Assembly: GCA_030840805.1 (NCBI GenBank)
Contig: JAVEDU010000081.1
Location: 1-64,000, forward strand
Direction of reading: 5' to 3'
Length of the DNA stretch: 64,000 bases
Source: Actinomycetota bacterium
GTDB taxonomy: Bacteria > Actinomycetota > Actinomycetes > Mycobacteriales > HKI-0501
A model generated the notes under the pieces. That model was not told the origin of the DNA, did not search any database, and saw only the letters and a list, made by a program, of their open reading frames with translations. Positions 1 to 64,000 of this stretch are shown here, piece after piece. The first letter of the stretch is position 1; the number at the start of each line of letters is the position of its first letter. The position numbers and the translations under genes were made by a program.

Positions 1-537
<537 letters not shown>

Positions 538-541
<4 letters not shown>

Positions 542-1695
542 TGCGGGTTCCCTTCGACGGCGGTACGGGGGTGCAGGGTGGCATCGACGAGCCGGTCCAA
601 GCCGTCCGCCGCGGCGACGAGCCGCGCGTCGTCGGCCGGCGCGGGGCCGTACAGCAGGGCGTCGACGTCGGCGGCCGGCCCGCCGGACCGGTCGGCGACG
701 GCCTCGACGACCGCCCGGCGGGCGGGGTCGGGGCCGAGCCGGAGCGCGGGTAGCAGCCGGGACAGCGCCCCGCCCCGCAGCGCGGTGAGCGCGCGGTCGC
801 GGGCCCGGGACCGGCGGTACAGCCGTGCCCGGCCCTCGACGGTCTCGGCGGAACGGACGATCACGGGCAACGGTTCGGCCACCGGGGCGCCGAGGCGGCG
901 CCCCTGCCACAGCGCGGCGAGCAGCCCGGCCAGCAGCAGCTGCGCCGTGACCGGGAGGACCCAGCCGGGCAGCACGCCGAGCACGCCACCGGCGCCCCCG
1001 CCGGAGTCCAGCTCCGGGGCGGCGAGGGTCAGCCACAGCACGCGCGGCGTCTCCGACAGCAGACCGAGGGCCAGGGCGGCGTTGCCGCGTTCGGCCAGGC
1101 GCTCGTTGGTCAGCGGAGCCGCGGAGCCGAGGTAGGCGATGCGGGGCCCGGTGCCGTCCGTGCCCGCCCACCCGCCGGAGACGAGCAGCCCGCCGCCGTA
1201 GCAGGAGACCGCGTCGCGCCCGGTGTACCGCAGGCCGTCCACGTCGGCGGGGCCCGCGACCGCCGCGGCGCGCAGCGGGCACCGGGGGCGGGTGGTGGGA
1301 CCCGTGCGGGCGCTCTTCTCCCGTACCCCCGTGCCGAGGTCGTCCAGCGTGAGCGGGTCCGGCTCGACCAGCACGATGCGGACGTTCCCGGCCAGCTCGG
1401 CGAGCCGGTCGAGGGTGTCCGGCGAGAGCAGGCCGGGGACCGGGACGACCACGGTGACCGGGCCGGTGGCGGCGCGGAACATCCGGTCGGTCGAGGACAC
1501 CCGCTCCACCGTCACGTCGTGCTGGCCGAGGATCGTCGCCAGCGCGCGGGTGCCGTCCGGGTCCACCGACCGAGGGTCCAGGCTGCCGTGCCCGACCGAG
1601 CGCGGGAACACCGCGACGGTCACCGCCACGGTCAGCAGCACGATGCCGACCGCGATCGGCATCCGCCAGAGCCGCCATCTCCGCGTCGCGGTCAC
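538..1695 (-). CDS. DUF4350 domain membrane protein
   Basis: A 385-residue protein with one N-terminal membrane segment (about residues 12-32), a long extracytoplasmic region and a second hydrophobic segment near residues 237-262, followed by a basic cytoplasmic tail. Size, topology and position between a DUF4129 protein and MoxR match DUF4350 proteins of actinobacteria. The gene overlaps both neighbours by 4 bases (ATGA at its start, GTGA at its end). Function is unknown; the usual association with MoxR suggests a membrane-associated maturation complex, which is inference. Confidence 0.8.
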
Positions 1696-2339
1696 CGGGC
1701 GTCACCACCCGGGTCCGGCGCCTCGGCCACCCGCCGGTCGACCTCGCGCAGCCGCGTGTCGTCCTCCGCGGCGGCGCACCGTCCGCCGTACCAGATCTCG
1801 GAGAACACCCGGGCGCCCAGCACCATCGGAGCGGCGGCCCCGGGCAGGGCGCGGCCGGCCTCGGTCACGAGCTCGTCGACGGTCCGGCCCGGGCGCGGCT
1901 CGACGGCACCGCGGCCCTCCAGGTCCCGGACGACCGCGCGCAGCCGTTCGCGTACCGCCTCGGCGTACCGCCCCTCGGCGGCGAACCGGTCCGCGAGCGC
2001 CCGGTGGTCGGCCGGACCGGCGCCGGCCCGGCCGAGGTCGAACTCCGCCGTCCGGACCGCGGACCGGGACAGCGGCCCGAACCGCATCAGCACCGCCACG
2101 ACGAGCAGGACCACGACCGCCGCGATCGCGAGCAACCCCAGCCCGCCGCCCGGGGACGCGGACGCGGCCCGGTCGAACAGGTCGCCGATCCGGTCCAGCA
2201 GCCAGGTCAGCAGGCGTTCGGCGAGGGACGGCTCGGCGGCGCGGTAGGCGTCCCTGGACAGCTCGCGGTGGGCCTCCTCGCGGGCGCCTTCCCGGGTGAT
2301 GGGCTCGTGGTACCGGAGGATGAGACCGAGGCCGGTCAC
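1692..2339 (-). CDS. DUF4129 domain membrane protein
   Basis: A 215-residue protein with a single strong membrane helix near residues 68-90 and a C-terminal cytoplasmic DUF4129-like region carrying the Arg/Glu-rich helix [18 protein letters not shown]. The frame is open well upstream, but GTG at 2339 is preferred because it overlaps the stop of the preceding membrane-protein gene (GTGA), as the other junctions here do. DUF4129 domains commonly accompany transglutaminase-like and MoxR-linked operons. Role unknown. Confidence 0.8.
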
Positions 2340-3181
2340 GCCGCCCGCCCCGTACGGCCCAGCTCGATGTCCAGCCCCTCGGCGCGCATCCTCCGGTCGA
2401 CGTACAGCAGCGCGTCGACGGCGCCGCCGAACGGCCCGGCCACCGTGCCCGCGACCAGCGCCCCGAGCGCGGTCGCGGCCAGTGCCGTGAGCGGTGCGGT
2501 CCCGGTCGTGAACGGCCCCCCGCCCAGCACCACCGCGCCGATCGTGAACGGCAGTGCCAGGACCAACGTGACCAGCGCCGACACCAGGGTGGCGACGGCG
2601 CGGATGCCGAGCACCCGCCAGAAGTCCCGGATCGTCAGCCGCCAGGAGCGGCGAAACGCCTGCCGGATCCCGGCGTCCTCCAGCATCAGCACGGGGGCCG
2701 TGAGCGCGACCACCGCGAACACGAACACCGCACCGAGGCCGAGGCCGATCGTGAGGCCCGCGCCGAGCGCCACCGTCACGCCCACACCCAGCCCCACCAG
2801 GGCGAACAGCCGCCGCCGGACCCGGGCCCACACCTCGGCGGGCCCGGGGTGCCGACCGATGACGGCGTCGCCGACCACGACAGCCAAGGCCCCGCCGAGC
2901 ACCACCGAGAGCACGGTGCCGACCGCGAACAGGGCCGCCGCCGAGGCGCCGAGCGCCAGCACCTCGGTCAGCACCGCCACCGGGGCGTCGCTTCCGGACG
3001 CGCCCGGCGCGATGTCCCGGAACAGGTACTGGACGGGCACCGTGACGGCCTGCCCGGCGGCGGCCAGGGCCGCGCCGAACGCCAGGGTGGTGCGGGGATT
3101 GCGCCGCACGGCCTCGACCGCGCCGTCGAGCACCTCGCCCAGCCCGAGTGGGCGCAGCGGCACGAGCGGTCGCTGCCCCAT
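2336..3181 (-). CDS. Multi-pass integral membrane protein (GDPD membrane-domain-like)
   Basis: A 281-residue protein rich in Ala, Val, Gly and Leu with about six predicted membrane helices. The stretch MLEDAGIRQAFRRSWRLT between helices is typical of the membrane domain found in glycerophosphodiesterase-like and DUF7544-type proteins; no phosphodiesterase catalytic domain is present. The ATG at 3181 has AGGGGG upstream. It is the first gene of the minus-strand MoxR operon and is divergent from mtrA, with 140 bases between the starts. Function not known. Confidence 0.75.
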   Translation of the reverse strand: MGQRPLVPLRPLGLGEVLDGAVEAVRRNPRTTLAFGAALAAAGQAVTVPVQYLFRDIAPGASGSDAPVAVLTEVLALGASAAALFAVGTVLSVVLGGALAVVVGDAVIGRHPGPAEVWARVRRRLFALVGLGVGVTVALGAGLTIGLGLGAVFVFAVVALTAPVLMLEDAGIRQAFRRSWRLTIRDFWRVLGIRAVATLVSALVTLVLALPFTIGAVVLGGGPFTTGTAPLTALAATALGALVAGTVAGPFGGAVDALLYVDRRMRAEGLDIELGRTGRAA

Positions 3182-3321
3182 TCGCGTCCCCCTGCCGGGG
3201 CCCGGGTGGCCCGCCGTCATGGTGTCACGGGGCCCTGTTCGCCCGGCCCCGGGAGCTTCTCCCGTGTCGGATGTTGTGGACCGCCCGCGGAGCACTCTCG
3301 CGGAGTGTCACGATTACCGGC

Positions 3322-4011
3322 ATGAGAGCGCGTGTGCTGGTGGTCGACGACGACCCGGCGCTCGCGGAGATGCTCGGCATCGTGCTGCGGAGCGAGGGCT
3401 TCACGCCCTCCTTCGTGGCCGACGGCGAGCGGGCGCTGAGCGCCTTCCGCGAGAGCCGGCCGGACGTCGTCCTGCTCGACCTCATGCTGCCCGGCATGAG
3501 CGGGATCGACGTCTGCCGGGCCATCCGGTCCGAGTCGGGCGTCCCCATCGTCATGCTGACCGCGAGGGGGGACACCGGCGACGTCGTCCTCGGCCTGGAG
3601 TCGGGTGCGGACGACTACGTGACCAAGCCCTTCAAGCCGAAGGAGCTGGTCGCCCGCATGCGGGCCCGGCTCCGGCGCAGCGAGGACGAGGTGCCCGAGC
3701 AGCTCACGCTCGGCCCGCCCGGGTCTCCGGTGCTCATCGACGTCCCCGGGCACGCCGTGTCCCGGGACGGCGAGGTCGTCGCGCTGACCCCGCTGGAGTT
3801 CGACCTCCTGGTGGCACTCGCCCGCAAGCCGCGGCAGGTGTTCACCCGGGAGGTGCTGCTGGAGCAGGTGTGGGGCTACCGGCACGCGGCCGACACCCGG
3901 CTCGTCAACGTCCACGTCCAGCGGCTCCGCGCGAAGGTGGAGCGGGACCCGGAGCACCCCGAGGTCGTCGTCACCGTCCGTGGGGTCGGCTACCGGGCGG
4001 GCGCGGCATAA
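3322..4011 (+). CDS. mtrA: Two-component response regulator MtrA
   Basis: A 229-residue OmpR/PhoB-type response regulator. The receiver domain shows the acidic cluster DDD (9-11), the phosphoacceptor Asp53 in LLDLMLPG, Thr80 and Lys102. The C-terminal winged helix ends with the usual VTVRGVGYR. Length and the downstream mtrB and lpqB identify it as MtrA, an essential actinobacterial regulator of cell-cycle and cell-wall genes. I see no clear Shine-Dalgarno sequence before the ATG, so it may be leaderless. A small inverted repeat, CACTC-N5-GAGTG, ends 14 bases before the start. mtrB begins two bases after the stop. Confidence 0.97.
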   Translation: MRARVLVVDDDPALAEMLGIVLRSEGFTPSFVADGERALSAFRESRPDVVLLDLMLPGMSGIDVCRAIRSESGVPIVMLTARGDTGDVVLGLESGADDYVTKPFKPKELVARMRARLRRSEDEVPEQLTLGPPGSPVLIDVPGHAVSRDGEVVALTPLEFDLLVALARKPRQVFTREVLLEQVWGYRHAADTRLVNVHVQRLRAKVERDPEHPEVVVTVRGVGYRAGAA

Positions 4012-4013
4012 CG

Positions 4014-5630
4014 GTGCCCACCCCGCGGCAGCTCCTGACGCCGGCCCGCGGGTTGCGCCGGGCCTGGCGTCGTTCGCTGCAACTCCGTGTCGTCGCGACC
4101 ACCCTCGCGGTCTCCGGGGTGGTGGTGATCGGCCTCGGCATGGTCCTCGTCGGCCGGATCACCGACGGACTCGTCGACGCCAAGCGGACCAGCGCCCTGT
4201 ACGAGGCGGAGACCGGCCAGACGTACGCCCGCCAGCAGCTCCAGGCCCTCCGCGGGCCCAACGACGCGGACCTCCAGCGCACGCTCTACGGCGTCGGCGG
4301 GAACCTGTCCGCGCGCGCCGGCCGGGCCGGCCAGTTCGGTGTGGTGCTGGTGCCGACCTCCGACCCGGCCCTGCCGCCGGTCTACTCCAGCCAGCTGGTC
4401 CGCTCGGCCGTGCACATCCCGGCGGGGCTGACCCGGCGGGTCGTCGCGGACAACGTGTTCTCCTACCAGTTCACCCGGATGGCGCCCGACGGCGGCACGC
4501 CCCGCCCGACGTTGGTGGTCGGGGCTCCGGTGGTGACCGCGTCCGGGTCGTTCGAGCTGTACTACCTGTTCCCGCTGGACGACGAGCTGTCGACCGTGGG
4601 GCTGGTGCAGAACACCCTGATCGCCGCGGGGCTGGTCCTCGTCCTGCTCGTCGTCGGCGTCGCCGCGATCGTCACCCGGCAGGTCGTCACGCCGGTGCGG
4701 GTGGCCGCCCGCACCGCCGAGCGGCTCTCGGCGGGGCTCCTCGAGGAGCGCATGCGGGTCGTCGGGGAGGACGAGTTCGCCCGGCTGGCGAAGTCGTTCA
4801 ACCACATGGCCGCGAACATCCAGCGCCAGATCGTCCAGCTGGAGGACCTGTCCCGGCTGCAGCGGCGGTTCACCTCCGACGTGTCGCACGAGCTGCGGAC
4901 ACCGCTGACGACGGTACGGATGGCCGCCGACGTGCTGTTCTCGGCGCGCGAGGAGTTCGACCCGCCGATGCGCCGTGCCGCCGAGCTGCTCCAGACCGAG
5001 GTGGACCGGTTCGAGTCGCTGCTCACCGACCTGTTGGAGATCAGCCGGTACGACGCGGGTTTCGCGGTGCTGGAGGCCGAGCCCACCGACCTCGGCGAGC
5101 TGGTCCGGCAGGCCGCGGACTTCATCGAACCCCTGGCGCGCCGCGCGGGCACGGAGCTCGTGGTCACCGTGCCCGACCGCCCGGTCATCGCCGAGGTCGA
5201 CCCGCGGCGGGTCCGGCGGGTCCTGCGCAACCTTCTCGTCAACGCCATCGAGCACGGCGAGGGCCGGCCCGTGGACCTCGTGCTGGCGCGTGACGCCCGG
5301 GCGGCCGCGATCACCGTGCGCGACCGCGGGGTGGGATTCAAGCCCGGTGAGGCGCAGCTCGTGTTCAACCGGTTCTGGCGGGCCGACGCGTCCCGCGCCC
5401 GGCAGACCGGCGGCACCGGGCTCGGGCTGTCGATCAGTCTGGAGGACGCCCGCCTGCACGGCGGCTGGCTCCAGGCCTGGGGCGGACCGGGCCGCGGCGC
5501 CCAGTTCCGGCTCACTGTGCCGCTGGACGCCGGGAGCGCGATCACCGCGTCGCCGCTGCCGCTCGTACCGGCCGACGCCGTGCCGGGGTCCGAGCCGATG
5601 CCGGTCGAGCTCGGCGCGGGAACCGGCTGA
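4014..5630 (+). CDS. mtrB: Sensor histidine kinase MtrB
   Basis: A 538-residue sensor kinase: membrane helix about 24-46, extracytoplasmic domain to about 195, second helix about 203-222, HAMP, HisKA with DVSHELRTPLTT (phosphorylated His292), and a HATPase domain with NLLVNAIEHGEG, the DRG box and the GTGLGLSI G-box. It is the cognate kinase of MtrA. GTG at 4014, two bases after the mtrA stop, is chosen; the frame is open far upstream but that sequence is antisense to other genes. lpqB follows after one base, giving the usual mtrA-mtrB-lpqB operon. Confidence 0.96.
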   Translation: MPTPRQLLTPARGLRRAWRRSLQLRVVATTLAVSGVVVIGLGMVLVGRITDGLVDAKRTSALYEAETGQTYARQQLQALRGPNDADLQRTLYGVGGNLSARAGRAGQFGVVLVPTSDPALPPVYSSQLVRSAVHIPAGLTRRVVADNVFSYQFTRMAPDGGTPRPTLVVGAPVVTASGSFELYYLFPLDDELSTVGLVQNTLIAAGLVLVLLVVGVAAIVTRQVVTPVRVAARTAERLSAGLLEERMRVVGEDEFARLAKSFNHMAANIQRQIVQLEDLSRLQRRFTSDVSHELRTPLTTVRMAADVLFSAREEFDPPMRRAAELLQTEVDRFESLLTDLLEISRYDAGFAVLEAEPTDLGELVRQAADFIEPLARRAGTELVVTVPDRPVIAEVDPRRVRRVLRNLLVNAIEHGEGRPVDLVLARDARAAAITVRDRGVGFKPGEAQLVFNRFWRADASRARQTGGTGLGLSISLEDARLHGGWLQAWGGPGRGAQFRLTVPLDAGSAITASPLPLVPADAVPGSEPMPVELGAGTG

Positions 5631-5631
5631 C

Positions 5632-7380
5632 GTGCGGTCCCGCTGGACCGGGCTGCTCGCCGCGGCACTCGTGTTCCCCCTCGCCGCGTGCGCGGGGGTG
5701 CCGGACAGCGGCGGGCCGGTGACCGTGCGGGCAGCTCCGCCCGTCGGCGGCGGCCAGGACGAGCCCGACGTCCGGGTACAGCCGCCCGGACCGGTGCCCG
5801 AGAGCGGTCCCGTCCAGGTCGTGCGCGGGTTCCTCAACGCCGCCGTGTCCAGCGACGACCGGCACGGGGTGGCCCGGAGCTTCCTCGGCCCGGAGGCCCG
5901 GCGGACGTGGTCGGACGACGGGCCCGTGCGGGTGTTCCGGCTGGCCTCGGTGACGCCGACCGCGGCCGACTCGGTCCGGGTCCGCGGCCGGACGGTGGGC
6001 GTGGTGGGGGAGGACGGCGCGTTCACCCCCGCCGACGGCCCGCTCGACCTCGTGCTGAGGCTGCGCTGGAACGGGTCGACGTGGCAGCTGGTCACGCCCC
6101 CGGCAGGGGTGTACCTGCAGGACGTCTACTTCAGCCAGGTGTACATCCCGTACTCGGTGTACTTCGTCGCCGCCGGCACCCGGCGGGTCGTGCCGGACCT
6201 GCGGTACCTCGACCGGTCGCTCGGCAACGCCGAACCCAGCGAGCTCGTCCGCCTGCTCCTCGGCGGTCCCTCGTCCTGGGTCGCGCCGGGGGTCCGCACC
6301 GCGTTCCCGCGCGGGACCCGGCTGCGCGGCAACGTGGTCCGCGACCGGGACGTGCTCACGGTCGACCTCACGGCCGAGGCGGAGTTCGCGTCGCCGGAGG
6401 ACCGGGCGATGCTGTCCGCGCAGCTCGTGTGGACGCTGCGGGAGTTCGAGGTGACCGGGGTGCGGGTCGAGGTCGAGGGGCGCCGGTTCGAGGCGCCCGG
6501 CGCCGGCGAGGTGCAGGACCTCGGCCGGTGGGCCCGCCTCAACCCGGCCGTCCCCGCGCGGGACCTCCCGGCGTACCAGGTGCGGTCCGGTGCCGTCCGC
6601 GTCGCGGTCCCCGGCCCGCGGTCGCCGATGCCGCCCGGTGCGCCGTTCGGCGGCGCGCAGGCCCGGTCCGGGACGCTCGGCGCCGCCGTGTCGCTGGACG
6701 GGTCCGCGCTCGCGCTGGTCAAGGCCGGTGCCGGTGGGGGGCAGCGGCTGTACGTCGGGCCGTCCACGGGACAGCTGCCCGTGCGGTACGCCGCCACGCG
6801 GTTCGGCCGGCCCAGCTGGGGACCGCGGAACTCCGCCGTGCTCGTCGTCGCGGACTCCGCCCGGCTGCTGCTGGTGCCGCAGACCGGGCCGGTACGGACC
6901 GTGGACGCGCCGGCCCTGCGCCCGTACCTCGCGCGCGGCGCCCGGATCGGCGCGATCCGGCTCGCCCCGGACGGGGTCCGGCTCGCCCTCGTGGTCGGGT
7001 CGGGGGCCGGAGCGGAGCTGCTCACCGGGATCCTGCGCGCCGACGGGCCGCGGTTGCCGTCGCTGGTGTCGCTGCGGTCGGTGGCGGCCGGGGTCGAGGA
7101 CCTCACCGATGTCGGGTGGTCCCGGGAACGGGAGCTCGTCACGGTCGGGCGGGAACGCGGCGGTGAGCTGCTGCCGTGGGAGCTGTCCGCGGACGGCGCG
7201 ACGCGGAGCAGCTCCCCGCGGTCGGGGCTGCCGGCGGGACGGCTGGGGCAGCTCGCGGCGACGCCGGTGGACCGCGTGCTGCTGGGGGCGGACGGGGCGA
7301 CCTACCAGCGGTACTTCAACAGCTGGGGTGCGCCGCTCGCCGAGGGGGTCGTGGGGGCGGAGCCGTTCTATCCGGGCTGA
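5632..7380 (+). CDS. lpqB: Lipoprotein LpqB
   Basis: A 582-residue lipoprotein. The signal peptide ends in the lipobox LAAC (17-20), so Cys20 should be lipidated. A GerMN-like domain lies in the central part and a C-terminal beta-propeller-like region (LpqB propeller family) follows. LpqB interacts with the extracytoplasmic part of MtrB and modulates MtrAB signalling in mycobacteria (family knowledge). It starts at GTG one base after the mtrB stop. Confidence comes from gene order, lipobox and length. Confidence 0.95.
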   Translation: MRSRWTGLLAAALVFPLAACAGVPDSGGPVTVRAAPPVGGGQDEPDVRVQPPGPVPESGPVQVVRGFLNAAVSSDDRHGVARSFLGPEARRTWSDDGPVRVFRLASVTPTAADSVRVRGRTVGVVGEDGAFTPADGPLDLVLRLRWNGSTWQLVTPPAGVYLQDVYFSQVYIPYSVYFVAAGTRRVVPDLRYLDRSLGNAEPSELVRLLLGGPSSWVAPGVRTAFPRGTRLRGNVVRDRDVLTVDLTAEAEFASPEDRAMLSAQLVWTLREFEVTGVRVEVEGRRFEAPGAGEVQDLGRWARLNPAVPARDLPAYQVRSGAVRVAVPGPRSPMPPGAPFGGAQARSGTLGAAVSLDGSALALVKAGAGGGQRLYVGPSTGQLPVRYAATRFGRPSWGPRNSAVLVVADSARLLLVPQTGPVRTVDAPALRPYLARGARIGAIRLAPDGVRLALVVGSGAGAELLTGILRADGPRLPSLVSLRSVAAGVEDLTDVGWSRERELVTVGRERGGELLPWELSADGATRSSSPRSGLPAGRLGQLAATPVDRVLLGADGATYQRYFNSWGAPLAEGVVGAEPFYPG

Positions 7381-7491
7381 GGTTCTACACCCGCTCGGCG
7401 CCGTGCGACGCGTTGTCCACCGTGGGTACCGTCGTCCACAGCTGCCGTCTCGACCCTCGCCGGCGCGGGGTCCGCGCCCGACGATGACCGC

Positions 7492-8229
7492 ATGACCGCG
7501 ACCCTGCTCACCGCACTTGCCGACCTCGCCCTGCCGGCGACCTGTGCCGGCTGCGGGGCCGCGCGCACGGGGCTGTGCCGGTCCTGTGCCGCCGCCCTGA
7601 CCGCAAGGGTGCGGGTCGCCGACCCGTCCCCGCGACCGCCCGGACTGCCGCCGTGCTGGGCGTCCGCACGGTATGCGGGCGCGGTCCGCGCGGTGCTCCT
7701 CGCGTACAAGGAGCACGATCGCCGGGACGTCCTCCCGGCGCTCGGCGGGGCGCTCGGGCGGGCGGTCGCCGCCGGTGTGCCCCGGGGTCCCGTGGTGCTC
7801 GTTCCGGTGCCGTCGAGCCCCGCGGCGGTCCGGGCCCGCGGCGGGGACCACGTCGACCGGCTGGCGCGCGCCGCCGCGGGACGGCTCCGGCGCGCGGGAT
7901 GGTCCCCACGGGTCGTGCGGCTGCTCGCGGTCGCGCGCCGGCGGCGGGACTCGGCGGGGCTGGGGGCGGCGGACCGGCGGGCGAACCTGGCCGGCGCCTT
8001 CCGGGGGTCCGGGGACCCGCCACGGGCCCCCGTGGTGATCGTCGACGACCTCGTCACGACCGGCGCCACGCTGGCCGAGGCGGCGGCCGTCCTCCGCGCG
8101 ACGGGGGTCGGCGCGCTCCACGCCGCGGTGGTCGCCGCGACCCTGCGACGTGTCCCGATTACGCCATGTCGACCGTTGTGCCACGCACGTGACGAAACTG
8201 GGGGTGACGAGACGCCTCCCAGGGGTTAG
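7492..8229 (+). CDS. ComF/ComFC family phosphoribosyltransferase-like protein
   Basis: A 245-residue protein with an N-terminal zinc-ribbon pattern (Cys18, Cys21, Cys29, Cys32) and a C-terminal phosphoribosyltransferase fold whose PRPP loop reads VIVDDLVTTGAT (about 182-193). This is the ComFC/GntX architecture linked to DNA uptake in competent bacteria; in actinobacteria the role is less clear. Its place between lpqB and hpf is the same as in M. tuberculosis (Rv3242c, from memory). The last 30 residues are polar and beyond the conserved fold. Confidence 0.9.
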   Translation: MTATLLTALADLALPATCAGCGAARTGLCRSCAAALTARVRVADPSPRPPGLPPCWASARYAGAVRAVLLAYKEHDRRDVLPALGGALGRAVAAGVPRGPVVLVPVPSSPAAVRARGGDHVDRLARAAAGRLRRAGWSPRVVRLLAVARRRRDSAGLGAADRRANLAGAFRGSGDPPRAPVVIVDDLVTTGATLAEAAAVLRATGVGALHAAVVAATLRRVPITPCRPLCHARDETGGDETPPRG

Positions 8230-8267
8230 CGTCGGAGGACACGGCAGCACCGAGCAAGGGGGGAGGA

Positions 8268-8354
8268 GTGAAGCCCTCCCGGCCGCCGCCGTCCTGCGCC
8301 GGCCGGCATCCCAAGACCCCGGGGTTCGCCGCCTGCCGTGCGGGCCCCAGGTGA
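8268..8354 (+). CDS. Possible 28-residue leader ORF upstream of hpf
   Basis: A GTG-initiated frame of 28 codons sits behind a strong purine tract (AAGGGGGGAGGA) and ends 23 bases before hpf. The predicted peptide is basic and proline-rich, with two cysteines (positions 10 and 23) and the core GRHPKTPGF. I do not recognise it. It could be a translated leader or uORF controlling hpf, or chance. The ribosome-binding tract abuts the GTG closely, which weakens the case somewhat. Confidence 0.35.
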   Translation: MKPSRPPPSCAGRHPKTPGFAACRAGPR

Positions 8355-8377
8355 CACCGAAGGTGTGGAGGTCACGC

Positions 8378-8986
8378 GTGGACATTGTCGTCAAGGGCCG
8401 CAACGTCGAGGTGCCCGACCACTATCGGCAGCTGGCCATGGAAAAGCTCAGCCGGCTGGAACGCTACGACCACAAGCTCATCGAGATCGACGTCGAACTG
8501 TCCCACGAACCCAACCCGCGGCAGAGTCCCGTGTGTCAGCGGGTCGAGATCACGGCCATCTGCCCCGGCCCCGTGATCCGCAGCGAGGCGCGCGCCAAGG
8601 ACTTCTACTCCGCCCTCGACCTCGCCCTGGCGAAGCTCGAGAACCGCCTGCGCCGTGCGGCCGACCGCCGCCGGGTCCACCACGGCAACCGCACGCCGAT
8701 CTCGGTCGCCGCGGCGACCGCGTCACCGAACCCCGATCTGCTGCCCTCCTCGAACGGGGCGGGCGGCCCGGCCGGCGCGCTCATGGAGGCCGAGGACGAT
8801 CTCCCGGGCCAGATCGTGCGCGAGAAGGAGCACGACGCCCAGCCGATGACGATCGACCAGGCGCTGTTCGAGATGGAGCTCGTGGGCCACGACTTCTTCC
8901 TCTTCAGCGACTCCGACTCCGGCCGCGCGTCCGTCGTGTACCGGCGCAAGGGATACGCCTACGGGGTCATCCGACTGGCGGGCTGA
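8378..8986 (+). CDS. hpf: Long-form ribosome hibernation promoting factor
   Basis: A 202-residue protein with an N-terminal HPF/YfiA domain (about 1-100) starting MDIVVKGRNVEVPDHY and a C-terminal dimerisation domain (about 140-202) with MTIDQALFEMELVGHDFFLF and VVYRRKGYAYGVIRL. This is the long form, which joins two 70S ribosomes into an inactive 100S dimer in stationary phase or stress. GTG at 8378 is chosen because GGAGG lies 6 bases upstream and it matches the family N-terminus, although the frame opens earlier. A strong hairpin follows the gene. Confidence 0.95.
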   Translation: MDIVVKGRNVEVPDHYRQLAMEKLSRLERYDHKLIEIDVELSHEPNPRQSPVCQRVEITAICPGPVIRSEARAKDFYSALDLALAKLENRLRRAADRRRVHHGNRTPISVAAATASPNPDLLPSSNGAGGPAGALMEAEDDLPGQIVREKEHDAQPMTIDQALFEMELVGHDFFLFSDSDSGRASVVYRRKGYAYGVIRLAG

Positions 8987-8995
8987 GCCCCGTGT

Positions 8996-9029
8996 GGTCT
9001 CCCCGGCGCCGGTGCGCGCCGGGGAGACC
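8996..9029. terminator. Bidirectional terminator hairpin between hpf and GNAT gene
   Basis: A perfect 14-bp stem (8996-9009 with 9016-9029) and 6-base loop lies between the converging ends of hpf and the acetyltransferase gene. There is no T-tract, as is usual in high-GC actinobacteria. Confidence 0.8.
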
Positions 9030-9053
9030 GCCGGTCACCCCGGCAGCACGCCG

Positions 9054-9611
9054 TCAGAGGTCCCGCGGGAGCAGCGAGCCGACCCAGGCGTCGGCCCGGG
9101 ACCCGTCCCGGGCCCGGATCCGGTCCCGCAGCACGCCCTCGACGGTGAACCCGGCACGCAGGGCCACCCGCCGCGAGGCCTCGTTCCCCACCTCGGCGGC
9201 CCATTGGAGCCGCGCCACCCCGAGCGCACCGAAGCACCACCGGGCCATCGCGGTGGTGGCCTGGGTCGCCACGCCCCGGCCCCGGGCGCCGGGGGACACC
9301 CAGTAGCCGATCTCGGCGATCTGCTCGTCGGCGTCGTACTCGACCAGGCCGATCGTGCCGAGCAGGTCGCCGGTGGTGGCGTCCGTCACGGCGTACGACC
9401 GGCCCGCCCCCTCCTCCCAGCCGGCGAGGGAGTTGTCGCGGACGTACCCCTCGGCGTGGGCGCGCCGGTAGGGGGCCGGCACGGTGGTCCAGCGCTGGAT
9501 GTCGGCGTCCTGGCAGGCGGCGTAGACGCCCTCGACGTCGCGGGGCAGGAACGGGCGCAGCTGCAGGCGCCCGGCGACGATCTCGGCGGGCTCGGGATGT
9601 GGTGACTCCAT
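9054..9611 (-). CDS. GNAT N-acetyltransferase, RimJ/RimL type
   Basis: A 185-residue GNAT protein. It has the N-terminal LQLRPF...DVEGVYAACQD pattern of RimJ-like enzymes, the acetyl-CoA loop GARGRGVATQA (motif A) and the NEASRRVALRAGFTVEGVL block. Such enzymes acetylate protein N-termini or small amines; the substrate cannot be read from sequence. ATG at 9611 is the first methionine at the start of the conserved region. It is convergent with hpf and divergent from secA. Confidence 0.88.
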   Translation of the reverse strand: MESPHPEPAEIVAGRLQLRPFLPRDVEGVYAACQDADIQRWTTVPAPYRRAHAEGYVRDNSLAGWEEGAGRSYAVTDATTGDLLGTIGLVEYDADEQIAEIGYWVSPGARGRGVATQATTAMARWCFGALGVARLQWAAEVGNEASRRVALRAGFTVEGVLRDRIRARDGSRADAWVGSLLPRDL

Positions 9612-9782
9612 GCCGTCGATCCTGCCGGGAACCTCCGGGCCCGTCGTACCGTTTCGACAGGTGTCGGCGGCGGATCGGACCGGGTCCGAACGGAACCGTG
9701 CAGCGCCGCCTACCATGGACCGTGACGTCTGCCACCGGACGTTCCAGGACGCTGACCGATTCCGGGAGCTGAGAGAAGACCC

Positions 9783-12575
9783 GTGCCCATCCTCGAGAAG
9801 ATCCTCCGCGCCGGCGAGGGCCGTACCCTCCGCAAGCTCAAGGCGTACGCGAACGCCGTCAACGCCATCGAGGACGACTTCGTCGGCCTCACCGACGACG
9901 AGCTGCGGGGCCTCACGGACCAGTTCCGGAAGCGGTACGCCGAGGGGGAGTCGCTGGACGACCTGCTGCCGGAGGCGTTCGCGACGGTCCGCGAGGCGGC
10001 CAAGCGCGTCCTCGGGCAGCGGCACTTCGACGTCCAGGTCATGGGCGGGGCCGCGCTGCACTTCGGCTACATCGCCGAGATGAAGACCGGTGAGGGCAAG
10101 ACGCTGGTCAGCACGCTGCCGGCGTACCTCAACGCCATCTCGGGCAACAGCGTCCACATCATCACGGTGAACGACTACCTCGCCAGCTACCAGGGCGAGC
10201 TGATGGGTCGCGTCCACAACTTCCTCGGCCTCACGGTCGGCGTCATCGTGGCGCAGCAGCCGCCGGACGTGCGTCGCCAGCAGTACGCCGCCGACATCAC
10301 GTACGGCACGAACAACGAGTTCGGCTTCGACTACCTCCGCGACAACATGGCGTGGAGCGCCGAGGAGCTGGCGCAGCGCGGGCACCACTTCGCCATCGTC
10401 GACGAGGTCGACTCGATTCTCATCGACGAGGCCCGGACGCCGCTGATCATCTCCGGCCCCGCCGAGCAGTCGGCGCGCTGGTACGGCGAGTTCGCCCGCA
10501 TCGCGCCCCGGCTGTTCCGCGACAAGGACTACGAGGTCGACGAGGGCAAGCGCACCGTCGGCATCCTCGAGACCGGCGTGGCCAAGGTCGAGGACCAGCT
10601 CGGCATCGACAACCTCTACGAGGCCGTCAACACGCCGCTGGTCGGGTACCTGAACAACGCGCTGAAGGCCAAGGAGCTCTACAAGAAGGACCGCGACTAC
10701 ATCGTCGTGGACGGCGAGGTGCTCATCGTCGACGAGTTCACCGGGCGTGTGCTCCACGGCCGCCGGTACAACGAGGGCATGCACCAGGCCATCGAGGCGA
10801 AGGAGGGGGTGCGGATCAAGGACGAGAACCAGACGCTCGCCACGATCACCCTCCAGAACTACTTCCGGCTGTACAGCAAGCTCGGTGGCATGACCGGTAC
10901 GGCCATGACCGAGGCCGCCGAGTTCCAGAAGACGTACGACGTGGGCGTCGTGCCGATTCCCACGCACCGCCCGATGCAGCGCACGGACAAGGCCGACGTC
11001 GTCTACAAGACCGAGATCGCGAAGTTCAACGCGGTGGTCGAGGACATCGTCGAGCGGCACGAGCTGGGCCAGCCGGTCCTCGTCGGTACGACGAGCGTGG
11101 AGAAGTCCGAGCTGCTGTCGACGCTGCTGCGTCGCCGGGGGGTCGACCACGAGGTGCTGAACGCGAAGTTCCACGCCAAGGAGGCCGAGATCATCGCGCA
11201 GGCCGGGCGCCGGGGCGCCGTCACGGTCGCGACGAACATGGCCGGCCGAGGCACCGACATCATGCTCGGCGGAAACGCGGAGTTCCTGGCCGCGGCCGAG
11301 CTCCGCAACCAGGGCTACGACCCCGAAGCGGACCCGGACGCCTACCAGGCCGCGTGGGAGGCGGCGCTGGTCGAGGCAAAGGACTTCGTCGCCGCCGAGG
11401 CAGAGGCCGTCGTCGAGGCCGGTGGGCTGTACGTGCTCGGCACCGAGCGGCACGAGTCCCGCCGGATCGACAACCAGCTCCGCGGCCGGTCCGGCCGGCA
11501 GGGCGACCCGGGTGAGAGCCGCTTCTACCTGTCGCTCGGCGACGAGCTGATGCAGCGCTTCAACGCGGGCGCGGTCGAGATGATCATGGACCGCTTCAAC
11601 ATCCCGGACGAGGTGCCGATCGAGTCCAAGCTGGTCTCGCGGCAGATCCTGTCCGCCCAGACGCAGCTGGAGCAGCAGAACGCCGAGATCCGCAAGAACG
11701 TCCTCAAGTACGACGAGGTGCTCAACAAGCAGCGCCAGGTGATCTACGCCGAGCGCAAGCAGGTCCTCGAGGGCGCCGACCTGCAGGACCAGGTCCGGCA
11801 CATGATCTCGGACGTGGTCGAGGCGTACGTCGCCGGCGCGACGGCCGACGGCTACGCCGAGGACTGGGACCTCGACCAGCTGTTCACCGCGTTCAAGCAG
11901 CTGTACCCGATGTCCTTCACGCTGGCGGAGCTGGAGGAGGAGCTCGGCGGCCGCGACGCGATGGACGCGGAGTTCCTCACCGAGCGGATCAAGTCCGACG
12001 CCCAGGGCGGGTACGACAAGCGCGAGGCGGAGCTCGGCGAGGACGCGATGCGCGAGCTGGAGCGTCAGGTCGTGCTCAGCGTGCTGGACCGCAAGTGGCG
12101 CGAGCACCTGTACGAGATGGACTACCTCCAGGAGGGCATCGGGCTGCGGGCGTACGCGCAGCGCGACCCGCTGGTGGAGTACCAGCGCGAGGGCTTCGAC
12201 CTGTTCAACTCGATGATGGAGGGGATCAAGGAGGAGTCCGTCGGGTTCCTCTTCAACCTCGAGGTGCAGGTCGCCGACTCGGAGGCCGAGACCGTGGTCG
12301 AGGGCGTCGGCGAGCCGCAGCAGATCGAGGTGCGCGCCAAGGGCCTCGGCAACCGGGCGCCCGCGCAGCTGCAGTACACCGCCCCGACGATCGACGGGGA
12401 CGCCGGCGCGGGTACGCCGACGATCCAGTCCGGCCCCTCGTCCCCGACACAGGCCGGGGAGAAGACGGCGTCGGCGGGCCAGGTGCTCGGGTCCGAGACT
12501 CCGCGCAACGCGCCGTGCCCGTGTGGCTCGGGACGCAAGTACAAGCGCTGTCACGGAGCGCCCACGCCGAACTGA
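9783..12575 (+). CDS. secA: Preprotein translocase ATPase SecA
   Basis: A 930-residue SecA, the motor of general protein export at the membrane. The Walker A GEGKT lies near 103-107 and the DEVD Walker B at 207-210. The preprotein cross-linking, helical wing and scaffold regions are complete, and the C-terminus carries the zinc-binding motif [14 protein letters not shown], which binds SecB-like partners or ribosomes. GTG at 9783 matches the family N-terminus. Length and the hpf neighbourhood fit the housekeeping SecA1. The Rv3235-like gene converges 15 bases downstream. Confidence 0.98.
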
Positions 12576-12590
12576 TCCGTCCCGCCGTTC

Positions 12591-13133
12591 TCACATGAGC
12601 TGCAGGGCCGTGCAGCGCCAGCGCCCGTCGGTCGCCTCCAGTCGGAGCGCGACGGCGCGGTGGCGGTCGCCGCGCCGGGTCACCGCGGTGACCTCGGCGA
12701 CGCCGTGGCCCGGCTCGGCGACGTGCACCGACACCACGCGGGCCGCCCCGGCGGAGGCGAGACCCCGCCGGTGGCGCAGCGCGCGCAGGGCCTGGAGCCG
12801 GCACTCCAGCTGCCGGTACACGCCCTCGGTGGTGACCGGCAGCAGCTGCTGGACCGGACGGCGCCCGGCGAGGACCTCCATCAGTGCCTGCACCAACCCC
12901 GCGGCCACCAGGCGTGGGCACGGCAGGTCGGGCCGTGGGGCGTCGGGTCTCTCGGCCGGGTCGTTCCGGGCGGTCTCGGTCTCCTCGAACGGCAGCTGCG
13001 GCGCGGCGACCGGGGGCAGCCACAGCCCGTCGGCCAGCTCGTCGTCGTAGGGCGGGTCCACCGGGGGCGCGGGCCGCAGCCGGAGGCGCCGGCGGGCGAG
13101 GGGTGGTTCCGGAGTGGTGAGCGTGGTGGTCAC
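12591..13133 (-). CDS. Rv3235 family protein (DUF6459-like)
   Basis: A 180-residue protein, proline- and arginine-rich at the N-terminus, with a C-terminal alpha+beta domain (about 75-180) ending in the family-like block VALRLEATDGRWRCTALQ. It resembles the Rv3235 family found just downstream of secA1 in many actinobacteria; the fold recalls NTF2-like/Tim44-like domains, but I cannot confirm this. GTG at 13133 overlaps the stop of the LysM gene (GTGA), so the two are probably co-translated. Function unknown. Confidence 0.75.
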   Translation of the reverse strand: MTTTLTTPEPPLARRRLRLRPAPPVDPPYDDELADGLWLPPVAAPQLPFEETETARNDPAERPDAPRPDLPCPRLVAAGLVQALMEVLAGRRPVQQLLPVTTEGVYRQLECRLQALRALRHRRGLASAGAARVVSVHVAEPGHGVAEVTAVTRRGDRHRAVALRLEATDGRWRCTALQLM

Positions 13134-13825
13134 GACGTACTCCCGGTGAGGTGGTCGGGGCCCGGGGCGCGCAGGCGCTGGCCGGGGTGGATGACGTCGG
13201 GGTCGGCCCCGACGGTGTGGCGGTTGGCGGCCCACCAGCGCGGCCACTCCGCGGCGATCGCTGGCGCCGTCGCGTCGGGGCCCAGGTGCCGGTCGGTGAT
13301 CGACCAGAGGCTGTCGCCGGAGCGCACGGTGACGGTGGTTCCGGTCTCGGGAGCGGGCGCCGACACCGGCCAGTCGAGGTCGAGACCCGCGGGCGGGAGG
13401 GCCCCAGCCCGGGCCCCGGCGACCGGCGGGTCCGGCGGCGTCACGCCCGGTCCGGCCCAGACCGGGGTGGCTGCCCCCGCCGCGAGGCCGAGGCCGAGGG
13501 CGGTGGCCAGCAGGCGCCGGACGGTGCCCGGCACGATCCGCCGGGCCGCGCCGCGGGCCGCCCGCCCGGCCAGGCCCGGCAGCGCGCCGAGCATGAGCAG
13601 CGCCAGCGTGCAGCCGAGCCAGCCCAGCACCAGCCACGCCGTCGCCGCCGCGGCCGTGAGGGCGACCCGGTCGGGGCCGGCTCGGTCGACGGCCAGCTGC
13701 GGTACGCGGAGCGCCCGGGTCAGCTCGCCCACCAGGGCGGTGGGCGCCGGGGCCACGAGCAGCAGGAGCGCCCCCGTGATCGCGAGGGTGGCGACCGTCG
13801 CACCGATGCGGGTGGTTGCTCTCAT
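13130..13825 (-). CDS. LysM-domain membrane protein
   Basis: A 231-residue protein with two to three hydrophobic segments (about 9-28, 46-72 and possibly 100-125) followed by a periplasmic C-terminal LysM domain (about 165-222) with VRSGDSLWSITDRHLG and VIHPGQRL. LysM binds N-acetylglucosamine-containing glycans, so the protein is probably anchored in the membrane and touches peptidoglycan. It is followed, with a 4-base overlap, by the Rv3235-like gene. A tandem decamer repeat lies directly upstream of the ATG. Confidence 0.85.
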   Translation of the reverse strand: MRATTRIGATVATLAITGALLLLVAPAPTALVGELTRALRVPQLAVDRAGPDRVALTAAAATAWLVLGWLGCTLALLMLGALPGLAGRAARGAARRIVPGTVRRLLATALGLGLAAGAATPVWAGPGVTPPDPPVAGARAGALPPAGLDLDWPVSAPAPETGTTVTVRSGDSLWSITDRHLGPDATAPAIAAEWPRWWAANRHTVGADPDVIHPGQRLRAPGPDHLTGSTS

Positions 13826-13835
13826 CGAGAGAACC

Positions 13836-13855
13836 CTTCGTTTGCCTTCATTTGC
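13836..13855. repeat. Tandem decamer in the 5' region of the LysM gene
   Basis: Two adjacent 10-base units, CTTCGTTTGC and CTTCATTTGC on the plus strand, differ at one base. They end 11 bases before the ATG of the minus-strand LysM gene and are A/T-richer than the surroundings. A helical-phase tandem repeat suggests a regulator binding site. Confidence 0.5.
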
Positions 13856-13948
13856 TGTGGTACGCCTCGGGAGTCTTCCTGTCAACGCGTTGTCCCCAGG
13901 GGGTACAGCGGCTTGACGGGGTTCCGGCTGTTCGCGACGGTGGGCGGC

Positions 13949-14527
13949 GTGACCGCGGACGAACCGGCGCAGGGCAGGTGGCATCGCCTCTTCGGTGATC
14001 TGGAGGCCGAGGCGGAGGCCGCCGACCGCGCGGCGCTGGGGGCCGAACTGGGGGACCGGGAGCGGGCCGAGTTCGGGCGGCTGCGGCTGGTGGACCGGCT
14101 CCGGGGGTCGGCCGGCCGGTCGGTCGGCTGCCAGGTGGGCGGCGAGGTGCTGGTCGGCGTGGTCCGGGAGGTGGGGCCCGACTGGGTGCTGCTCGGCGGG
14201 CCGTCCGGCGGCGAGGCGCTCGTACCGCTCGACCGGGTCGCGACCGTGACCGGGCTGGGGCCGCACTCCGCCGAGCCGGGCAGTGAGGGTCAGGTCGGCG
14301 CGCGGCTGGACCTGCGGTACGCGCTGCGCCGGCTGGCGCGCGAACGAGCCGGTCTCACCGTGACGCTCGCCGACGGGACGGCGTTCGCCGGCACCCTCGA
14401 CCGGGTCGGCGCCGACTTCGTCGAGGTGGCCGAGCACCCCGCCGGGGAACCGCGGCGGGGGCGGACGGTGCGGCAGATCCGCACGGTGCCGCTGGGGGCG
14501 CTCGCGTTCCTGCGGAGCCGCGGGTGA
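13949..14527 (+). CDS. Hypothetical protein, conserved in appearance
   Basis: A 192-residue protein without signal peptide or membrane segment. The N-terminal half is acidic and Ala/Glu-rich (probably helical); the C-terminal half has small beta-type blocks around VGCQVGGEVLVGVVREVGPDWVLL that recall SH3-like or PRC-barrel folds. I do not recognise the family. GTG at 13949 is a tentative start; a GTG at 13940 is also possible. It is divergent from the LysM gene and 61 bases before the next gene, on the same strand. Confidence 0.6.
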   Translation: MTADEPAQGRWHRLFGDLEAEAEAADRAALGAELGDRERAEFGRLRLVDRLRGSAGRSVGCQVGGEVLVGVVREVGPDWVLLGGPSGGEALVPLDRVATVTGLGPHSAEPGSEGQVGARLDLRYALRRLARERAGLTVTLADGTAFAGTLDRVGADFVEVAEHPAGEPRRGRTVRQIRTVPLGALAFLRSRG

Positions 14528-14588
14528 CACGCGACTCGACCGAGGGCGGACAATCGAGGGGGAACACCCGGCGGGACGAGGAGACGGC

Positions 14589-15194
14589 GTGAGCGAGACC
14601 GGCAACAACTTCGACGAGCGGCACCCCGGTGGGCCGGTGCCCCGCGCCGCCCGGGTGCTCCGCACGGTGGCGCTGGTCGCGGTCGCCGCGGCGGTGCTCC
14701 TCGGGGTGATCGGTATCTGGCGCGCGCAGACCGGCGAGGTCGGGGACCGGAAGCTGGGGGAGAAGCACGCCCACGAGCGCGCCTACAGCCAGCTCGCCGG
14801 GGACCCGAACGGTCCCGGTGCCGCCCGCGTCGACAACATCACGGTGACCGACGCGAAGATCCTGCGCGCCGGCGGCTCGGCGTCCGGCACGCTGGTCCTC
14901 ACGGTGTACGACTCGGGCCCGACGGACCAGCTCCGGTCCGTCGCGGTGACCGTGGACGGCGTTGCCGTACCGCGGGTGCTCTTCACGCCCCGGGCGGGCG
15001 CCGAGCCGCAGCCGCTGCCCGCCGCCGGGCTGCCGGTGAACAGCGGGACGGAGCTGACGTTCACGCCGCAGGGCCGGTCGTTCGCGCTGATCGGTCTGCC
15101 GTCGACCGCGACGGGCAAGCGTGCCGAGGTCACCCTGCTCTTCGGCCGCGCGGGGTCCGTGCGGCTCGGGGTGCCGGTCGAGCCCGCGGCCTGA
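14589..15194 (+). CDS. Membrane-anchored extracytoplasmic protein, unknown function
   Basis: A 201-residue protein with a short cytoplasmic N-terminus, one membrane helix (about 24-45) and an extracytoplasmic domain dominated by beta-strands, including paired stretches such as ASGTLVLTVYDSGP and KRAEVTLLFGRAGSVRLGVPV. The fold may be immunoglobulin-like; no cysteines or catalytic motif stand out. The start is GTG at 14589. The gene is convergent with the HTH gene 9 bases away. Not recognised. Confidence 0.65.
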   Translation: MSETGNNFDERHPGGPVPRAARVLRTVALVAVAAAVLLGVIGIWRAQTGEVGDRKLGEKHAHERAYSQLAGDPNGPGAARVDNITVTDAKILRAGGSASGTLVLTVYDSGPTDQLRSVAVTVDGVAVPRVLFTPRAGAEPQPLPAAGLPVNSGTELTFTPQGRSFALIGLPSTATGKRAEVTLLFGRAGSVRLGVPVEPAA

Positions 15195-15203
15195 CGCCCG
15201 GGC

Positions 15204-15458
15204 TCACTCCGAGTCGACCGTGAGCTCGTCGCGGAGCTCGACGCGGTCGAACGGGTGCTGCTCGACGAAGCGCCGGGTCTCGTCGTACATCCGCTCGATG
15301 TACTCCTCCAGCTTCTCCCGCTCGACGCGCCACTGACCGCGTCCGCCGACCTTGATCGCGGGGAGCTCACCGGTCCGCACGAGCGCATAGGTCTGCGACG
15401 CCGAGATGTTCAAGACGTTCGCCACGTCGGACAGCAGCAAGAACCGCTCGGTACCCAT
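15204..15458 (-). CDS. Small excisionase/MerR-type helix-turn-helix protein
   Basis: An 84-residue DNA-binding protein of the excisionase (MerR-like HTH) type, with LLLSDVANVLNISASQTYAL followed by VRTGELPAIKVGGRGQWRVERE, the usual wing and RXXR-like end. A charged helical tail of about 30 residues follows. Such proteins can be transcription regulators or recombination directionality factors; no integrase is near, so regulation is more likely. ATG at 15458 begins the conserved domain. It is divergent from the SAF-domain gene. Confidence 0.85.
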   Translation of the reverse strand: MGTERFLLLSDVANVLNISASQTYALVRTGELPAIKVGGRGQWRVEREKLEEYIERMYDETRRFVEQHPFDRVELRDELTVDSE

Positions 15459-15634
15459 GGCGACCGGTGACCCCTTTCCCGAACGGACGAGCGGTCCCAG
15501 TGTGCCATCGGCGGCCGGTCGGCCGGCCCCGTCGCCCACAGCCCGCGAGCCTGTGGACAGTCTTGCGCCGAGCCGCGCGAGGTACGGCAGGATATGTCGG
15601 GTCCCACGCGTCCGCTCACCGCCGAGGAGGTCGC

Positions 15635-16324
15635 ATGACGGGGTCCGGTCAGGTCACGGAGGCGCAGCGGTCGGCCGTGCCGACGGGTACGGCGGCATCG
15701 GATCCGCGGCCGTCGCCCCTCGCGGTACGGCTGCACCGGCCGTCGTGGCTCGATCTCCGGCTGGTGATCGGCCTGTTGCTCGTGCTCGTGTCGGTCCTCG
15801 TCGGCGCGCGGATCGTCGCGGCCGCGGACCGGACCACCCCGGTCTGGGCGGTCCGGAGCGAGCTCGCCGCGGGCACGGCCCTCACCCGGGCCGACCTCGT
15901 GGTGGTGCGGATGCGCGTCTCGGCCGGGGCGGACCGGTACCTGGCGACCGCGCGCTCGCCCGCCGGGCTCACGCTGACGCGGGACGTGGGCGCGGGGGAG
16001 CTGCTCCCCGCCGCGGCCCTGCGGGCCCGGTCCGACGGCAGCCTGGTGAGTGTCCCGGTCAGCCCGCAGCACGTGCCGCCGACGGTGCGGGCGGGGCAGC
16101 GGATCGACGTGTACGCCACCACCAAGGAACCCGGTGGCACGCTCCGCACCGAACGGGTCCTGGCGGGCGTACCGGTCCAGGAGGTGCGCTTCCCATCCCG
16201 CGGCGCGCTGTCCGCCACCGCGGAGGTGGCGCTCGTCGTCCGGGTTCCGCCCGAGTCGGCGGTGGCCCTGGTACGGGCGCTGCGGTCGGCCGAGATCGAC
16301 GTCACGGCGCGGTCGCGGCCGTGA
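15635..16324 (+). CDS. SAF-domain membrane protein (CpaB/RcpC-like)
   Basis: A 229-residue protein with a cytoplasmic N-terminus, one membrane helix (about 41-63), then a SAF domain (about 70-130) with RSELAAGTALTRADLVVVRM and an RcpC-like extension. SAF proteins of this type (CpaB/RcpC) are periplasmic parts of Flp/Tad pili, but no pilus genes are adjacent here. The ATG has GAGGAGG four bases upstream. The stop overlaps the next start (GTGA), tying it to the CpaE-like protein. Confidence 0.85.
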   Translation: MTGSGQVTEAQRSAVPTGTAASDPRPSPLAVRLHRPSWLDLRLVIGLLLVLVSVLVGARIVAAADRTTPVWAVRSELAAGTALTRADLVVVRMRVSAGADRYLATARSPAGLTLTRDVGAGELLPAAALRARSDGSLVSVPVSPQHVPPTVRAGQRIDVYATTKEPGGTLRTERVLAGVPVQEVRFPSRGALSATAEVALVVRVPPESAVALVRALRSAEIDVTARSRP

Positions 16325-17556
16325 GCCTGCCGGTTCTCACCGCGGTCACCGACGCGGAATGGGAGTCCGAGCTCGTCGCGGCCCTGGACAGCGGGGACCA
16401 CGGCGTGACGATCGTGCGCCGGTGCGTGGACGTCGCGGACCTGCTCGCCGCGGCGTCCACGGGCACGGCCCGGGCCGTCGTGCTGTCCGCGGACCTGCGC
16501 CGGCTGGACCGGGAGGTCCTGTCGCGGCTGCAGGCGGCACGGGTCGGTGTCGTCGGCCTGGTCGAACCGGGCGACGTCGCCGCCGAGCACCGGCTACGGC
16601 AGCTCGGCGTGCGGCACGTCCTGCCGAGCGATGCCGGTGCCGCCGTCGTCGCCGAGTCCCTCGTCCGGGCCGGCGGCGTCGCCGACCCGGACGAGCCGCC
16701 GGACAAGCCGCCCGAGCCGGAGCTGTCCGGGCCGGGCCGCGTGGTGGCGGTGTGGGGCCCGACCGGGGCCCCCGGGCGTACCACGGTCGCGGTCGCCGTG
16801 GCCGACGAGGCGGCGCGGCTGGGCGTGCCGACGCTCCTGATCGACGCCGACGTCTACGGGGGTGTCGTCGCGCAGGTGCTCGGGATCCTCGACGAGTCGC
16901 CGGGGGTGGCCGCCGCCGCCCGCGCGGACAACCAGGGCGAGCTCGACGTCGCCGCGCTGGCCCGGCTGGCGCGTGCGGTGAACCCCCGGTTCCGGGTGCT
17001 GACCGGGCTGTCCCGCGCCGACCGATGGCCGGAGCTGCGGCCGGACCCGGTACGGGGCGTGCTGGAGCGGGCGCGGGCACTCGTCGCGCTGACCGTCGTC
17101 GACTGCGGGTTCTGCGTGGAGGAGGACGAGGAGCTGTCGTTCGACACCGCGGTGCCCCGCCGCAACGGGGCCACCCTCACGGTGCTGGAGGAGGCGGACA
17201 TCGTGGTGGCCGTCGGTGCGGCGGACCCGGTGGGGATCCAGCGACTGGTCCGGGCCCTGTCGGACCTGGCGGACCGGCTGCCGGGCATCCAGCCGCGGGT
17301 CGTGGTGAACAAGCTCCGCGCCGGGGTGGTCCCGGGCGACCCGGCGGGGGAGGTGGCGGGGGCGCTGCGGCGGTTCGCCGCGGTGCAGCGGATCGACACC
17401 CTGCCCTACGACCGCGCGGCGCTGGACCGCGCGCTCGCCGGTGGGCTCACGCTGGGCGAGGCGGTGCCCTCCTCGCCGCTCCGGCAGGCGCTGACCCGGC
17501 TGGCGGCCGAGCTGGCCGGGGTCCCGGCGGAGGCGGGGCCGCGCCGCCGGTCCTAG
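16321..17556 (+). CDS. CpaE/Ssd-like ParA-fold protein
   Basis: A 411-residue protein: an N-terminal receiver-like pseudo-domain (about 1-125), then a MinD/ParA fold beginning [20 protein letters not shown]. The P-loop reads TGAPGRTT, with Arg where the Walker A lysine normally sits, as in the Ssd/CpaE-like branch of the family. These proteins localise pilus or division machinery. No TadA, TadB or flp gene follows; instead the gene ends in a stop shared with the converging acyl-CoA dehydrogenase. Confidence 0.82.
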
Positions 17557-18767
17557 TCGCCCGGGGCGTACCGGCGGAGCTCCCGGCGCGCGATCGACCG
17601 CAGGTGCACCTCGTCGGGGCCGTCGGCGAGGCGCAGCGTCCGCATGTGCGCCCACATCGACGCCAGCGGCACGTCGTCGCTGACGCCCATCCCGCCGTGC
17701 ACCTGGATGGCGCGGTCGAGGACGGCCAGCGCGACACGTGGGGCGGCGACCTTGATCTCGGCGATCTGGGTCGCGGCGCCCCTGGCCCCGACCCGGTCGA
17801 TCAGCCAGGCGGCCTCGAGGACGAGCAGCCGTACCTGGTCGATCTCCAGCCGGGACTCGGCGATCTGCTGCTGGACGACGCCCTGTTCTGCGAGCGGCTT
17901 GCCGAACGCCACCCGGCTCGACGCGCGTTCGCACATCAACCGCAGCGCCCGCTCCGCGATCCCGATCGCGCGCATGCAGTGGTGGATCCGGCCGGGCCCG
18001 AGCCGGGCCTGCGCGAGGGCGAAACCGCCGCCCTCCTCGCCGACGAGGTTCGACGCCGGTACGCGGACGTCGGTGAACGTGATCTCGCAGTGACCGTGCT
18101 GGTCGGAGTACCCGAACACGGGCAGCGGCCGGACCACCTCGACCCCGGGGGTGTCCATCGGGACGAGCACCATCGACTGCTGGCGGTGTGCGGGCGCGGC
18201 CGGATCGGTCTTGCCCATCACGATCATGATCTGGCACCGCGGGTCCGCCGCCCCGCTGATCCACCACTTCCGGCCGTTGATCACGTACGAGCCACCGTCG
18301 CGGGTGATCGTCGTGGCGATGTTCGTGGCGTCCGAGCTGGCGACCTCCGGTTCGGTCATCGCGAACGCGGACCGGATCTCCCCGGCGAGCAGCGGTTCGA
18401 GCCAGCGCTGCTTCTGCTCAGGGGTGCCGAACATGTGGAGGACCTCCATGTTGCCCGTGTCCGGCGCGGCGCAGTTGAGGGCCTCCGGTGCGAGGTCGAC
18501 CGCCCAGCCGGTCAGCTCGGCGAGCGGCGCGTAGTCGAGCACGCTGAGCCCGGACACGTCCGGCAGGAACAGGTTCCACAGTCCGCGGCGCCGTGCCTCG
18601 GCCTTCAACTCCTCGACGACGGGCGGCACGGTGTGCTCGGCGCCCTCGGCTCGGAGCTTGGCGCGCTGCTCCGCGTACACGGACTCGGCGGGGAACACCC
18701 GCTCGTCCATGAACGCGCGCAGGCGGTCGAGGTGCTCGGTGGCGGTCGCGGAGGGGGCGAAGTCCAT
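17553..18767 (-). CDS. Acyl-CoA dehydrogenase, ACAD10/11-like
   Basis: A 404-residue FAD-dependent acyl-CoA dehydrogenase. It shows [16 protein letters not shown] (substrate/FAD binding), [17 protein letters not shown] and a complete C-terminal helical domain. The [12 protein letters not shown] form is characteristic of the ACAD10/11-like group, which acts on long or modified acyl chains. ATG at 18767 starts the conserved N-terminus. It stands alone on the minus strand; the converging gene shares its CTAG stop. Confidence 0.9.
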
Positions 18768-18843
18768 GCCCGCACCCCACCAGAGCACGGCGCGGCTGTC
18801 ACGCCCGGGGTGTGCTCCGTGCACCGCTCCCTACGATGGCGGC

Positions 18844-19518
18844 ATGACCGACCCCTCCTCGTACGGACTGCGCGGGCTCGTCGTCGACTACGGCGGTGTG
18901 CTCACGAACTCGCTCGGTGACGCCATGCGGGGGTGGGTGGACGAGACCGGGGTCGACCACGACGAGTTCGGTGCGCTGATGCGCGAATGGCTCCTGGAGG
19001 GTGCCGCCGAGAGCCCGGCCCACGCGCTGGAACGGGGCGAACTGACCGACGCCGAGTTCTCCGTCGCGCTGGCTGCCCGCCTGCGGCGCTCCGACGGCAC
19101 GGCCCTGCCGGCGGACGGCCTGCTCCGCAGCATGATGGCCGGTTTCGTGCCGAACAGCTCCCCGATGGTCGCCGTCGTGCTGGCCGCGCGGACGCGGGGC
19201 ATCCGTACCGCCCTGCTGTCGAACTCGTGGGGGCTCGACTACGACCGGACGGGCTGGGACGAGCTGTTCGACGCCGTGGTGATCTCCGGCGAGGAGGGGC
19301 TCCGGAAGCCGGAGCCGGCGATCTACCGGCTCGCGGCGGACCGGCTCGGGCTCGCGCCGGCGGAGTGTGTGTTCGTGGACGATCTGGCGCCCAACGTGCG
19401 CGGCGCCGCCCAGGTCGGCATGGTCGGGGTGCACTACGTGGACCACGACCGGGCCGTTGCCGAGCTGGAGGAGCTGCTCGGCCTCGCGCTGGGGGGTCCC
19501 GGGGACCGAGCGGGGTAA
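18844..19518 (+). CDS. HAD-family hydrolase (subfamily IA)
   Basis: A 224-residue HAD hydrolase with motif I VVDYGGVLT (nucleophile Asp15; Gly in place of the second Asp), motif II LLSNS, motif III lysine in RKPEPAIY and motif IV FVDDLAPN. The DxG form of motif I is common in the epoxide-hydrolase-like/YihX branch of HAD-IA. The substrate cannot be told. ATG at 18844 begins the conserved domain. The acyltransferase gene follows after 91 bases. Confidence 0.9.
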   Translation: MTDPSSYGLRGLVVDYGGVLTNSLGDAMRGWVDETGVDHDEFGALMREWLLEGAAESPAHALERGELTDAEFSVALAARLRRSDGTALPADGLLRSMMAGFVPNSSPMVAVVLAARTRGIRTALLSNSWGLDYDRTGWDELFDAVVISGEEGLRKPEPAIYRLAADRLGLAPAECVFVDDLAPNVRGAAQVGMVGVHYVDHDRAVAELEELLGLALGGPGDRAG

Positions 19519-19609
19519 CCCAACCGGCGGCGGGCCGTACTGTGGGCCGTGCCAGGATGGGTGATCCACTCCGATGCCGACTCGCTACGTCCCGGAGGTG
19601 CCCAGATCC

Positions 19610-20995
19610 ATGCCGGAACGGCTGAGCGCGCTGGATGTCTCGTTCCTCTACCTGGAGGAACCGACGACGCCGATGCACGTGGGCGGCGTCGCGGTCTTCC
19701 AGCCACCCGCCGCGGGCTTCGACTACGACGAGCTCGTGTCGCTGGTCGAGCAGCGGATCGCCTTCGTGCCGCGGTACCGGCAGCGGATCAAGCAGATCCC
19801 GGGGCATCTCGCGAAGCCGGTGTGGGTGGACGACGCGGAGTTCGACGTCGCGTTCCACGTCCGCCGGTCGGCCCTCCCGCGTCCGGGCACCGATCAGCAG
19901 CTCCGTGAGCTGGTCGGCCGACTCATGTCGCGGCGGCTCGACCGCGCCCGGCCGATGTGGGAGATGTATCTGGTCGAGGGCCTCTCCGACGGCCGGGTCG
20001 CGATCGTCACGAAGACCCACCACGCGATGGTGGACGGCGTGGCGGCGGTGGATCTCGCGCAGGTGATCCTGGACGACGCGAGCACGCCACCGGAGCTCGG
20101 CGCGCAGCTGTGGATGCCCCGCCCCGAACCGAGCGCCGTCGGCCTGGTCGCGGATGCGGTGTCCGAGCTGATCCGGCGGCCCACCGAGGTGGTCGACACG
20201 GTGCGACTGGGGCTCTTGGATGCGCGCGCCACGGCGACCAAGGTCGCCGGTACCGCGATGGGGTTGCTCGCCGCCGCCCGGACCGCCGCGCGGCCGGCCC
20301 CGGACAGCCCGCTGAACGCGGTGATCGGCGAGCAACGCCGGTTCGGCACGGCGCGGACCGACCTCGACTCCTACAAGGCGGTACGCAAGGCGCACGGCGG
20401 CACGGTGAACGACGTCGTGCTGGCCACGATCACCGGCGCCCTCCGGGCGTGGCTGCTGGCGCGCGGCGAACCGGTGGCGGCGGGAACCGTGGTGCGGGCC
20501 ATGGCGCCCGTCACCGTGCGGTCCGACGACGACACACCGGGTGATCGAGTCTCGTCGTATCTCGTCGACCTCCCGGTCGGGGAGGCGAGCCCGGTGATGC
20601 GGCTGCATCAGGTCTCCTTCGCGATGAAGGCGCACAAGGACGCCGGCCAGTCCGTCGGCGCCGACGCGCTGATCCGCGTCGGCGGCTTCTCCCCGCCGAC
20701 CGTGCACGCACTGGCGGCGCGGATGGCGAGCACGCTGTCACGGCGTCTGTTCAACCTGGTCGTCACCAACGTCCCGGGCCCGCAGGCCCCGCGGTTCGCC
20801 GCCGGCGCCGAGATGCAGGAGGTGTACCCGGTGGTGCCGCTCGCCAAAGGCCAGGCGGTGTCCATCGGGCTCATCTCCTACAACGGTGGCGTGTTCTACG
20901 GGCTCAACGCCGACCGTGACGTGATGCCGGACGTCGAAGAGCTCTCGCAGCTGATCGAGGAGTCCCTCGCCGAGCTGGTCGGGCTGTCCGCGTGA
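19610..20995 (+). CDS. Wax ester synthase/diacylglycerol acyltransferase (WS/DGAT)
   Basis: A 461-residue WS/DGAT-type O-acyltransferase. The catalytic HHxxxDG motif is HHAMVDG (137-143), and the family blocks PMHVGGVAVF, GGTVNDVVLA and NVPGPQAP are present. These enzymes make triacylglycerol or wax esters as lipid reserves. ATG at 19610 is preferred over the in-frame ATG at 19574 because GGAGG precedes it at a suitable distance. The stop overlaps the patatin-like gene (GTGA), suggesting a lipid turnover pair. Confidence 0.94.
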   Translation: MPERLSALDVSFLYLEEPTTPMHVGGVAVFQPPAAGFDYDELVSLVEQRIAFVPRYRQRIKQIPGHLAKPVWVDDAEFDVAFHVRRSALPRPGTDQQLRELVGRLMSRRLDRARPMWEMYLVEGLSDGRVAIVTKTHHAMVDGVAAVDLAQVILDDASTPPELGAQLWMPRPEPSAVGLVADAVSELIRRPTEVVDTVRLGLLDARATATKVAGTAMGLLAAARTAARPAPDSPLNAVIGEQRRFGTARTDLDSYKAVRKAHGGTVNDVVLATITGALRAWLLARGEPVAAGTVVRAMAPVTVRSDDDTPGDRVSSYLVDLPVGEASPVMRLHQVSFAMKAHKDAGQSVGADALIRVGGFSPPTVHALAARMASTLSRRLFNLVVTNVPGPQAPRFAAGAEMQEVYPVVPLAKGQAVSIGLISYNGGVFYGLNADRDVMPDVEELSQLIEESLAELVGLSA

Positions 20996-22086
20996 GCGCC
21001 GCCGGGCCGCGCCGGGGGATCGTCCTCGGCGCCGGCGGGGTGCTCGGCTTCAGCTGGGCGGTCGGCGCGCTGACGGCGCTGCAGGAGGCGGAGGGCTTCG
21101 ACGTCCGGGACGCCGAGGTGATCGTCGGGACTTCCGCGGGTGCGGTGACCGCCGCGCTGCTCGGCTGCGGGGTGTCGGTGGACGTGATGCTGCGGCACCA
21201 GCAGGGCATCCCGGCCCCCGGGGACCCGGTCATCGACTACGACGACGAGGCGGACGGCGCCGGACCGCTGCCACCCCGCCCCGGTCTCGGCATCGGCTCG
21301 GCGGAGCTGCTCCGGCACTCCGCACTGCACCCGCGGAGCGTCACGCCGCTCGCGGTCCTGTCCAGCATGCTGCCCGTCGGCCGGGCCACGCTGGCGCCCG
21401 TGCGCGGCGTCGTGGAGGCCGTCCACCGGGTGACCGGGGACGGCGACTGGGCGCCGCACCCGGCCACCTGGATCGTCGCGATGGACTACGACACCGGCAG
21501 GCGGGTGCCGTTCGGCTCGCCGGGGGCTCCGGCGGCGACCCTGCCCGACGCGGTCGCGGCCTCGTGCGCGATCCCGGCCTGGTTCGCGCCGGTCGAGATC
21601 GGCGAACGGCGGTATGTCGACGGCGGCACCTGCTCGACCACCTCGCTCGACCTCCTCGCCGGGCTCGGACTGGACACGGTGTACGTCATCGCGCCGATGG
21701 TTTCGTTCGCGTACGACGAGGCGACCGGTGTCGCGCGGCTGGAACGGCGCCTGCGGCGCGCCGTCACCCGCCGGCTCCTGCGGGAGGCCGAGAAGGTGCG
21801 TGCCAGCGGGACACACGTGACCATGCTCGGCCCGGGCCCCGAGGATCTCGCGGCGATCGGGGCGAACATGATGGACCCGTCGCGGCGGCAGACCGTGCTG
21901 GAGACGTCGCTGCGGACCTCCGCCGACGCGCTGCGACGCGGGGAGGACCCGTACCGGCTCGACGAGTCGCTCGAGAACGTGCACGACGAGACGCTCGAGG
22001 ACGACCTCGACGGCACGCTGACCGCGTTCACAGGGGACGATGGCCACGGGGGAACGACGACCCGCTCGTCCGGGCGGGCGAGCTGA
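20992..22086 (+). CDS. Patatin-like phospholipase
   Basis: A 364-residue patatin-fold lipase with oxyanion loop GAGGVLG (13-19), nucleophile Ser48 in GTSAG and catalytic Asp210 in YVDGG, so the Ser-Asp dyad is complete. No signal peptide is seen; it probably works in the cytoplasm or at the membrane. It starts at GTG inside the stop of the WS/DGAT gene, so synthesis and hydrolysis of storage lipid may be co-expressed. The following DUF6912 gene begins 7 bases later. Confidence 0.93.
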   Translation: MSAAGPRRGIVLGAGGVLGFSWAVGALTALQEAEGFDVRDAEVIVGTSAGAVTAALLGCGVSVDVMLRHQQGIPAPGDPVIDYDDEADGAGPLPPRPGLGIGSAELLRHSALHPRSVTPLAVLSSMLPVGRATLAPVRGVVEAVHRVTGDGDWAPHPATWIVAMDYDTGRRVPFGSPGAPAATLPDAVAASCAIPAWFAPVEIGERRYVDGGTCSTTSLDLLAGLGLDTVYVIAPMVSFAYDEATGVARLERRLRRAVTRRLLREAEKVRASGTHVTMLGPGPEDLAAIGANMMDPSRRQTVLETSLRTSADALRRGEDPYRLDESLENVHDETLEDDLDGTLTAFTGDDGHGGTTTRSSGRAS

Positions 22087-22092
22087 GGGGGT

Positions 22093-22608
22093 ATGAGGGT
22101 GCGGATCTACGTACCGGCGACGGTGAGCACGCTGGACGCCGTGCGGACCGCCGGTGAGGTCGGGCCGGCTCCCGTGACGGGCTTCGCGGTCACGCCGACG
22201 CTCCGAGAGTGGTACGCCGAGGGCGACGAGGACGAGCTGGAGTACGCGGCGTTCTCCGATGCCGCGCGCGCGTCGCTGCGGATGCTCGACGCCGACCCGC
22301 TGACGCCGCGGCGGCGCGTCGTGCTGTCGGCCGACGTCCCGGAGTCGACGGTCACCGTGCATCCCGACCTGGACCGCGCGGTGGTCCGGGTGTCCGGTCC
22401 GGTGCCGGTGTCCTCCCTCGCCTGCCTGCACGTGGACGGCGCGGACGCGGAGAAGGACGTGGCGGCCGCCGCCGCCGTCGCGCTGGAGGCCGACCTCGGT
22501 GACGAGGACGCCCAGTTCGTGGTCGACGGCGCCGAGGGACACGAGCTCGAGTGGTACGACGTCACCGAGATCGACCAGGTCGTGGACGGCCGCCGGCCGG
22601 ACAGCTGA
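22093..22608 (+). CDS. DUF6912 family protein
   Basis: A 171-residue acidic protein beginning MRVRIYVPATVSTLDAV, a form I associate with the actinobacterial DUF6912 family. No signal peptide, membrane segment or catalytic motif is visible. GAGGGGG stands immediately upstream of the ATG. It follows the patatin-like gene by 6 bases and is likely the last gene of that operon. Function unknown. Confidence 0.75.
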   Translation: MRVRIYVPATVSTLDAVRTAGEVGPAPVTGFAVTPTLREWYAEGDEDELEYAAFSDAARASLRMLDADPLTPRRRVVLSADVPESTVTVHPDLDRAVVRVSGPVPVSSLACLHVDGADAEKDVAAAAAVALEADLGDEDAQFVVDGAEGHELEWYDVTEIDQVVDGRRPDS

Positions 22609-22731
22609 CGGCGCCGCGGCCGTCTTCGGGTGGCTGCCGCGCCGTGCCAGGATGGGGGTCCGGCCGCCCCCCTCCACAAGAGCGGGTGGCCCGGCCACCG
22701 ACGTCCACGAGAGTCGAGGAGTTCCGCGGTC

Positions 22732-24360
22732 ATGGATGCCGTCACGCAGGTCCCGGGTCCGGTCAACGAGCCGATCCACGGGTACGCCCCCGGTAGCCCC
22801 GAGCGGGCCGCGCTGCAGCAGCGCCTCGGCGAGCTCGCGGCGGACCGGCACGAGCTCACCATGACGATCGGCGGGTCGCAGCGCATGGCGGGCGGCGCCG
22901 AGATCGAGGTCGTCGAGCCCCATCGGCACTCCCATATGCTGGGCACGCTGCGGGAGGCCACGCGCGACGACGTCGCGGCGGCCGTCGCGGCGGCGAAGGA
23001 GGCCGCGCCGGCATGGCGCGACCTGCCGTTCGACGAGCGCGCGGCGGTGTTCCTGCGCGCGGCCGAACTGCTCTCGGGCCCGTGGCGCGGCCTGCTCAAT
23101 GCCGCGACGATGCTCGGCCAGTCGAAGAGCGCGATCCAGGCGGAGATCGACTCCGCCTGCGAGCTGATCGACTTCCTGCGGTTCAACGTCCACTTCGGCC
23201 GGCAGCTCCTGGAGGACCAGCCGAACTCCGGCCACGGCGTCTGGAACCGGTTCGACCACCGGCCACTCGAGGGCTTCGTGCTCGCGATCACACCGTTCAA
23301 CTTCACCGCCATCGCCGGGAACCTGCCTACCGCGCCGGCGCTCATGGGCAACACCGTGGTGTGGAAGCCGTCGCCGACCCAGCAGCTGTCCGCGCATTTC
23401 ACGATGCGGCTCCTGGAGGCCGCCGGGCTGCCGCCGGGCGTCATCAACCTGGTGACCGGGTTCGGTCCCGCCGTCAGCGAGGTGGCGCTGGTGGACCGGG
23501 ATCTCGCCGGCGTGCACTTCACCGGCTCCACGGCGACGTTCCAGCACCTGTGGCGGACGGTCGGGGAGAACATCGGGCGGTATCGCACCTACCCGCGGCT
23601 CGTCGGGGAGACCGGCGGCAAGGACTTCGTGATCGCGCACCCCAGCGCGGACGCCAACGCCGTCGGCGCGGCACTGATCCGCGGGGCGTACGAGTACCAG
23701 GGGCAGAAGTGCTCCGCGGCGTCCCGTGCCTATGTCCCGAAGTCGCTGTGGAACGCCGGCCTGCGGGACGCCGTCGCCGCGACCGCGGACCAGCTCTCGT
23801 ACGGGGACGTGACGGACTTCCGGCACTTCGGCGGCGCGGTGATCGACCGGCGGGCGTTCGACCGGCTGTCCGGGGTCCTCGACCGGGTCAAGAACGACCC
23901 CGCGTGCACCGTCGTGGCGGGCGGCGAGGCGGACGACAGCGAGGGCTTCTTCGTGCGGCCGACGCTGGTGGAGTGCGACGACCCGGGCCACGACGTCTTC
24001 ACCCGGGAGTTCTTCGGTCCGGTGCTCGCGGTGCGGGTGTACGACGACGCGCGGTTCGACGACGTGGTCGCGCAGGCCGCGGAGGTGGCGGACTATGCGC
24101 TCACCGGCGCGGTGTTCGCGACGGACCGCGCGGTCATCGACCGCGCGAGCCAGGCGCTGCGCTTCTCGGCGGGCAACTTCTATGTCAACGACAAGCCCAC
24201 CGGCGCCGTCGTCGGGCAGCAGCCGTTCGGCGGGGCGCGCGCCTCGGGAACCAACGACAAGGCGGGCAGCATCCTCAACCTGCTGCGCTGGGTGAGTCCC
24301 CGGACCATCAAGGAGACGTTCGTCCCGCCGACGGACCACCGCTACCCGCACATGGCCTGA
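22732..24360 (+). CDS. pruA: L-glutamate gamma-semialdehyde dehydrogenase
   Basis: A 542-residue aldehyde dehydrogenase of the delta-1-pyrroline-5-carboxylate dehydrogenase type: NAD-dependent oxidation of glutamate semialdehyde to glutamate, the second step of proline breakdown. Catalytic Cys327 lies in GQKCSAASRAYVP and general base Glu293 in GETGGKD; NFYVNDKPTGAVVGQQPFGG marks the PruA branch. ATG at 22732 matches the family start. No proline dehydrogenase gene is next to it, although many actinobacteria pair the two. Confidence 0.94.
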   Translation: MDAVTQVPGPVNEPIHGYAPGSPERAALQQRLGELAADRHELTMTIGGSQRMAGGAEIEVVEPHRHSHMLGTLREATRDDVAAAVAAAKEAAPAWRDLPFDERAAVFLRAAELLSGPWRGLLNAATMLGQSKSAIQAEIDSACELIDFLRFNVHFGRQLLEDQPNSGHGVWNRFDHRPLEGFVLAITPFNFTAIAGNLPTAPALMGNTVVWKPSPTQQLSAHFTMRLLEAAGLPPGVINLVTGFGPAVSEVALVDRDLAGVHFTGSTATFQHLWRTVGENIGRYRTYPRLVGETGGKDFVIAHPSADANAVGAALIRGAYEYQGQKCSAASRAYVPKSLWNAGLRDAVAATADQLSYGDVTDFRHFGGAVIDRRAFDRLSGVLDRVKNDPACTVVAGGEADDSEGFFVRPTLVECDDPGHDVFTREFFGPVLAVRVYDDARFDDVVAQAAEVADYALTGAVFATDRAVIDRASQALRFSAGNFYVNDKPTGAVVGQQPFGGARASGTNDKAGSILNLLRWVSPRTIKETFVPPTDHRYPHMA

Positions 24361-24377
24361 CCTCGCGGTCGCGGCGT

Positions 24378-27300
24378 TCACGGCTGCGCCACCTGGAGCG
24401 CCGTCGTCTGTCCACCGTGGACGAGGACGCCGCGGCCCGGCCGGGAGCCGGTTCCGCGCCGCAGCCGTACCCCGAGCAGGTCGCCGTCGAGCGGGCCGGA
24501 CGGGCACAGCAGCACTCCGCGGCGTGCACGCCGCAGCGGGATCGTCAGGCCGCGGAACGTCGCCAGCAGTTCGCCCGTACCGCCCGCCGCGACAACCGCC
24601 GTCCGGGGATCCGCGGCTCCGGTCAGGTGGGCGGTGAGCACGGCGTCGACGGTGCTGTCGAGGAGCAGGTCGGCGTCGTCGACCACCACCAGTCGAGGGG
24701 CGCCGGCAGACGCGTTCAGGAACTCCGTCAGCGCCTCGCCGTCGCCCGGGCCGAACACGGTACCGCCGTCACCCCGGGCCAGCGGTGAGCGCGGCGGCGC
24801 GACGACCGCGACGTGGGTCTCCCGGGCCGCGTGCCAGGCCACGACGGTGGCGAGCGCGGTGGACCGGCCACTGCCCGGCGGACCCGCGACCAGCAGGCCG
24901 CCGCCCGCGAGGTGGAGACCGATCGGCTCGGCCTCGTCGCCGCCGACGCCGAGGGGCGTCCACAGCGGAGCCGGTGGTGGGTCGTCGGGCAGGCCGAGGT
25001 CGGTGAGGCTGACCCGCGGTGGCAGGGCGCGGACGCGCAGGGGCCGGAGGGAGACCGGCGACCCCGCGCTCACGGGGGCCGGCAGATCCGCCGCCGCCAG
25101 CCGCGCCAGCTCGGCGGCCTGCGCCGCCCCGGAGGGGTCCGGACCGAGGACCGCCAGCTGCACCTCGACCGCTCCGTCGTCCGCGGCGAGGAGGGCCCGT
25201 CCGGGCGCGGCGGCGTCGGGTAGGCCGCGGGCCGGGATGCCGGCGAGGGCGTAGTCCGCGAGGTCGGCGGGCCGGAGGGCCAGCCGGTCACGGACGAGCG
25301 TCGCCGCCCGGGAGGTGAGAAGCGTGCGGTCGCCGGTCAGCACGGCGGTCAGCCCGGCCGACGGCCCCTCCCGGAGGAGCTGGACGACGAGATCGACGTA
25401 CCGCCCGTGGTCGGCTCGCTCGTAGGTCTGCACGAAGCCCTCCCAGGAGTCCAGCAGCAGGAGCATCCACGGCCACGGCGGGCCGTCCCCGGCGCACCGC
25501 TGTTCGGCGGCCGAGGCGTGGCCCAGGTCGGCGAGGAGCGCGCGCCGCCGCTGGACCTCGGCCGCCAGCCGGTCCAACAGCCGCTCTCCGCGTTCGGGGT
25601 CCGCGCGGTCCGCGACCGCGCCGCAGTGCGGCAACCGCTCGGCGGGGCGCAGCCGGCCGCCTCCGCAGTCGAGGGCGTACAGGTGGACGTCCTCCGGTGG
25701 GTGGCCTCGCGCGACCGCGCCGGCGAGCGTGTGCAGCGCGGTGGTCCGGCCGCTGCGGGGGCCACCCGCGACCAGCAGGTGCCGTCCCGCCGCCAGATCG
25801 AGGCCGAAGGCGCGGCGGCACTGGTCGGCGGGGCGGTCGGCGAGTCCGAGCGGCAGCACCGAGGGAGGAAGACCGCCCACCTGGTCGAGACCGACGACGG
25901 CCGGTAGCGGCGGCAACCAGGGACTCGGCGGCCGGACCACCCCGGCGAGCTCGGCAGCCGTCCTAAGAGTGTTCACGAGTTCCGTCAGATCGGTGGTCGT
26001 CCCGGCTGCCGTGTCGGGTCGCTCTGCCGGTGTCGCGCCGAGTGCCGTCCAGGGGAGGGCGCGGACCAGGGTCGGTTCCGGGGTGGTCCCCGGGGGCCGT
26101 CCGCCGACCCGGGCCGCCTGGAACACCGCCACGCCGCGACCGGCGAGCCGGAGACAGGCCCGCCCCGGTCTTCCCGCGGGTAGGCGTGCCGCGCCGGGTG
26201 CGCCGATCACGTCCATGCTCTCGGCGTCGTCGGTCATCCGGAGGGCGATGCGGAGCGCGGTGTTGGCCCGGACGTCGGCCGACACCACGCCTGCGGGCCG
26301 CTGGGTCGCCAGGACGAGATGAACCCCCAGCGAACGGCCGCGGCGTGCGATGTCGACCAGCCCGGGCACGAAGTCGGGGAGGTCGGTGACGAGTGACGCG
26401 AACTCGTCCACCACCAGGAGCAGGCGTCCCAGTGGCGCGGATGCCTCGCCGGCGTCCCGTCGTTCGGCATATGCGACGAGGTCTGCCGCCCCCGCCTCGG
26501 CCAGCAACCGTTCCCGCCGACGGAGCTCGGCCGCGAGCGAGGCCAGTGCCCGCGCCGTCTGGCGTCCGTCGAGATCGGTGACGAGACCCACCGTGTGGGG
26601 CAGCCGCGCGCATGCCCCGAAGGCGGCGCCGCCCTTGTAGTCCACGAGCAGGATCGACAGGTCCTCGGGGGAGTTCGCCGCGGCGAGCCCGGCGACCAGG
26701 GTCTGGAGCAGTTCCGACTTACCGGCGCCGGTCGTGCCGGCGACCAGGGCGTGCGGCCCGTCGCGGACGAGATCGACCGTGACCGCCCCGTCGCGGCCCA
26801 CGCCGAGGACTGCCGACGTGCATCGGGGGTGGTCGCGCCAGCGCGCCGCGACCTCGGCGGGGGAGCCCACCGGGACGAGGTCGAGGAGGCGCGCCGAGTC
26901 CGGGAGGTCCGCGCCGTCGTCGGCGGCGATCTCCCGTAGCGGCGCGAGCCCGCGGGCGACGCGTTCGGCCCACGACGTACCGACGCGGTCGAGCACGACC
27001 TCCGCCACGGGCTCCTCACCGGTCACCGACATCCGCGCGCGGGTGCCGGCCGGATCGGTCACGGCGACGACGGCACCGCAGTCACCGGGGAGCTCGACCG
27101 GCGTACCGGCGCCGCACACGGTGTAGACGCCCACCGCGGGTCCCTTCGACAGCAGCGGGCCGAGCGCGGCGGCATCGGGGAGTGGCTCGTCGATCAGCAG
27201 GACGGTGGACGGGCCGGACCACGGGGCGCCGCGAGAGGTCGTGCCGATGCGGCGGTCCAGCTCGGCCGTGAGCTCGGCCAGCCGGGTGGCGACCTCGGCG

Positions 27301-28634
27301 ACCCCGATGCCCAGCCGGGCGCGTGGCGCCGCCGTACCGGTGCAACGGAGATGGGGCAGCCACTGCACCCACGATCCGTCGTCGGGCGGAGGGGCCCCGG
27401 TGAGGACGACCAGTTCCACGTGGTGGGGCGCGTGCAGGGCCGCAAGCTGGCCGACCAGCCACCGGAACATGCCCGCGCGGGCCGTACGGTCGCCCGCCAC
27501 GCCCAGCACGCCGACCCGGCGCAGCGGCACCACGACGGGAACCGGCGGAAGGGTGGGATGCGACGGCGCGCAGGCGCCACTGCGTACCGCGAGGCGGGCG
27601 GGCTGCGGTGCGAGGCCGATCCGGAGGTCGAGCCAGTCCGCGTCGCCGCGGCGCCGCTCCCACACGCGGTGGCCGGGGGTGGTGGCGATCTCCAGCACGG
27701 TGGCCGGGTCCGGCGCCTCGGTGCGCCGCCGCACGATCTCGGTCGCCAGCGCGGCGTCGCGGTGGGCCGTCGCGGCGGTGAACTCACGGGTCCGTTCGGC
27801 AGTGCGCCTGCGCCGCCCACCCGGGCCCTGTAGGACGGCGCCCAGTCCGAACAGGACGGGGGACACCACGGCGAGCAGAAGGTACGACGGGGAGCCGCCG
27901 GAGACGGCCCACATCAGGCCGCCGAGCAGCACGGGAACGAGCACGAAAGGCAGCCAGCCCAGCCGCCGCGCGGTGCCGGTCGGTGCCGCGTCCGGCAGTG
28001 CTACTTCCCGGGGCGGTGGGGGAGGCGCGATGCGCGGCGCGCGATGGAGGGCGAGGCCGCCGGCCCCGTCGGGTCGTGTCACGGCGGGCGGATCGGCGGG
28101 TTCGGTATAGACGAGCGTCGTGGACCCGCATCGCAGCTCCGTCCCCGGTGGGAGGGGGCGGTCCTCGGTCCCGATCTCGGTGCCGTCGAGGACGGTCCCG
28201 TTCGTGGAGCCGTTGTCGCGTACGCGCACGCCGTCGTCGGTCACGCTGACGACGGCGTGCAGCCTGGACAGGTCGGGATCCGCGAGGCAGATGTGTGCCG
28301 CCGGATCCCGCCCGATCAGCAGCCGGCCCCGCGCCAGCGCGAACACCGACCCCGAGTCGGGGCCGCCTACCGTACGCAGCCGCCGGGGTCCGGCCATCGG
28401 GCCGGTGGAGCCTGGCCGCACGGTGAGCACCGCTCCTTCGACCAGGGGAGGCAGCCCCACCACGGTGTCTTCGCCCAGCGCGGCCTGTCCATGGTGGAAA
28501 GGCGCCGCGCCGTTCGGCCCGACCGCCTCGGACAGTCCGGAGCGCAGCTCGCCGAGGCACGTACCGGGTGGGCACCGGATGTCGAGGTCCACCGGGGCGC
28601 GGTCCGTCGGCACCACGGTGACGCGTATCTGCAT
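24378..28634 (-). CDS. FHA-containing EccC/EssC-type triple FtsK ATPase
   Basis: A 1418-residue protein: N-terminal ubiquitin-like/FHA-like region (1-78), a clear FHA domain (about 100-175; GR at 108-109 and NGSTNGT at 141-147), two membrane helices (about 226-268), then three FtsK/SpoIIIE ATPase modules. Module 1 has P-loop GTTGAGKS (633-640) and Walker B LLLVVDE (738-744). Modules 2 (GGPRSGRT, near 957) and 3 (GPPGSGRS, near 1251) carry Arg in place of the P-loop lysine. This is EssC-like (FHA plus membrane pair plus three ATPases) and is the motor type of type VII secretion. A WXG100 gene is divergent 187 bases away; no EccB, EccD, EccE or MycP is visible. Start ATG 28634 has GAGGAGG upstream. 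Confidence 0.92.
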   Translation of the reverse strand: MQIRVTVVPTDRAPVDLDIRCPPGTCLGELRSGLSEAVGPNGAAPFHHGQAALGEDTVVGLPPLVEGAVLTVRPGSTGPMAGPRRLRTVGGPDSGSVFALARGRLLIGRDPAAHICLADPDLSRLHAVVSVTDDGVRVRDNGSTNGTVLDGTEIGTEDRPLPPGTELRCGSTTLVYTEPADPPAVTRPDGAGGLALHRAPRIAPPPPPREVALPDAAPTGTARRLGWLPFVLVPVLLGGLMWAVSGGSPSYLLLAVVSPVLFGLGAVLQGPGGRRRRTAERTREFTAATAHRDAALATEIVRRRTEAPDPATVLEIATTPGHRVWERRRGDADWLDLRIGLAPQPARLAVRSGACAPSHPTLPPVPVVVPLRRVGVLGVAGDRTARAGMFRWLVGQLAALHAPHHVELVVLTGAPPPDDGSWVQWLPHLRCTGTAAPRARLGIGVAEVATRLAELTAELDRRIGTTSRGAPWSGPSTVLLIDEPLPDAAALGPLLSKGPAVGVYTVCGAGTPVELPGDCGAVVAVTDPAGTRARMSVTGEEPVAEVVLDRVGTSWAERVARGLAPLREIAADDGADLPDSARLLDLVPVGSPAEVAARWRDHPRCTSAVLGVGRDGAVTVDLVRDGPHALVAGTTGAGKSELLQTLVAGLAAANSPEDLSILLVDYKGGAAFGACARLPHTVGLVTDLDGRQTARALASLAAELRRRERLLAEAGAADLVAYAERRDAGEASAPLGRLLLVVDEFASLVTDLPDFVPGLVDIARRGRSLGVHLVLATQRPAGVVSADVRANTALRIALRMTDDAESMDVIGAPGAARLPAGRPGRACLRLAGRGVAVFQAARVGGRPPGTTPEPTLVRALPWTALGATPAERPDTAAGTTTDLTELVNTLRTAAELAGVVRPPSPWLPPLPAVVGLDQVGGLPPSVLPLGLADRPADQCRRAFGLDLAAGRHLLVAGGPRSGRTTALHTLAGAVARGHPPEDVHLYALDCGGGRLRPAERLPHCGAVADRADPERGERLLDRLAAEVQRRRALLADLGHASAAEQRCAGDGPPWPWMLLLLDSWEGFVQTYERADHGRYVDLVVQLLREGPSAGLTAVLTGDRTLLTSRAATLVRDRLALRPADLADYALAGIPARGLPDAAAPGRALLAADDGAVEVQLAVLGPDPSGAAQAAELARLAAADLPAPVSAGSPVSLRPLRVRALPPRVSLTDLGLPDDPPPAPLWTPLGVGGDEAEPIGLHLAGGGLLVAGPPGSGRSTALATVVAWHAARETHVAVVAPPRSPLARGDGGTVFGPGDGEALTEFLNASAGAPRLVVVDDADLLLDSTVDAVLTAHLTGAADPRTAVVAAGGTGELLATFRGLTIPLRRARRGVLLCPSGPLDGDLLGVRLRRGTGSRPGRGVLVHGGQTTALQVAQP

Positions 28635-28730
28635 CGGGCCGCCCGCCTCCTCTCGTGTCGGAGACCACGGTGGCAGGTCTTGGGAAGGGTCACGCTGGTC
28701 GTCCACAGGCGTGGGCCAGAAAAGGACCTC

Positions 28731-28739
28731 TGTGGACAA
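28731..28739 (-). promoter_or_regulatory. DnaA-box-like nonamer in the divergent T7-like promoter region
   Basis: The minus strand reads TTGTCCACA, an exact match to the actinobacterial DnaA-box consensus, between the starts of the FHA-EccC gene and the WXG100 gene. A one-mismatch copy (TCGTCCACA) lies at 28699-28707 on the plus strand. Whether DnaA binds here is unknown. Confidence 0.4.
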
Positions 28740-28821
28740 CGGATTCAGCGCCACCGGATGTGCCTACGGTGAGCGCGGTGGCGCCGACGACGGCGGCCAC
28801 CCGAGGCCACGAGGAGGAACC

Positions 28822-29115
28822 ATGACGGTGATCAAGGTCACGCCGGCCGAGCTGACGGCGCTGTCCGGCGGCGTCGCCCAGGGCAGCGCGCAGATCGACA
28901 GCGTCCTGACGGGGCTGGCGCGGCAGTTGGCACCGCTCGCCGGAGGCACCTGGGCGGGGCAGGCGTCGACGCAGTTCACGCAGCTGTGGGAGCAGTGGCA
29001 CGTCGGTGCCGCTCAGCTGAACGAGTCCTTGCAGGGCATCAGCCGGCTGCTGGCTCAGGCCAGCGACGCGTATGCGACCGCGGAGACGCAGATCGCGTCA
29101 TCCTTCCGCACCTGA
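28822..29115 (+). CDS. WXG100-family protein (EsxA-like)
   Basis: A 97-residue helical hairpin protein with the central WAG turn at 44-46 (WxG motif) and a C-terminal YATAE (84-88), which fits the YxxxD/E secretion signal of type VII substrates. ATG at 28822 is preceded by GAGGAGG. It is a single WXG100 gene rather than an EsxA/EsxB pair and so may form homodimers. It is the probable substrate or partner of the divergently encoded FHA-EccC ATPase. Confidence 0.92.
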   Translation: MTVIKVTPAELTALSGGVAQGSAQIDSVLTGLARQLAPLAGGTWAGQASTQFTQLWEQWHVGAAQLNESLQGISRLLAQASDAYATAETQIASSFRT

Positions 29116-29170
29116 CCGATCCGGCGAGATGTCTTCCGGCAAACTGGGCGATGCGCGATAGGTTCCGCGC

Positions 29171-30064
29171 ATGAGCGAGCGCAGCGCGTCGGTCGGATCG
29201 CCGGACGGGTCAGGTCTGGACGGGGCGCCCGGTGACGGGGATCCGGGCGTGCCGGACCGCGCCGGGTCGGTGCCGCCGCCGTCGGACACCCGGTTCGGCG
29301 AGCAGGGTGGTCTGCTGACCTACGGCAGTTACCTGCGGCTGGAGGGCCTGCTCGGACAGCAGCAGCTCGAGTCGGTTCCGCCGGCGCACGACGAGCTGCT
29401 GTTCATCACGATCCACCAGGTCTACGAGCTGTGGTTCAAGCAGCTGCTGCACGAGCTCGGTGACGCTCGGGACCGGATGCTCGTCCACGACGCCTACACG
29501 CCGCGGGTCCGGCTCGAACGGTGCCGCGTGATCATGCGGGTGCTCGTGGAGCAGGTGGACGTGCTGGAGACGATGACACCGCAGGACTTCGGCGTCTTCC
29601 GTTCGATCCTGGCGCCCGCGAGTGGCTTCCAGTCCGTGCAGTTCCGCGAGCTGGAATTCCTGTCCGGCGCCAAGGATCCGGCGTTCCTGCGGCGGTTCCG
29701 GGGGCTCACCGATTCCGAGCGGGACCGACTGGAACGGCGGCTGGTGGAGCCGAGCCTGTGGGACGGCTTCCTGGCGGTGCTGGGCCACGGCGGCTTCGAC
29801 GTGTCCACTGTCGAGGCGCGAACCGCGGCGCTGCACACGATCGCCTACGACCGGGGCCGGCACGGCGCGCTGTGGGACCTGGCCGAGGCGTTGCTCGAGC
29901 ACGACGCCTTCGCCGGTCGGTGGCGGGCCCGGCACGTGCTCATGGTGGAACGCCAGATCGGGCTCAAGTCCGGTACCGGCGGCTCCAGCGGGGCGAGCTA
30001 CCTGCGGTCACGCCTCGACCTGCACTACTACCCGGAGCTGTGGGAGCTGCGGAACCACCTTTGA
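29171..30064 (+). CDS. kynA: Tryptophan 2,3-dioxygenase
   Basis: A 297-residue haem dioxygenase opening the indole ring of L-tryptophan to N-formylkynurenine. Family marks: LTYGSYL, catalytic His73 in HDELLFITIHQVYELWFK, SGFQS (151-155), axial haem ligand His255 and GTGGSSG (268-274). The first 38 residues are low-complexity and probably disordered. Kynureninase lies about 21 kb away in this window, so the kynurenine pathway genes are dispersed. No formamidase gene is seen. Confidence 0.95.
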   Translation: MSERSASVGSPDGSGLDGAPGDGDPGVPDRAGSVPPPSDTRFGEQGGLLTYGSYLRLEGLLGQQQLESVPPAHDELLFITIHQVYELWFKQLLHELGDARDRMLVHDAYTPRVRLERCRVIMRVLVEQVDVLETMTPQDFGVFRSILAPASGFQSVQFRELEFLSGAKDPAFLRRFRGLTDSERDRLERRLVEPSLWDGFLAVLGHGGFDVSTVEARTAALHTIAYDRGRHGALWDLAEALLEHDAFAGRWRARHVLMVERQIGLKSGTGGSSGASYLRSRLDLHYYPELWELRNHL

Positions 30065-30147
30065 GGTGTCTTCGTTCCGGAGGGGCAGCGCGGACGCTGT
30101 GTCCCAGGTCATACTGCGGCTCTCGTACCGAGAACGGAGCTGGTCCA

Positions 30148-31188
30148 GTGCTGCGCGGATGGCGTCGATGGAGCATCGCGGTGGTCGTGGCATCGACGGC
30201 GGTCGGCGTGCCGAGCGCGTTCGCCGAGGAGACGTCCACTGCGGCGTCCCGTGTGGACACCGGCAGCTACTCCACGTTGGACCGTCCCGGACCGGCGCTG
30301 GCGGTCCCGGCTCGTCAGCTGCGTACCGCGGTGGCCTGTACGGCGTCGGTGGTGGGCGCCGACCGTGACCCCGTCCTGTTCGTCGCGGGCACGGGTCACA
30401 ACCCGAAGTCGAACTTCGCGTGGAACTACATGCGGGCCTTCAGCCACGCCGGGCGCCCCTGGTGCTCGGTCACCGTGCCGAGCAACTCGATGGGGGACAT
30501 CCAGGTCGCCGCCGAGTACGTCGTGTACGCGATCCGGCACGTCAGCGCCCTCGCCGGCCGGAAGGTCGACATCCTGGGTTGGAGCCAGGGCGGCATGTCG
30601 CCGCGATGGGCGCTCCGTTTCTGGCCCGACACCCGCCCGCTCGTCGACGACCTCGTCGGGCTCGCACCGTCCAACCACGGCACGGCCGACGCGGAGGCCT
30701 GCGTCGCGGTGTGCCCGGCCGCGTTCTGGCAGCAGCGCGCCACGTCCCCGTTCGTCCAGGCGCTCAACAGCGGCGCCGAGACGTTCGTAGGGATCGACTA
30801 CACGGTCGTCTACACGCGCCTCGACGAGGTCGTGTTCCCGAACCTCGACGCCGGGACCGGGAGCTCGTCCCTCCGTACCGGCGGCGGCGCCATCACCAAC
30901 GTCGCGACGCAGGACGTCTGCCCGCTGAGCGTGGCCGACCATATGGCACTCGGGAGCTTCGACGCGGTCGGGTATGCCGCCGCGACCGACGCGTTCGACC
31001 ACGTCGGCCCGGCGTCCGTGGCACGCATTCCCCGGTCGGTGTGTGCGAGGCCGTACCACGAGGGCGTCAGCTCCTTGACCTTCGCTCTCGACCTCGTCGG
31101 GTTCACCACGGCGACGGCGGCCAACATCGCCGCGTACCCCGTGTCGGCGGCCGAGCCTCCGTTGAAGCCGTACGTCTTCGCCGGGTAA
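30148..31188 (+). CDS. Secreted lipase resembling Candida antarctica lipase B
   Basis: A 346-residue alpha/beta hydrolase with an N-terminal Sec signal (about 1-26, ending SAFA). The body parallels fungal lipase B: LFVAGTG oxyanion region, DIQVAAEYVVYAI, DILGWSQGGM with nucleophile Ser146 (fungal form TWSQG), then Asp226 in YTRLDEVVFP and His265 in VADHMAL. The triad is complete and at the expected spacing. Several cysteines could form disulfides, fitting an exported enzyme. GTG at 30148 is chosen because the signal peptide begins there. Confidence 0.85.
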   Translation: MLRGWRRWSIAVVVASTAVGVPSAFAEETSTAASRVDTGSYSTLDRPGPALAVPARQLRTAVACTASVVGADRDPVLFVAGTGHNPKSNFAWNYMRAFSHAGRPWCSVTVPSNSMGDIQVAAEYVVYAIRHVSALAGRKVDILGWSQGGMSPRWALRFWPDTRPLVDDLVGLAPSNHGTADAEACVAVCPAAFWQQRATSPFVQALNSGAETFVGIDYTVVYTRLDEVVFPNLDAGTGSSSLRTGGGAITNVATQDVCPLSVADHMALGSFDAVGYAAATDAFDHVGPASVARIPRSVCARPYHEGVSSLTFALDLVGFTTATAANIAAYPVSAAEPPLKPYVFAG

Positions 31189-31212
31189 GCCCCGAACCGG
31201 GCCGCCGGCCTC

Positions 31213-31254
31213 GCCTGTGGACGGCGCACAGTGCGGAAATCCGGCCTGTGGACG
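31213..31254. repeat. Direct repeat GCCTGTGGACG, 31-bp period, upstream of the HNH gene
   Basis: An exact 11-base direct repeat (31213-31223 and 31244-31254) lies 40-81 bases before the DUF222/HNH start. The 31-base period is about three helical turns, as expected for two sites on one DNA face. Confidence 0.5.
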
Positions 31255-31293
31255 ACCGAGTCCGGCGGGCCTCGGGGCTCTAGGGTCGAACGC

Positions 31294-32613
31294 ATGTACG
31301 AAATCGAGACTCCGGATGAGGCGAGCGCCGCGGGTGTCCGCGCCGGGCTCGCCGCCGTGGTGGAGCTGACGCCCGGCGTGGAGCTGGTTCGCCTCCTGGC
31401 GGACGTGGCCCCGGCGGAGACGGACACGGGGCAGCTCGTCGACGCCGCGGTCGGCTGGGAGCGTGTGATCGCGTGGGCGACCGCGTGTCAGGCCGGGGTG
31501 GTCGCGGAGTTCGCCCGGCGGCGCCCGGCGGCCGATCCGCGGGACGGTGAGGTGAGCGAGTTCGCGGCCGACGAACTGGCTGCGGCGCTGTCCCTGAGTC
31601 GCGGTACGGCGGGGAGTCGCATCGGCTTCGCGCTGGAACTGTCCCGCCTTCCGCAGACGTCGGCGGCACTGGCCGCCGGCCGGATCGGTCTCGGGCCCGC
31701 GCATCGGATCGCCGATGCCCTCGCAGTGCTGCCCACCGAGCTCGCCACCGCGGTGGAGGCACAGGTCGTGCCCACGGCGTTCGGGCGGACGGCGTCGCAG
31801 GTCCAGGCGGCGGCCGCGAAGGCGGTGCTCAAGGCGGATCCGGCGGCGGCGGAGCGTCGGCGCCGGGCCGCGGTGCGGGAGCGGCGAGTGGAGATGTACG
31901 CCCAGCCGGACGGGATGGCGTCGATCTGGGCGCTGCTCCGTGCGGAGGAGGCGTCGGCGTTGATGGCCCGGCTCCGGTCACTGGCGGCCTGCCGCACTCC
32001 CGGCGACACCCGCCGGTACGGGGAACGCATGGCCGACGTCTTCGCGGATCTTCTCGGTGCCGAGATGTGGACGGCATCCGGCCCGGAGGTGGACGGCACC
32101 CCGGCGGCGGTTGTCCCGCGGCCCGCGGGACCTTCGGTGCGGGTCGTGGTGGCCGCGACCACGCTCCTCGGACTGGACGAGGAGCCGGGGCACCTCGGCG
32201 GCTACGGCCCGATCCCGGCGGCCGTGGCGCGGGAGCTGGCCGGGGACCCGGACTCGACGTGGCGGCGCCTCCTCACCGATCCGGTGTCGAAGACGTTGCT
32301 GGACGTGGGACGGACCCGTTATCGACCCCCCGCCTCGCTCGCCGAACATGTGCGGACGCGGGACCGTACCTGCCGGTTCCCGGGATGCCGCCAGCCGGCG
32401 GAACGCTGCGACCTCGACCACGTGGTCCCGTACCCCGATGGGACGACCTGCGACGGCAACCTCGGGACCGAATGCCGGCATCACCACCGGCTGAAACACG
32501 AGGGAGGCTGGCGGGTCGACAGTGCCCCGGGTGATCCCGGCGCCCTGACGTGGATCGATCCGGCCGGGCACCGGTACACGACCTACCCGCCGAAGCCACT
32601 GGACGCGGCATAG
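31294..32613 (+). CDS. DUF222 and HNH endonuclease protein
   Basis: A 439-residue protein of the actinobacterial DUF222-HNH family: a long helical N-terminal region (about 25-330) and a C-terminal HNH module with CRFPGCRQPAERCDLDHVVP and TECRHHHRLKH. It belongs to the 13E12-like repeat families that are often multi-copy in actinobacterial genomes and may be mobile-element linked. ATG at 31294 begins the conserved part. It ends 12 bases before the converging otsB. Confidence 0.88.
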   Translation: MYEIETPDEASAAGVRAGLAAVVELTPGVELVRLLADVAPAETDTGQLVDAAVGWERVIAWATACQAGVVAEFARRRPAADPRDGEVSEFAADELAAALSLSRGTAGSRIGFALELSRLPQTSAALAAGRIGLGPAHRIADALAVLPTELATAVEAQVVPTAFGRTASQVQAAAAKAVLKADPAAAERRRRAAVRERRVEMYAQPDGMASIWALLRAEEASALMARLRSLAACRTPGDTRRYGERMADVFADLLGAEMWTASGPEVDGTPAAVVPRPAGPSVRVVVAATTLLGLDEEPGHLGGYGPIPAAVARELAGDPDSTWRRLLTDPVSKTLLDVGRTRYRPPASLAEHVRTRDRTCRFPGCRQPAERCDLDHVVPYPDGTTCDGNLGTECRHHHRLKHEGGWRVDSAPGDPGALTWIDPAGHRYTTYPPKPLDAA

Positions 32614-32625
32614 GCGGTGGGGGAG

Positions 32626-33405
32626 TCAGCCGCCGGAGGTAGCGGTGGCGCGACGCTCGGCTGCCAGGAGTTCGAGCAGGTCCGTGACGTCCTCCGGGTC
32701 GTCGACCCGGTACCGGGCCGCGGTGTCACCGGGGCCCACCTTCACCCCGACGTCGCCGTCCCGGAGCCGCACGAACGCCTTCTCGTCGGTCAGGTCGTCT
32801 CCGACGAACAGGACACCGGTCGCGCCCAGCTGCACACGCAGGAGATCCAGCGCGGTTCCCTTGCTGGCCTCCACGACGACCAGCTCGGCGACTTCCTTGC
32901 CCTGGGTGACGTGGACGCCGTCCCAGGTCGCCGGTCCGGCGAGCACCTCGGCGAGCACCTCTGCCGCGGTCTGCCGGTCGGCGTTCCGGACGTGGACGGC
33001 CACGCTGACCGGCTTGGTCTCCAGGGCGACACCGGGCCGCCCCGCGGCGATCGCGCGTGCGGCGTCCTCCACCCGGGCGCGGCGTTCCGCGACCTCGGGG
33101 CTGAGCCCGGCGCTGAAGCCGGCGCCGAACTCCGACCCGTGGCTGCCGATGAGATGCATGCCCGCCGGCGGGGCCAGCAGCGTCCGCAGGTCGTCGAGCG
33201 CGCGACCGGAGATCGCCGCGACGTCGGTGCGGGGCAGCTCCGCCAGCGCGGCGAGTGCCGCGACGGAGCCGGGCAGGGGTCGCGCCGCGGAAGGCTCGGA
33301 GACGATCGGCGCCAGGACGCCGTCGAAGTCGGACGCGGCCAGCAGGTGCTCGGTCCGGGCCAGCGATCGGAGCGCGTCGACGAGGGGCGGGTCGAGGCGG
33401 CTCAC
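32626..33405 (-). CDS. otsB: Trehalose-6-phosphate phosphatase
   Basis: A 259-residue HAD-type phosphatase removing phosphate from trehalose 6-phosphate. Motif I reads [11 protein letters not shown] and motif [23 protein letters not shown] and GSHGSEFG are family blocks. The GTG start at 33405 overlaps the otsA stop (GTGA), so otsA-otsB are translationally coupled. The pair makes trehalose from UDP- or GDP-glucose and glucose 6-phosphate. Confidence 0.95.
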
Positions 33406-34808
33406 GCCTCCGCCACCCCCAGCGCGTGCAGGAACTGGGTCGCCCAGTGCATGACGTCGTGTGTCGCCACGTGCCTGCGCATCGCGCGCATCCGACGCGC
33501 CGCCGTCCGCGGGTCCACCTGGATCGCCGAGAGGATCGCTTCTTTCACGCCGTCGAGGTCGTGAGGGTTCACCAGGTACGCCTGCCGCAGCTCGGCGGCC
33601 GCCCCGGCGAACTCGCTCAGCACCAACGAGCCGCTGAGGTCGGGCCGCGCCGCCACGTACTCCTTGGCGACCAGGTTCATGCCGTCGCGGAGCGGCGTCA
33701 CGAGCATGACGTCCGCCGCCCGGTACATCGCAGCCAGTTCCTGCCGGCTGTAGGACTGGTGCAGGTAGTGGACGGCGGTGTGCCCCACGCTGCCGAAATC
33801 GCCGTTGATCTGCCCGACCTGGGCCTCGATCTCGTGCCGCAGCACCTGATACTGCTCGACCCGTTCGCGGCTCGGCGTCGCGACCTGCACGAACACCGTC
33901 TCGGGCGTCGAGAGCGCGCCGTCCTCGAGCAGCTCGCGGAACGCCCGCAGCCGCAGCCCGATGCCCTTCGTGTAGTCGAGCCGGTCGACCCCGAGCAGCA
34001 CGTGCGCAGGGCTGCCGAGCTCCTCCCGGATCTCCTTCGCCCGCGCGACGGTGCAGGGGTCGGCGGCGACGCCGTCCATCAGGTCGAAGTCGATCGAGAT
34101 CGGGAACGCCTCTGCGCGCACCTGCCGCGACGCGCCCTCGTCGTCCACCTCGACCGCCCCGGCGCGGGGCCGCAGGTTGCACAGCTCGCGGGTCAGGCGC
34201 AGGAAGTTCTGGGCCCCGCCGGGGCGTTGGAACCCGATGAGGTCCGCGCCCAGCAGCCCCTCGATGATCTGCTGGCGCCACGGCAGCTGCGCGAACAGCT
34301 CGGTGGGCGGGAACGGGATGTGCAGGAAGAACCCGATCCGCAGGTCCGGCCGGGCCTTGCGCAGCATCTGCGGGACCAGCTGCAGCTGGTAGTCCTGCAC
34401 CCACACGACCGCGCCCTCGGCGGCGACCGCGGCGACCGCGTCGGCGAAGCGCTGGTTCACTTCGCGGTAGGCGTCCCACCACGAGCGGTGGAACTGCGGC
34501 GGCGCCACGCAGTCGTGGTACAGCGGCCACAGGGTGGCGTTCGAGAAGCCCTCGTAGTACCGCGCGACCTCGTCCTCGGAGAGCGACACCGGGTAGAGGT
34601 GCATCCCGTCGCTCTCGAACGGCTCGTCGTCCTTCCCCGCGTCGCCGGACCACCCGACCCAGGCGCCGTCACGCTTCTGCATGATCGGTTCGAGGGCGGT
34701 GACAAGGCCGCCGGGGCTGCGTCGCCATTCGGTCTCGCCGTCAGGTCCGGTGACTCGATCGACCGGAAGGCGGTTCGCGACCACGACGAACGAGCTGCCT
34801 TCGGCCAC
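33402..34808 (-). CDS. otsA: Trehalose-6-phosphate synthase
   Basis: A 468-residue GT20 glycosyltransferase with [47 protein letters not shown] and [16 protein letters not shown], all expected of OtsA. GTG at 34808 is preferred over an in-frame TTG at 34826 because GGAGG lies 9 bases before it. The promoter region is shared with the divergent ettA, 252 bases away. Confidence 0.95.
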
Positions 34809-34931
34809 TCGACAGAACCTCCACAATCGGGGGATTGACGGATCTTGATGTCACCCTAACGGTGTTCGGCCACCCCGGCGCGGCGGCGAGCCCACCGCGA
34901 GCCCACGGCGGGCGCCCGCGAGCGCCCCCGA

Positions 34932-34962
34932 AACGGTGACGAGGGGATGACGAACGGTGACG
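34932..34962. repeat. Direct repeat AACGGTGACG with 21-bp period in the otsA-ettA region
   Basis: Two exact copies of a 10-base unit at 34932-34941 and 34953-34962, two helical turns apart, lie between the divergent otsA and ettA starts. A dimeric or cooperative regulator site is possible. The rest of this 252-base gap shows nothing clear beyond a weak TAGGGT -10-like hexamer toward otsA. Confidence 0.45.
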
Positions 34963-35060
34963 TGGAGGGGGCCGTACGCACGCGGGGCGGCCACCGTTCA
35001 ACAACGGCGCGCAGACCTGGGAGGATGGTGGCATACCCAACTGCGGAGGATCCGTACACA

Positions 35061-36746
35061 GTGGCTCAGTACATCTACACGATGCGCAAGGTCCGTAAGG
35101 CGCACGGCGACAAGGTCATCCTCGACGATGTCACCCTGTCGTTCCTGCCCGGCGCGAAGATCGGCGTGGTCGGCCCCAACGGAGCCGGCAAGTCGACCGT
35201 GCTCAAGATCATGGCCGGTCTGGAGCATGCCTCGAACGGCGACGCCCAGCTGGCGGCCGACGCCTCTGTCGGCATCCTGATGCAGGAGCCGGCGCTCGAC
35301 GAGACGAAGACCGTCCGCGAGAACGTCGAGGAGGCCGTCGTCGAGCTGCGTGACGCGCTGCGGCGGTTCGAGGAGGTGTCGAACGCGATGGGCGAGCCCG
35401 ACGCCGACTTCGACACGCTCCTCGCCGAGCAGGGCGAGCTGATGGAGGTGATCGAGGCGCAGGAGGGCTGGGAGCTCGACAGCCGCATCGAGCAGGCGAT
35501 GGACGCGCTCCGCTGCCCGCCCGGTGACGCCGACGTGACCGTCCTGTCGGGTGGTGAGCGCCGCCGCGTCGCGCTGTGCAAGCTGCTGCTGGAGCAGCCG
35601 GACCTGCTGCTCCTCGACGAGCCCACCAACCACCTGGACGCCGAGAGCGTGCTGTGGCTCGAGCAGCACCTGGCGAAGTACCCGGGCGCCGTCCTCGCCG
35701 TCACGCACGACCGGTACTTCCTCGACAACGTGGCCGAGTGGATCCTCGAGATCGACCGCGGCCGCACGTACCCGTATGAGGGCAACTACTCGACGTACCT
35801 GGAGAAGAAGCAGGAACGTCTCCAGGTGCAGGGCAAGAAGGACGCCAAGCTCTCCAAGCGCCTGAAGGACGAGCTGGAGTGGGTCCGGTCCAGCCCGAAG
35901 GCCCGGCAGGCGAAGAGCAAGGCCCGCCTCGCCGCGTACGAGGAGATGGCCGCCGAGGCGGAGAAGACCCGGAAGCTGGACTTCGAGGAGATCCAGATCC
36001 CGCCGGGCCCGCGCCTGGGCACTGTGGTGGTCGACGTCGCGAACCTGGACAAGGGTTTCGAGGAGCGGGGGGTCCTGATCAAGGACCTGTCGTTCACGCT
36101 GCCGCGCAACGGGATCGTCGGCGTGATCGGCCCGAACGGCGTCGGCAAGACGACGCTGTTCAAGACGATCGTGGGTCTCGAGGACGCGGACTCGGGCGAT
36201 GTCCGGGTCGGCGAGACGGTCAAGCTGTCCTACGTGGACCAGAACCGCTCCGGCCTCGACCCCGCCAAGAACGTGTGGGAGATCGTCTCCGAGGGCCTGG
36301 ACTACATCAAGGTCGGTCAGGTCGAGATGCCGTCCCGCGCCTACGTGTCCGCGTTCGGCTTCAAGGGCCCGGACCAGCAGAAGGCCGCCGGCGTGCTGTC
36401 CGGTGGTGAGCGCAACCGCCTGAACCTGGCGATGACGCTCAAGCAGGGCGGAAACCTGATCCTGCTGGACGAACCGACGAACGACCTCGACACCGAGACG
36501 CTGGGCAGCATGGAGAGCGCGCTGCTGGACTTCCCCGGCTGCGCCGTGGTCATCTCCCACGACCGGTGGTTCCTCGACCGGGTGGCGACGCACATCCTGG
36601 CCTGGGAGGGCGACGCGTCGAACCCGGCGAAGTGGTACTGGTTCGAGGGCAACTTCGAGGCGTACGAGAAGAACAAGATCGAGCGACTGGGCCAGGAGGC
36701 GGCGCGTCCGCACTCGGTGACCTACCGCAAGCTCACCCGGGACTAG
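35061..36746 (+). CDS. ettA: Energy-dependent translational throttle protein EttA
   Basis: A 561-residue ABC-F protein with two nucleotide-binding domains: Walker A GPNGAGKS and GPNGVGKT, signature LSGGERRRVAL and LSGGERNRLNL, Walker B LLLLDEPTNHLD and LILLDEPTNDLD. The P-site tRNA-interacting linker lies between. EttA binds the ribosomal E site and slows the first translation step when energy is low. The start is GTG 35061, with GGAGGA 11 bases upstream; an in-frame ATG at 34947 would add 38 residues that do not fit the family. Confidence 0.96.
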   Translation: MAQYIYTMRKVRKAHGDKVILDDVTLSFLPGAKIGVVGPNGAGKSTVLKIMAGLEHASNGDAQLAADASVGILMQEPALDETKTVRENVEEAVVELRDALRRFEEVSNAMGEPDADFDTLLAEQGELMEVIEAQEGWELDSRIEQAMDALRCPPGDADVTVLSGGERRRVALCKLLLEQPDLLLLDEPTNHLDAESVLWLEQHLAKYPGAVLAVTHDRYFLDNVAEWILEIDRGRTYPYEGNYSTYLEKKQERLQVQGKKDAKLSKRLKDELEWVRSSPKARQAKSKARLAAYEEMAAEAEKTRKLDFEEIQIPPGPRLGTVVVDVANLDKGFEERGVLIKDLSFTLPRNGIVGVIGPNGVGKTTLFKTIVGLEDADSGDVRVGETVKLSYVDQNRSGLDPAKNVWEIVSEGLDYIKVGQVEMPSRAYVSAFGFKGPDQQKAAGVLSGGERNRLNLAMTLKQGGNLILLDEPTNDLDTETLGSMESALLDFPGCAVVISHDRWFLDRVATHILAWEGDASNPAKWYWFEGNFEAYEKNKIERLGQEAARPHSVTYRKLTRD

Positions 36747-36756
36747 ACACCCACCG

Positions 36757-36791
36757 AACGGCCCCGGAGTCCCACGGACTCCGGGGCCGTT
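36757..36791. terminator. Bidirectional terminator after ettA
   Basis: A perfect 16-bp stem (36757-36772 with 36776-36791) around a 3-base loop, between the converging ettA and sugar permease genes. It starts 10 bases after the ettA stop. Confidence 0.85.
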
Positions 36792-36801
36792 GCGCGTTCG
36801 G

Positions 36802-37644
36802 CTACTTCACGCCACCGGCCGTCAGCCCGGCGACGATCCGCCGCTGGAAGAGCAGCACCATGATGACCAGCGGGATCGTGACGATCACGCCCGCGGCCAT
36901 CTGGGTGCCGAACGGCTGGTCGTACTGGGTGGACCCGGTGAACATGCTGGCCACGACCGGCGCCGTCATGTAGGCGGGGTCGTTCACCATGCTGCGCGCG
37001 ATGATGTACTCGTTCCACGCCGCGATGAACGTGATGATCGCCGTGGTGAAGACGCCCGGTGCCGCGAGCGGCAGGATCACCTTCCGGAACGCCTGTCCCG
37101 GCGAGCAGCCGTCGATCTGCGCGGCCTCCTCCAGCTCGTACGGCATCTGCCGGAAGAACGAGGTCAGGTTCCACACCGCGAGCGGCAGCACGAACGACAG
37201 GCTCGGCACGATCATGCCCTGGTAGGAGTTCAGCCAGCCGATCTGGCTGAACAGCTTGAACAGCGGGATGATCATCGAGATCCCGGGGAACATCGAGGTC
37301 GCGATGATGATCGCGAGGGCAGCGTTCTTGAACCGGAAGTCGAGCCGTGCCAGGGCGTACGCCGTGAAGAGGGCGATGACGAGCCCGACCACGGTGGTCG
37401 TGCTCGCGACGATCAGGCTGTTGAGGACGCCCTGGAGGAACTTGTTCTGCGGGTCGAGCGCCGCCTGGTAGTTCTCCGTCGAGAGCGGGCTCGGCAGCAG
37501 GGTGTTGTCGAACAGGTCGTTCGACCGCCGCAGGCTGGAGACGACCATCCAGTAGAACGGCGCCAGGCAGTACACCATGATCACGGCGATGCCGAGGTGC
37601 GGCAGCCAGCGGCGCGGCCCCCGCTCTGCTGTGGTCGTGGTCAT
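36802..37644 (-). CDS. Sugar ABC transporter permease, MalG type
   Basis: A 280-residue inner-membrane permease with about six helices and the EAA loop EAAQIDGCSPGQAFRKVILP that docks the ATPase. It is of the carbohydrate uptake-1 (MalG/UgpE) class. ATG at 37644 overlaps the stop of the MalF-type gene (ATGA). No ATPase gene follows; a shared MsiK/SugC-like ATPase encoded elsewhere is the usual actinobacterial solution. Confidence 0.93.
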   Translation of the reverse strand: MTTTTAERGPRRWLPHLGIAVIMVYCLAPFYWMVVSSLRRSNDLFDNTLLPSPLSTENYQAALDPQNKFLQGVLNSLIVASTTTVVGLVIALFTAYALARLDFRFKNAALAIIIATSMFPGISMIIPLFKLFSQIGWLNSYQGMIVPSLSFVLPLAVWNLTSFFRQMPYELEEAAQIDGCSPGQAFRKVILPLAAPGVFTTAIITFIAAWNEYIIARSMVNDPAYMTAPVVASMFTGSTQYDQPFGTQMAAGVIVTIPLVIMVLLFQRRIVAGLTAGGVK

Positions 37645-38603
37645 CGCTTCCCCCCGACCCGGGAGCCGATCACGTCGGCCCCCAGGACCTTGACGAAGAC
37701 GAACGCCACGACCGCGATGTAGAGGAACAGGATCGTGGACATCGCCGCGGCCGGCCCGAACCGGGTGAACTGGATGGCCTCTTGGAACGCGAGCACCGAG
37801 ACGGTTTCCACCGGTTGCTTGCCCGGGCCGATCATCACGTACGGCAGGTCGAACATGCGCAGCACGTCGAGCAGCCGGAACAGCACCGCCACGATCAGCG
37901 CCGGTTTCACCAGCGGCAGCGTGATGCGCCAGAACGTGGACCAGGCGTTCGCGCCGTCGACCTTCGCCGCCTCGTACACCTCGGCGGGGATGATCTGGAG
38001 CCCGGCGAGGACGAGCAGCCCGATGAACGGCGCCGTCTTCCAGGTGTCCGCGAGGACGATGGCGATCCACGCCGGGATTCCCTCGGTGGTCCAGAGCGTG
38101 TCGGTGCCGAGCAGGGCGTTCGCCGCGCCGTCGGTCTGGAAGATCCAGCGCCACAGCAGGGCGGAGATCGCGGTCGGGATGGCCCACGGCACCAGGATCG
38201 AGGCCCGGATGAGCCCGCGACCGGCGAACGCCTTGTTCATGATCAGGGCCATCGCCACCCCGACCACGACCTCGATCGTCACGCTCGCGATGGTGAGGGT
38301 GGTCGTGTTGCGCAGCGCGTGGAGGAACTGGTCGCTGCCGAACAGGTCGGTGAAGTTCCCGAGTCCGACGAACTTCTCGCCCTCCTGCACCATGCCGGTG
38401 GTCGGGTCGACGCCGCTGTTCTTCTGGAAGAACGACAGCCGCAGCGCGTCGATGAGCGGGTAGCCCACGACGAGGGTGAGGACGAGGAACGTGGGCGAGA
38501 CGAGCAGCACGGCGAGTCGGCCGACGCCCCGGCGGCGACCCCGCCGCGGCTCGCCGGGCGGGGCCGCGACCGGCGGGGCGGGGACGGTGACGGTGGTGGC
38601 CAT
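37641..38603 (-). CDS. Sugar ABC transporter permease, MalF type
   Basis: A 320-residue permease with a proline/arginine-rich cytoplasmic N-terminus, about six helices and the EAA loop EAAKVDGANAWSTFWRITLP. It pairs with the MalG-type permease downstream. The binding-protein gene ends 22 bases upstream of it in the same operon. Substrate cannot be read from the permease. Confidence 0.93.
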   Translation of the reverse strand: MATTVTVPAPPVAAPPGEPRRGRRRGVGRLAVLLVSPTFLVLTLVVGYPLIDALRLSFFQKNSGVDPTTGMVQEGEKFVGLGNFTDLFGSDQFLHALRNTTTLTIASVTIEVVVGVAMALIMNKAFAGRGLIRASILVPWAIPTAISALLWRWIFQTDGAANALLGTDTLWTTEGIPAWIAIVLADTWKTAPFIGLLVLAGLQIIPAEVYEAAKVDGANAWSTFWRITLPLVKPALIVAVLFRLLDVLRMFDLPYVMIGPGKQPVETVSVLAFQEAIQFTRFGPAAAMSTILFLYIAVVAFVFVKVLGADVIGSRVGGKR

Positions 38604-38625
38604 GGGACTCCTCGCTGGGCGGGGG

Positions 38626-39906
38626 CTACTTCCCGATGAGCGTCTCGAGCTTCGCCTGTAGTTCCGCGAGGGCCTGCTCGGAGGTCTTGTCCCCCTTCAG
38701 CGCCGAGTAGGCCGCCGACTGGATCGCCACCGACACGTCGTTGTACTGCACCGCCTCGGGTCGCTTCTCCGCCTTGAGGATCGACTCCTTCAGGACCGGC
38801 AGGTACGGGTACTGCTCGACGAGCGCCGGGTCGTCGTAGAGCGAGCCCCAGGTGGGCGCCTGCGACGTGGCCTGGAGGTTCGCCCGCTGGCGCTCCTCGC
38901 CGGCCATGAACTGGATGAACTCCAGCGCCGTCTTCTTGTTCTGGGTGAACCTGCTGATCGCGTAGTTGTGTCCGCCGAGCGTCGACTGGCCGGGACCGTC
39001 GAGGCCGGGCAGCGGGGCGACCGCGAACTTGCCGGCGACCTCGGACGAGCCGTCGGTCGCGTTGGCCTTGGCATACTGGTACGGCCACTGCCGGTGGAAC
39101 AGCAGCTGACCGGCCTGGAAGGCGCGCCGGCCCTCCTCCTCCTTGAACGTCAGGGCGTTGCGGGGGATGTACCCCTGGGTGAACCCGTTGACGAGGAAGT
39201 CGAGGCCCTTCCTGGCCGCCGGGGTGTCCACGGTCGGCTTGCCGTCCTTGACGACCGTGCCGCCCGCGGAGTTGACGGCCTCGGAGAAGTTCACCGTGAG
39301 GCCCTCGTACTTGTCGAACTGCCCGGCGAAGCAGCCGATCTTCGGGTTCGCGGCCCTCACCTTGGTGCAGGCGGCCCGCAGGTCGGCCCACGTCGTCGGC
39401 GGTGCGGTCACGCCGGCGGCGGCGAGCAGGTCCTTGCGGTAGTACAGCAGCCCGCCGTCGGACGTGATCGGGACGGCGTACAACCTGCCGAAGTACTTCC
39501 CGGTCTCGACGGTCGGCGCCAGCATCTTGTCGAGCGGGAAGTCGGCCTCGTTCAGCTGCTCGACCCAGCCGTTGGCGGCGAACTCGGCGGTCCAGACGAC
39601 GTCGAGGTTCAGGACGCTGTACGTGTCGGACTTCGCCACGGCGTTCTTGACCATCTCCTGCCGCTGCGCGTCCGCGGACTCGGGGAGCTCGATGACGTCG
39701 GCGCGCTCGTCGGGGTGGAGCTTGTTCCAGGCGTCGACCTGCTTCTGGACGTAGCCGGAGGTGTCCTTGCCCGTGACGAACGTGATCGGGCCGTTTCCCT
39801 CCAGCTTCCCGGCGGCCGTACCGCCGCCGCTGTCCGAGCCGCCTCCGCAGCCGGTCAGGGCGAGGGCGGCGGCGACGGTGAGGACGGCCAGGCGGGGTCG
39901 GCGCAT
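38626..39906 (-). CDS. Sugar ABC transporter substrate-binding lipoprotein
   Basis: A 426-residue family 1 solute-binding protein. The signal peptide ends in lipobox LTGC (17-20), followed by a Gly/Ser linker and a full two-lobe body ending near LEAKLETLIGK-type helices. The best guess is an alpha-glucoside such as trehalose or maltose, because otsAB and a GH13 glucosidase are close and LpqY-type proteins look similar; this is inference. ATG 39906 has AAGGAGA five bases upstream. A Crp/GlxR-like palindrome lies just upstream. Confidence 0.92.
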   Translation of the reverse strand: MRRPRLAVLTVAAALALTGCGGGSDSGGGTAAGKLEGNGPITFVTGKDTSGYVQKQVDAWNKLHPDERADVIELPESADAQRQEMVKNAVAKSDTYSVLNLDVVWTAEFAANGWVEQLNEADFPLDKMLAPTVETGKYFGRLYAVPITSDGGLLYYRKDLLAAAGVTAPPTTWADLRAACTKVRAANPKIGCFAGQFDKYEGLTVNFSEAVNSAGGTVVKDGKPTVDTPAARKGLDFLVNGFTQGYIPRNALTFKEEEGRRAFQAGQLLFHRQWPYQYAKANATDGSSEVAGKFAVAPLPGLDGPGQSTLGGHNYAISRFTQNKKTALEFIQFMAGEERQRANLQATSQAPTWGSLYDDPALVEQYPYLPVLKESILKAEKRPEAVQYNDVSVAIQSAAYSALKGDKTSEQALAELQAKLETLIGK

Positions 39907-39933
39907 CACGTCTCCTTCGATCGGTGAGGATCC

Positions 39934-39949
39934 GGTGACCTGGGTCACA
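39934..39949. promoter_or_regulatory. Crp/GlxR-like palindrome upstream of the sugar importer
   Basis: GGTGACCTGGGTCACA contains the perfect inverted repeat GTGACC-TG-GGTCAC and differs from the Crp/GlxR consensus TGTGA-N6-TCACA at one base. It is centred about 35 bases before the lipoprotein start, so it could place the importer under catabolite control. Confidence 0.5.
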
Positions 39950-40007
39950 CGGGTCTGCCCGCAATCTCGTCCCCCGGTGGACATCTGTGCAAATCCCGGG
40001 GCGCGCT

Positions 40008-40023
40008 GTTATCACTTCGTTAC
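40008..40023. promoter_or_regulatory. Possible OmpR-family operator (GTTA-N7-GTTAC)
   Basis: GTTATCACTTCGTTAC holds two GTTA half-sites 11 bases apart, the spacing used by actinobacterial OmpR-type regulators such as MtrA, GlnR and AfsQ1. It lies between the divergent sugar-importer and thioesterase genes. Confidence 0.35.
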
Positions 40024-40076
40024 GGGGGGAGCCCCGGGTGTGCCCACCGGCGTGGGCCTGTGGAAACCTCGACGCC

Positions 40077-40496
40077 ATGCCGCGGTACACCACGCACTGC
40101 CAGATCCGGTGGTCGGACATGGACGCGTACGGACACGTGAACAACGCCCGCTACCTGACCCTGTTCGAGGAGGCCCGGACGGAGCTGATCGCCCGGGTCG
40201 CCCGGGACCGGTACGGCCTCGTGAACCTGCTGACCGGGATCGTCGTCGCGCGGCACGAGATCGACTACCTACGGCCGATCGACTACCAGCCCGACCCGGT
40301 CCGGATCGAGGTCTGGATGGAGGAGGTCAAGAACGCCTCCTTCACCGTGGGGTACGAGCTGTTCGACCACGACGGCGGGGCCGTGGTCTCGCGCGCCCGC
40401 ACCCGGATGGTGCCGTACGACCTGGCCGCGGGACGGCCGCGCCGGCTCGGGCCCGAGGAGAAGGAGTTCCTCACCTCCTGGCTGGATGCGGCGTGA
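40077..40496 (+). CDS. Hot-dog-fold acyl-CoA thioesterase
   Basis: A 139-residue 4-hydroxybenzoyl-CoA thioesterase-like protein with the family motif RWSDMDAYGHVNNARYL, where the Asp is the likely catalytic residue. It hydrolyses acyl-CoA thioesters; the chain preference is unknown. It matches the position of Rv2475c near ettA in M. tuberculosis (from memory). Its stop overlaps the next gene (GTGA). Confidence 0.92.
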   Translation: MPRYTTHCQIRWSDMDAYGHVNNARYLTLFEEARTELIARVARDRYGLVNLLTGIVVARHEIDYLRPIDYQPDPVRIEVWMEEVKNASFTVGYELFDHDGGAVVSRARTRMVPYDLAAGRPRRLGPEEKEFLTSWLDAA

Positions 40497-41116
40497 CCGA
40501 ACCCCTGCGGCTGGGGTCGCCCGCGGACGCGGGAGCCTTCCTGGCCCGGATCGTGCGCCTCGACCCCGCGGCGCTGGTCCGCCTTCGCCCGTACGGCGAG
40601 GGCACCGTCGCGCTCTGGACCTGGCTGACCATCGGCGCGCTCGCGGTGCGCGTGGTGCCCGGCACCGCACCGGCCGACGCCGTCGTCGCGGCCTCGGCCC
40701 TGCTGGACGCGCCGCTGGGCACCGACGGCACCCTGCCGCCCCGCCGGGACAACGAGTGGCGCGGCCCGTTGCCCGGCGGTGGGTTCCGGCGGCTGGACGA
40801 GCTCCCGGCCGACGTGGTGGCGGGTCTCGCCGCGGCGGGGGCCCGGACGTTCCGGGAGGCGGCGGCCGGCCGGTCCCGATCGGGCGCCCGGGCGGTGACC
40901 GACGCGGTGCTGGACCACGTGGCGGTGGCCGTCACCGGACCCGGGGGCGAGACCGCGGACGTCCCGCAGCGGGCGATCCAGGCGCTCAGCTCGCTGGGAT
41001 TCGTCGGCGCCGATCCCGTCGCGGTGGACGTCACCACCGCCTGGCTCCGCCTGGTCGGCACCTACGGTGCGGTGCACCTGCGGCGCGGAACGGGGCTCGA
41101 CGTGCTCGCCCGCTGA
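40493..41116 (+). CDS. Conserved actinobacterial hypothetical protein (Rv2474c-like position)
   Basis: A 207-residue soluble protein without signal or membrane segment. It is rich in Ala, Val and Arg, with a tryptophan-containing helix RLRPYGEGTVALWTWLTIGA near residues 31-50. GTG at 40493 lies inside the thioesterase stop, so the two are probably co-translated. The position matches Rv2474c. I cannot assign a function. Confidence 0.7.
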   Translation: MTEPLRLGSPADAGAFLARIVRLDPAALVRLRPYGEGTVALWTWLTIGALAVRVVPGTAPADAVVAASALLDAPLGTDGTLPPRRDNEWRGPLPGGGFRRLDELPADVVAGLAAAGARTFREAAAGRSRSGARAVTDAVLDHVAVAVTGPGGETADVPQRAIQALSSLGFVGADPVAVDVTTAWLRLVGTYGAVHLRRGTGLDVLAR

Positions 41117-41212
41117 ACGTGTGCACCATTTCGTGCAGCGCAAGCGTGACGTGGCGTACTACCGTCAGGTGGTCGGTACGGGACGCGGGGGCCGTGCGGA
41201 GGGAGTCCGGTC

Positions 41213-41731
41213 GTGGCCTGGTGGCGCAAGGGTGAGACGGTGCACGGCGTACCGGAGGCGGACACCCAGCTCCTCGACGACGAGGCGGGGTCGGTCCGGC
41301 CCGAGGCGCTGATCGCTCGTCCGATGGACATGGAACGGGTCAAGGAGTCGATGCGGCGACTCGAGATCCGGTTCCTCACCGACGAGGACGGCGACGTACT
41401 GGCGCTGTGGGAGGACCACTCCCTGCTGTTCAGCCTGGAGGGCCCGCAGGAGACCGTGCTGGTCGTGCGGGCCCGGGCCGACGAGATGGTGCCGACGGAG
41501 TGGGAGGCCCGTGCCCTCGCCGGCGTGAACGAGTGGAACCGGTCCCGGCGGTTCCTGCGCTGTTTCCTGGGCGAGCCGGAGGCGTCCGGCGCGATGCCGG
41601 TGTACGCCGACCAGCACCTGCACCTCGGGCCCGGCGTCCACGACGCGCTGCTGGACGACCTGATCGACTGCCTCGCCGTGGTGTCCTGCTCGTGGGTGGA
41701 GTGGCTCCACGACGACGGAGCGCTGCTGTAG
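41213..41731 (+). CDS. YbjN domain-containing protein
   Basis: A 172-residue acidic protein with the YbjN/type III secretion chaperone-like fold: RRLEIRFLTDEDGDVLALWEDH-type strands and the helix LAGVNEWNRSRRFLRCFLG. YbjN proteins are linked to stress responses but have no established activity. The start is GTG 41213. It converges on the GH13 gene, which ends 9 bases away. Confidence 0.85.
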   Translation: MAWWRKGETVHGVPEADTQLLDDEAGSVRPEALIARPMDMERVKESMRRLEIRFLTDEDGDVLALWEDHSLLFSLEGPQETVLVVRARADEMVPTEWEARALAGVNEWNRSRRFLRCFLGEPEASGAMPVYADQHLHLGPGVHDALLDDLIDCLAVVSCSWVEWLHDDGALL

Positions 41732-41739
41732 GACGGTGG

Positions 41740-43290
41740 CTACGCCGTCAGCCACACCGCCGCGTCGCCGGGCAGGCGCCCGTCCACCAGCGGCACGCTG
41801 GTCAGCGCGACCTCGCCGGCCGGCAGGTCGACCGGCGCGTTGGTCGTGTTGACCAGGCACACCAGCCCGCCCTCGCGGCGGAACGCGAGGCAGCCGGCCG
41901 GCGCGTCCAGCCACTCCAGGTCCCCGGAGACCGCCGGGTTCTTGCGCCGCACGCCGAGCGCCGCCCGGTACAGGTTCAACATCGAGCCCTCGTCGCCGTC
42001 CTGGCTGTCGGCGGCCAGGAGCGACCACCCGGCGGGCATCGGCAGCCAGGTCTCCACACCGGCAGGGGAGAACCCGTACGGCGGCTCGCCGGCGGCCCAG
42101 GGCAGCGGGATCCGGCACGCGTCGCGGCCGCGCTCGGTGCCGCCCGAGCGCACCCACGTGGGGTCCTGGAGCACCTCGTCGGGCAGCTCGACGTTCGGCA
42201 GCCCGAGCTCCTCGCCGTTGTAGAGGTACGCGACGCCGGGCAGGCCGAGCAGGAGCAGCGCCGCCGCGCGGGCCCTCCGCTCGCCGACGAGCCCCTCGCC
42301 GTACCGGCTGACGTGCCGGACGACATCGTGGTTGGACAGGACCCAGCACGGCGGCGAGCCGGTGCCGGCCACGACGTGCAGCTCGTGCTCGACGGCGCTG
42401 CGCAGCTCGTCGGCGCGCCACCGGGCCTCGACCGAGCGGAAGTTGAACGACAGGTGCAGCTCGTCGGGCCGGATGTACTTGCGCAGCTCGTCGTCGTCGC
42501 GCACCCAGACCTCGCCGACGGCCATCGACCCCGGGTACTCGTCCAGCACGCCGCGGATCATCCGGTGGATGTCGTGCACGCCGGGGGCGTTGAACCGGAG
42601 GTCGTCGTCGTCGTTCTCGAGCAGCTTGAGGTCGGTGACCGTCATGTCGGGCAGCCCGGCCGGCTTCGCCATCCCGTGCCCGACGTCGATCCGGAAGCCG
42701 TCCACGCCCCGGTCGAGCCAGAACCGCAGCGTGGTGGCGAGGTCGGCGGAGACCTCGGGGTTGTCCCAGTTCAGGTCGGGCTGTTCGGGTGCGAAGATGT
42801 GCAGGTACCACTGACCGTCGGGCACGCGGTGCCACGCGGGACCGCCGAAGATGCTGGGCCAGTTGTTGGGCGGCTCGTCGCCACCGGGGCCGCGGCCGTC
42901 GCGGAAGATGTACCGCCCCCGCGCGGGGGATCCTGGGGGTGCCAGGAGCGCCTCGGCGAACCAGACGTGCCGGTCCGAGCTGTGGTTCGGGACCAGGTCG
43001 ATCGTGACGCGCAGGCCGCGGTCGTGGGCGTCGGCGAGCAGCCGGTCGAACGTGGCGAGGTCACCGAACTGCGGGTCCACGTCGCGGGGGTCCGCCACGT
43101 CGTACCCGTGGTCGGCCATCGGCGAGGTGTAGAACGGCGTGAGCCACAGCGCGTCGACGCCGAGCGTGACGAGGTGGTCGAGGCGCGAGCGCAGACCCTC
43201 GAGGTCGCCGATGCCGTCGCCGTTGCCGTCCGCGAAGCTGCGGACGTACACCTGGTAGAACACCGCGTCGCGCCACCAGTTGTTCGACAC
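41740..43290 (-). CDS. GH13 alpha-glucosidase
   Basis: A 516-residue glycoside hydrolase family 13 enzyme. All core motifs are present: VTIDLVPNH, GFRIDV with nucleophile Asp202, GEVW with acid/base Glu260, and SNHD with Asp322. It resembles oligo-1,6-glucosidase/AglA-type enzymes that release glucose from alpha-glucosides; cytoplasmic, no signal peptide. GTG at 43290 is preferred over GTG 43296 because GGGGAG is then 7 bases upstream. The glbO-aglA order matches M. tuberculosis Rv2470-Rv2471 (from memory). Confidence 0.93.
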   Translation of the reverse strand: MSNNWWRDAVFYQVYVRSFADGNGDGIGDLEGLRSRLDHLVTLGVDALWLTPFYTSPMADHGYDVADPRDVDPQFGDLATFDRLLADAHDRGLRVTIDLVPNHSSDRHVWFAEALLAPPGSPARGRYIFRDGRGPGGDEPPNNWPSIFGGPAWHRVPDGQWYLHIFAPEQPDLNWDNPEVSADLATTLRFWLDRGVDGFRIDVGHGMAKPAGLPDMTVTDLKLLENDDDDLRFNAPGVHDIHRMIRGVLDEYPGSMAVGEVWVRDDDELRKYIRPDELHLSFNFRSVEARWRADELRSAVEHELHVVAGTGSPPCWVLSNHDVVRHVSRYGEGLVGERRARAAALLLLGLPGVAYLYNGEELGLPNVELPDEVLQDPTWVRSGGTERGRDACRIPLPWAAGEPPYGFSPAGVETWLPMPAGWSLLAADSQDGDEGSMLNLYRAALGVRRKNPAVSGDLEWLDAPAGCLAFRREGGLVCLVNTTNAPVDLPAGEVALTSVPLVDGRLPGDAAVWLTA

Positions 43291-43346
43291 GAGCACACTC
43301 CCCAGCCCATCGGAATCGGTTCAGACGACACCAATGGTGCCACAGC

Positions 43347-43736
43347 TCAGGGCGTGTTCACCATGAACTGGGCGGCGTGCTCGAAGTAGTCCCACAGCAC
43401 CGCGCTCTGCTCGACGGGCAGGTCCAGCGCGTCCACCGCGACCCGCATGTGCCGCAGCCAGGCGTCCCGCTCCGCCTCGCCGACCCGGAACGGCGCATGC
43501 CGCATCCGGAGCCGGGGATGTCCGCGGGTGTCCGAGTATGTCCGCGGGCCGCCCCAGTACTGCTCCAGGAACAGCCGGAACCGGTCGGCCGCCGGGCCGA
43601 GGTCCTCCTCCGGGTACAGCGGGCGCAGCAGCGGGTCGGCGGCGACGCCGGCATAGAAGACGCCGACGAGCCGCCGGAACGTCTCGTGGCCGCCCACGGC
43701 GTCGTAGAAGCTGGGAGCTGCCGGATCGGTGGTCAC
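43347..43736 (-). CDS. glbO: Group II truncated haemoglobin
   Basis: A 129-residue 2-on-2 globin. Proximal His80 lies in MRHAPFRV, the group II marker Trp93 (G8) in DAWLRHM, and Tyr28 at the B10 position in VFYAGV. These globins bind oxygen tightly and may detoxify peroxide or NO. GTG at 43736 has GGGAG 9 bases before it; the frame opens 8 codons earlier with TTG. It is followed by the GH13 gene after 56 bases. Confidence 0.94.
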
Positions 43737-43792
43737 GATTCCATTCTCCCACTTCCTCAAGGTCCGCCCGCGGTTGTGCCGACAACGGAACA

Positions 43793-45379
43793 GTGATCTT
43801 CGAATCCGGGCTCGGCCGCCGCGGTCTCCTCGCCGGCGCAGCCGCCACGGCCGCCGGCGCGGCCCTGCTGCCGTCCGGCGCCTCCGCGGCGGTCGTCCGG
43901 CCCGCCCCGGCCCGCGGCATCGGCGTGGCCGGGCGCCCCCCGGCGGACATGGTGTCCGCCGACCCGTACCTGCACGTCCTGCGGCGCTGCACCTACGGGC
44001 CGACGCCCGCCGCCGTGGCCGAGATCCGCGCGCTCGGGGTGAGCTCCTGGCTGGAGAAGCAGCTCGCGCCGGCGTCCATCGACGACTCGGCCTTCGACGC
44101 GGTCCTGGGCCGCTACCCGCAGCTGAAGCTCGACGTGACCGGGGTGCGCGCCGCGGTCGACGCCGGCACCGTCGAGCAGTACGGCTGGGAGCTGATGTAC
44201 CAGCTCGGGCAGACCACCCTCGCCCGCGCCGCCTGGAGCCGCCGGCAGCTCCTGGAGGTCATGGTCGACTTCTGGTCGAACCAGCTGAACGTGACGAACC
44301 CGTTCGACGGCGGCTGGGACAACCGGCACGTGTACGACCGGGAGGTGATCCGCAAGCACGCCTTCGGGCGGTTCGCCGACATGCTCAAGGCCAGCGCGGT
44401 CAGCCCGGCGATGCTCGCGTACCTGGACAACCAGTCCTCCACGAAGGACCACCCGAACGAGAACTACGCCCGCGAGCTGATGGAGCTGCACACGGTCGGT
44501 GTCGACGCCGGGTACACCGAGGACGACGTGCAGGCGGCGGCGCGGCTGCTCACCGGGCTGACCGTGAACTGGGAGACCGGGCTGTACCGGTACGACGCCT
44601 CGGAGCACGCCACCGGGCGCGTGTCGATCCTCGGCTTCACCCACGCCAACGCGACCGCGGCCGGGGGACGGGCCGCCGCGATGGCCTTCCTCGACCACCT
44701 CGCGCTGCACCCGGCGACGGCCCGGCAGATCGCGTACAAGCTCTGTGTGCGGTTCGTCGCCGATGCGCCGCCGCCCGCGCTCGTCGACCGGCTGGCCGCC
44801 GTGTACCTGAAGAACTCCTCCGCGATCGCGCCGGTGCTGCGGGCGCTGTTCACCTCGGCGGAGTTCCGCAACTCGGTGGGCGCGAAGGTCCGCCGCCCGA
44901 TGCAGGACGTCATCGCCACGGTGCGCGCCCTCGGCATCGGGCCGGACCCGAGCGGGACGAAGGGCATCGAGGGCCTGTACTGGATGGTCGCCGGCACCGG
45001 GGACGCCCCGATGGGCTGGCACCCGCCGAACGGCTACCCGGACGTGGCCCCGGCCTGGGCCTCCGCGGCCGGGACGCTGTCCCGCTGGAACGCCCACATC
45101 TCGCTCGCCGCCGAATGGTGGCCGACCGAGCTCGGGCACCAGGCCAACCTCCGCACCTACCTGGTGCCGAAGCTGCCCGCCACCCACGGCGGCCTCGTCG
45201 ACGCACTCGCGGTACGCCTGCTCGGCATCAAGCTCCGACCGGGCCACACCGCGGCGATCACCGAGTTCCTCGGCAAGAAGCCCGCCTCGGCGCTGCGGTC
45301 CACGGACCCGGCGGTCCACTGGCGCTTCCCCGCCGTGGTCTCGCTCGTGCTCGACTCTCCCTACTTCTCGTTCCGGTGA
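43793..45379 (+). CDS. Tat-exported DUF1800 protein
   Basis: A 528-residue protein with a twin-arginine signal ([20 protein letters not shown]) and a DUF1800 body with [25 protein letters not shown] and the helical C-terminal half. DUF1800 genes typically precede DUF1501 genes and the two products are thought to act together outside the membrane; the reaction is unknown. The start is GTG 43793; the DUF1501 gene begins 5 bases after the stop. Confidence 0.92.
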
Positions 45380-45384
45380 GGACC

Positions 45385-46647
45385 ATGGACTGCGGCTGCC
45401 CCGAGAACCAGCGCATGACCCGGCGAGGCTTCCTCGGCCGGGCCGCGGCCGTCGGCGCGGCGGGCGCGTTCGCCGGGCTCGCCGGGGAGGGTCTCTCGAC
45501 CCGCCTCGCGTTCGCGGCGACCGCGTACACCGGCGACACGCTCGTCGTCCTCTCGCTGCGCGGCGGGTTCGACGGGCTGTCCGTCGTCGTTCCCGCCGGT
45601 GACCCGGAGTACTACCGGGCCCGGCCCACGATCGGCGTCCCGGCGGCGCAGCTGATCGGCCGGGACGGCATCTTCGGGCTGCACCCCGCGCTCGCGCCGC
45701 TGTTGCCGTTCTGGCAGGACGGCACGTTCGGGGCCGTCCACGGTGTCGGGCAGAGCAACCCCACCCGCTCGCATTTCGCGGCGCTGGAGGAGATGGAGCG
45801 CGCGGCCCCCGGCACGAGCCTGCGCACCGGCTGGATCGACCGGGTCCTCGGGGTCCGCGGCACGACCGGCATCTTCAACGGGGTGGCGGTCGGCGGCTCG
45901 CTCGCGCCCCAGTCGATGGGCGGGCCGTCGCCGGAGCTGGCACTGGGGTCGATCGACGGCTTCGAGCTCAACGGCAACTCGCCGGACAGCCCGATGGCGG
46001 CGACCCTGCGCAGGCTGTACGCCGACGCGCCGCCGATGGTCGGCGCGCCCGCGCTCGGGACGCTCGACGCGCTCGGGACCACCACGGCGCTGAAGGAGGC
46101 CGGCTACACGCCGGCGAACGGCGCCGTGTATCCCGACACCGAGCTCGGCCGGGCGCTGCGGGACGTGGCCCGGCTGATCAAGGCGAAGGTCGGCCTGCAG
46201 GTGGCCTGCGTCGACTTCGGCGACTGGGACATGCACGAGGGGCTCGGGAAGGCCGAGAGCGGCAGCTGGATGCACGACCACCTGGGTGAGCTCGCGCAGG
46301 CACTGGCGGCGTTCGCGGCCGACCTCGGGCCCGCCGGGATGGCCGGGGTGACCCTGCTGACGCTGAGCGAGTTCGGCCGGCGGGTGGCGGAGAACGGGTC
46401 CGGCGGCGTCGACCACGGCCACGGCAACGCGATGCTCCTGCTCGGCGGCGGGGTCGCCGGCGGCAGGGTGCACGGCCGCTGGGGCGGCCTCGCCCCGGGG
46501 AACCTCGACGACGGCGACCTGCCCGGGACGACCGACTACCGGGCGGTGATCGGCGAGGTGCTGCAGCGGCGGTGTGGGGTCGGCTCGCTCGCCGGGGTGT
46601 TCCCCGGGGTCGGCGCGGCCGGGCCGGGCGTCGTCCGGGCCCGTTAG
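45385..46647 (+). CDS. Tat-exported DUF1501 protein
   Basis: A 420-residue protein with Tat signal TRRGFLGRAAAVGAAG and a DUF1501 body of the alkaline-phosphatase/sulfatase-like fold: VVLSLRGGFDGLSVVVP, FGDWDMHEG, LSEFGRRVAENG and DHGHGNAMLLLGG, with conserved Asp/His positions that could bind metal. It forms a pair with the DUF1800 gene. ATG at 45385 is used. The stop overlaps that of the MFS gene on the other strand. Confidence 0.92.
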   Translation: MDCGCPENQRMTRRGFLGRAAAVGAAGAFAGLAGEGLSTRLAFAATAYTGDTLVVLSLRGGFDGLSVVVPAGDPEYYRARPTIGVPAAQLIGRDGIFGLHPALAPLLPFWQDGTFGAVHGVGQSNPTRSHFAALEEMERAAPGTSLRTGWIDRVLGVRGTTGIFNGVAVGGSLAPQSMGGPSPELALGSIDGFELNGNSPDSPMAATLRRLYADAPPMVGAPALGTLDALGTTTALKEAGYTPANGAVYPDTELGRALRDVARLIKAKVGLQVACVDFGDWDMHEGLGKAESGSWMHDHLGELAQALAAFAADLGPAGMAGVTLLTLSEFGRRVAENGSGGVDHGHGNAMLLLGGGVAGGRVHGRWGGLAPGNLDDGDLPGTTDYRAVIGEVLQRRCGVGSLAGVFPGVGAAGPGVVRAR

Positions 46648-47888
46648 GGTCCGCCGACCGGCGCCGCCTCCGCGGCGAGCTGCTCCTCGACGGTGGGCCA
46701 GCGGGCGGCGATGAGTGCCACCAGCAGCGTCCCGGCCACCCCGCCGAACAGCGCGATCACGACCGGGACCCGGACCACGGTGGCCAGGGCGCCGGCGGCC
46801 ACGACGGCGAGCCCCTGAGCCACCTCCAGCCCGGACCGCGCCACCCCGAACGCGCGCCCCCGGTAGTCCGCCGCCACCGCCCGGACGAACATCGCGTTCA
46901 GCGGGATCGCGGTGGACAGCCCCATGCCGGAGAGCGTGTACAGCGCGAGCACCACGGGCAGCGGGGGATCGAAGAACAGCGGCAGCAGCGCGATCGTCGC
47001 GACCGTGGCCAGCGGGATCGTGAACTGGATGCGCCGGATCGGGCCCGCCGCACGGGTGAGGACCAGGCCGCCGAACGCCAGCCCGAACGGCAGCGCGGCC
47101 AGCAGCAGCCCGACCCCGGTCGGGCCGGCCCCGAGGTGGGCGGCATAGGCGGCGGCCAGCCCCTCGCCGGCGAACACGAACGCCGAGACGGCCCACACCA
47201 GCAGCAGGTACGACCGGAGCACCCGATGGCTGAACACGAGGCGCAGGCCGTCCGCGGTCTCCCGGAGCAGGGACCGTCGCTCGGCCCGGTTCGCCGGCCG
47301 GTGCCGCACGAACAGCACGATCAGCAGCCCGGACAGCGCGAACGTGACGGCGTCCAGCAGCAGTGCCCCGCGCGCGCTGATCGCGGCCACGAGGGCGCCG
47401 CCGACCACGAATCCGCCGACGTTCGCGAGGTAGCTCGACATCACCATCACCGAGGTGGCGACGACGAACCGGTCACCCCGCAGGACCTCCGGCATGAGCG
47501 CCGAGCGGGCCGCCTCGAACGGGGGATTGAGCAGTGACGCGAGGACGAGCAGGAGGAGCAGCACCGGCAGCGGGACGCCGGGGATGGCGAGCAGCGCCAC
47601 CAGGCCGGCGCGGACGAGGTCGCATCCCACCAGCGTCCGGCGGCGGGGCCAGCGGTCGGCGAGCGCGGCGAGGACCGGGCCGCCGATGCCCCACGGGAGG
47701 TAGCTCAGCCCGAACGCGGCCGCCGACAGCAGCGGTGACCCGGTGCGGTCGTACACGAGGACGGTGACCGCCACCTTGGCGAGCATGTCGCCGAGCATGG
47801 ACAGCAGGAACGCGGCATACAGCGCGCGGAACTCGGTGACCCCGAAAACCTCACGGTAGGTAGCGGGTCGCTCCGTCTCCACCGCCAC
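46644..47888 (-). CDS. MFS transporter
   Basis: A 414-residue major facilitator protein with about 12 helices. LADRWPRRRTLVG fits the conserved loop 2-3 motif. It resembles the MFS_3/enterobactin-exporter-like group, so an efflux role is likely, but the substrate is unknown. GTG at 47888 has AGGAG six bases upstream. It follows the MscS gene on the same strand. Confidence 0.9.
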   Translation of the reverse strand: MAVETERPATYREVFGVTEFRALYAAFLLSMLGDMLAKVAVTVLVYDRTGSPLLSAAAFGLSYLPWGIGGPVLAALADRWPRRRTLVGCDLVRAGLVALLAIPGVPLPVLLLLLVLASLLNPPFEAARSALMPEVLRGDRFVVATSVMVMSSYLANVGGFVVGGALVAAISARGALLLDAVTFALSGLLIVLFVRHRPANRAERRSLLRETADGLRLVFSHRVLRSYLLLVWAVSAFVFAGEGLAAAYAAHLGAGPTGVGLLLAALPFGLAFGGLVLTRAAGPIRRIQFTIPLATVATIALLPLFFDPPLPVVLALYTLSGMGLSTAIPLNAMFVRAVAADYRGRAFGVARSGLEVAQGLAVVAAGALATVVRVPVVIALFGGVAGTLLVALIAARWPTVEEQLAAEAAPVGGP

Positions 47889-47941
47889 CCGCTTCTCCTC
47901 CTCCGGTCCCGCCGGAGCCGATTGTGCCCGATTCGCGCGTC

Positions 47942-48955
47942 TCAGGTCGGTCCGCCCGGCTGGGCGCTGCCGCGGGCCGCGCGGAGCAGCAGGTCACCGG
48001 CGGTGAGGCCGGACGGGATGCCGGCCTCCTCCAGCCCGTCGGCGACGCGGCGCCGCAGCTCGCGGGCCACCGGCCCCTGGGCGCTGGTGGTGGTCTTCAC
48101 GATCAACCGGAGCGTCATGCCGGTGCTGCTGATCTGCTCCACGCCGAGCACCTCGGGAGCGTCCAGCAGGCTCTCGGAGAACGCCGGATCCGCCGCGAAC
48201 TCGGTGACGACCGTCCGCAGCACCTCCACCGCACGGTCGATCTTCGTGCCGAACGGCAGCGGGATGTCGATCGTGACCATCCCCCAGCCCTGGCTCTTGT
48301 TGCCGACGCGGAGGATCTCGCCGTTGCGGACGTACCAGGCGGCGCCGGAACCGTCCCGCACCTTCGTGGTCCGCAGCCCGACCGCCTCGACGGTGCCGCT
48401 GGCCTGGCCGAGGTCGACGTCGTCGCCCACCCCGAGTTGGTCCTCCAGGATCATGAACATCCCGGCGAGGATGTCCTTGACGATGTTCTGCGCGCCGAAC
48501 CCCAGCGCGACGCCGGCGATGCCGGCGCTCGCGATCAGGGGCGCGAGGTCGAAGCCGAGCTCGTGCAGGACCTCCATCGTCGCGATCGTGAAGATCAGCG
48601 CCGAGATGCTGCTGCGGAGCACCGACCCGATCGTCTCGGCGCGCTGCCGGCGGCGCTCGCTGAGCAGCGACTGCGTCGCGGCCCGGACCGAGTTGGGCGC
48701 CCGCTCGCGCAGCGGCCGCAGCAGGGTCGGCATCCGCCCCGGACCGTTCGAGCGGGTGGCGCGGGAGATGAACCGGTGCCCCAGCCACCGCGCGACGAGC
48801 GCGATCACGATGATCAGCGCGATCTTCAGCGGCTTGGCGATGAGCCACGCCGAGCTCTCGGCGAGCCACGTGTTGTGGGTCCAGCCGTAGACGGTGTGGC
48901 AGAGCGTGCCGCGCTCACACGCCGGCTCGGCCAGGACAGCGGGGAGGACCGACAT
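47942..48955 (-). CDS. Small-conductance mechanosensitive channel (MscS family)
   Basis: A 337-residue MscS-type channel. Helices near 38-57 and 112-165 include the pore-lining Ala/Gly-rich segment [18 protein letters not shown], followed by the beta-domain motif [23 protein letters not shown] split across the vestibule. It opens under membrane tension to release solutes during osmotic downshock. It follows the prolyl oligopeptidase gene by 6 bases, so the two may share a transcript. Confidence 0.93.
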
Positions 48956-48961
48956 GGCTTC

Positions 48962-51079
<2,118 letters not shown>

Positions 51080-51109
51080 GGACAGAACCTAGCTTGCGCC
51101 GGTTCGGCG

Positions 51110-51141
51110 TTCGTGGGTGCGCAACCTGCCCTTCGTGGGTG
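51110..51141. repeat. Direct repeat TTCGTGGGTG, 22-bp period
   Basis: Two exact 10-base copies (51110-51119 and 51132-51141) lie in the 90-base gap between the divergent prolyl oligopeptidase and HNH genes. Two helical turns apart, they look like paired regulator half-sites. Confidence 0.5.
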
Positions 51142-51169
51142 AGGATGTGCCGAGACGGAGGTGATGCGG

Positions 51170-51718
51170 GTGTCCCGTCCGGGCGCGGCGAGCACGGCGA
51201 CGGCGTTGGTCCTCAACGCGACGTATGAACCGTTGTGCGTCGTACCGGTACGCCGCGCCGTCGTGCTGGTACTCACCGACAAAGCCGTCTCCGTCGCCGA
51301 CGGGGACGGCTTTCTCCGTAGTGCGGAGGTGGCGTACGCCGCTCCCGCCGTGGTGCGGCTGACCCGGTTCGTCCGGGTTCCCTACCGTGCGCAGGTGGCG
51401 CTGACCCGCAAGGCGGTGTTCGCGCGGGACTCCGGGCGGTGCGCGTACTGCGGCAAGGGCGCCACCACGATCGACCACGTCGTGCCCCGGAGCCGCGGTG
51501 GCCGGCACAGCTGGGACAACGTGGTCGCCGCGTGCAGCCGCTGCAACCACCTCAAGGCCGACCGGACGCTGTCCGACCTGGGCTGGCGGCTGCGGGTACC
51601 CCCGGCCGCGCCCAGCGGGGCGGCCTGGCGGGTGCTGGGGCACCGCGCGCCGGACCCGCGGTGGACCGAGTGGCTCGGCGTGACGCATCACCACGGGCAG
51701 GAGCAGGCGAGCGCCTAG
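51170..51718 (+). CDS. HNH endonuclease (Rv2469c-like)
   Basis: A 182-residue HNH protein with the N-terminal block ALVLNATYEPLCVVPVRRAV and the nuclease module CAYCGKGATTIDHVVPRSRGG...CSRCNHLK. Four cysteines should bind structural zinc. This small HNH family is conserved in actinobacteria near glbO. GTG at 51170 is preferred (GGAGG eight bases upstream) over GTG 51161 or ATG 51164. It shares its CTAG stop with kynU. Confidence 0.9.
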   Translation: MSRPGAASTATALVLNATYEPLCVVPVRRAVVLVLTDKAVSVADGDGFLRSAEVAYAAPAVVRLTRFVRVPYRAQVALTRKAVFARDSGRCAYCGKGATTIDHVVPRSRGGRHSWDNVVAACSRCNHLKADRTLSDLGWRLRVPPAAPSGAAWRVLGHRAPDPRWTEWLGVTHHHGQEQASA

Positions 51719-52950
51719 GCGGGGTACCGCTCGTGCTCGCCGGCCGCCACGATCGCGCGCATCCGGTCCACGCCCTCCCACACCTCCGTGAACCGGGTGT
51801 ACAGCGGGGCCGGGCCGAGCCGCAGCCGGTCCGGCGTGCGGAAGTCCGGCACCACGTTCCGGTGGAGCAGGGCCTGGCAGACCTGCCACGCGGCGGGATG
51901 GTGCAGGCTCACGTGCGCGCCGCGCCGCTCGGCGTCCCGCGGCGAGGCGACCGAGAAGCCCAGTGGGGCGAGGACCGCGTCGGCGAGCTCGATCAGGTAC
52001 GAGGTCAGCGCCATCCCCTTCGCCCGCAGCCGCCCGATGCCCGCCTCGGCGACGATCCGGGCGCCCTCCGCGACGGCATAGGTGGCCAGCACGGACGGGG
52101 TGCCGACGGTGAACCGTTCGATCCCGGGCACGGGGTCGTACCGGGCCCCCATCGTGAACTGGTCGGCCTGCCCGAACCACCCCCAGATCGGCTGCCTCAG
52201 CGCGGCCTGCAGCTCGGATCGGACATAGAGGAACGCCGGTGCGCCCGGGCCACCGTTCAGGTACTTGTACGTGCAGCCGACCGCGAGGTCCGCGCCCGCC
52301 GCCGACAGCGGCACGGGAACGCTGCCGGCCGCGTGGGACAGGTCCCAGAGCGTCAGCGCGCCGGCGTCGTGGGCGATCCGGGTGATCGCGGCCATGTCCA
52401 CGAGCGCACCCGACCGGTAGGCGACGTGGGACAGGCTCACCAGTGCCACGTCGGTGTCCACCGCGGCGCGGAGCGCGCCCGGGTCCAGCCCCGCGTCGAG
52501 GTCGGTGTGCACGATCCGCAGCTCCAGGCCCCGCTGCGCGGCCAGCCCCTGGAACACGTAAAGGTCGGTGGGGAAGTTGTCGTCGTCGATCACGACGACC
52601 CGCCGCCCGGGCCGGGCGTCCAGGGCCGCGGCGGCGAGCTTGTACAGGTTGACGGTCGTCGAGTCGGACACGATCACCTCACCGGGCCGGGCCCCGAGGA
52701 TGCCGGTGCCGATCAGGTCGCCGACCTCGGCCGAGAGCGACATCCAGTCCGCCCAGGACCGGATCAGCCCGGCGCCCCACTCCTCCTCGACCGCCCGGCG
52801 GAGCCGCTCCGCGGTGCTCGCGGGCAGCCGGCCGAGGCTGTTGCCGTCCAGGTAGGTCACGGTGGGATCCAGTACGAACCGGTCGCGGAACGCCGCCAGC
52901 GGATCGGCGGCGTCGAGCGTCTCGGCGTACGCCCGGGTGAGGTCGGTCAT
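51715..52950 (-). CDS. kynU: Kynureninase
   Basis: A 411-residue PLP-dependent fold-type I enzyme splitting kynurenine to anthranilate and alanine. Family blocks YLDGNSLGRLP, ALTLWDLSHAAGSVPV, GCTYKYLNGGPGAPAF (PLP lysine in TYKYLNGG) and DFRTPDRLRLGPAPLYT are present. It functions with tryptophan 2,3-dioxygenase at 29171, far away in this window. The gene converges on the HNH gene, both ending in one CTAG. Confidence 0.95.
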   Translation of the reverse strand: MTDLTRAYAETLDAADPLAAFRDRFVLDPTVTYLDGNSLGRLPASTAERLRRAVEEEWGAGLIRSWADWMSLSAEVGDLIGTGILGARPGEVIVSDSTTVNLYKLAAAALDARPGRRVVVIDDDNFPTDLYVFQGLAAQRGLELRIVHTDLDAGLDPGALRAAVDTDVALVSLSHVAYRSGALVDMAAITRIAHDAGALTLWDLSHAAGSVPVPLSAAGADLAVGCTYKYLNGGPGAPAFLYVRSELQAALRQPIWGWFGQADQFTMGARYDPVPGIERFTVGTPSVLATYAVAEGARIVAEAGIGRLRAKGMALTSYLIELADAVLAPLGFSVASPRDAERRGAHVSLHHPAAWQVCQALLHRNVVPDFRTPDRLRLGPAPLYTRFTEVWEGVDRMRAIVAAGEHERYPA

Positions 52951-53006
52951 GCCGCGATCCTGCCGTGCCGGCCCCGGCGGGGCGGACGCTGGCTACCCTG
53001 GCGGGC

Positions 53007-54605
53007 ATGTCGGTGAACACCAGGAGCCTCCACGCCGAGGCCGCGCTCGACCTCGTGTGCGGCCCGGACGGCCCGCTCCCGGAGGCCGTCCAGCGGTATC
53101 GCCTGGTCCAGCACCTCGGTTCCGGCGGCCAGGCGGACGTGTACCGCGGGGTCCGGCTCTGCGGCGGCGTGGCGTCGGCGCCGCTGACCGTGAAGGTCTT
53201 CCGACCGGACCCGTCCCGGCCGCTGGTCGACCAGCTGCGGTCGTGGGACAAGGGCGATGCGGTGCTGATGGACCTCGGCAGCCGCGGGGTCGAGGGCCTG
53301 TGCCGTCGGGTCGACGGGTTCCACGGCGCTCCGCCGCACACGCCCGGCGTCCCGGGCACCGGCGAGCCGATCCCGTACCAGGTGCTCGACTACCTGAGCG
53401 GCTGGACGCTGCGGGACCACCTCGGCGCCCCGGGCGGCCCGCGGCTGGACGCGGCGGCGGTCCTACGGGGGCTGGCGGGCACCCTGCTCGCGCTGCACCG
53501 GCCGGACCGGCCCACCGACTGTCCCGTGCTGCACATGGACGTCAAGCCGTCGAACCTGATCGTCCTGCCGGACGGGCGGGTGCGGCTGATCGACTTCACC
53601 TCGGCGCGGTACGACCGGCGGGATCACATCACCTCCGTGGCGTTCACCGCGGAGGCGAGCGCCCCGGAGGCGTTCACCGGGCAGGTCGGCCCGGCGTACG
53701 ACGTGCACGGGTTCGGCGCGGTGGCGTACTTCCTCGTCACGGGGCAGCACCCCCGGGCGGAGGCCGACATCCCCGACCCGGTGTCGCCGGACGCCCCGGT
53801 CGCGCCGTGGGCCGTCCTGCGCCGCGACCCCGAGCTGGACCGGCACCCGGCGCTGCGGGACCACCTGTTCGCGCCGCTCGCCGACCGCCCGGCCGACCGT
53901 CCGCGCACCGAGGAGCTGGCGGCGTGGACCGTGCGGCTCGCCGAGCTGGCGGCCGCGGTGCCCTCTGCGAACCGCCTCGCCGGCTGGGGCCGCCCGGCCG
54001 TGGGCGGGACCGTGCGGGCGCGGGCCACGGTGCCGGTCACCGTGCCGGGTGCCGCGCCCGACCGGCTGGCGCGGCTGGAGCAGGAGGTCGTGGAGCTGCG
54101 GGCGCTGGTGCGGCCGGACGCCACCCGGGTCCAGCCCACGGTGCCGCCTCCGCCGGTCCCGGCCACCCGGGTGGCCCCGGCGCCGGTCCGGGGCAGTGCG
54201 CCGGTCGCGCCCCCGCATCGGCCCGCGCCGGCCCAACCGGCTGTGCCCGCCGACCCCGCCCCGGCCAGGCAGGGCGCCCGCCGCGGCCGGCGGCTCACCC
54301 AGGCGGCCGTGATCGTGCTGGCCGCCTGCTGGGCGGTGTGGTCCGCGTTCACCCTGCTGTCCGGCGGTTCGCCGCTCGATTCGGTGATCGGCCTCGTCCT
54401 CGCGGCGACCGCGACCGTCGCCGTGTTCTGGGGGAGCCGGCTGATCGGCAAGCTGGTGCTCGGGCGGCGCCAGCGCGCCGGTGCGCTGCCCTCGCATGTG
54501 GCCACGGCGACGTTCGCGGTGCTGTGCGGGCTGGCGTTCGTGTCCCTCACGCCGTTCTCGTGGGGTCCGATCGAGTCCTCGCTGCGCTCGCTGCTGTCGA
54601 TCTGA
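53007..54605 (+). CDS. Ser/Thr protein kinase-like membrane protein
   Basis: A 532-residue protein with an N-terminal kinase fold (about 30-310): Gly loop LGSGGQADVYRG (37-48), Lys63, catalytic loop HMDVKPSN (176-183) and the metal-binding position DFT (196-198) instead of DFG. A Pro/Ala-rich linker (about 350-430) leads to three C-terminal membrane helices with no large extracellular domain. Catalytic Asp178 and Asp196 are kept, so activity is possible but the missing Gly is unusual. No partner phosphatase or FHA gene is adjacent. Confidence 0.85.
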   Translation: MSVNTRSLHAEAALDLVCGPDGPLPEAVQRYRLVQHLGSGGQADVYRGVRLCGGVASAPLTVKVFRPDPSRPLVDQLRSWDKGDAVLMDLGSRGVEGLCRRVDGFHGAPPHTPGVPGTGEPIPYQVLDYLSGWTLRDHLGAPGGPRLDAAAVLRGLAGTLLALHRPDRPTDCPVLHMDVKPSNLIVLPDGRVRLIDFTSARYDRRDHITSVAFTAEASAPEAFTGQVGPAYDVHGFGAVAYFLVTGQHPRAEADIPDPVSPDAPVAPWAVLRRDPELDRHPALRDHLFAPLADRPADRPRTEELAAWTVRLAELAAAVPSANRLAGWGRPAVGGTVRARATVPVTVPGAAPDRLARLEQEVVELRALVRPDATRVQPTVPPPPVPATRVAPAPVRGSAPVAPPHRPAPAQPAVPADPAPARQGARRGRRLTQAAVIVLAACWAVWSAFTLLSGGSPLDSVIGLVLAATATVAVFWGSRLIGKLVLGRRQRAGALPSHVATATFAVLCGLAFVSLTPFSWGPIESSLRSLLSI

Positions 54606-54750
54606 CGGGCGCGCCGCGGCCCGTGGGCGCAGGATGGGGAGCGCAGTGTGCGTCGTCACACCGCGGCGGCCGGAACCCGGTCGGCGGGATCGTCTCCGCT
54701 ACCGTTGTTGATGTCCACCATCCGTTCTCAACGAGGGTCGTAGCCACCCG

Positions 54751-55068
54751 ATGAGCCCAATCCTGACCGTGCTGATCTTCGCCGGGGTGCCGATCGCCAT
54801 CATGCTGGCCATCGCGGCGCTGGTGTACGGCGCGAGTGCCCACCGGTCGCCCCGCTACCGGCCCGGCCGGCCGTTCCCGGTCCGGCCCGTGTGGTTCCTC
54901 GCGGCCCGTCACGCCGAGGCGCTCGACCGGACCGGCGGCAACGCCGTACTGGCCGCCGGCGACGCTCACGCCGCCATCGAGGCGCGGCACACCGAGGCCG
55001 ACCGGCCCGGCGACGCCCCCGCCGCCTTCGCGGCGCAGTCGAAGGGAGGCGCTCGTGGCAACTGGTGA
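54751..55068 (+). CDS. Small membrane protein, CtaJ-like (Rv2468A position)
   Basis: A 105-residue protein with one N-terminal membrane helix (about 5-28) and a basic then Ala-rich cytoplasmic tail. Position before the DUF5130 gene and pepN matches Rv2468A of M. tuberculosis, which is described as the aa3 oxidase subunit CtaJ (from memory). The identification rests mainly on gene order. The DUF5130 start lies within its last 14 bases. Confidence 0.6.
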   Translation: MSPILTVLIFAGVPIAIMLAIAALVYGASAHRSPRYRPGRPFPVRPVWFLAARHAEALDRTGGNAVLAAGDAHAAIEARHTEADRPGDAPAAFAAQSKGGARGNW

Positions 55069-55468
55069 CCTCACCGCCCAGGACACCGCCGTCTCGCCGA
55101 ACGGCGTGCCGGACGGTCCGTTCACGCCGCGGCAGCTGTTCCGGCTCGACGAGGCGCTGTCCGCGGCGGACCGCGAGAGCGGCCTGACGTTCAGCGTCTA
55201 CGTGGGCCCGCTCGGCACGGACTCCCGCCCGGCCGCCGAGGCCCTGCTGGACCGGCTTCCCGACCCCGCCCGCTCGGTCCTGCTGGCGGTCGACCCCGAC
55301 CAGCGCGTCGTCGAGATCGTCACGGCGGCCGAGTCGGCCCGGCGCCTGCCCGACCGCATCTGCGCGCTGGCCGCGCTGTCGATGACGGCGGCGTTCGGCG
55401 GCGGCGACCTGATCGGCGGCACCGTCACCGGGCTGCGGATGCTCGCCGACCAGGCCCGGCTCGCCTAG
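55055..55468 (+). CDS. DUF5130 family protein (Rv2468c-like)
   Basis: A 137-residue protein. After a flexible N-terminus it has FTPRQLFRLDEALSAADRES and a TPM_phosphatase/YgcG-like alpha/beta domain (about 25-130) with VVEIVTAAESARRLPDR. No signal peptide or membrane helix. GTG at 55055 follows GGGAGG and overlaps the upstream gene by 14 bases. Function unknown. A strong terminator hairpin follows. Confidence 0.8.
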   Translation: MATGDLTAQDTAVSPNGVPDGPFTPRQLFRLDEALSAADRESGLTFSVYVGPLGTDSRPAAEALLDRLPDPARSVLLAVDPDQRVVEIVTAAESARRLPDRICALAALSMTAAFGGGDLIGGTVTGLRMLADQARLA

Positions 55469-55478
55469 GCACGCACCG

Positions 55479-55512
55479 CGAAGGGCCGCTCCCGATCGGG
55501 AGCGGCCCTTCG
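55479..55512. terminator. 34-base perfect palindrome terminator
   Basis: A fully self-complementary sequence centred on GATC (stem of 15 bp or more) lies between the converging DUF5130 and pepN genes. It should end transcription in both directions. Confidence 0.88.
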
Positions 55513-55524
55513 TCGTCTCCGGCG

Positions 55525-58074
55525 CTAGTTGCCCTTGGCGTCGCAGGCCCGTGCCGCGAGGGACCGCCGGACGCCGTCCCGCTGCTCGGACACCAGCCGC
55601 CACAGCGCCGGCGGGTGGTCGCCCGCGAGCCACGCGTCGGCGGCCTCCAGGGTGGCCTGCTCGACGAACAGGCGCGGGAACAGCCCCACCACCATGTTCT
55701 GGGCGACCTCGCTGGAGCGGCGGGCCCACACGTCCGAGACCTCGGCGAAGTACCGGGCCACGTACGGCCGCAGCAGGTCGAGCTGGGTGGAGTGCGCGAA
55801 GCCCCCGATCGCCGCCTCCATCGTGGCGTTCGGCACCGAGTCGTCCTCGACGGCGAGCCTCCACGCCTCCGCCTTCGCCCCGGCGGTCGGGCGCAGCGCC
55901 CGCGCCGTGGTGGCCTTGCGCTGGCCCGCCGCGGTCGCGTCCCGCTCGACCTCGGCCGCGATCTCCGGCTCGTCGACGGCGCCGGCCGCGGCCAGCGCCT
56001 GGAGCAGGAACCACCGCAGGTCGGTGTCGACCGTCAGGCCCGGCACCGCCTCGTCGCCGGACAGGATGCCCCGCAGGAACGCGACGTCCTCCGGCGACCG
56101 CGCGGCGTCCGCGAACGCGCGGGTCCACTGGAGCTGCGCGTCGCTGCCGGGCTCCGCGGCCGACAGCGTCGCCCGCGCGGTGTCCGCGAGCAGCGCCCAG
56201 CCCTCCGGCGCCCACGCCGGGTCCACGTACTGGACGAGCGACATCTTGCTGTTCCGCAGTCCGTCGAGGATCAGCGACGAGGTGGTCTCGGTCGGCATCG
56301 CGCCCATGACCATGCGCACGTAGTCGCGTGCGGGCATCTCGGCGTCCCGGACCATGTCCCAGGCCGCCTGCCAGACCAGCGAGCGGGCCAGCGGGTCCTG
56401 CAGGCCGGCGAGGTGCTCGACGATCGTCGACAGCGAGCGGTCGTCCAGCCGGATCTTCGTGTACGCCAGGCCGGCGTCGTTGACGAGGAGCAGGTCGGGC
56501 TGCCGCTCGCCGGTCAGCTGGGGGACGGGGGTGTGCTCGCCGTCCACGTCGAGCTCGATCTGACGGCGGAGGACCAGCCGGTCGCCGTCCAGGTCGTACA
56601 GCCCCAGCGCGAGGCGGTGCGGGCGCAGCGTCGGGTGGTCCGCCGGCGCCTCCTGGCGCAGCCCCACCGAGCGGTACGTCCCGTCGGCGTCGACCGACAC
56701 CTCGGGCCGGATCGTGTTGACCTGCGAGGTCTGCAGCCACAGCTCGGCCCACCGGGCGAGGTCACGCCCGGAGGCCTCGGAGAGCACCGCGAGCAGGTCC
56801 GCGAGGGAGGCATTGCCGAATGCGTACCGCTGGAAGTACTCCCGCATCCCGGCCATGAACTCCGCGCGCCCGACGTACGCCATCAGCTGGCGCAGCACGG
56901 CCGCGCCCTTCGCGTACGTGATGCCGTCGAAGTTGACCTCGACCGCCTGGACGTCGGGGATGTCGCAGGAGATCGGGTGCGTGCTCGGCAGCTGGTCCTG
57001 GCGGTAGCCCCAGGACTTCTCGATGTTCTCGAACGACGTCCACGCGACATCGGCGAAGTCGGTCGCCTCCGACTGGCAGAGGAACGAGATGAACGTCGCG
57101 AACGACTCGTTCAGCCACAGGTCGTCCCACCAGCGCATCGTCACGAGGTCGCCGAACCACATGTGCGCCATCTCGTGCAGGATCGTCTCGGCGCGCCGCT
57201 CGACCACGTACGCGACGGGCTTCGACCGGAAGACGTAGTCCTCCAGGATCGTCACGCAGCCGGCGTTCTCCATCGCACCCGCGTTGTACTCGGGGCAGAA
57301 GATCTGGTCGTACTTGCCGAACGGGTACCGGAAGCCGAACTGCTCGTGGTACCAGTCGAAGCCCTGCTTGGTGAGGGTCAGGATGTTGTCCGCGTCGAGG
57401 TGGGGGAGCAGCGACTTGCGGCAGTACACCCCGAGGTCGATGCCGTCGTGGTGGTCGGTCACGCCCTCGTACGGGCCCGCGACGATCGCCGTCACGTAGG
57501 TGCTCATCCGCGCGGTGGTGCCGTAGTGCAGGACCTGTGCGCCGGTCTCGTCCCGCTCGCGGGACGCCACGGCGGAGTTGGAGACGACCGTCCAGTGCGC
57601 GGGCGCGGTGACGTGGAAGGTGAACGTCGCCTTCAGGTCGGGCTGGTCGAAGCAGGCGTACACGCGCTTGGCGTCCGCGGTCTCGAACTGGCTGTACAGG
57701 TACACCTCGCCGTCCACCGGGTCGACGAACCGGTGCAGGCCCTCGCCGGTGTTCGTGTAGAGCCCGTCGGCGTCGACGACGAGGACGTTCTCCGCGGCGA
57801 GGCCGGTCAGCGGGAGGCCCGTGTCGGGCGTGTACGCCGAGGTGTCGACCGGCGTCCCGTTCAGGGTGGCGGAGTGGATGCCGTCCGCGACCAGGTCCAC
57901 GAACGTCGACGAGTCCGGCGTCGCGCGGAACCGGATCTCGGTCCGGGTGCGGTACGTGCGCTCGCCCGGCTTGCCGGCGCCGTCGGTGAGGTCGAGCGCG
58001 ACCTCGTAGGAGTCGACGTCGAGCAGGGATGCCCGCTCGGTCGCCTCGACGAGCGTGAGATTGCTTCCGGCCAC
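55525..58074 (-). CDS. pepN: Aminopeptidase N
   Basis: An 849-residue M1 zinc metallopeptidase with the exopeptidase motif GAMEN, the zinc site HEMAHMWFGD with the downstream Glu in NESFATF, and the C-terminal ERAP1-like helical domain. It removes N-terminal residues from peptides in the cytoplasm. GTG at 58074 is chosen because AGGAGG lies 9 bases upstream and the M1 fold begins right after it; the frame is open further up. Matches Rv2467 in gene order. Confidence 0.96.
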   Translation of the reverse strand: MAGSNLTLVEATERASLLDVDSYEVALDLTDGAGKPGERTYRTRTEIRFRATPDSSTFVDLVADGIHSATLNGTPVDTSAYTPDTGLPLTGLAAENVLVVDADGLYTNTGEGLHRFVDPVDGEVYLYSQFETADAKRVYACFDQPDLKATFTFHVTAPAHWTVVSNSAVASRERDETGAQVLHYGTTARMSTYVTAIVAGPYEGVTDHHDGIDLGVYCRKSLLPHLDADNILTLTKQGFDWYHEQFGFRYPFGKYDQIFCPEYNAGAMENAGCVTILEDYVFRSKPVAYVVERRAETILHEMAHMWFGDLVTMRWWDDLWLNESFATFISFLCQSEATDFADVAWTSFENIEKSWGYRQDQLPSTHPISCDIPDVQAVEVNFDGITYAKGAAVLRQLMAYVGRAEFMAGMREYFQRYAFGNASLADLLAVLSEASGRDLARWAELWLQTSQVNTIRPEVSVDADGTYRSVGLRQEAPADHPTLRPHRLALGLYDLDGDRLVLRRQIELDVDGEHTPVPQLTGERQPDLLLVNDAGLAYTKIRLDDRSLSTIVEHLAGLQDPLARSLVWQAAWDMVRDAEMPARDYVRMVMGAMPTETTSSLILDGLRNSKMSLVQYVDPAWAPEGWALLADTARATLSAAEPGSDAQLQWTRAFADAARSPEDVAFLRGILSGDEAVPGLTVDTDLRWFLLQALAAAGAVDEPEIAAEVERDATAAGQRKATTARALRPTAGAKAEAWRLAVEDDSVPNATMEAAIGGFAHSTQLDLLRPYVARYFAEVSDVWARRSSEVAQNMVVGLFPRLFVEQATLEAADAWLAGDHPPALWRLVSEQRDGVRRSLAARACDAKGN

Positions 58075-58100
58075 GGCGGGATGCCTCCTAGCGAATGGGA

Positions 58101-58129
58101 CACGTACGGCAGGGGAGTCTGTCACGTAC
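58101..58129. repeat. Direct repeat CACGTAC with 22-bp period
   Basis: Two exact copies (58101-58107 and 58123-58129) between the divergent pepN and Rv2466c-like genes, two helical turns apart. Short, but the spacing fits an operator. Confidence 0.35.
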
Positions 58130-58223
58130 CCACCACAAGTGTGCCTGCTCCGTCGGGACGGTGACGGGAATAGGTACCCGGCTCGGGGCGCTGCGGCCAG
58201 AGACGACCGATCGAGGAGCAACC

Positions 58224-58850
58224 GTGAGCGAAGCAAAGACCCCCGTCGACTTCTGGTTCGACCCCGCGTGTCCGTGGGCGTGGATGACGTCCCGCTGGAT
58301 CCTGGAGGTCGCGAAGGTCCGCGACATCGAGCCGCGCTTCCACGTGATGAGCCTGGCGGTGCTCAACGACGGCCGCGAGCTCCCCGAGGAGTACGTGGAC
58401 TTCATGACGCAGGCCTGGGGCCCGGTCAGGGTCGCCGTCGCCGCCGCGCAGCAGCACGGCGACGACGTGCTCGGCCCGCTGTACACCGCGCTCGGCACCC
58501 GCATCCACCCCGGCCAGCAGGGCATCGGCCGGGACACGATCGTCGCCGCGCTGGAGGAGGTCGGACTGCCGGTCGCGCTCGCCGACGCCGCCGACTCGAC
58601 CGAGTACGACGAGGCGCTGCGCAAGAGCCACCACGAGGGCATGGACCCGGTCGGCATGGACGTCGGCACCCCGGTGATCCACGTGCCCGGCGAGGACGGC
58701 CAGGTTGTCGCGTTCTTCGGCCCGGTCGTGACGCCCGCCCCGAAGGGCGAGGCCGCCGGCCGGCTCTGGGACGGCACCGTGCTGGTCGCCTCGACGCCCG
58801 GCTTCTTCGAGCTCAAGCGCACCCGCGACGTCGGTCCGATCTTCGACTGA
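58224..58850 (+). CDS. DsbA-fold oxidoreductase, Rv2466c (mycothiol-dependent) family
   Basis: A 208-residue thioredoxin-fold protein of the Rv2466c group, which uses mycothiol and protects against oxidative stress. The active-site region is [15 protein letters not shown]: Cys16 is kept but the resolving position is Ala19, where as I remember M. tuberculosis has [12 protein letters not shown] is the cis-Pro loop. GTG at 58224 has GAGGAG upstream. It sits between pepN and rpiB as in M. tuberculosis, with a DUF1015 gene inserted. Confidence 0.92.
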
Positions 58851-58868
58851 GCGGTTAGCCTCGGCTCC

Positions 58869-60077
58869 GTGAGCCGACCTGTCATCGCCCCCGTCCCGCA
58901 CGGCTGGATCTCCACCGGCGGGACGGGGGCGCAGAACTACGACGAGTTCGCCGACGACGCGGAGATCACCGCGGTCCTCGCGGTGAACCCGACCTCCGCG
59001 CTGGCGGTCGAGATGCCGCACCGGACGCCCCCGGCGGTGGCGGCCCGGCGCACGTTCGCGGAGTCGCTGGACACGGCGGCGGCGACGCTCGTGCACCTGC
59101 AGGACGACGGGGCGTTCCGGCCCGCCCGGCAGTTCGTGGCGCCGTACCGGATCTCGGGGGCGGAGGGGGTGGCGTACGGGCTGTTCTGCGCCGTGGACAC
59201 CGGGCAGATCTCCACGTCCGCCGACGAGCCCGGCCTGGTGATCCGGAACGAGGACGTGTTCGCCGCGAAGGTCCGCGAGCGGACCGCGCTCACCACGCGG
59301 CTCGGCACCCAGCTCAGCCCGGTGCTGCTGCTCCAGACCGGGTCAGGGGACGCGCTGCGGGCGGCGCTCGCCGAGCTGACCCGCCGGCTCGGCGACCCTG
59401 CGGTCGTCGACACCGACCCGCGGGGGCGCGCCCACGAGGTGTGGGTGCTCGGCCCGGGGCCGGACGCCGACCGGCTCCTCGTGCTCGCGGGCAGCGGCGA
59501 CCTGGTCGTCGCGGACGGCAACCACCGCAGCCTCGCGGCCCAGCAGGCGCACCTGGACCGGTTCCTCGCCGTGGTCACCACGCCGGGATCGGTACGGATC
59601 GCGCCGTACCACCGGCTGGTCACCGCGCTGGGCCTGCCGGTCGGGGAGGTGCTGACCCGGCTCCGCGCGGCCGGGGCCGTCGTCGCGACCGGCGCCGAGC
59701 CCGAGCCGGGCACGTTCGTGCTGTACGCCGGGGGAGTGGCCCACGCGGTGACGCTGCCGCCCGCCGACGACGTCGTCGGCCGCCTGGACCACGCCGTCGT
59801 GGAGCGGGTGCTCTTCGGCGACGTGCTCGGGATGGCGCCGGACGACCCGCGCATCCGGTACATCGGCGGCGACTACCCGCCGGAGTGGCTGACCGGCGAG
59901 GTCGACGCGGGCCGCGCCGGCGCCGCCGTGCTCATCGCGCCGGTGTCGGTGGACGACTTCGTCGCGGTGAACCTCGCGCGGCGGAAGATGCCCCGCAAGA
60001 GCACCTGGTTCACGCCCAAGGCCCGCGGCGGGCTCGTGCTCGCCGACACGGTGCCGGCGGAGACCCGGCCTCAGTAG
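58869..60077 (+). CDS. DUF1015 family protein
   Basis: A 402-residue protein with the DUF1015 signature VVADGNHRSLAAQQAHL and the C-terminal IRYIGGD...FTPKARGGLVLADT-like end. The family is sometimes linked to serine kinase (SerK-like) activity, but nothing here proves that. The start is GTG 58869, 18 bases after the DsbA-fold gene. The last 7 bases overlap the converging DUF429 gene. Confidence 0.85.
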   Translation: MSRPVIAPVPHGWISTGGTGAQNYDEFADDAEITAVLAVNPTSALAVEMPHRTPPAVAARRTFAESLDTAAATLVHLQDDGAFRPARQFVAPYRISGAEGVAYGLFCAVDTGQISTSADEPGLVIRNEDVFAAKVRERTALTTRLGTQLSPVLLLQTGSGDALRAALAELTRRLGDPAVVDTDPRGRAHEVWVLGPGPDADRLLVLAGSGDLVVADGNHRSLAAQQAHLDRFLAVVTTPGSVRIAPYHRLVTALGLPVGEVLTRLRAAGAVVATGAEPEPGTFVLYAGGVAHAVTLPPADDVVGRLDHAVVERVLFGDVLGMAPDDPRIRYIGGDYPPEWLTGEVDAGRAGAAVLIAPVSVDDFVAVNLARRKMPRKSTWFTPKARGGLVLADTVPAETRPQ

Positions 60078-60766
60078 ACGATCCGCATCGGCGGTCCACA
60101 GTCGTCCCGCGGCGCCTCCGCGGGGAGCGACACCGCCGTTCGGGTGGCCCACCGGCACGCCGTCCACGCGCACGCCAGCGCGTCGAGCGCGTCGGCGACG
60201 GGCGGCCCGTCGGGCAGGTCCCGGAGGGCGCCCACCGCATCGACCCACGGCGCGAGCGCGGCGAGCCGGTGGGCCACGCCCAGGCCGGTCACCTTGCGGG
60301 CGAAGTGCCGCTCGGGCGCGAGGGCACGGAACGACACCTCGGGGTGGCACTCCACGATCCGATCGTTCAACTCCGGCAGGCCGGTCAGCACCGCGTCCCA
60401 GTCGCGGATGCCCGGCACGAGGTTCCACGCCTGGATGCTCATCCCCGGCAGGCCGGCGGCATGGGCGATCTCGACGGCCTTCGCGTGGCTGTCGGCGTCC
60501 AGGGTCCTCCGGAGCGGGGCAGGGAAGACGCTGGACTTCGCCGGGACCGGCAGGAATTTCTTGGCGAGGGTGTCGCAGAGACGGCCACCGGGCCCGTCCG
60601 CGAGCCCGATCGGCACGTCCACCGCCACGGCCGCGCAGTCCGCGGTCAGGTTCACCACCGCGGCGGCGGAACCGGCCACGGCCCACTCGACGCGGTCACC
60701 CACGAGCGCCACCACCCAGTTCCCGCGCCAGCCGTCCACCCCGGCCACCCGCACCCGGCCGCTCAC
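60071..60766 (-). CDS. DUF429 domain protein
   Basis: A 231-residue protein with an RNase H-like opening VAGVDGWRGNWVVAL and the conserved AVDVPIGLADG and ECHPEVSFRAL blocks, which place acidic residues where a nuclease would need them. Function is not established. Several GTG starts lie close together; 60766 is chosen, 60775 and 60754 are possible. It is divergent from rpiB with only 17 bases between the starts. Confidence 0.82.
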   Translation of the reverse strand: MSGRVRVAGVDGWRGNWVVALVGDRVEWAVAGSAAAVVNLTADCAAVAVDVPIGLADGPGGRLCDTLAKKFLPVPAKSSVFPAPLRRTLDADSHAKAVEIAHAAGLPGMSIQAWNLVPGIRDWDAVLTGLPELNDRIVECHPEVSFRALAPERHFARKVTGLGVAHRLAALAPWVDAVGALRDLPDGPPVADALDALACAWTACRWATRTAVSLPAEAPRDDCGPPMRIVY

Positions 60767-60783
60767 CTGGGACACTTTCGGCC

Positions 60784-61254
60784 ATGCGCGTCTACCTCGG
60801 CTCTGATCACGCCGGCTTCGAGTTGAAGAACCACCTGGTCGCCCATCTGGCCAGTCTGGGGCACGACGTCGTGGACGTCGGCCCCCACGCCTACGACGCG
60901 GAGGACGACTACCCGCCGTTCTGCCTGCACACCGCCGCGCGCGTGGTGGCCGACCCGGGCAGCCTCGGCATCGTGCTCGGCGGCTCCGGCAACGGCGAGC
61001 AGATCGCGGCCAACAAGGTGCCCGGCGCCCGCGCGGCGCTCGCCTGGAGCGAGGAGACCGCCCGCCTCGCCCGCGAGCACAACAACGCGAACCTGGTCGG
61101 CGTCGGGGCACGCATGCACACGGCCGAGGAGGCGACCGCGATCGCGACGGCGTTCCTCGACACGCCGTTCAGCGGCGTGGAGCGGCACGGGCGCCGGATC
61201 GCGCAGCTCGCCGAGTACGAGCGCACCCACGAGCTGCCGCCGCTCCCGGCGTAG
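60784..61254 (+). CDS. rpiB: Ribose-5-phosphate isomerase B
   Basis: A 156-residue RpiB/LacAB-type isomerase interconverting ribose 5-phosphate and ribulose 5-phosphate. MRVYLGSDHAGFELK holds the substrate-binding Asp/His and GNGEQIAANK the anion-binding loop. The position where the E. coli type has a catalytic Cys reads GSGNGE, as in the mycobacterial type that uses Glu. The nei-like gene begins 3 bases after the stop. Confidence 0.96.
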   Translation: MRVYLGSDHAGFELKNHLVAHLASLGHDVVDVGPHAYDAEDDYPPFCLHTAARVVADPGSLGIVLGGSGNGEQIAANKVPGARAALAWSEETARLAREHNNANLVGVGARMHTAEEATAIATAFLDTPFSGVERHGRRIAQLAEYERTHELPPLPA

Positions 61255-61257
61255 CCC

Positions 61258-62067
61258 GTGCCCGAAGGCCACACGATCCGGCGGCTCGCCCGTGACCATA
61301 AGCGCCTGTTCGGCGGCGCACCGGTCGCCGCGAGCAGCCCGCAGGGGCGGTTCGCCGCGGGTGCCGCGCTGCTCGACGGGCAGACGCTGACGCGTACCGA
61401 CGCGCACGGCAAGCACCTGTTCCACGGCTTCGGCGACGCCGGCCGCACGCCCGCGCGGTGGCTGCACGTCCACCTCGGGCTGTACGGCAAGTTCCAGCTC
61501 GGCGAGGTGCCCGAGCCCGCGCCGGTGGGGCAGGTCCGGTTGCGACTGGTCGGCGCCGGTCACTACGCGGACCTGCGCGGGCCGATCGCGTGCGAGGTCC
61601 TCACCCCGGCCGACAAGGCGGCGCTGCACGCCCGGCTCGGCGCCGACCCGCTCCGCAGCGACGCCGACCCGGACGCCGTGTGGCAGCGGATCTCCCGGAG
61701 CCGCACCACGATCGGCCAGCTGCTGATGGACCAGGCCGTCATCGCGGGGGTCGGCAACGTGTACCGCGCCGAGGTGCTGTTCCGGCACGGCCTCGACCCG
61801 CACCGCCCCGGCCGCGACCTCGACCGGGCGCAGTGGGACGCGGTGTGGACCGATCTCGTGGGGCTGCTGCGCGCCGGGGTGCGGGCGGGGCGGATCGTCA
61901 CCACGCGACCGGAGGACCGGGACCGCCGCAGCGGTACGCCGAGCCGCGAGGACGCCACCTACGTGTACCGCCGGGCCGGGATGCCGTGCCGGGTCTGCGG
62001 GACGCCCGTGCGCACCGAGCCGATGGCGACCCGGAACCTGTACTGGTGCCCGACCTGCCAGCTCTGA
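61258..62067 (+). CDS. nei: Fpg/Nei family DNA glycosylase
   Basis: A 269-residue base-excision repair enzyme (glycosylase/AP lyase). After start removal the catalytic N-terminal Pro and Glu read PEGHTIRR; GKHLFH holds the conserved Lys, QAVIAGVGNVYRAE the helix-two-turn-helix, and the C-terminal zinc finger CRVC-N20-CPTC is complete. PEGHT favours the Nei branch over Fpg (PELPE). GTG at 61258, 3 bases after rpiB, as with Rv2465c-Rv2464c. Confidence 0.94.
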   Translation: MPEGHTIRRLARDHKRLFGGAPVAASSPQGRFAAGAALLDGQTLTRTDAHGKHLFHGFGDAGRTPARWLHVHLGLYGKFQLGEVPEPAPVGQVRLRLVGAGHYADLRGPIACEVLTPADKAALHARLGADPLRSDADPDAVWQRISRSRTTIGQLLMDQAVIAGVGNVYRAEVLFRHGLDPHRPGRDLDRAQWDAVWTDLVGLLRAGVRAGRIVTTRPEDRDRRSGTPSREDATYVYRRAGMPCRVCGTPVRTEPMATRNLYWCPTCQL

Positions 62068-62086
62068 GCGGGCGAACGGGTTCCGG

Positions 62087-62470
62087 TCAGCCGCCGTTCG
62101 AGTCGGCCAGCTCGAACCACACGCGCTTGCCGGAGTTGTGCGTCTCGACGCCCCAGCGGTCGGAGAGCGCCTCGACCAGGGCCAGCCCGCGGCCCGACAT
62201 CGCGTCGAGGTCGAAACCGCCGAGCCGGGGCGGCTCGGCGCTGAAGTCGGCCACCTCGACCCGGAGGACGGCGTAGCGGCCGCCGCGGCCGATCACCACG
62301 TGGACCTCGCTGCCGGCATGTGTCACGGCGTTGGTGACCAGTTCGCTGACGAGGAGGGAGGCCGCCTCGACGAGCGCCGCGTTGCCCCACTCGGCGAGCG
62401 TGTCGGCGACGAAGTACCGGGCCTCGCGCGCGCTCGCCGGAACAGGGGCGAGCCGGATCTCGGCGCGGAT
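62087..62470 (-). CDS. Anti-sigma-factor-type ATP-binding protein, atypical ATC start
   Basis: About 127 residues of a GHKL/HATPase_c protein of the RsbW/SpoIIAB-like kind: N-box SELVTNAVTHAG, G1 box DAMSGRGLALVEAL, and the end WGVETHNSGKRVWFEL. The N-terminal strand IRLAPVPASAREARYFV is complete and typical, but no ATG, GTG or TTG exists in frame between the in-frame stop at 62522-62524 and the N-box region. An ATC at 62468-62470 lies 6 bases after a perfect GGAGG and is the best start. A lost base near the start is the alternative. Starting only at GTG 62326 would remove the essential N-box. Confidence 0.75.
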   Translation of the reverse strand: MRAEIRLAPVPASAREARYFVADTLAEWGNAALVEAASLLVSELVTNAVTHAGSEVHVVIGRGGRYAVLRVEVADFSAEPPRLGGFDLDAMSGRGLALVEALSDRWGVETHNSGKRVWFELADSNGG

Positions 62471-62581
62471 GGGCCACCTCCGTCGGTCACGGGCCCGGAA
62501 CGCTCCCGACCCGGGCGGATGCTACCGCGACCGTGTCCGCGGGGAGGCTCGTGTGGTGCGCGGCACGCTGTCGTGCTCCGG

Positions 62582-62875
62582 CTACGCCGCGTACCGGAGG
62601 GCCAGCTCGCGGAGCACCTCGGCCGCCGGGCGGCCGCTGGCGTCGCCCGCCTCCTCCGCGAGGAGCGCGCCGAGCATCCCGAGGGCGACGATCAGCTCGC
62701 CGACGTCCTCGGAGGTGGGGTTGTCGCCGATCAGGTCGAGGATGAGCTTCCCGTCGGCGACGAGGCGCTCGTCGCCGACGAGTTCGTCGGGACGAGCGGA
62801 CGTCCGTCCGTCGTCGCGCCGCCCGAGGTGGACGGTCATGATGGCCAGGCCGGTCGCGAGCGCGTCTCGTTCCAC
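62582..62875 (-). CDS. Small acidic hypothetical protein
   Basis: About 97 residues, helical and acidic, with no signal peptide or membrane segment; the C-terminal half reads ELIVALGMLGALLAEEAG. I do not recognise it. GTG at 62875 is a tentative start; GTG 62911 and ATG 62839 are alternatives and none has a convincing Shine-Dalgarno. It precedes the anti-sigma-type gene on the same strand by about 110 bases. Confidence 0.5.
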   Translation of the reverse strand: MERDALATGLAIMTVHLGRRDDGRTSARPDELVGDERLVADGKLILDLIGDNPTSEDVGELIVALGMLGALLAEEAGDASGRPAAEVLRELALRYAA

Positions 62876-62938
62876 GCTCCGACGATAGCTGTGACTCAAA
62901 GTAATTTCCACATAACGATCAGTGAGATTGCCGGTGGG

Positions 62939-62980
62939 AGCGGGCGACGGGAATCGAACCCGCGTAGCCAGTTTGGAAGA
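62939..62980 (-). pseudogene. 3' half of tRNA-Gly(UCC): attachment-site remnant
   Basis: Read on the minus strand, this holds the anticodon loop CTTCCAA (anticodon UCC), the 3' strand of the anticodon stem (ACTGG), variable region, a complete T arm GCGGG-TTCGATT-CCCGT and the acceptor 3' strand CGCCCGC plus discriminator. Upstream (62981 on) the sequence does not supply the expected anticodon 5' stem CCAG, D arm or acceptor 5' strand. A break at the anticodon loop is a common tyrosine-integrase crossover point, so this looks like the att copy left on the chromosome. Confidence 0.85.
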
Positions 62981-63335
62981 TCGTCAATCGGCGGCACGCC
63001 GGCGTCGGGTGGCCCGCTGTACGCGCACCGCTGGCCCTCTTTCGTGCCCGACCGTGACCGCTGGCGGACGTGACTTCTGGCCCGTGAATGGCCCGGAGGA
63101 CGCGCTGGAACACGGCGGGGGGCGCTCGGTGGCTCGGCGTGAGCGTGCTGTGGACGGCCACGCCGAGGCTCGAGTGGGTTGCCACAAGCCAGGGGAGGCC
63201 AAGGAGGGATACAACCGGGTGCCGATGTATCCCCGTTCTCCCAGTTGAGCGGCTCACGGCTACACCGGATACATGGCCGGGATCCTGCGCGGCACGGACC
63301 TGCGCGCGGAAGGGCGGGACAGGCGCTCTCCGCGG
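62981..63335. other. 355-base stretch without a recognisable gene (element end)
   Basis: Open frames on both strands here give no recognisable protein; those that run through the tRNA remnant are the usual spurious translations. The only structure I see is a set of GGATACA heptamers at 63206-63274. By the orientation of the tRNA fragment this should be inside the integrated element. Confidence 0.5.
63206..63274. repeat. Three GGATACA heptamers, two as an inverted pair
   Basis: GGGATACA at 63206-63213 is answered by TGTATCCC at 63226-63233 (perfect 8-base arms, 12-base spacer), and GGATACAT follows at 63267-63274. They lie between the tRNA remnant and the integrase remnant, where integrase arm-type sites or an operator could be. 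Confidence 0.45.
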
Positions 63336-63617
63336 TCAGGAGTGCGAGCGAACCGTAGAACAGCCGACCAGCCCGCGGGACGCGAGGAACTGCCGCACGT
63401 GGTCCTGGGACTCGTGGGCATCGAAGGCGGCCCGGTCCCGGTACAGCTCGTAGAACACCCGGACGCGCGGCTCGCCCCGAACCTCGTGGGAGGCGTACAC
63501 GAGCGTCGCGGACTGGTGGTCGCGGATCCCGGCGAGCGTCGTGGCCACCAGCTCGTCGAAAGATCGCTCGTGCCCGGCCTTGAGCTCGAAGCGCACGACC
63601 AGCCCGAATCCGTTCAT
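63336..63617 (-). CDS. Antibiotic biosynthesis monooxygenase (ABM) domain protein
   Basis: A 93-residue ferredoxin-like ABM protein: FGLVVRFELKAGHERSFDEL, ATLVYASHEV, FYELYRDRAAFDAHESQDHV. Such small dimeric proteins act as cofactor-free quinol monooxygenases or have related roles; the substrate is unknown. ATG at 63617 has GGAGG 4 bases upstream. It lies inside the inferred element, downstream of and in the same open frame as the integrase fragment. Confidence 0.88.
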   Translation of the reverse strand: MNGFGLVVRFELKAGHERSFDELVATTLAGIRDHQSATLVYASHEVRGEPRVRVFYELYRDRAAFDAHESQDHVRQFLASRGLVGCSTVRSHS

Positions 63618-63659
63618 CCGTCCTCCACCCGGCGCCGACTGTTCACGGTCTCCCGCTCC

Positions 63660-63809
63660 GGTGATTCTCTGTGCCTGCCCCTCGATCCGGCACGGGTTGC
63701 GGCGGATCATCTGATCGTCCGCCGCGGTCTCGAAGATCGCATGCAGCAACCGGTGAGCCTTGGCGACGCAGAAATGCCGCTCCGCAAGTTCCACCACCCG
63801 GTCGGCGCC
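63660..63809 (-). pseudogene. Tyrosine-recombinase (phage-type integrase) fragment
   Basis: About 50 residues match the end of the core-binding domain of actinobacterial integrases: VAKAHRLLHAIFETAADD then QMIRRNPCRIEG, closely following the family pattern VAKAYRLL-AI--TA--D--I-RNPCRI-GA. The N-terminal arm domain and the whole catalytic domain (Arg/His/Arg/Tyr) are missing, so it cannot be active. The fragment overlaps the upstream region of the alpha/beta hydrolase on the other strand. Confidence 0.75.
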
Positions 63810-63842
63810 TACACGGCCGAAGCGAAGAAGGAGTCCGCCGAG

Positions 63843-64000
63843 ATGAACCTCACCGACCACGCCGGAGTCCCGCTCACACATGGCAAGCCCAAGGTCAACG
63901 GCGTGGAGATCCACTACGCGATCGGCGGTGCCGGCGCGCCGGTGTTCCTGTTGCACGGCGTGCCGAAGACCATGTCGTACTGGCGCCACGTCGTGCCGCT
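63843..64000 (+). CDS. Alpha/beta hydrolase, N-terminal part (cut by window edge)
   Basis: The first 52 residues of an alpha/beta hydrolase of the epoxide-hydrolase/haloalkane-dehalogenase-like group: VNGVEIHYAIGGAGAPVFLLHGVPKTMSYWR, with the HG oxyanion motif followed by P. ATG at 63843 has AAGGAG 9 bases upstream; an in-frame ATG at 63774 lies over the integrase fragment and is less likely. The catalytic residues lie beyond the window. Confidence 0.85.
   Translation, partial: MNLTDHAGVPLTHGKPKVNGVEIHYAIGGAGAPVFLLHGVPKTMSYWRHVVP

What the first reader, a model, noticed from the sequence alone, without database searches (positions are those of the whole stretch)
30148..31188. Bacterial homologue of Candida antarctica lipase B, exported
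The nucleophile region DILGWSQGGM, the oxyanion GTG, and the Asp and His blocks follow the fungal lipase B layout along almost the whole chain, with a Sec signal. Bacterial members of this fold are few and little studied.
Basis: partly seen in the sequence, partly recalled or inferred. Interest (0 to 1): 0.55.

Follow-up and report, generated by a model that had tools for sequence, protein, structure and literature searches.

The report
Secreted bacterial lipase B relative
This gene encodes an ordinary-looking secreted fat- and ester-splitting enzyme, a bacterial cousin of the industrial fungal enzyme lipase B, belonging to a group that is already known and partly characterised.

Summary
Window 30148-31188 (+, GTG start) encodes a 346-residue protein with a Sec-type signal and a complete lipase-B catalytic core. 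It aligns over nearly its whole length with the solved fungal lipases B: AFLB E 7e-36, L. theobromae 2.8e-32, CALB about 4e-25. A confident model (pLDDT 90.9) superposes on CALB with Z 39.4 over 295 residues; the nearest bacterial solved lipases are far lower (MAS1 27.3, MAJ1 25.3). Ser146/Asp226/His265 and Thr82/Gln147 match the CALB triad and oxyanion residues and are kept in 80 of 80 bacterial homologues compared. Its rarity claim is overstated: one six-peptide scan gave 119 related loci, and bacterial CALB-like lipases have been assayed (PanLip, PMC12734981; SeqA and SeqB, PMC10699602). Differences from CALB: a cysteine pair in the lid segment, shared with AFLB; no counterpart of CALB Cys293; altered stereopocket residues (Thr42 to His84, Ser47 to Asn89), while CALB's Trp104 is kept as Trp145, a minority state among bacterial members. 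Verdict: new member of a known kind, low interest.

The parts
30148..31188 (+). CALB-type lipase/esterase gene, 346 aa, GTG start, TAA stop
   Evidence: Open frame; PDB matches; model and fold match
30136..30139 (+). Shine-Dalgarno-like GGAG, 8 bases before the GTG
   Evidence: Read from the sequence
30148..30225 (+). Sec-type signal peptide, residues 1-26, AFA then EE as likely cleavage site
   Evidence: Sequence; hydropathy test with homologues and control; low-confidence N-terminus 1-34 in the model
30391..30393 (+). Thr82, oxyanion residue (CALB Thr40)
   Evidence: Alignment, 80 of 80 homologues
30580..30588 (+). Trp145-Ser146-Gln147: stereopocket Trp (CALB Trp104), nucleophile (CALB Ser105), oxyanion Gln (CALB Gln106)
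   Evidence: Ser and Gln 80 of 80; Trp 15 of 80, His 44 of 80
30823..30825 (+). Asp226, triad acid (CALB Asp187)
   Evidence: 80 of 80
30940..30942 (+). His265, triad base (CALB His224)
   Evidence: 80 of 80
30700..30714 (+). Lid segment with Cys185 and Cys189, likely disulphide; aligned with the CALB alpha-5 lid region
   Evidence: Two cysteines in this segment in 76 of 80 homologues and in AFLB and LtL, none in CALB
30337..30465 (+). Cys64 to Cys106, likely disulphide at the place of CALB Cys22 and Cys64
   Evidence: Both cysteines in 78 of 80
30919..31044 (+). Cys258 to Cys299, likely disulphide at the place of CALB Cys216 and Cys258
   Evidence: Both cysteines in 79 of 80

Best explanation
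The gene encodes a secreted serine esterase/lipase of the lipase B (CALB/AFLB) family. Shown: the protein has the family's full-length sequence, its fold (as a predicted model), a Ser146-His265-Asp226 triad and oxyanion residues Thr82 and Gln147 in the CALB places. Inferred: it is exported by Sec, loses about 26 residues, is stabilised by two or three disulphides, and hydrolyses short- to medium-chain esters and acylglycerols outside the cell through an acyl-enzyme on Ser146. A short, disulphide-pinned lid beside the pocket would regulate access. The likely role is scavenging of fatty acids or esters from the surroundings. It appears to be a stand-alone gene without conserved neighbours.
For: phmmer and profile matches to lipase B structures, E 7e-36 and 1.9e-59 for AFLB. 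AlphaFold2 model with pLDDT 90.9. VIA-align Z 39.7 (7v6d), 39.4 (1tca) and 38.7 (6idy) over 295 residues at 1.9-2.2 A, against 27.3 for MAS1 and 19.8 for PhaZ7. Triad and oxyanion residues in 80 of 80 homologues. Hydrophobic signal stretch in 76 of 80 homologues. Published bacterial CALB-like enzymes hydrolyse p-nitrophenyl esters with short-chain preference, and PanLip also triglycerides (PMC12734981 abstract and sections 2.1 and 2.4; PMC10699602 abstract and two results sections). Neighbouring window genes are essentially absent from the flanks of 83 homologous loci: 5 loci with weak hits at 26-30% identity.
Against: No activity was measured. Pfam files the protein only weakly, as Lipase_2 (21.8 bits against a cut-off of 20.3), and NCBIfam has no model for it. 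Several CALB pocket residues differ: Thr42/His84, Ser47/Asn89, Asp134/Ser175, Leu278/Thr320, Ala281/Thr323. So CALB-like selectivity does not follow from the homology.
Confidence: 0.93

Rival explanations
1. It is a member of the MAS1/class-2 bacterial lipase group rather than of the lipase B family.
For: PF01674 Lipase_2 passes its cut-off marginally, 21.8 against 20.3; MAS1 is the best bacterial solved match.
Against: MAS1 aligns over 225 residues at Z 27.3 against 295 at Z 39.4 for CALB. In related genomes the weaker group of matches covers the core only, at 2.8e-21 or weaker, while the full-length homologues match at 1e-94 or better, with nothing between.
Confidence: 0.03
2. It is a lipase-B-fold enzyme whose natural substrate is not an acylglycerol but a polyester or a surface lipid (for example cutin-like, PHA or cell-envelope ester).
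For: Pocket residues differ from CALB. PhaZ7 depolymerase appears among the more distant fold matches at Z 19.8. Published bacterial relatives prefer acetate esters over long chains (PMC12734981, PMC10699602).
Against: PhaZ7 is at 14% identity and its Z is in the general hydrolase range. PanLip also hydrolyses natural triglycerides (PMC12734981 abstract). No genomic context points to any polymer.
Confidence: 0.15
3. The gene is a decaying or non-functional copy.
For: Only that its end branch is long compared with the others (0.56-0.59 against medians 0.21 and 0.17).
Against: Intact frame, all catalytic residues and the six cysteines kept.
Confidence: 0.02

Closest known systems
PanLip of Pseudonocardia antarctica (PMC12734981)
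   Same: Actinobacterial, Sec signal, CALB-like fold, Ser-Asp-His triad (reported Ser169, Asp253, His292; the Asp-His spacing of 39 equals that here), best fold matches AFLB, LtL and CALB with MAS1 well below
   Different: PanLip has a proline-rich extension of about 40 residues after the signal and GHSQG at the nucleophile; here the linker is about 20 residues and not proline-rich, and the motif is GWSQG. PanLip's own sequence was not compared here
Candida antarctica lipase B (1tca and others)
   Same: Whole-chain homology, 31% identity over 290 aligned residues; triad, oxyanion residues, Trp104, two cysteine pairs
   Different: No counterpart of CALB Cys293 (alignment); an extra cysteine pair in the lid segment; Thr42, Ser47, Asp134, Leu278 and Ala281 replaced
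Aspergillus fumigatus lipase B, AFLB (6idy)
   Same: Best sequence match (E 7e-36); lid cysteines and the D-x3-H-x-GP motif at residues 281-288 that CALB lacks
   Different: AFLB lacks the Cys22-Cys64-type pair and, as PMC12734981 section 2.4 says, has a large N-terminal subdomain and large lid; the window protein has only about 20 residues between signal and core
SeqA (Nocardioides acrostichi) and SeqB (Salinisphaera sp.) lipases (PMC10699602)
   Same: Bacterial CALB-like lipases at 35-38% identity to CALB, short-chain ester preference
   Different: Not compared by sequence here; placed by their reported features only
MAS1 lipase of Streptomyces (5h6b, 5h6g)
   Same: Core alpha/beta hydrolase fold
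   Different: Shorter (265-271 residues in the PDB sequences), Z 27.3, aligned only to model residues 63-303

Membership tests
Lipase B (CALB/AFLB) family | Homology along the whole mature chain | tested here: met
   Residues 46-342 against AFLB 130-438 and 48-343 against CALB; profile positions 4-304 of 306 for AFLB and 10-304 for CALB
Lipase B (CALB/AFLB) family | Ser-Asp-His triad and Thr/Gln oxyanion hole in the CALB order | tested here: met
   Ser146, Asp226, His265, Thr82, Gln147 aligned with CALB 105, 187, 224, 40, 106; 80 of 80 homologues
Lipase B (CALB/AFLB) family | Fold closer to lipase B than to other alpha/beta hydrolases | tested here: met
   Z 37.0-39.7 for the listed lipases B and about 34 for circular permutants, against 27.3 and below for all others listed
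Lipase B (CALB/AFLB) family | Triad atoms at hydrogen-bonding distance | not testable with these tools
   Model coordinates not available; residues correspond by alignment only
Lipase B (CALB/AFLB) family | Hydrolysis of acylglycerols and esters | not testable with these tools
   Needs an assay
CALB itself (subtype) | Three disulphides 22-64, 216-258, 293-311 (pairing recalled, not from a call) | tested here: not met
   Counterparts of 22/64 and 216/258 present; Cys293 replaced by Ala (alignment printed). So not of the CALB subtype, though a family member
PanLip-type bacterial CALB-like lipases | Proline-rich propeptide after the signal | tested here: not met
   Residues 27-45 are EETSTAASRVDTGSYSTLD, no proline
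PanLip-type bacterial CALB-like lipases | Close sequence kinship to PanLip itself | not tested
   PanLip's own sequence was not compared; the window protein is 46-59% identical to 53 bacterial homologues, mostly actinobacterial, among them Pseudonocardia L072 and L073
Pfam PF01674 Lipase_2 | Score above the gathering cut-off | tested here: met
   21.8 against 20.3 bits, marginal; CALB and AFLB fragments do not hit this model
MAS1-type lipase | Best match to MAS1 | tested here: not met
   MAS1 is below the lipases B

The most novel reading that the evidence does not exclude
The window lineage, with some Geodermatophilaceae, keeps the CALB Trp104 counterpart that most bacterial members replace with His, Phe or Tyr. 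These Trp-bearing bacterial enzymes could be natural CALB-like enantioselective catalysts with a disulphide-pinned lid, while the His-bearing majority differs in alcohol selectivity. The tree needs at least 4 changes between Trp and other states, so the site switches repeatedly. [quoted passage not shown]
Probability: 0.15. Interest if true: 0.35.

Novelty: new member of a known kind. Interest (0 to 1): 0.15.

Why it matters
CALB is a widely used industrial enzyme. A bacterial relative with a natural variant lid and pocket is a reasonable candidate for expression screens. Beyond that it adds one more sequence to a group whose existence and activity are already published.

Tried and rejected
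Membership in MAS1/class-2 lipases: considered and rejected on alignment length and Z. Palmitoyl-protein thioesterase (Pfam 18.1 against a cut-off of 26.8): rejected. Operon or functional context: window neighbours (FtsK/FHA protein, WXG100, tryptophan-dioxygenase-like, DUF222, trehalose-phosphate synthase and the adjacent frame, ABC-F, aldehyde dehydrogenase) were sought by tblastn in 83 homologous loci; 5 loci gave weak hits (26-30% identity), with the lipase itself found in 83 of 83 as positive control. The query for the frame next to trehalose-phosphate synthase was out of frame, so that neighbour was not tested. An earlier stricter run gave no hits at all. Promoter and terminator scan uninformative: 0 promoters, and 1 terminator-like site against 0.4 expected. 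Origin of the fungal family: in a tree of the window protein, 80 bacterial, 3 fungal and 5 MAS1-like rows the fungal rows form one group inside the bacterial rows, but the root is unsupported and branches are long (CALB 1.79), and the bacterial rows were chosen by closeness to the window protein, so no direction of transfer is claimed. A literature search for the stereopocket residues with at least four of five terms gave 0 papers; the Trp104 passage came from PMC6821916. A search for CALB-like lipases with Geodermatophilaceae listed no dedicated study among the 10 of 15 papers shown; titles and starts of abstracts only were seen. My note says 16 homologues with C-terminal extensions; the list has 15, and 15 is right.

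Full report
What is there. The frame 30148-31188 on the + strand starts with GTG, 8 bases after a GGAG, and runs 346 codons to TAA. The first 26 residues, MLRGWRRWSIAVVVASTAVGVPSAFA, have the charge, hydrophobic core and AxA-type end of a Sec signal. The rest is a mature protein whose core begins near residue 45.

Homology. phmmer against 177,635 distinct PDB sequences returns lipases B as its best matches: AFLB 6idy (E 7e-36, residues 46-342), L. theobromae 7v6d (2.8e-32), CALB entries (2.2e-25 to 9.2e-22), then Streptomyces MAS1 (8.4e-21 and 1.1e-20, residues 113-286 only) and 7v3k (7.2e-14). A profile of 54 rows reaches AFLB at 1.9e-59 and CALB at about 2e-47. Identity over aligned residues is 31.0% to CALB (290 residues), 30.2% to AFLB (295) and 30.4% to LtL (319). 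Pfam gives only a marginal Lipase_2 hit (21.8 bits, cut-off 20.3), while CALB and AFLB fragments do not reach any Pfam cut-off; NCBIfam has nothing. So automatic annotation would probably call it a generic lipase or hypothetical protein (inference).

Fold. AlphaFold2 with alignment A1 (53 named homologues plus the window protein) gives mean pLDDT 90.9; the only segment under 50 is residues 1-34. Foldseek ranks L. theobromae lipase B, AFLB and CALB first, E 5e-26 to about 2e-20, then MAS1 at 6e-17. VIA-align gives Z 39.7, 39.4 and 38.7 for 7v6d, 1tca and 6idy over 295 residues at 1.9-2.2 A, then 27.3 (MAS1), 25.3 (MAJ1), 21.6 (BlEst2) and 19.8 (PhaZ7). The gap between lipases B and all others is clear.

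Active site. Ser146, Asp226, His265, Thr82 and Gln147 fall on CALB Ser105, Asp187, His224, Thr40 and Gln106 and are present together in 80 of 80 bacterial homologues. Trp145 falls on CALB Trp104. Among the 80 homologues this site is His 44, Trp 15, Phe 11, Tyr 9, Gly 1; the 15 Trp rows are from Blastococcus, Geodermatophilus, Modestobacter and one Frankiales MAG. On a tree built with that column masked at least 4 changes between Trp and other states are needed. [quoted passage not shown] Other pocket residues differ from CALB (Thr42 to His84, Ser47 to Asn89, Asp134 to Ser175, Leu278 to Thr320, Ala281 to Thr323).

Cysteines. The protein has six: 64, 106, 185, 189, 258, 299. 64/106 and 258/299 match CALB 22/64 and 216/258 and are kept in 78 and 79 of 80 homologues. 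185/189 sit in the lid segment, where 76 of 80 homologues and AFLB and LtL have two cysteines and CALB none. CALB Cys293 has no counterpart. AFLB lacks the first pair. The bacterial proteins thus combine features of both fungal types. That these pairs form disulphides is inferred.

Distribution. One genome-contig scan with six query peptides confirmed 119 relatives, of which 80 were kept: almost all Actinomycetota, with two Alicyclobacillus records, one Burkholderiaceae MAG and one Eremiobacterota MAG. The scan favours close relatives, so the count is a lower bound. At E 1e-40 or better 16 of 394 genomes of the class and 6 of 396 of the phylum, the window's own included in both, have a member. 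Among 40 relatives of the window genome 3 have a full-length member (E 1e-94 or better, or 2e-94 at the weakest); neither of the 2 other genomes of its family does. The distribution is patchy. The genome itself has one more, weak (2.1e-8), match.

Context. None of the neighbouring window genes tested recurs beside the homologues beyond 5 loci with weak hits among 83. Nothing suggests an operon or a dedicated pathway.

What it does. Best reading: a secreted serine esterase/lipase acting on short- to medium-chain esters and acylglycerols. Catalytic residues and fold are shown by sequence and model; export, substrate and disulphides are inferred. Published bacterial CALB-like enzymes act on short p-nitrophenyl esters, and PanLip also on natural triglycerides (PMC12734981: abstract, sections 2.1 and 2.4 read; PMC10699602: abstract and both results sections read).

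Known or new. PanLip (Pseudonocardia antarctica) and SeqA/SeqB were described as CALB-like bacterial lipases, and PMC12734981 reports the same set of nearest folds as found here (AFLB, LtL and CALB, then MAS1 well below). PanLip's own sequence was not compared here. PMC9844320 (passages) shows that a lipase database already holds a CALB-like superfamily (abH37). The window protein is a further member at 46-59% identity to the homologues compared.

Noticed in passing
L023, L026, L035, L040, L042, L044, L048, L054, L058, L059, L062, L063, L064, L071, L078 (C-terminal ends): 15 of 80 homologues extend more than 30 residues past the window protein's end (L035 has no stop in its locus). L040 ends in LPATG plus a membrane stretch, L058 and L078 in LPxxG-like plus a membrane stretch, suggesting cell-wall anchoring; several Solirubrobacterales rows share a basic domain of about 80 residues.
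   Followed up: partly
L003:5001-6005: Alicyclobacillus pomorum (Bacillota) carries a 54-55% identical lipase of 63% GC in a locus of 53% GC, grouped with actinobacterial rows: likely horizontal transfer.
   Followed up: partly
window 29171-30064 (+): Tryptophan 2,3-dioxygenase-like protein that scores well below the NCBIfam equivalog cut-off (213.7 against 390.7), so perhaps a divergent form; it ends 83 bases before the lipase start.
   Followed up: no
window 24378-28754 (-) and about 28822-29115 (+): FtsK/SpoIIIE protein with FHA domain, divergent from a WXG100 protein: looks like a small type VII secretion locus.
   Followed up: no
window 31294-32613 (+): DUF222 protein directly downstream of the lipase.
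   Followed up: no
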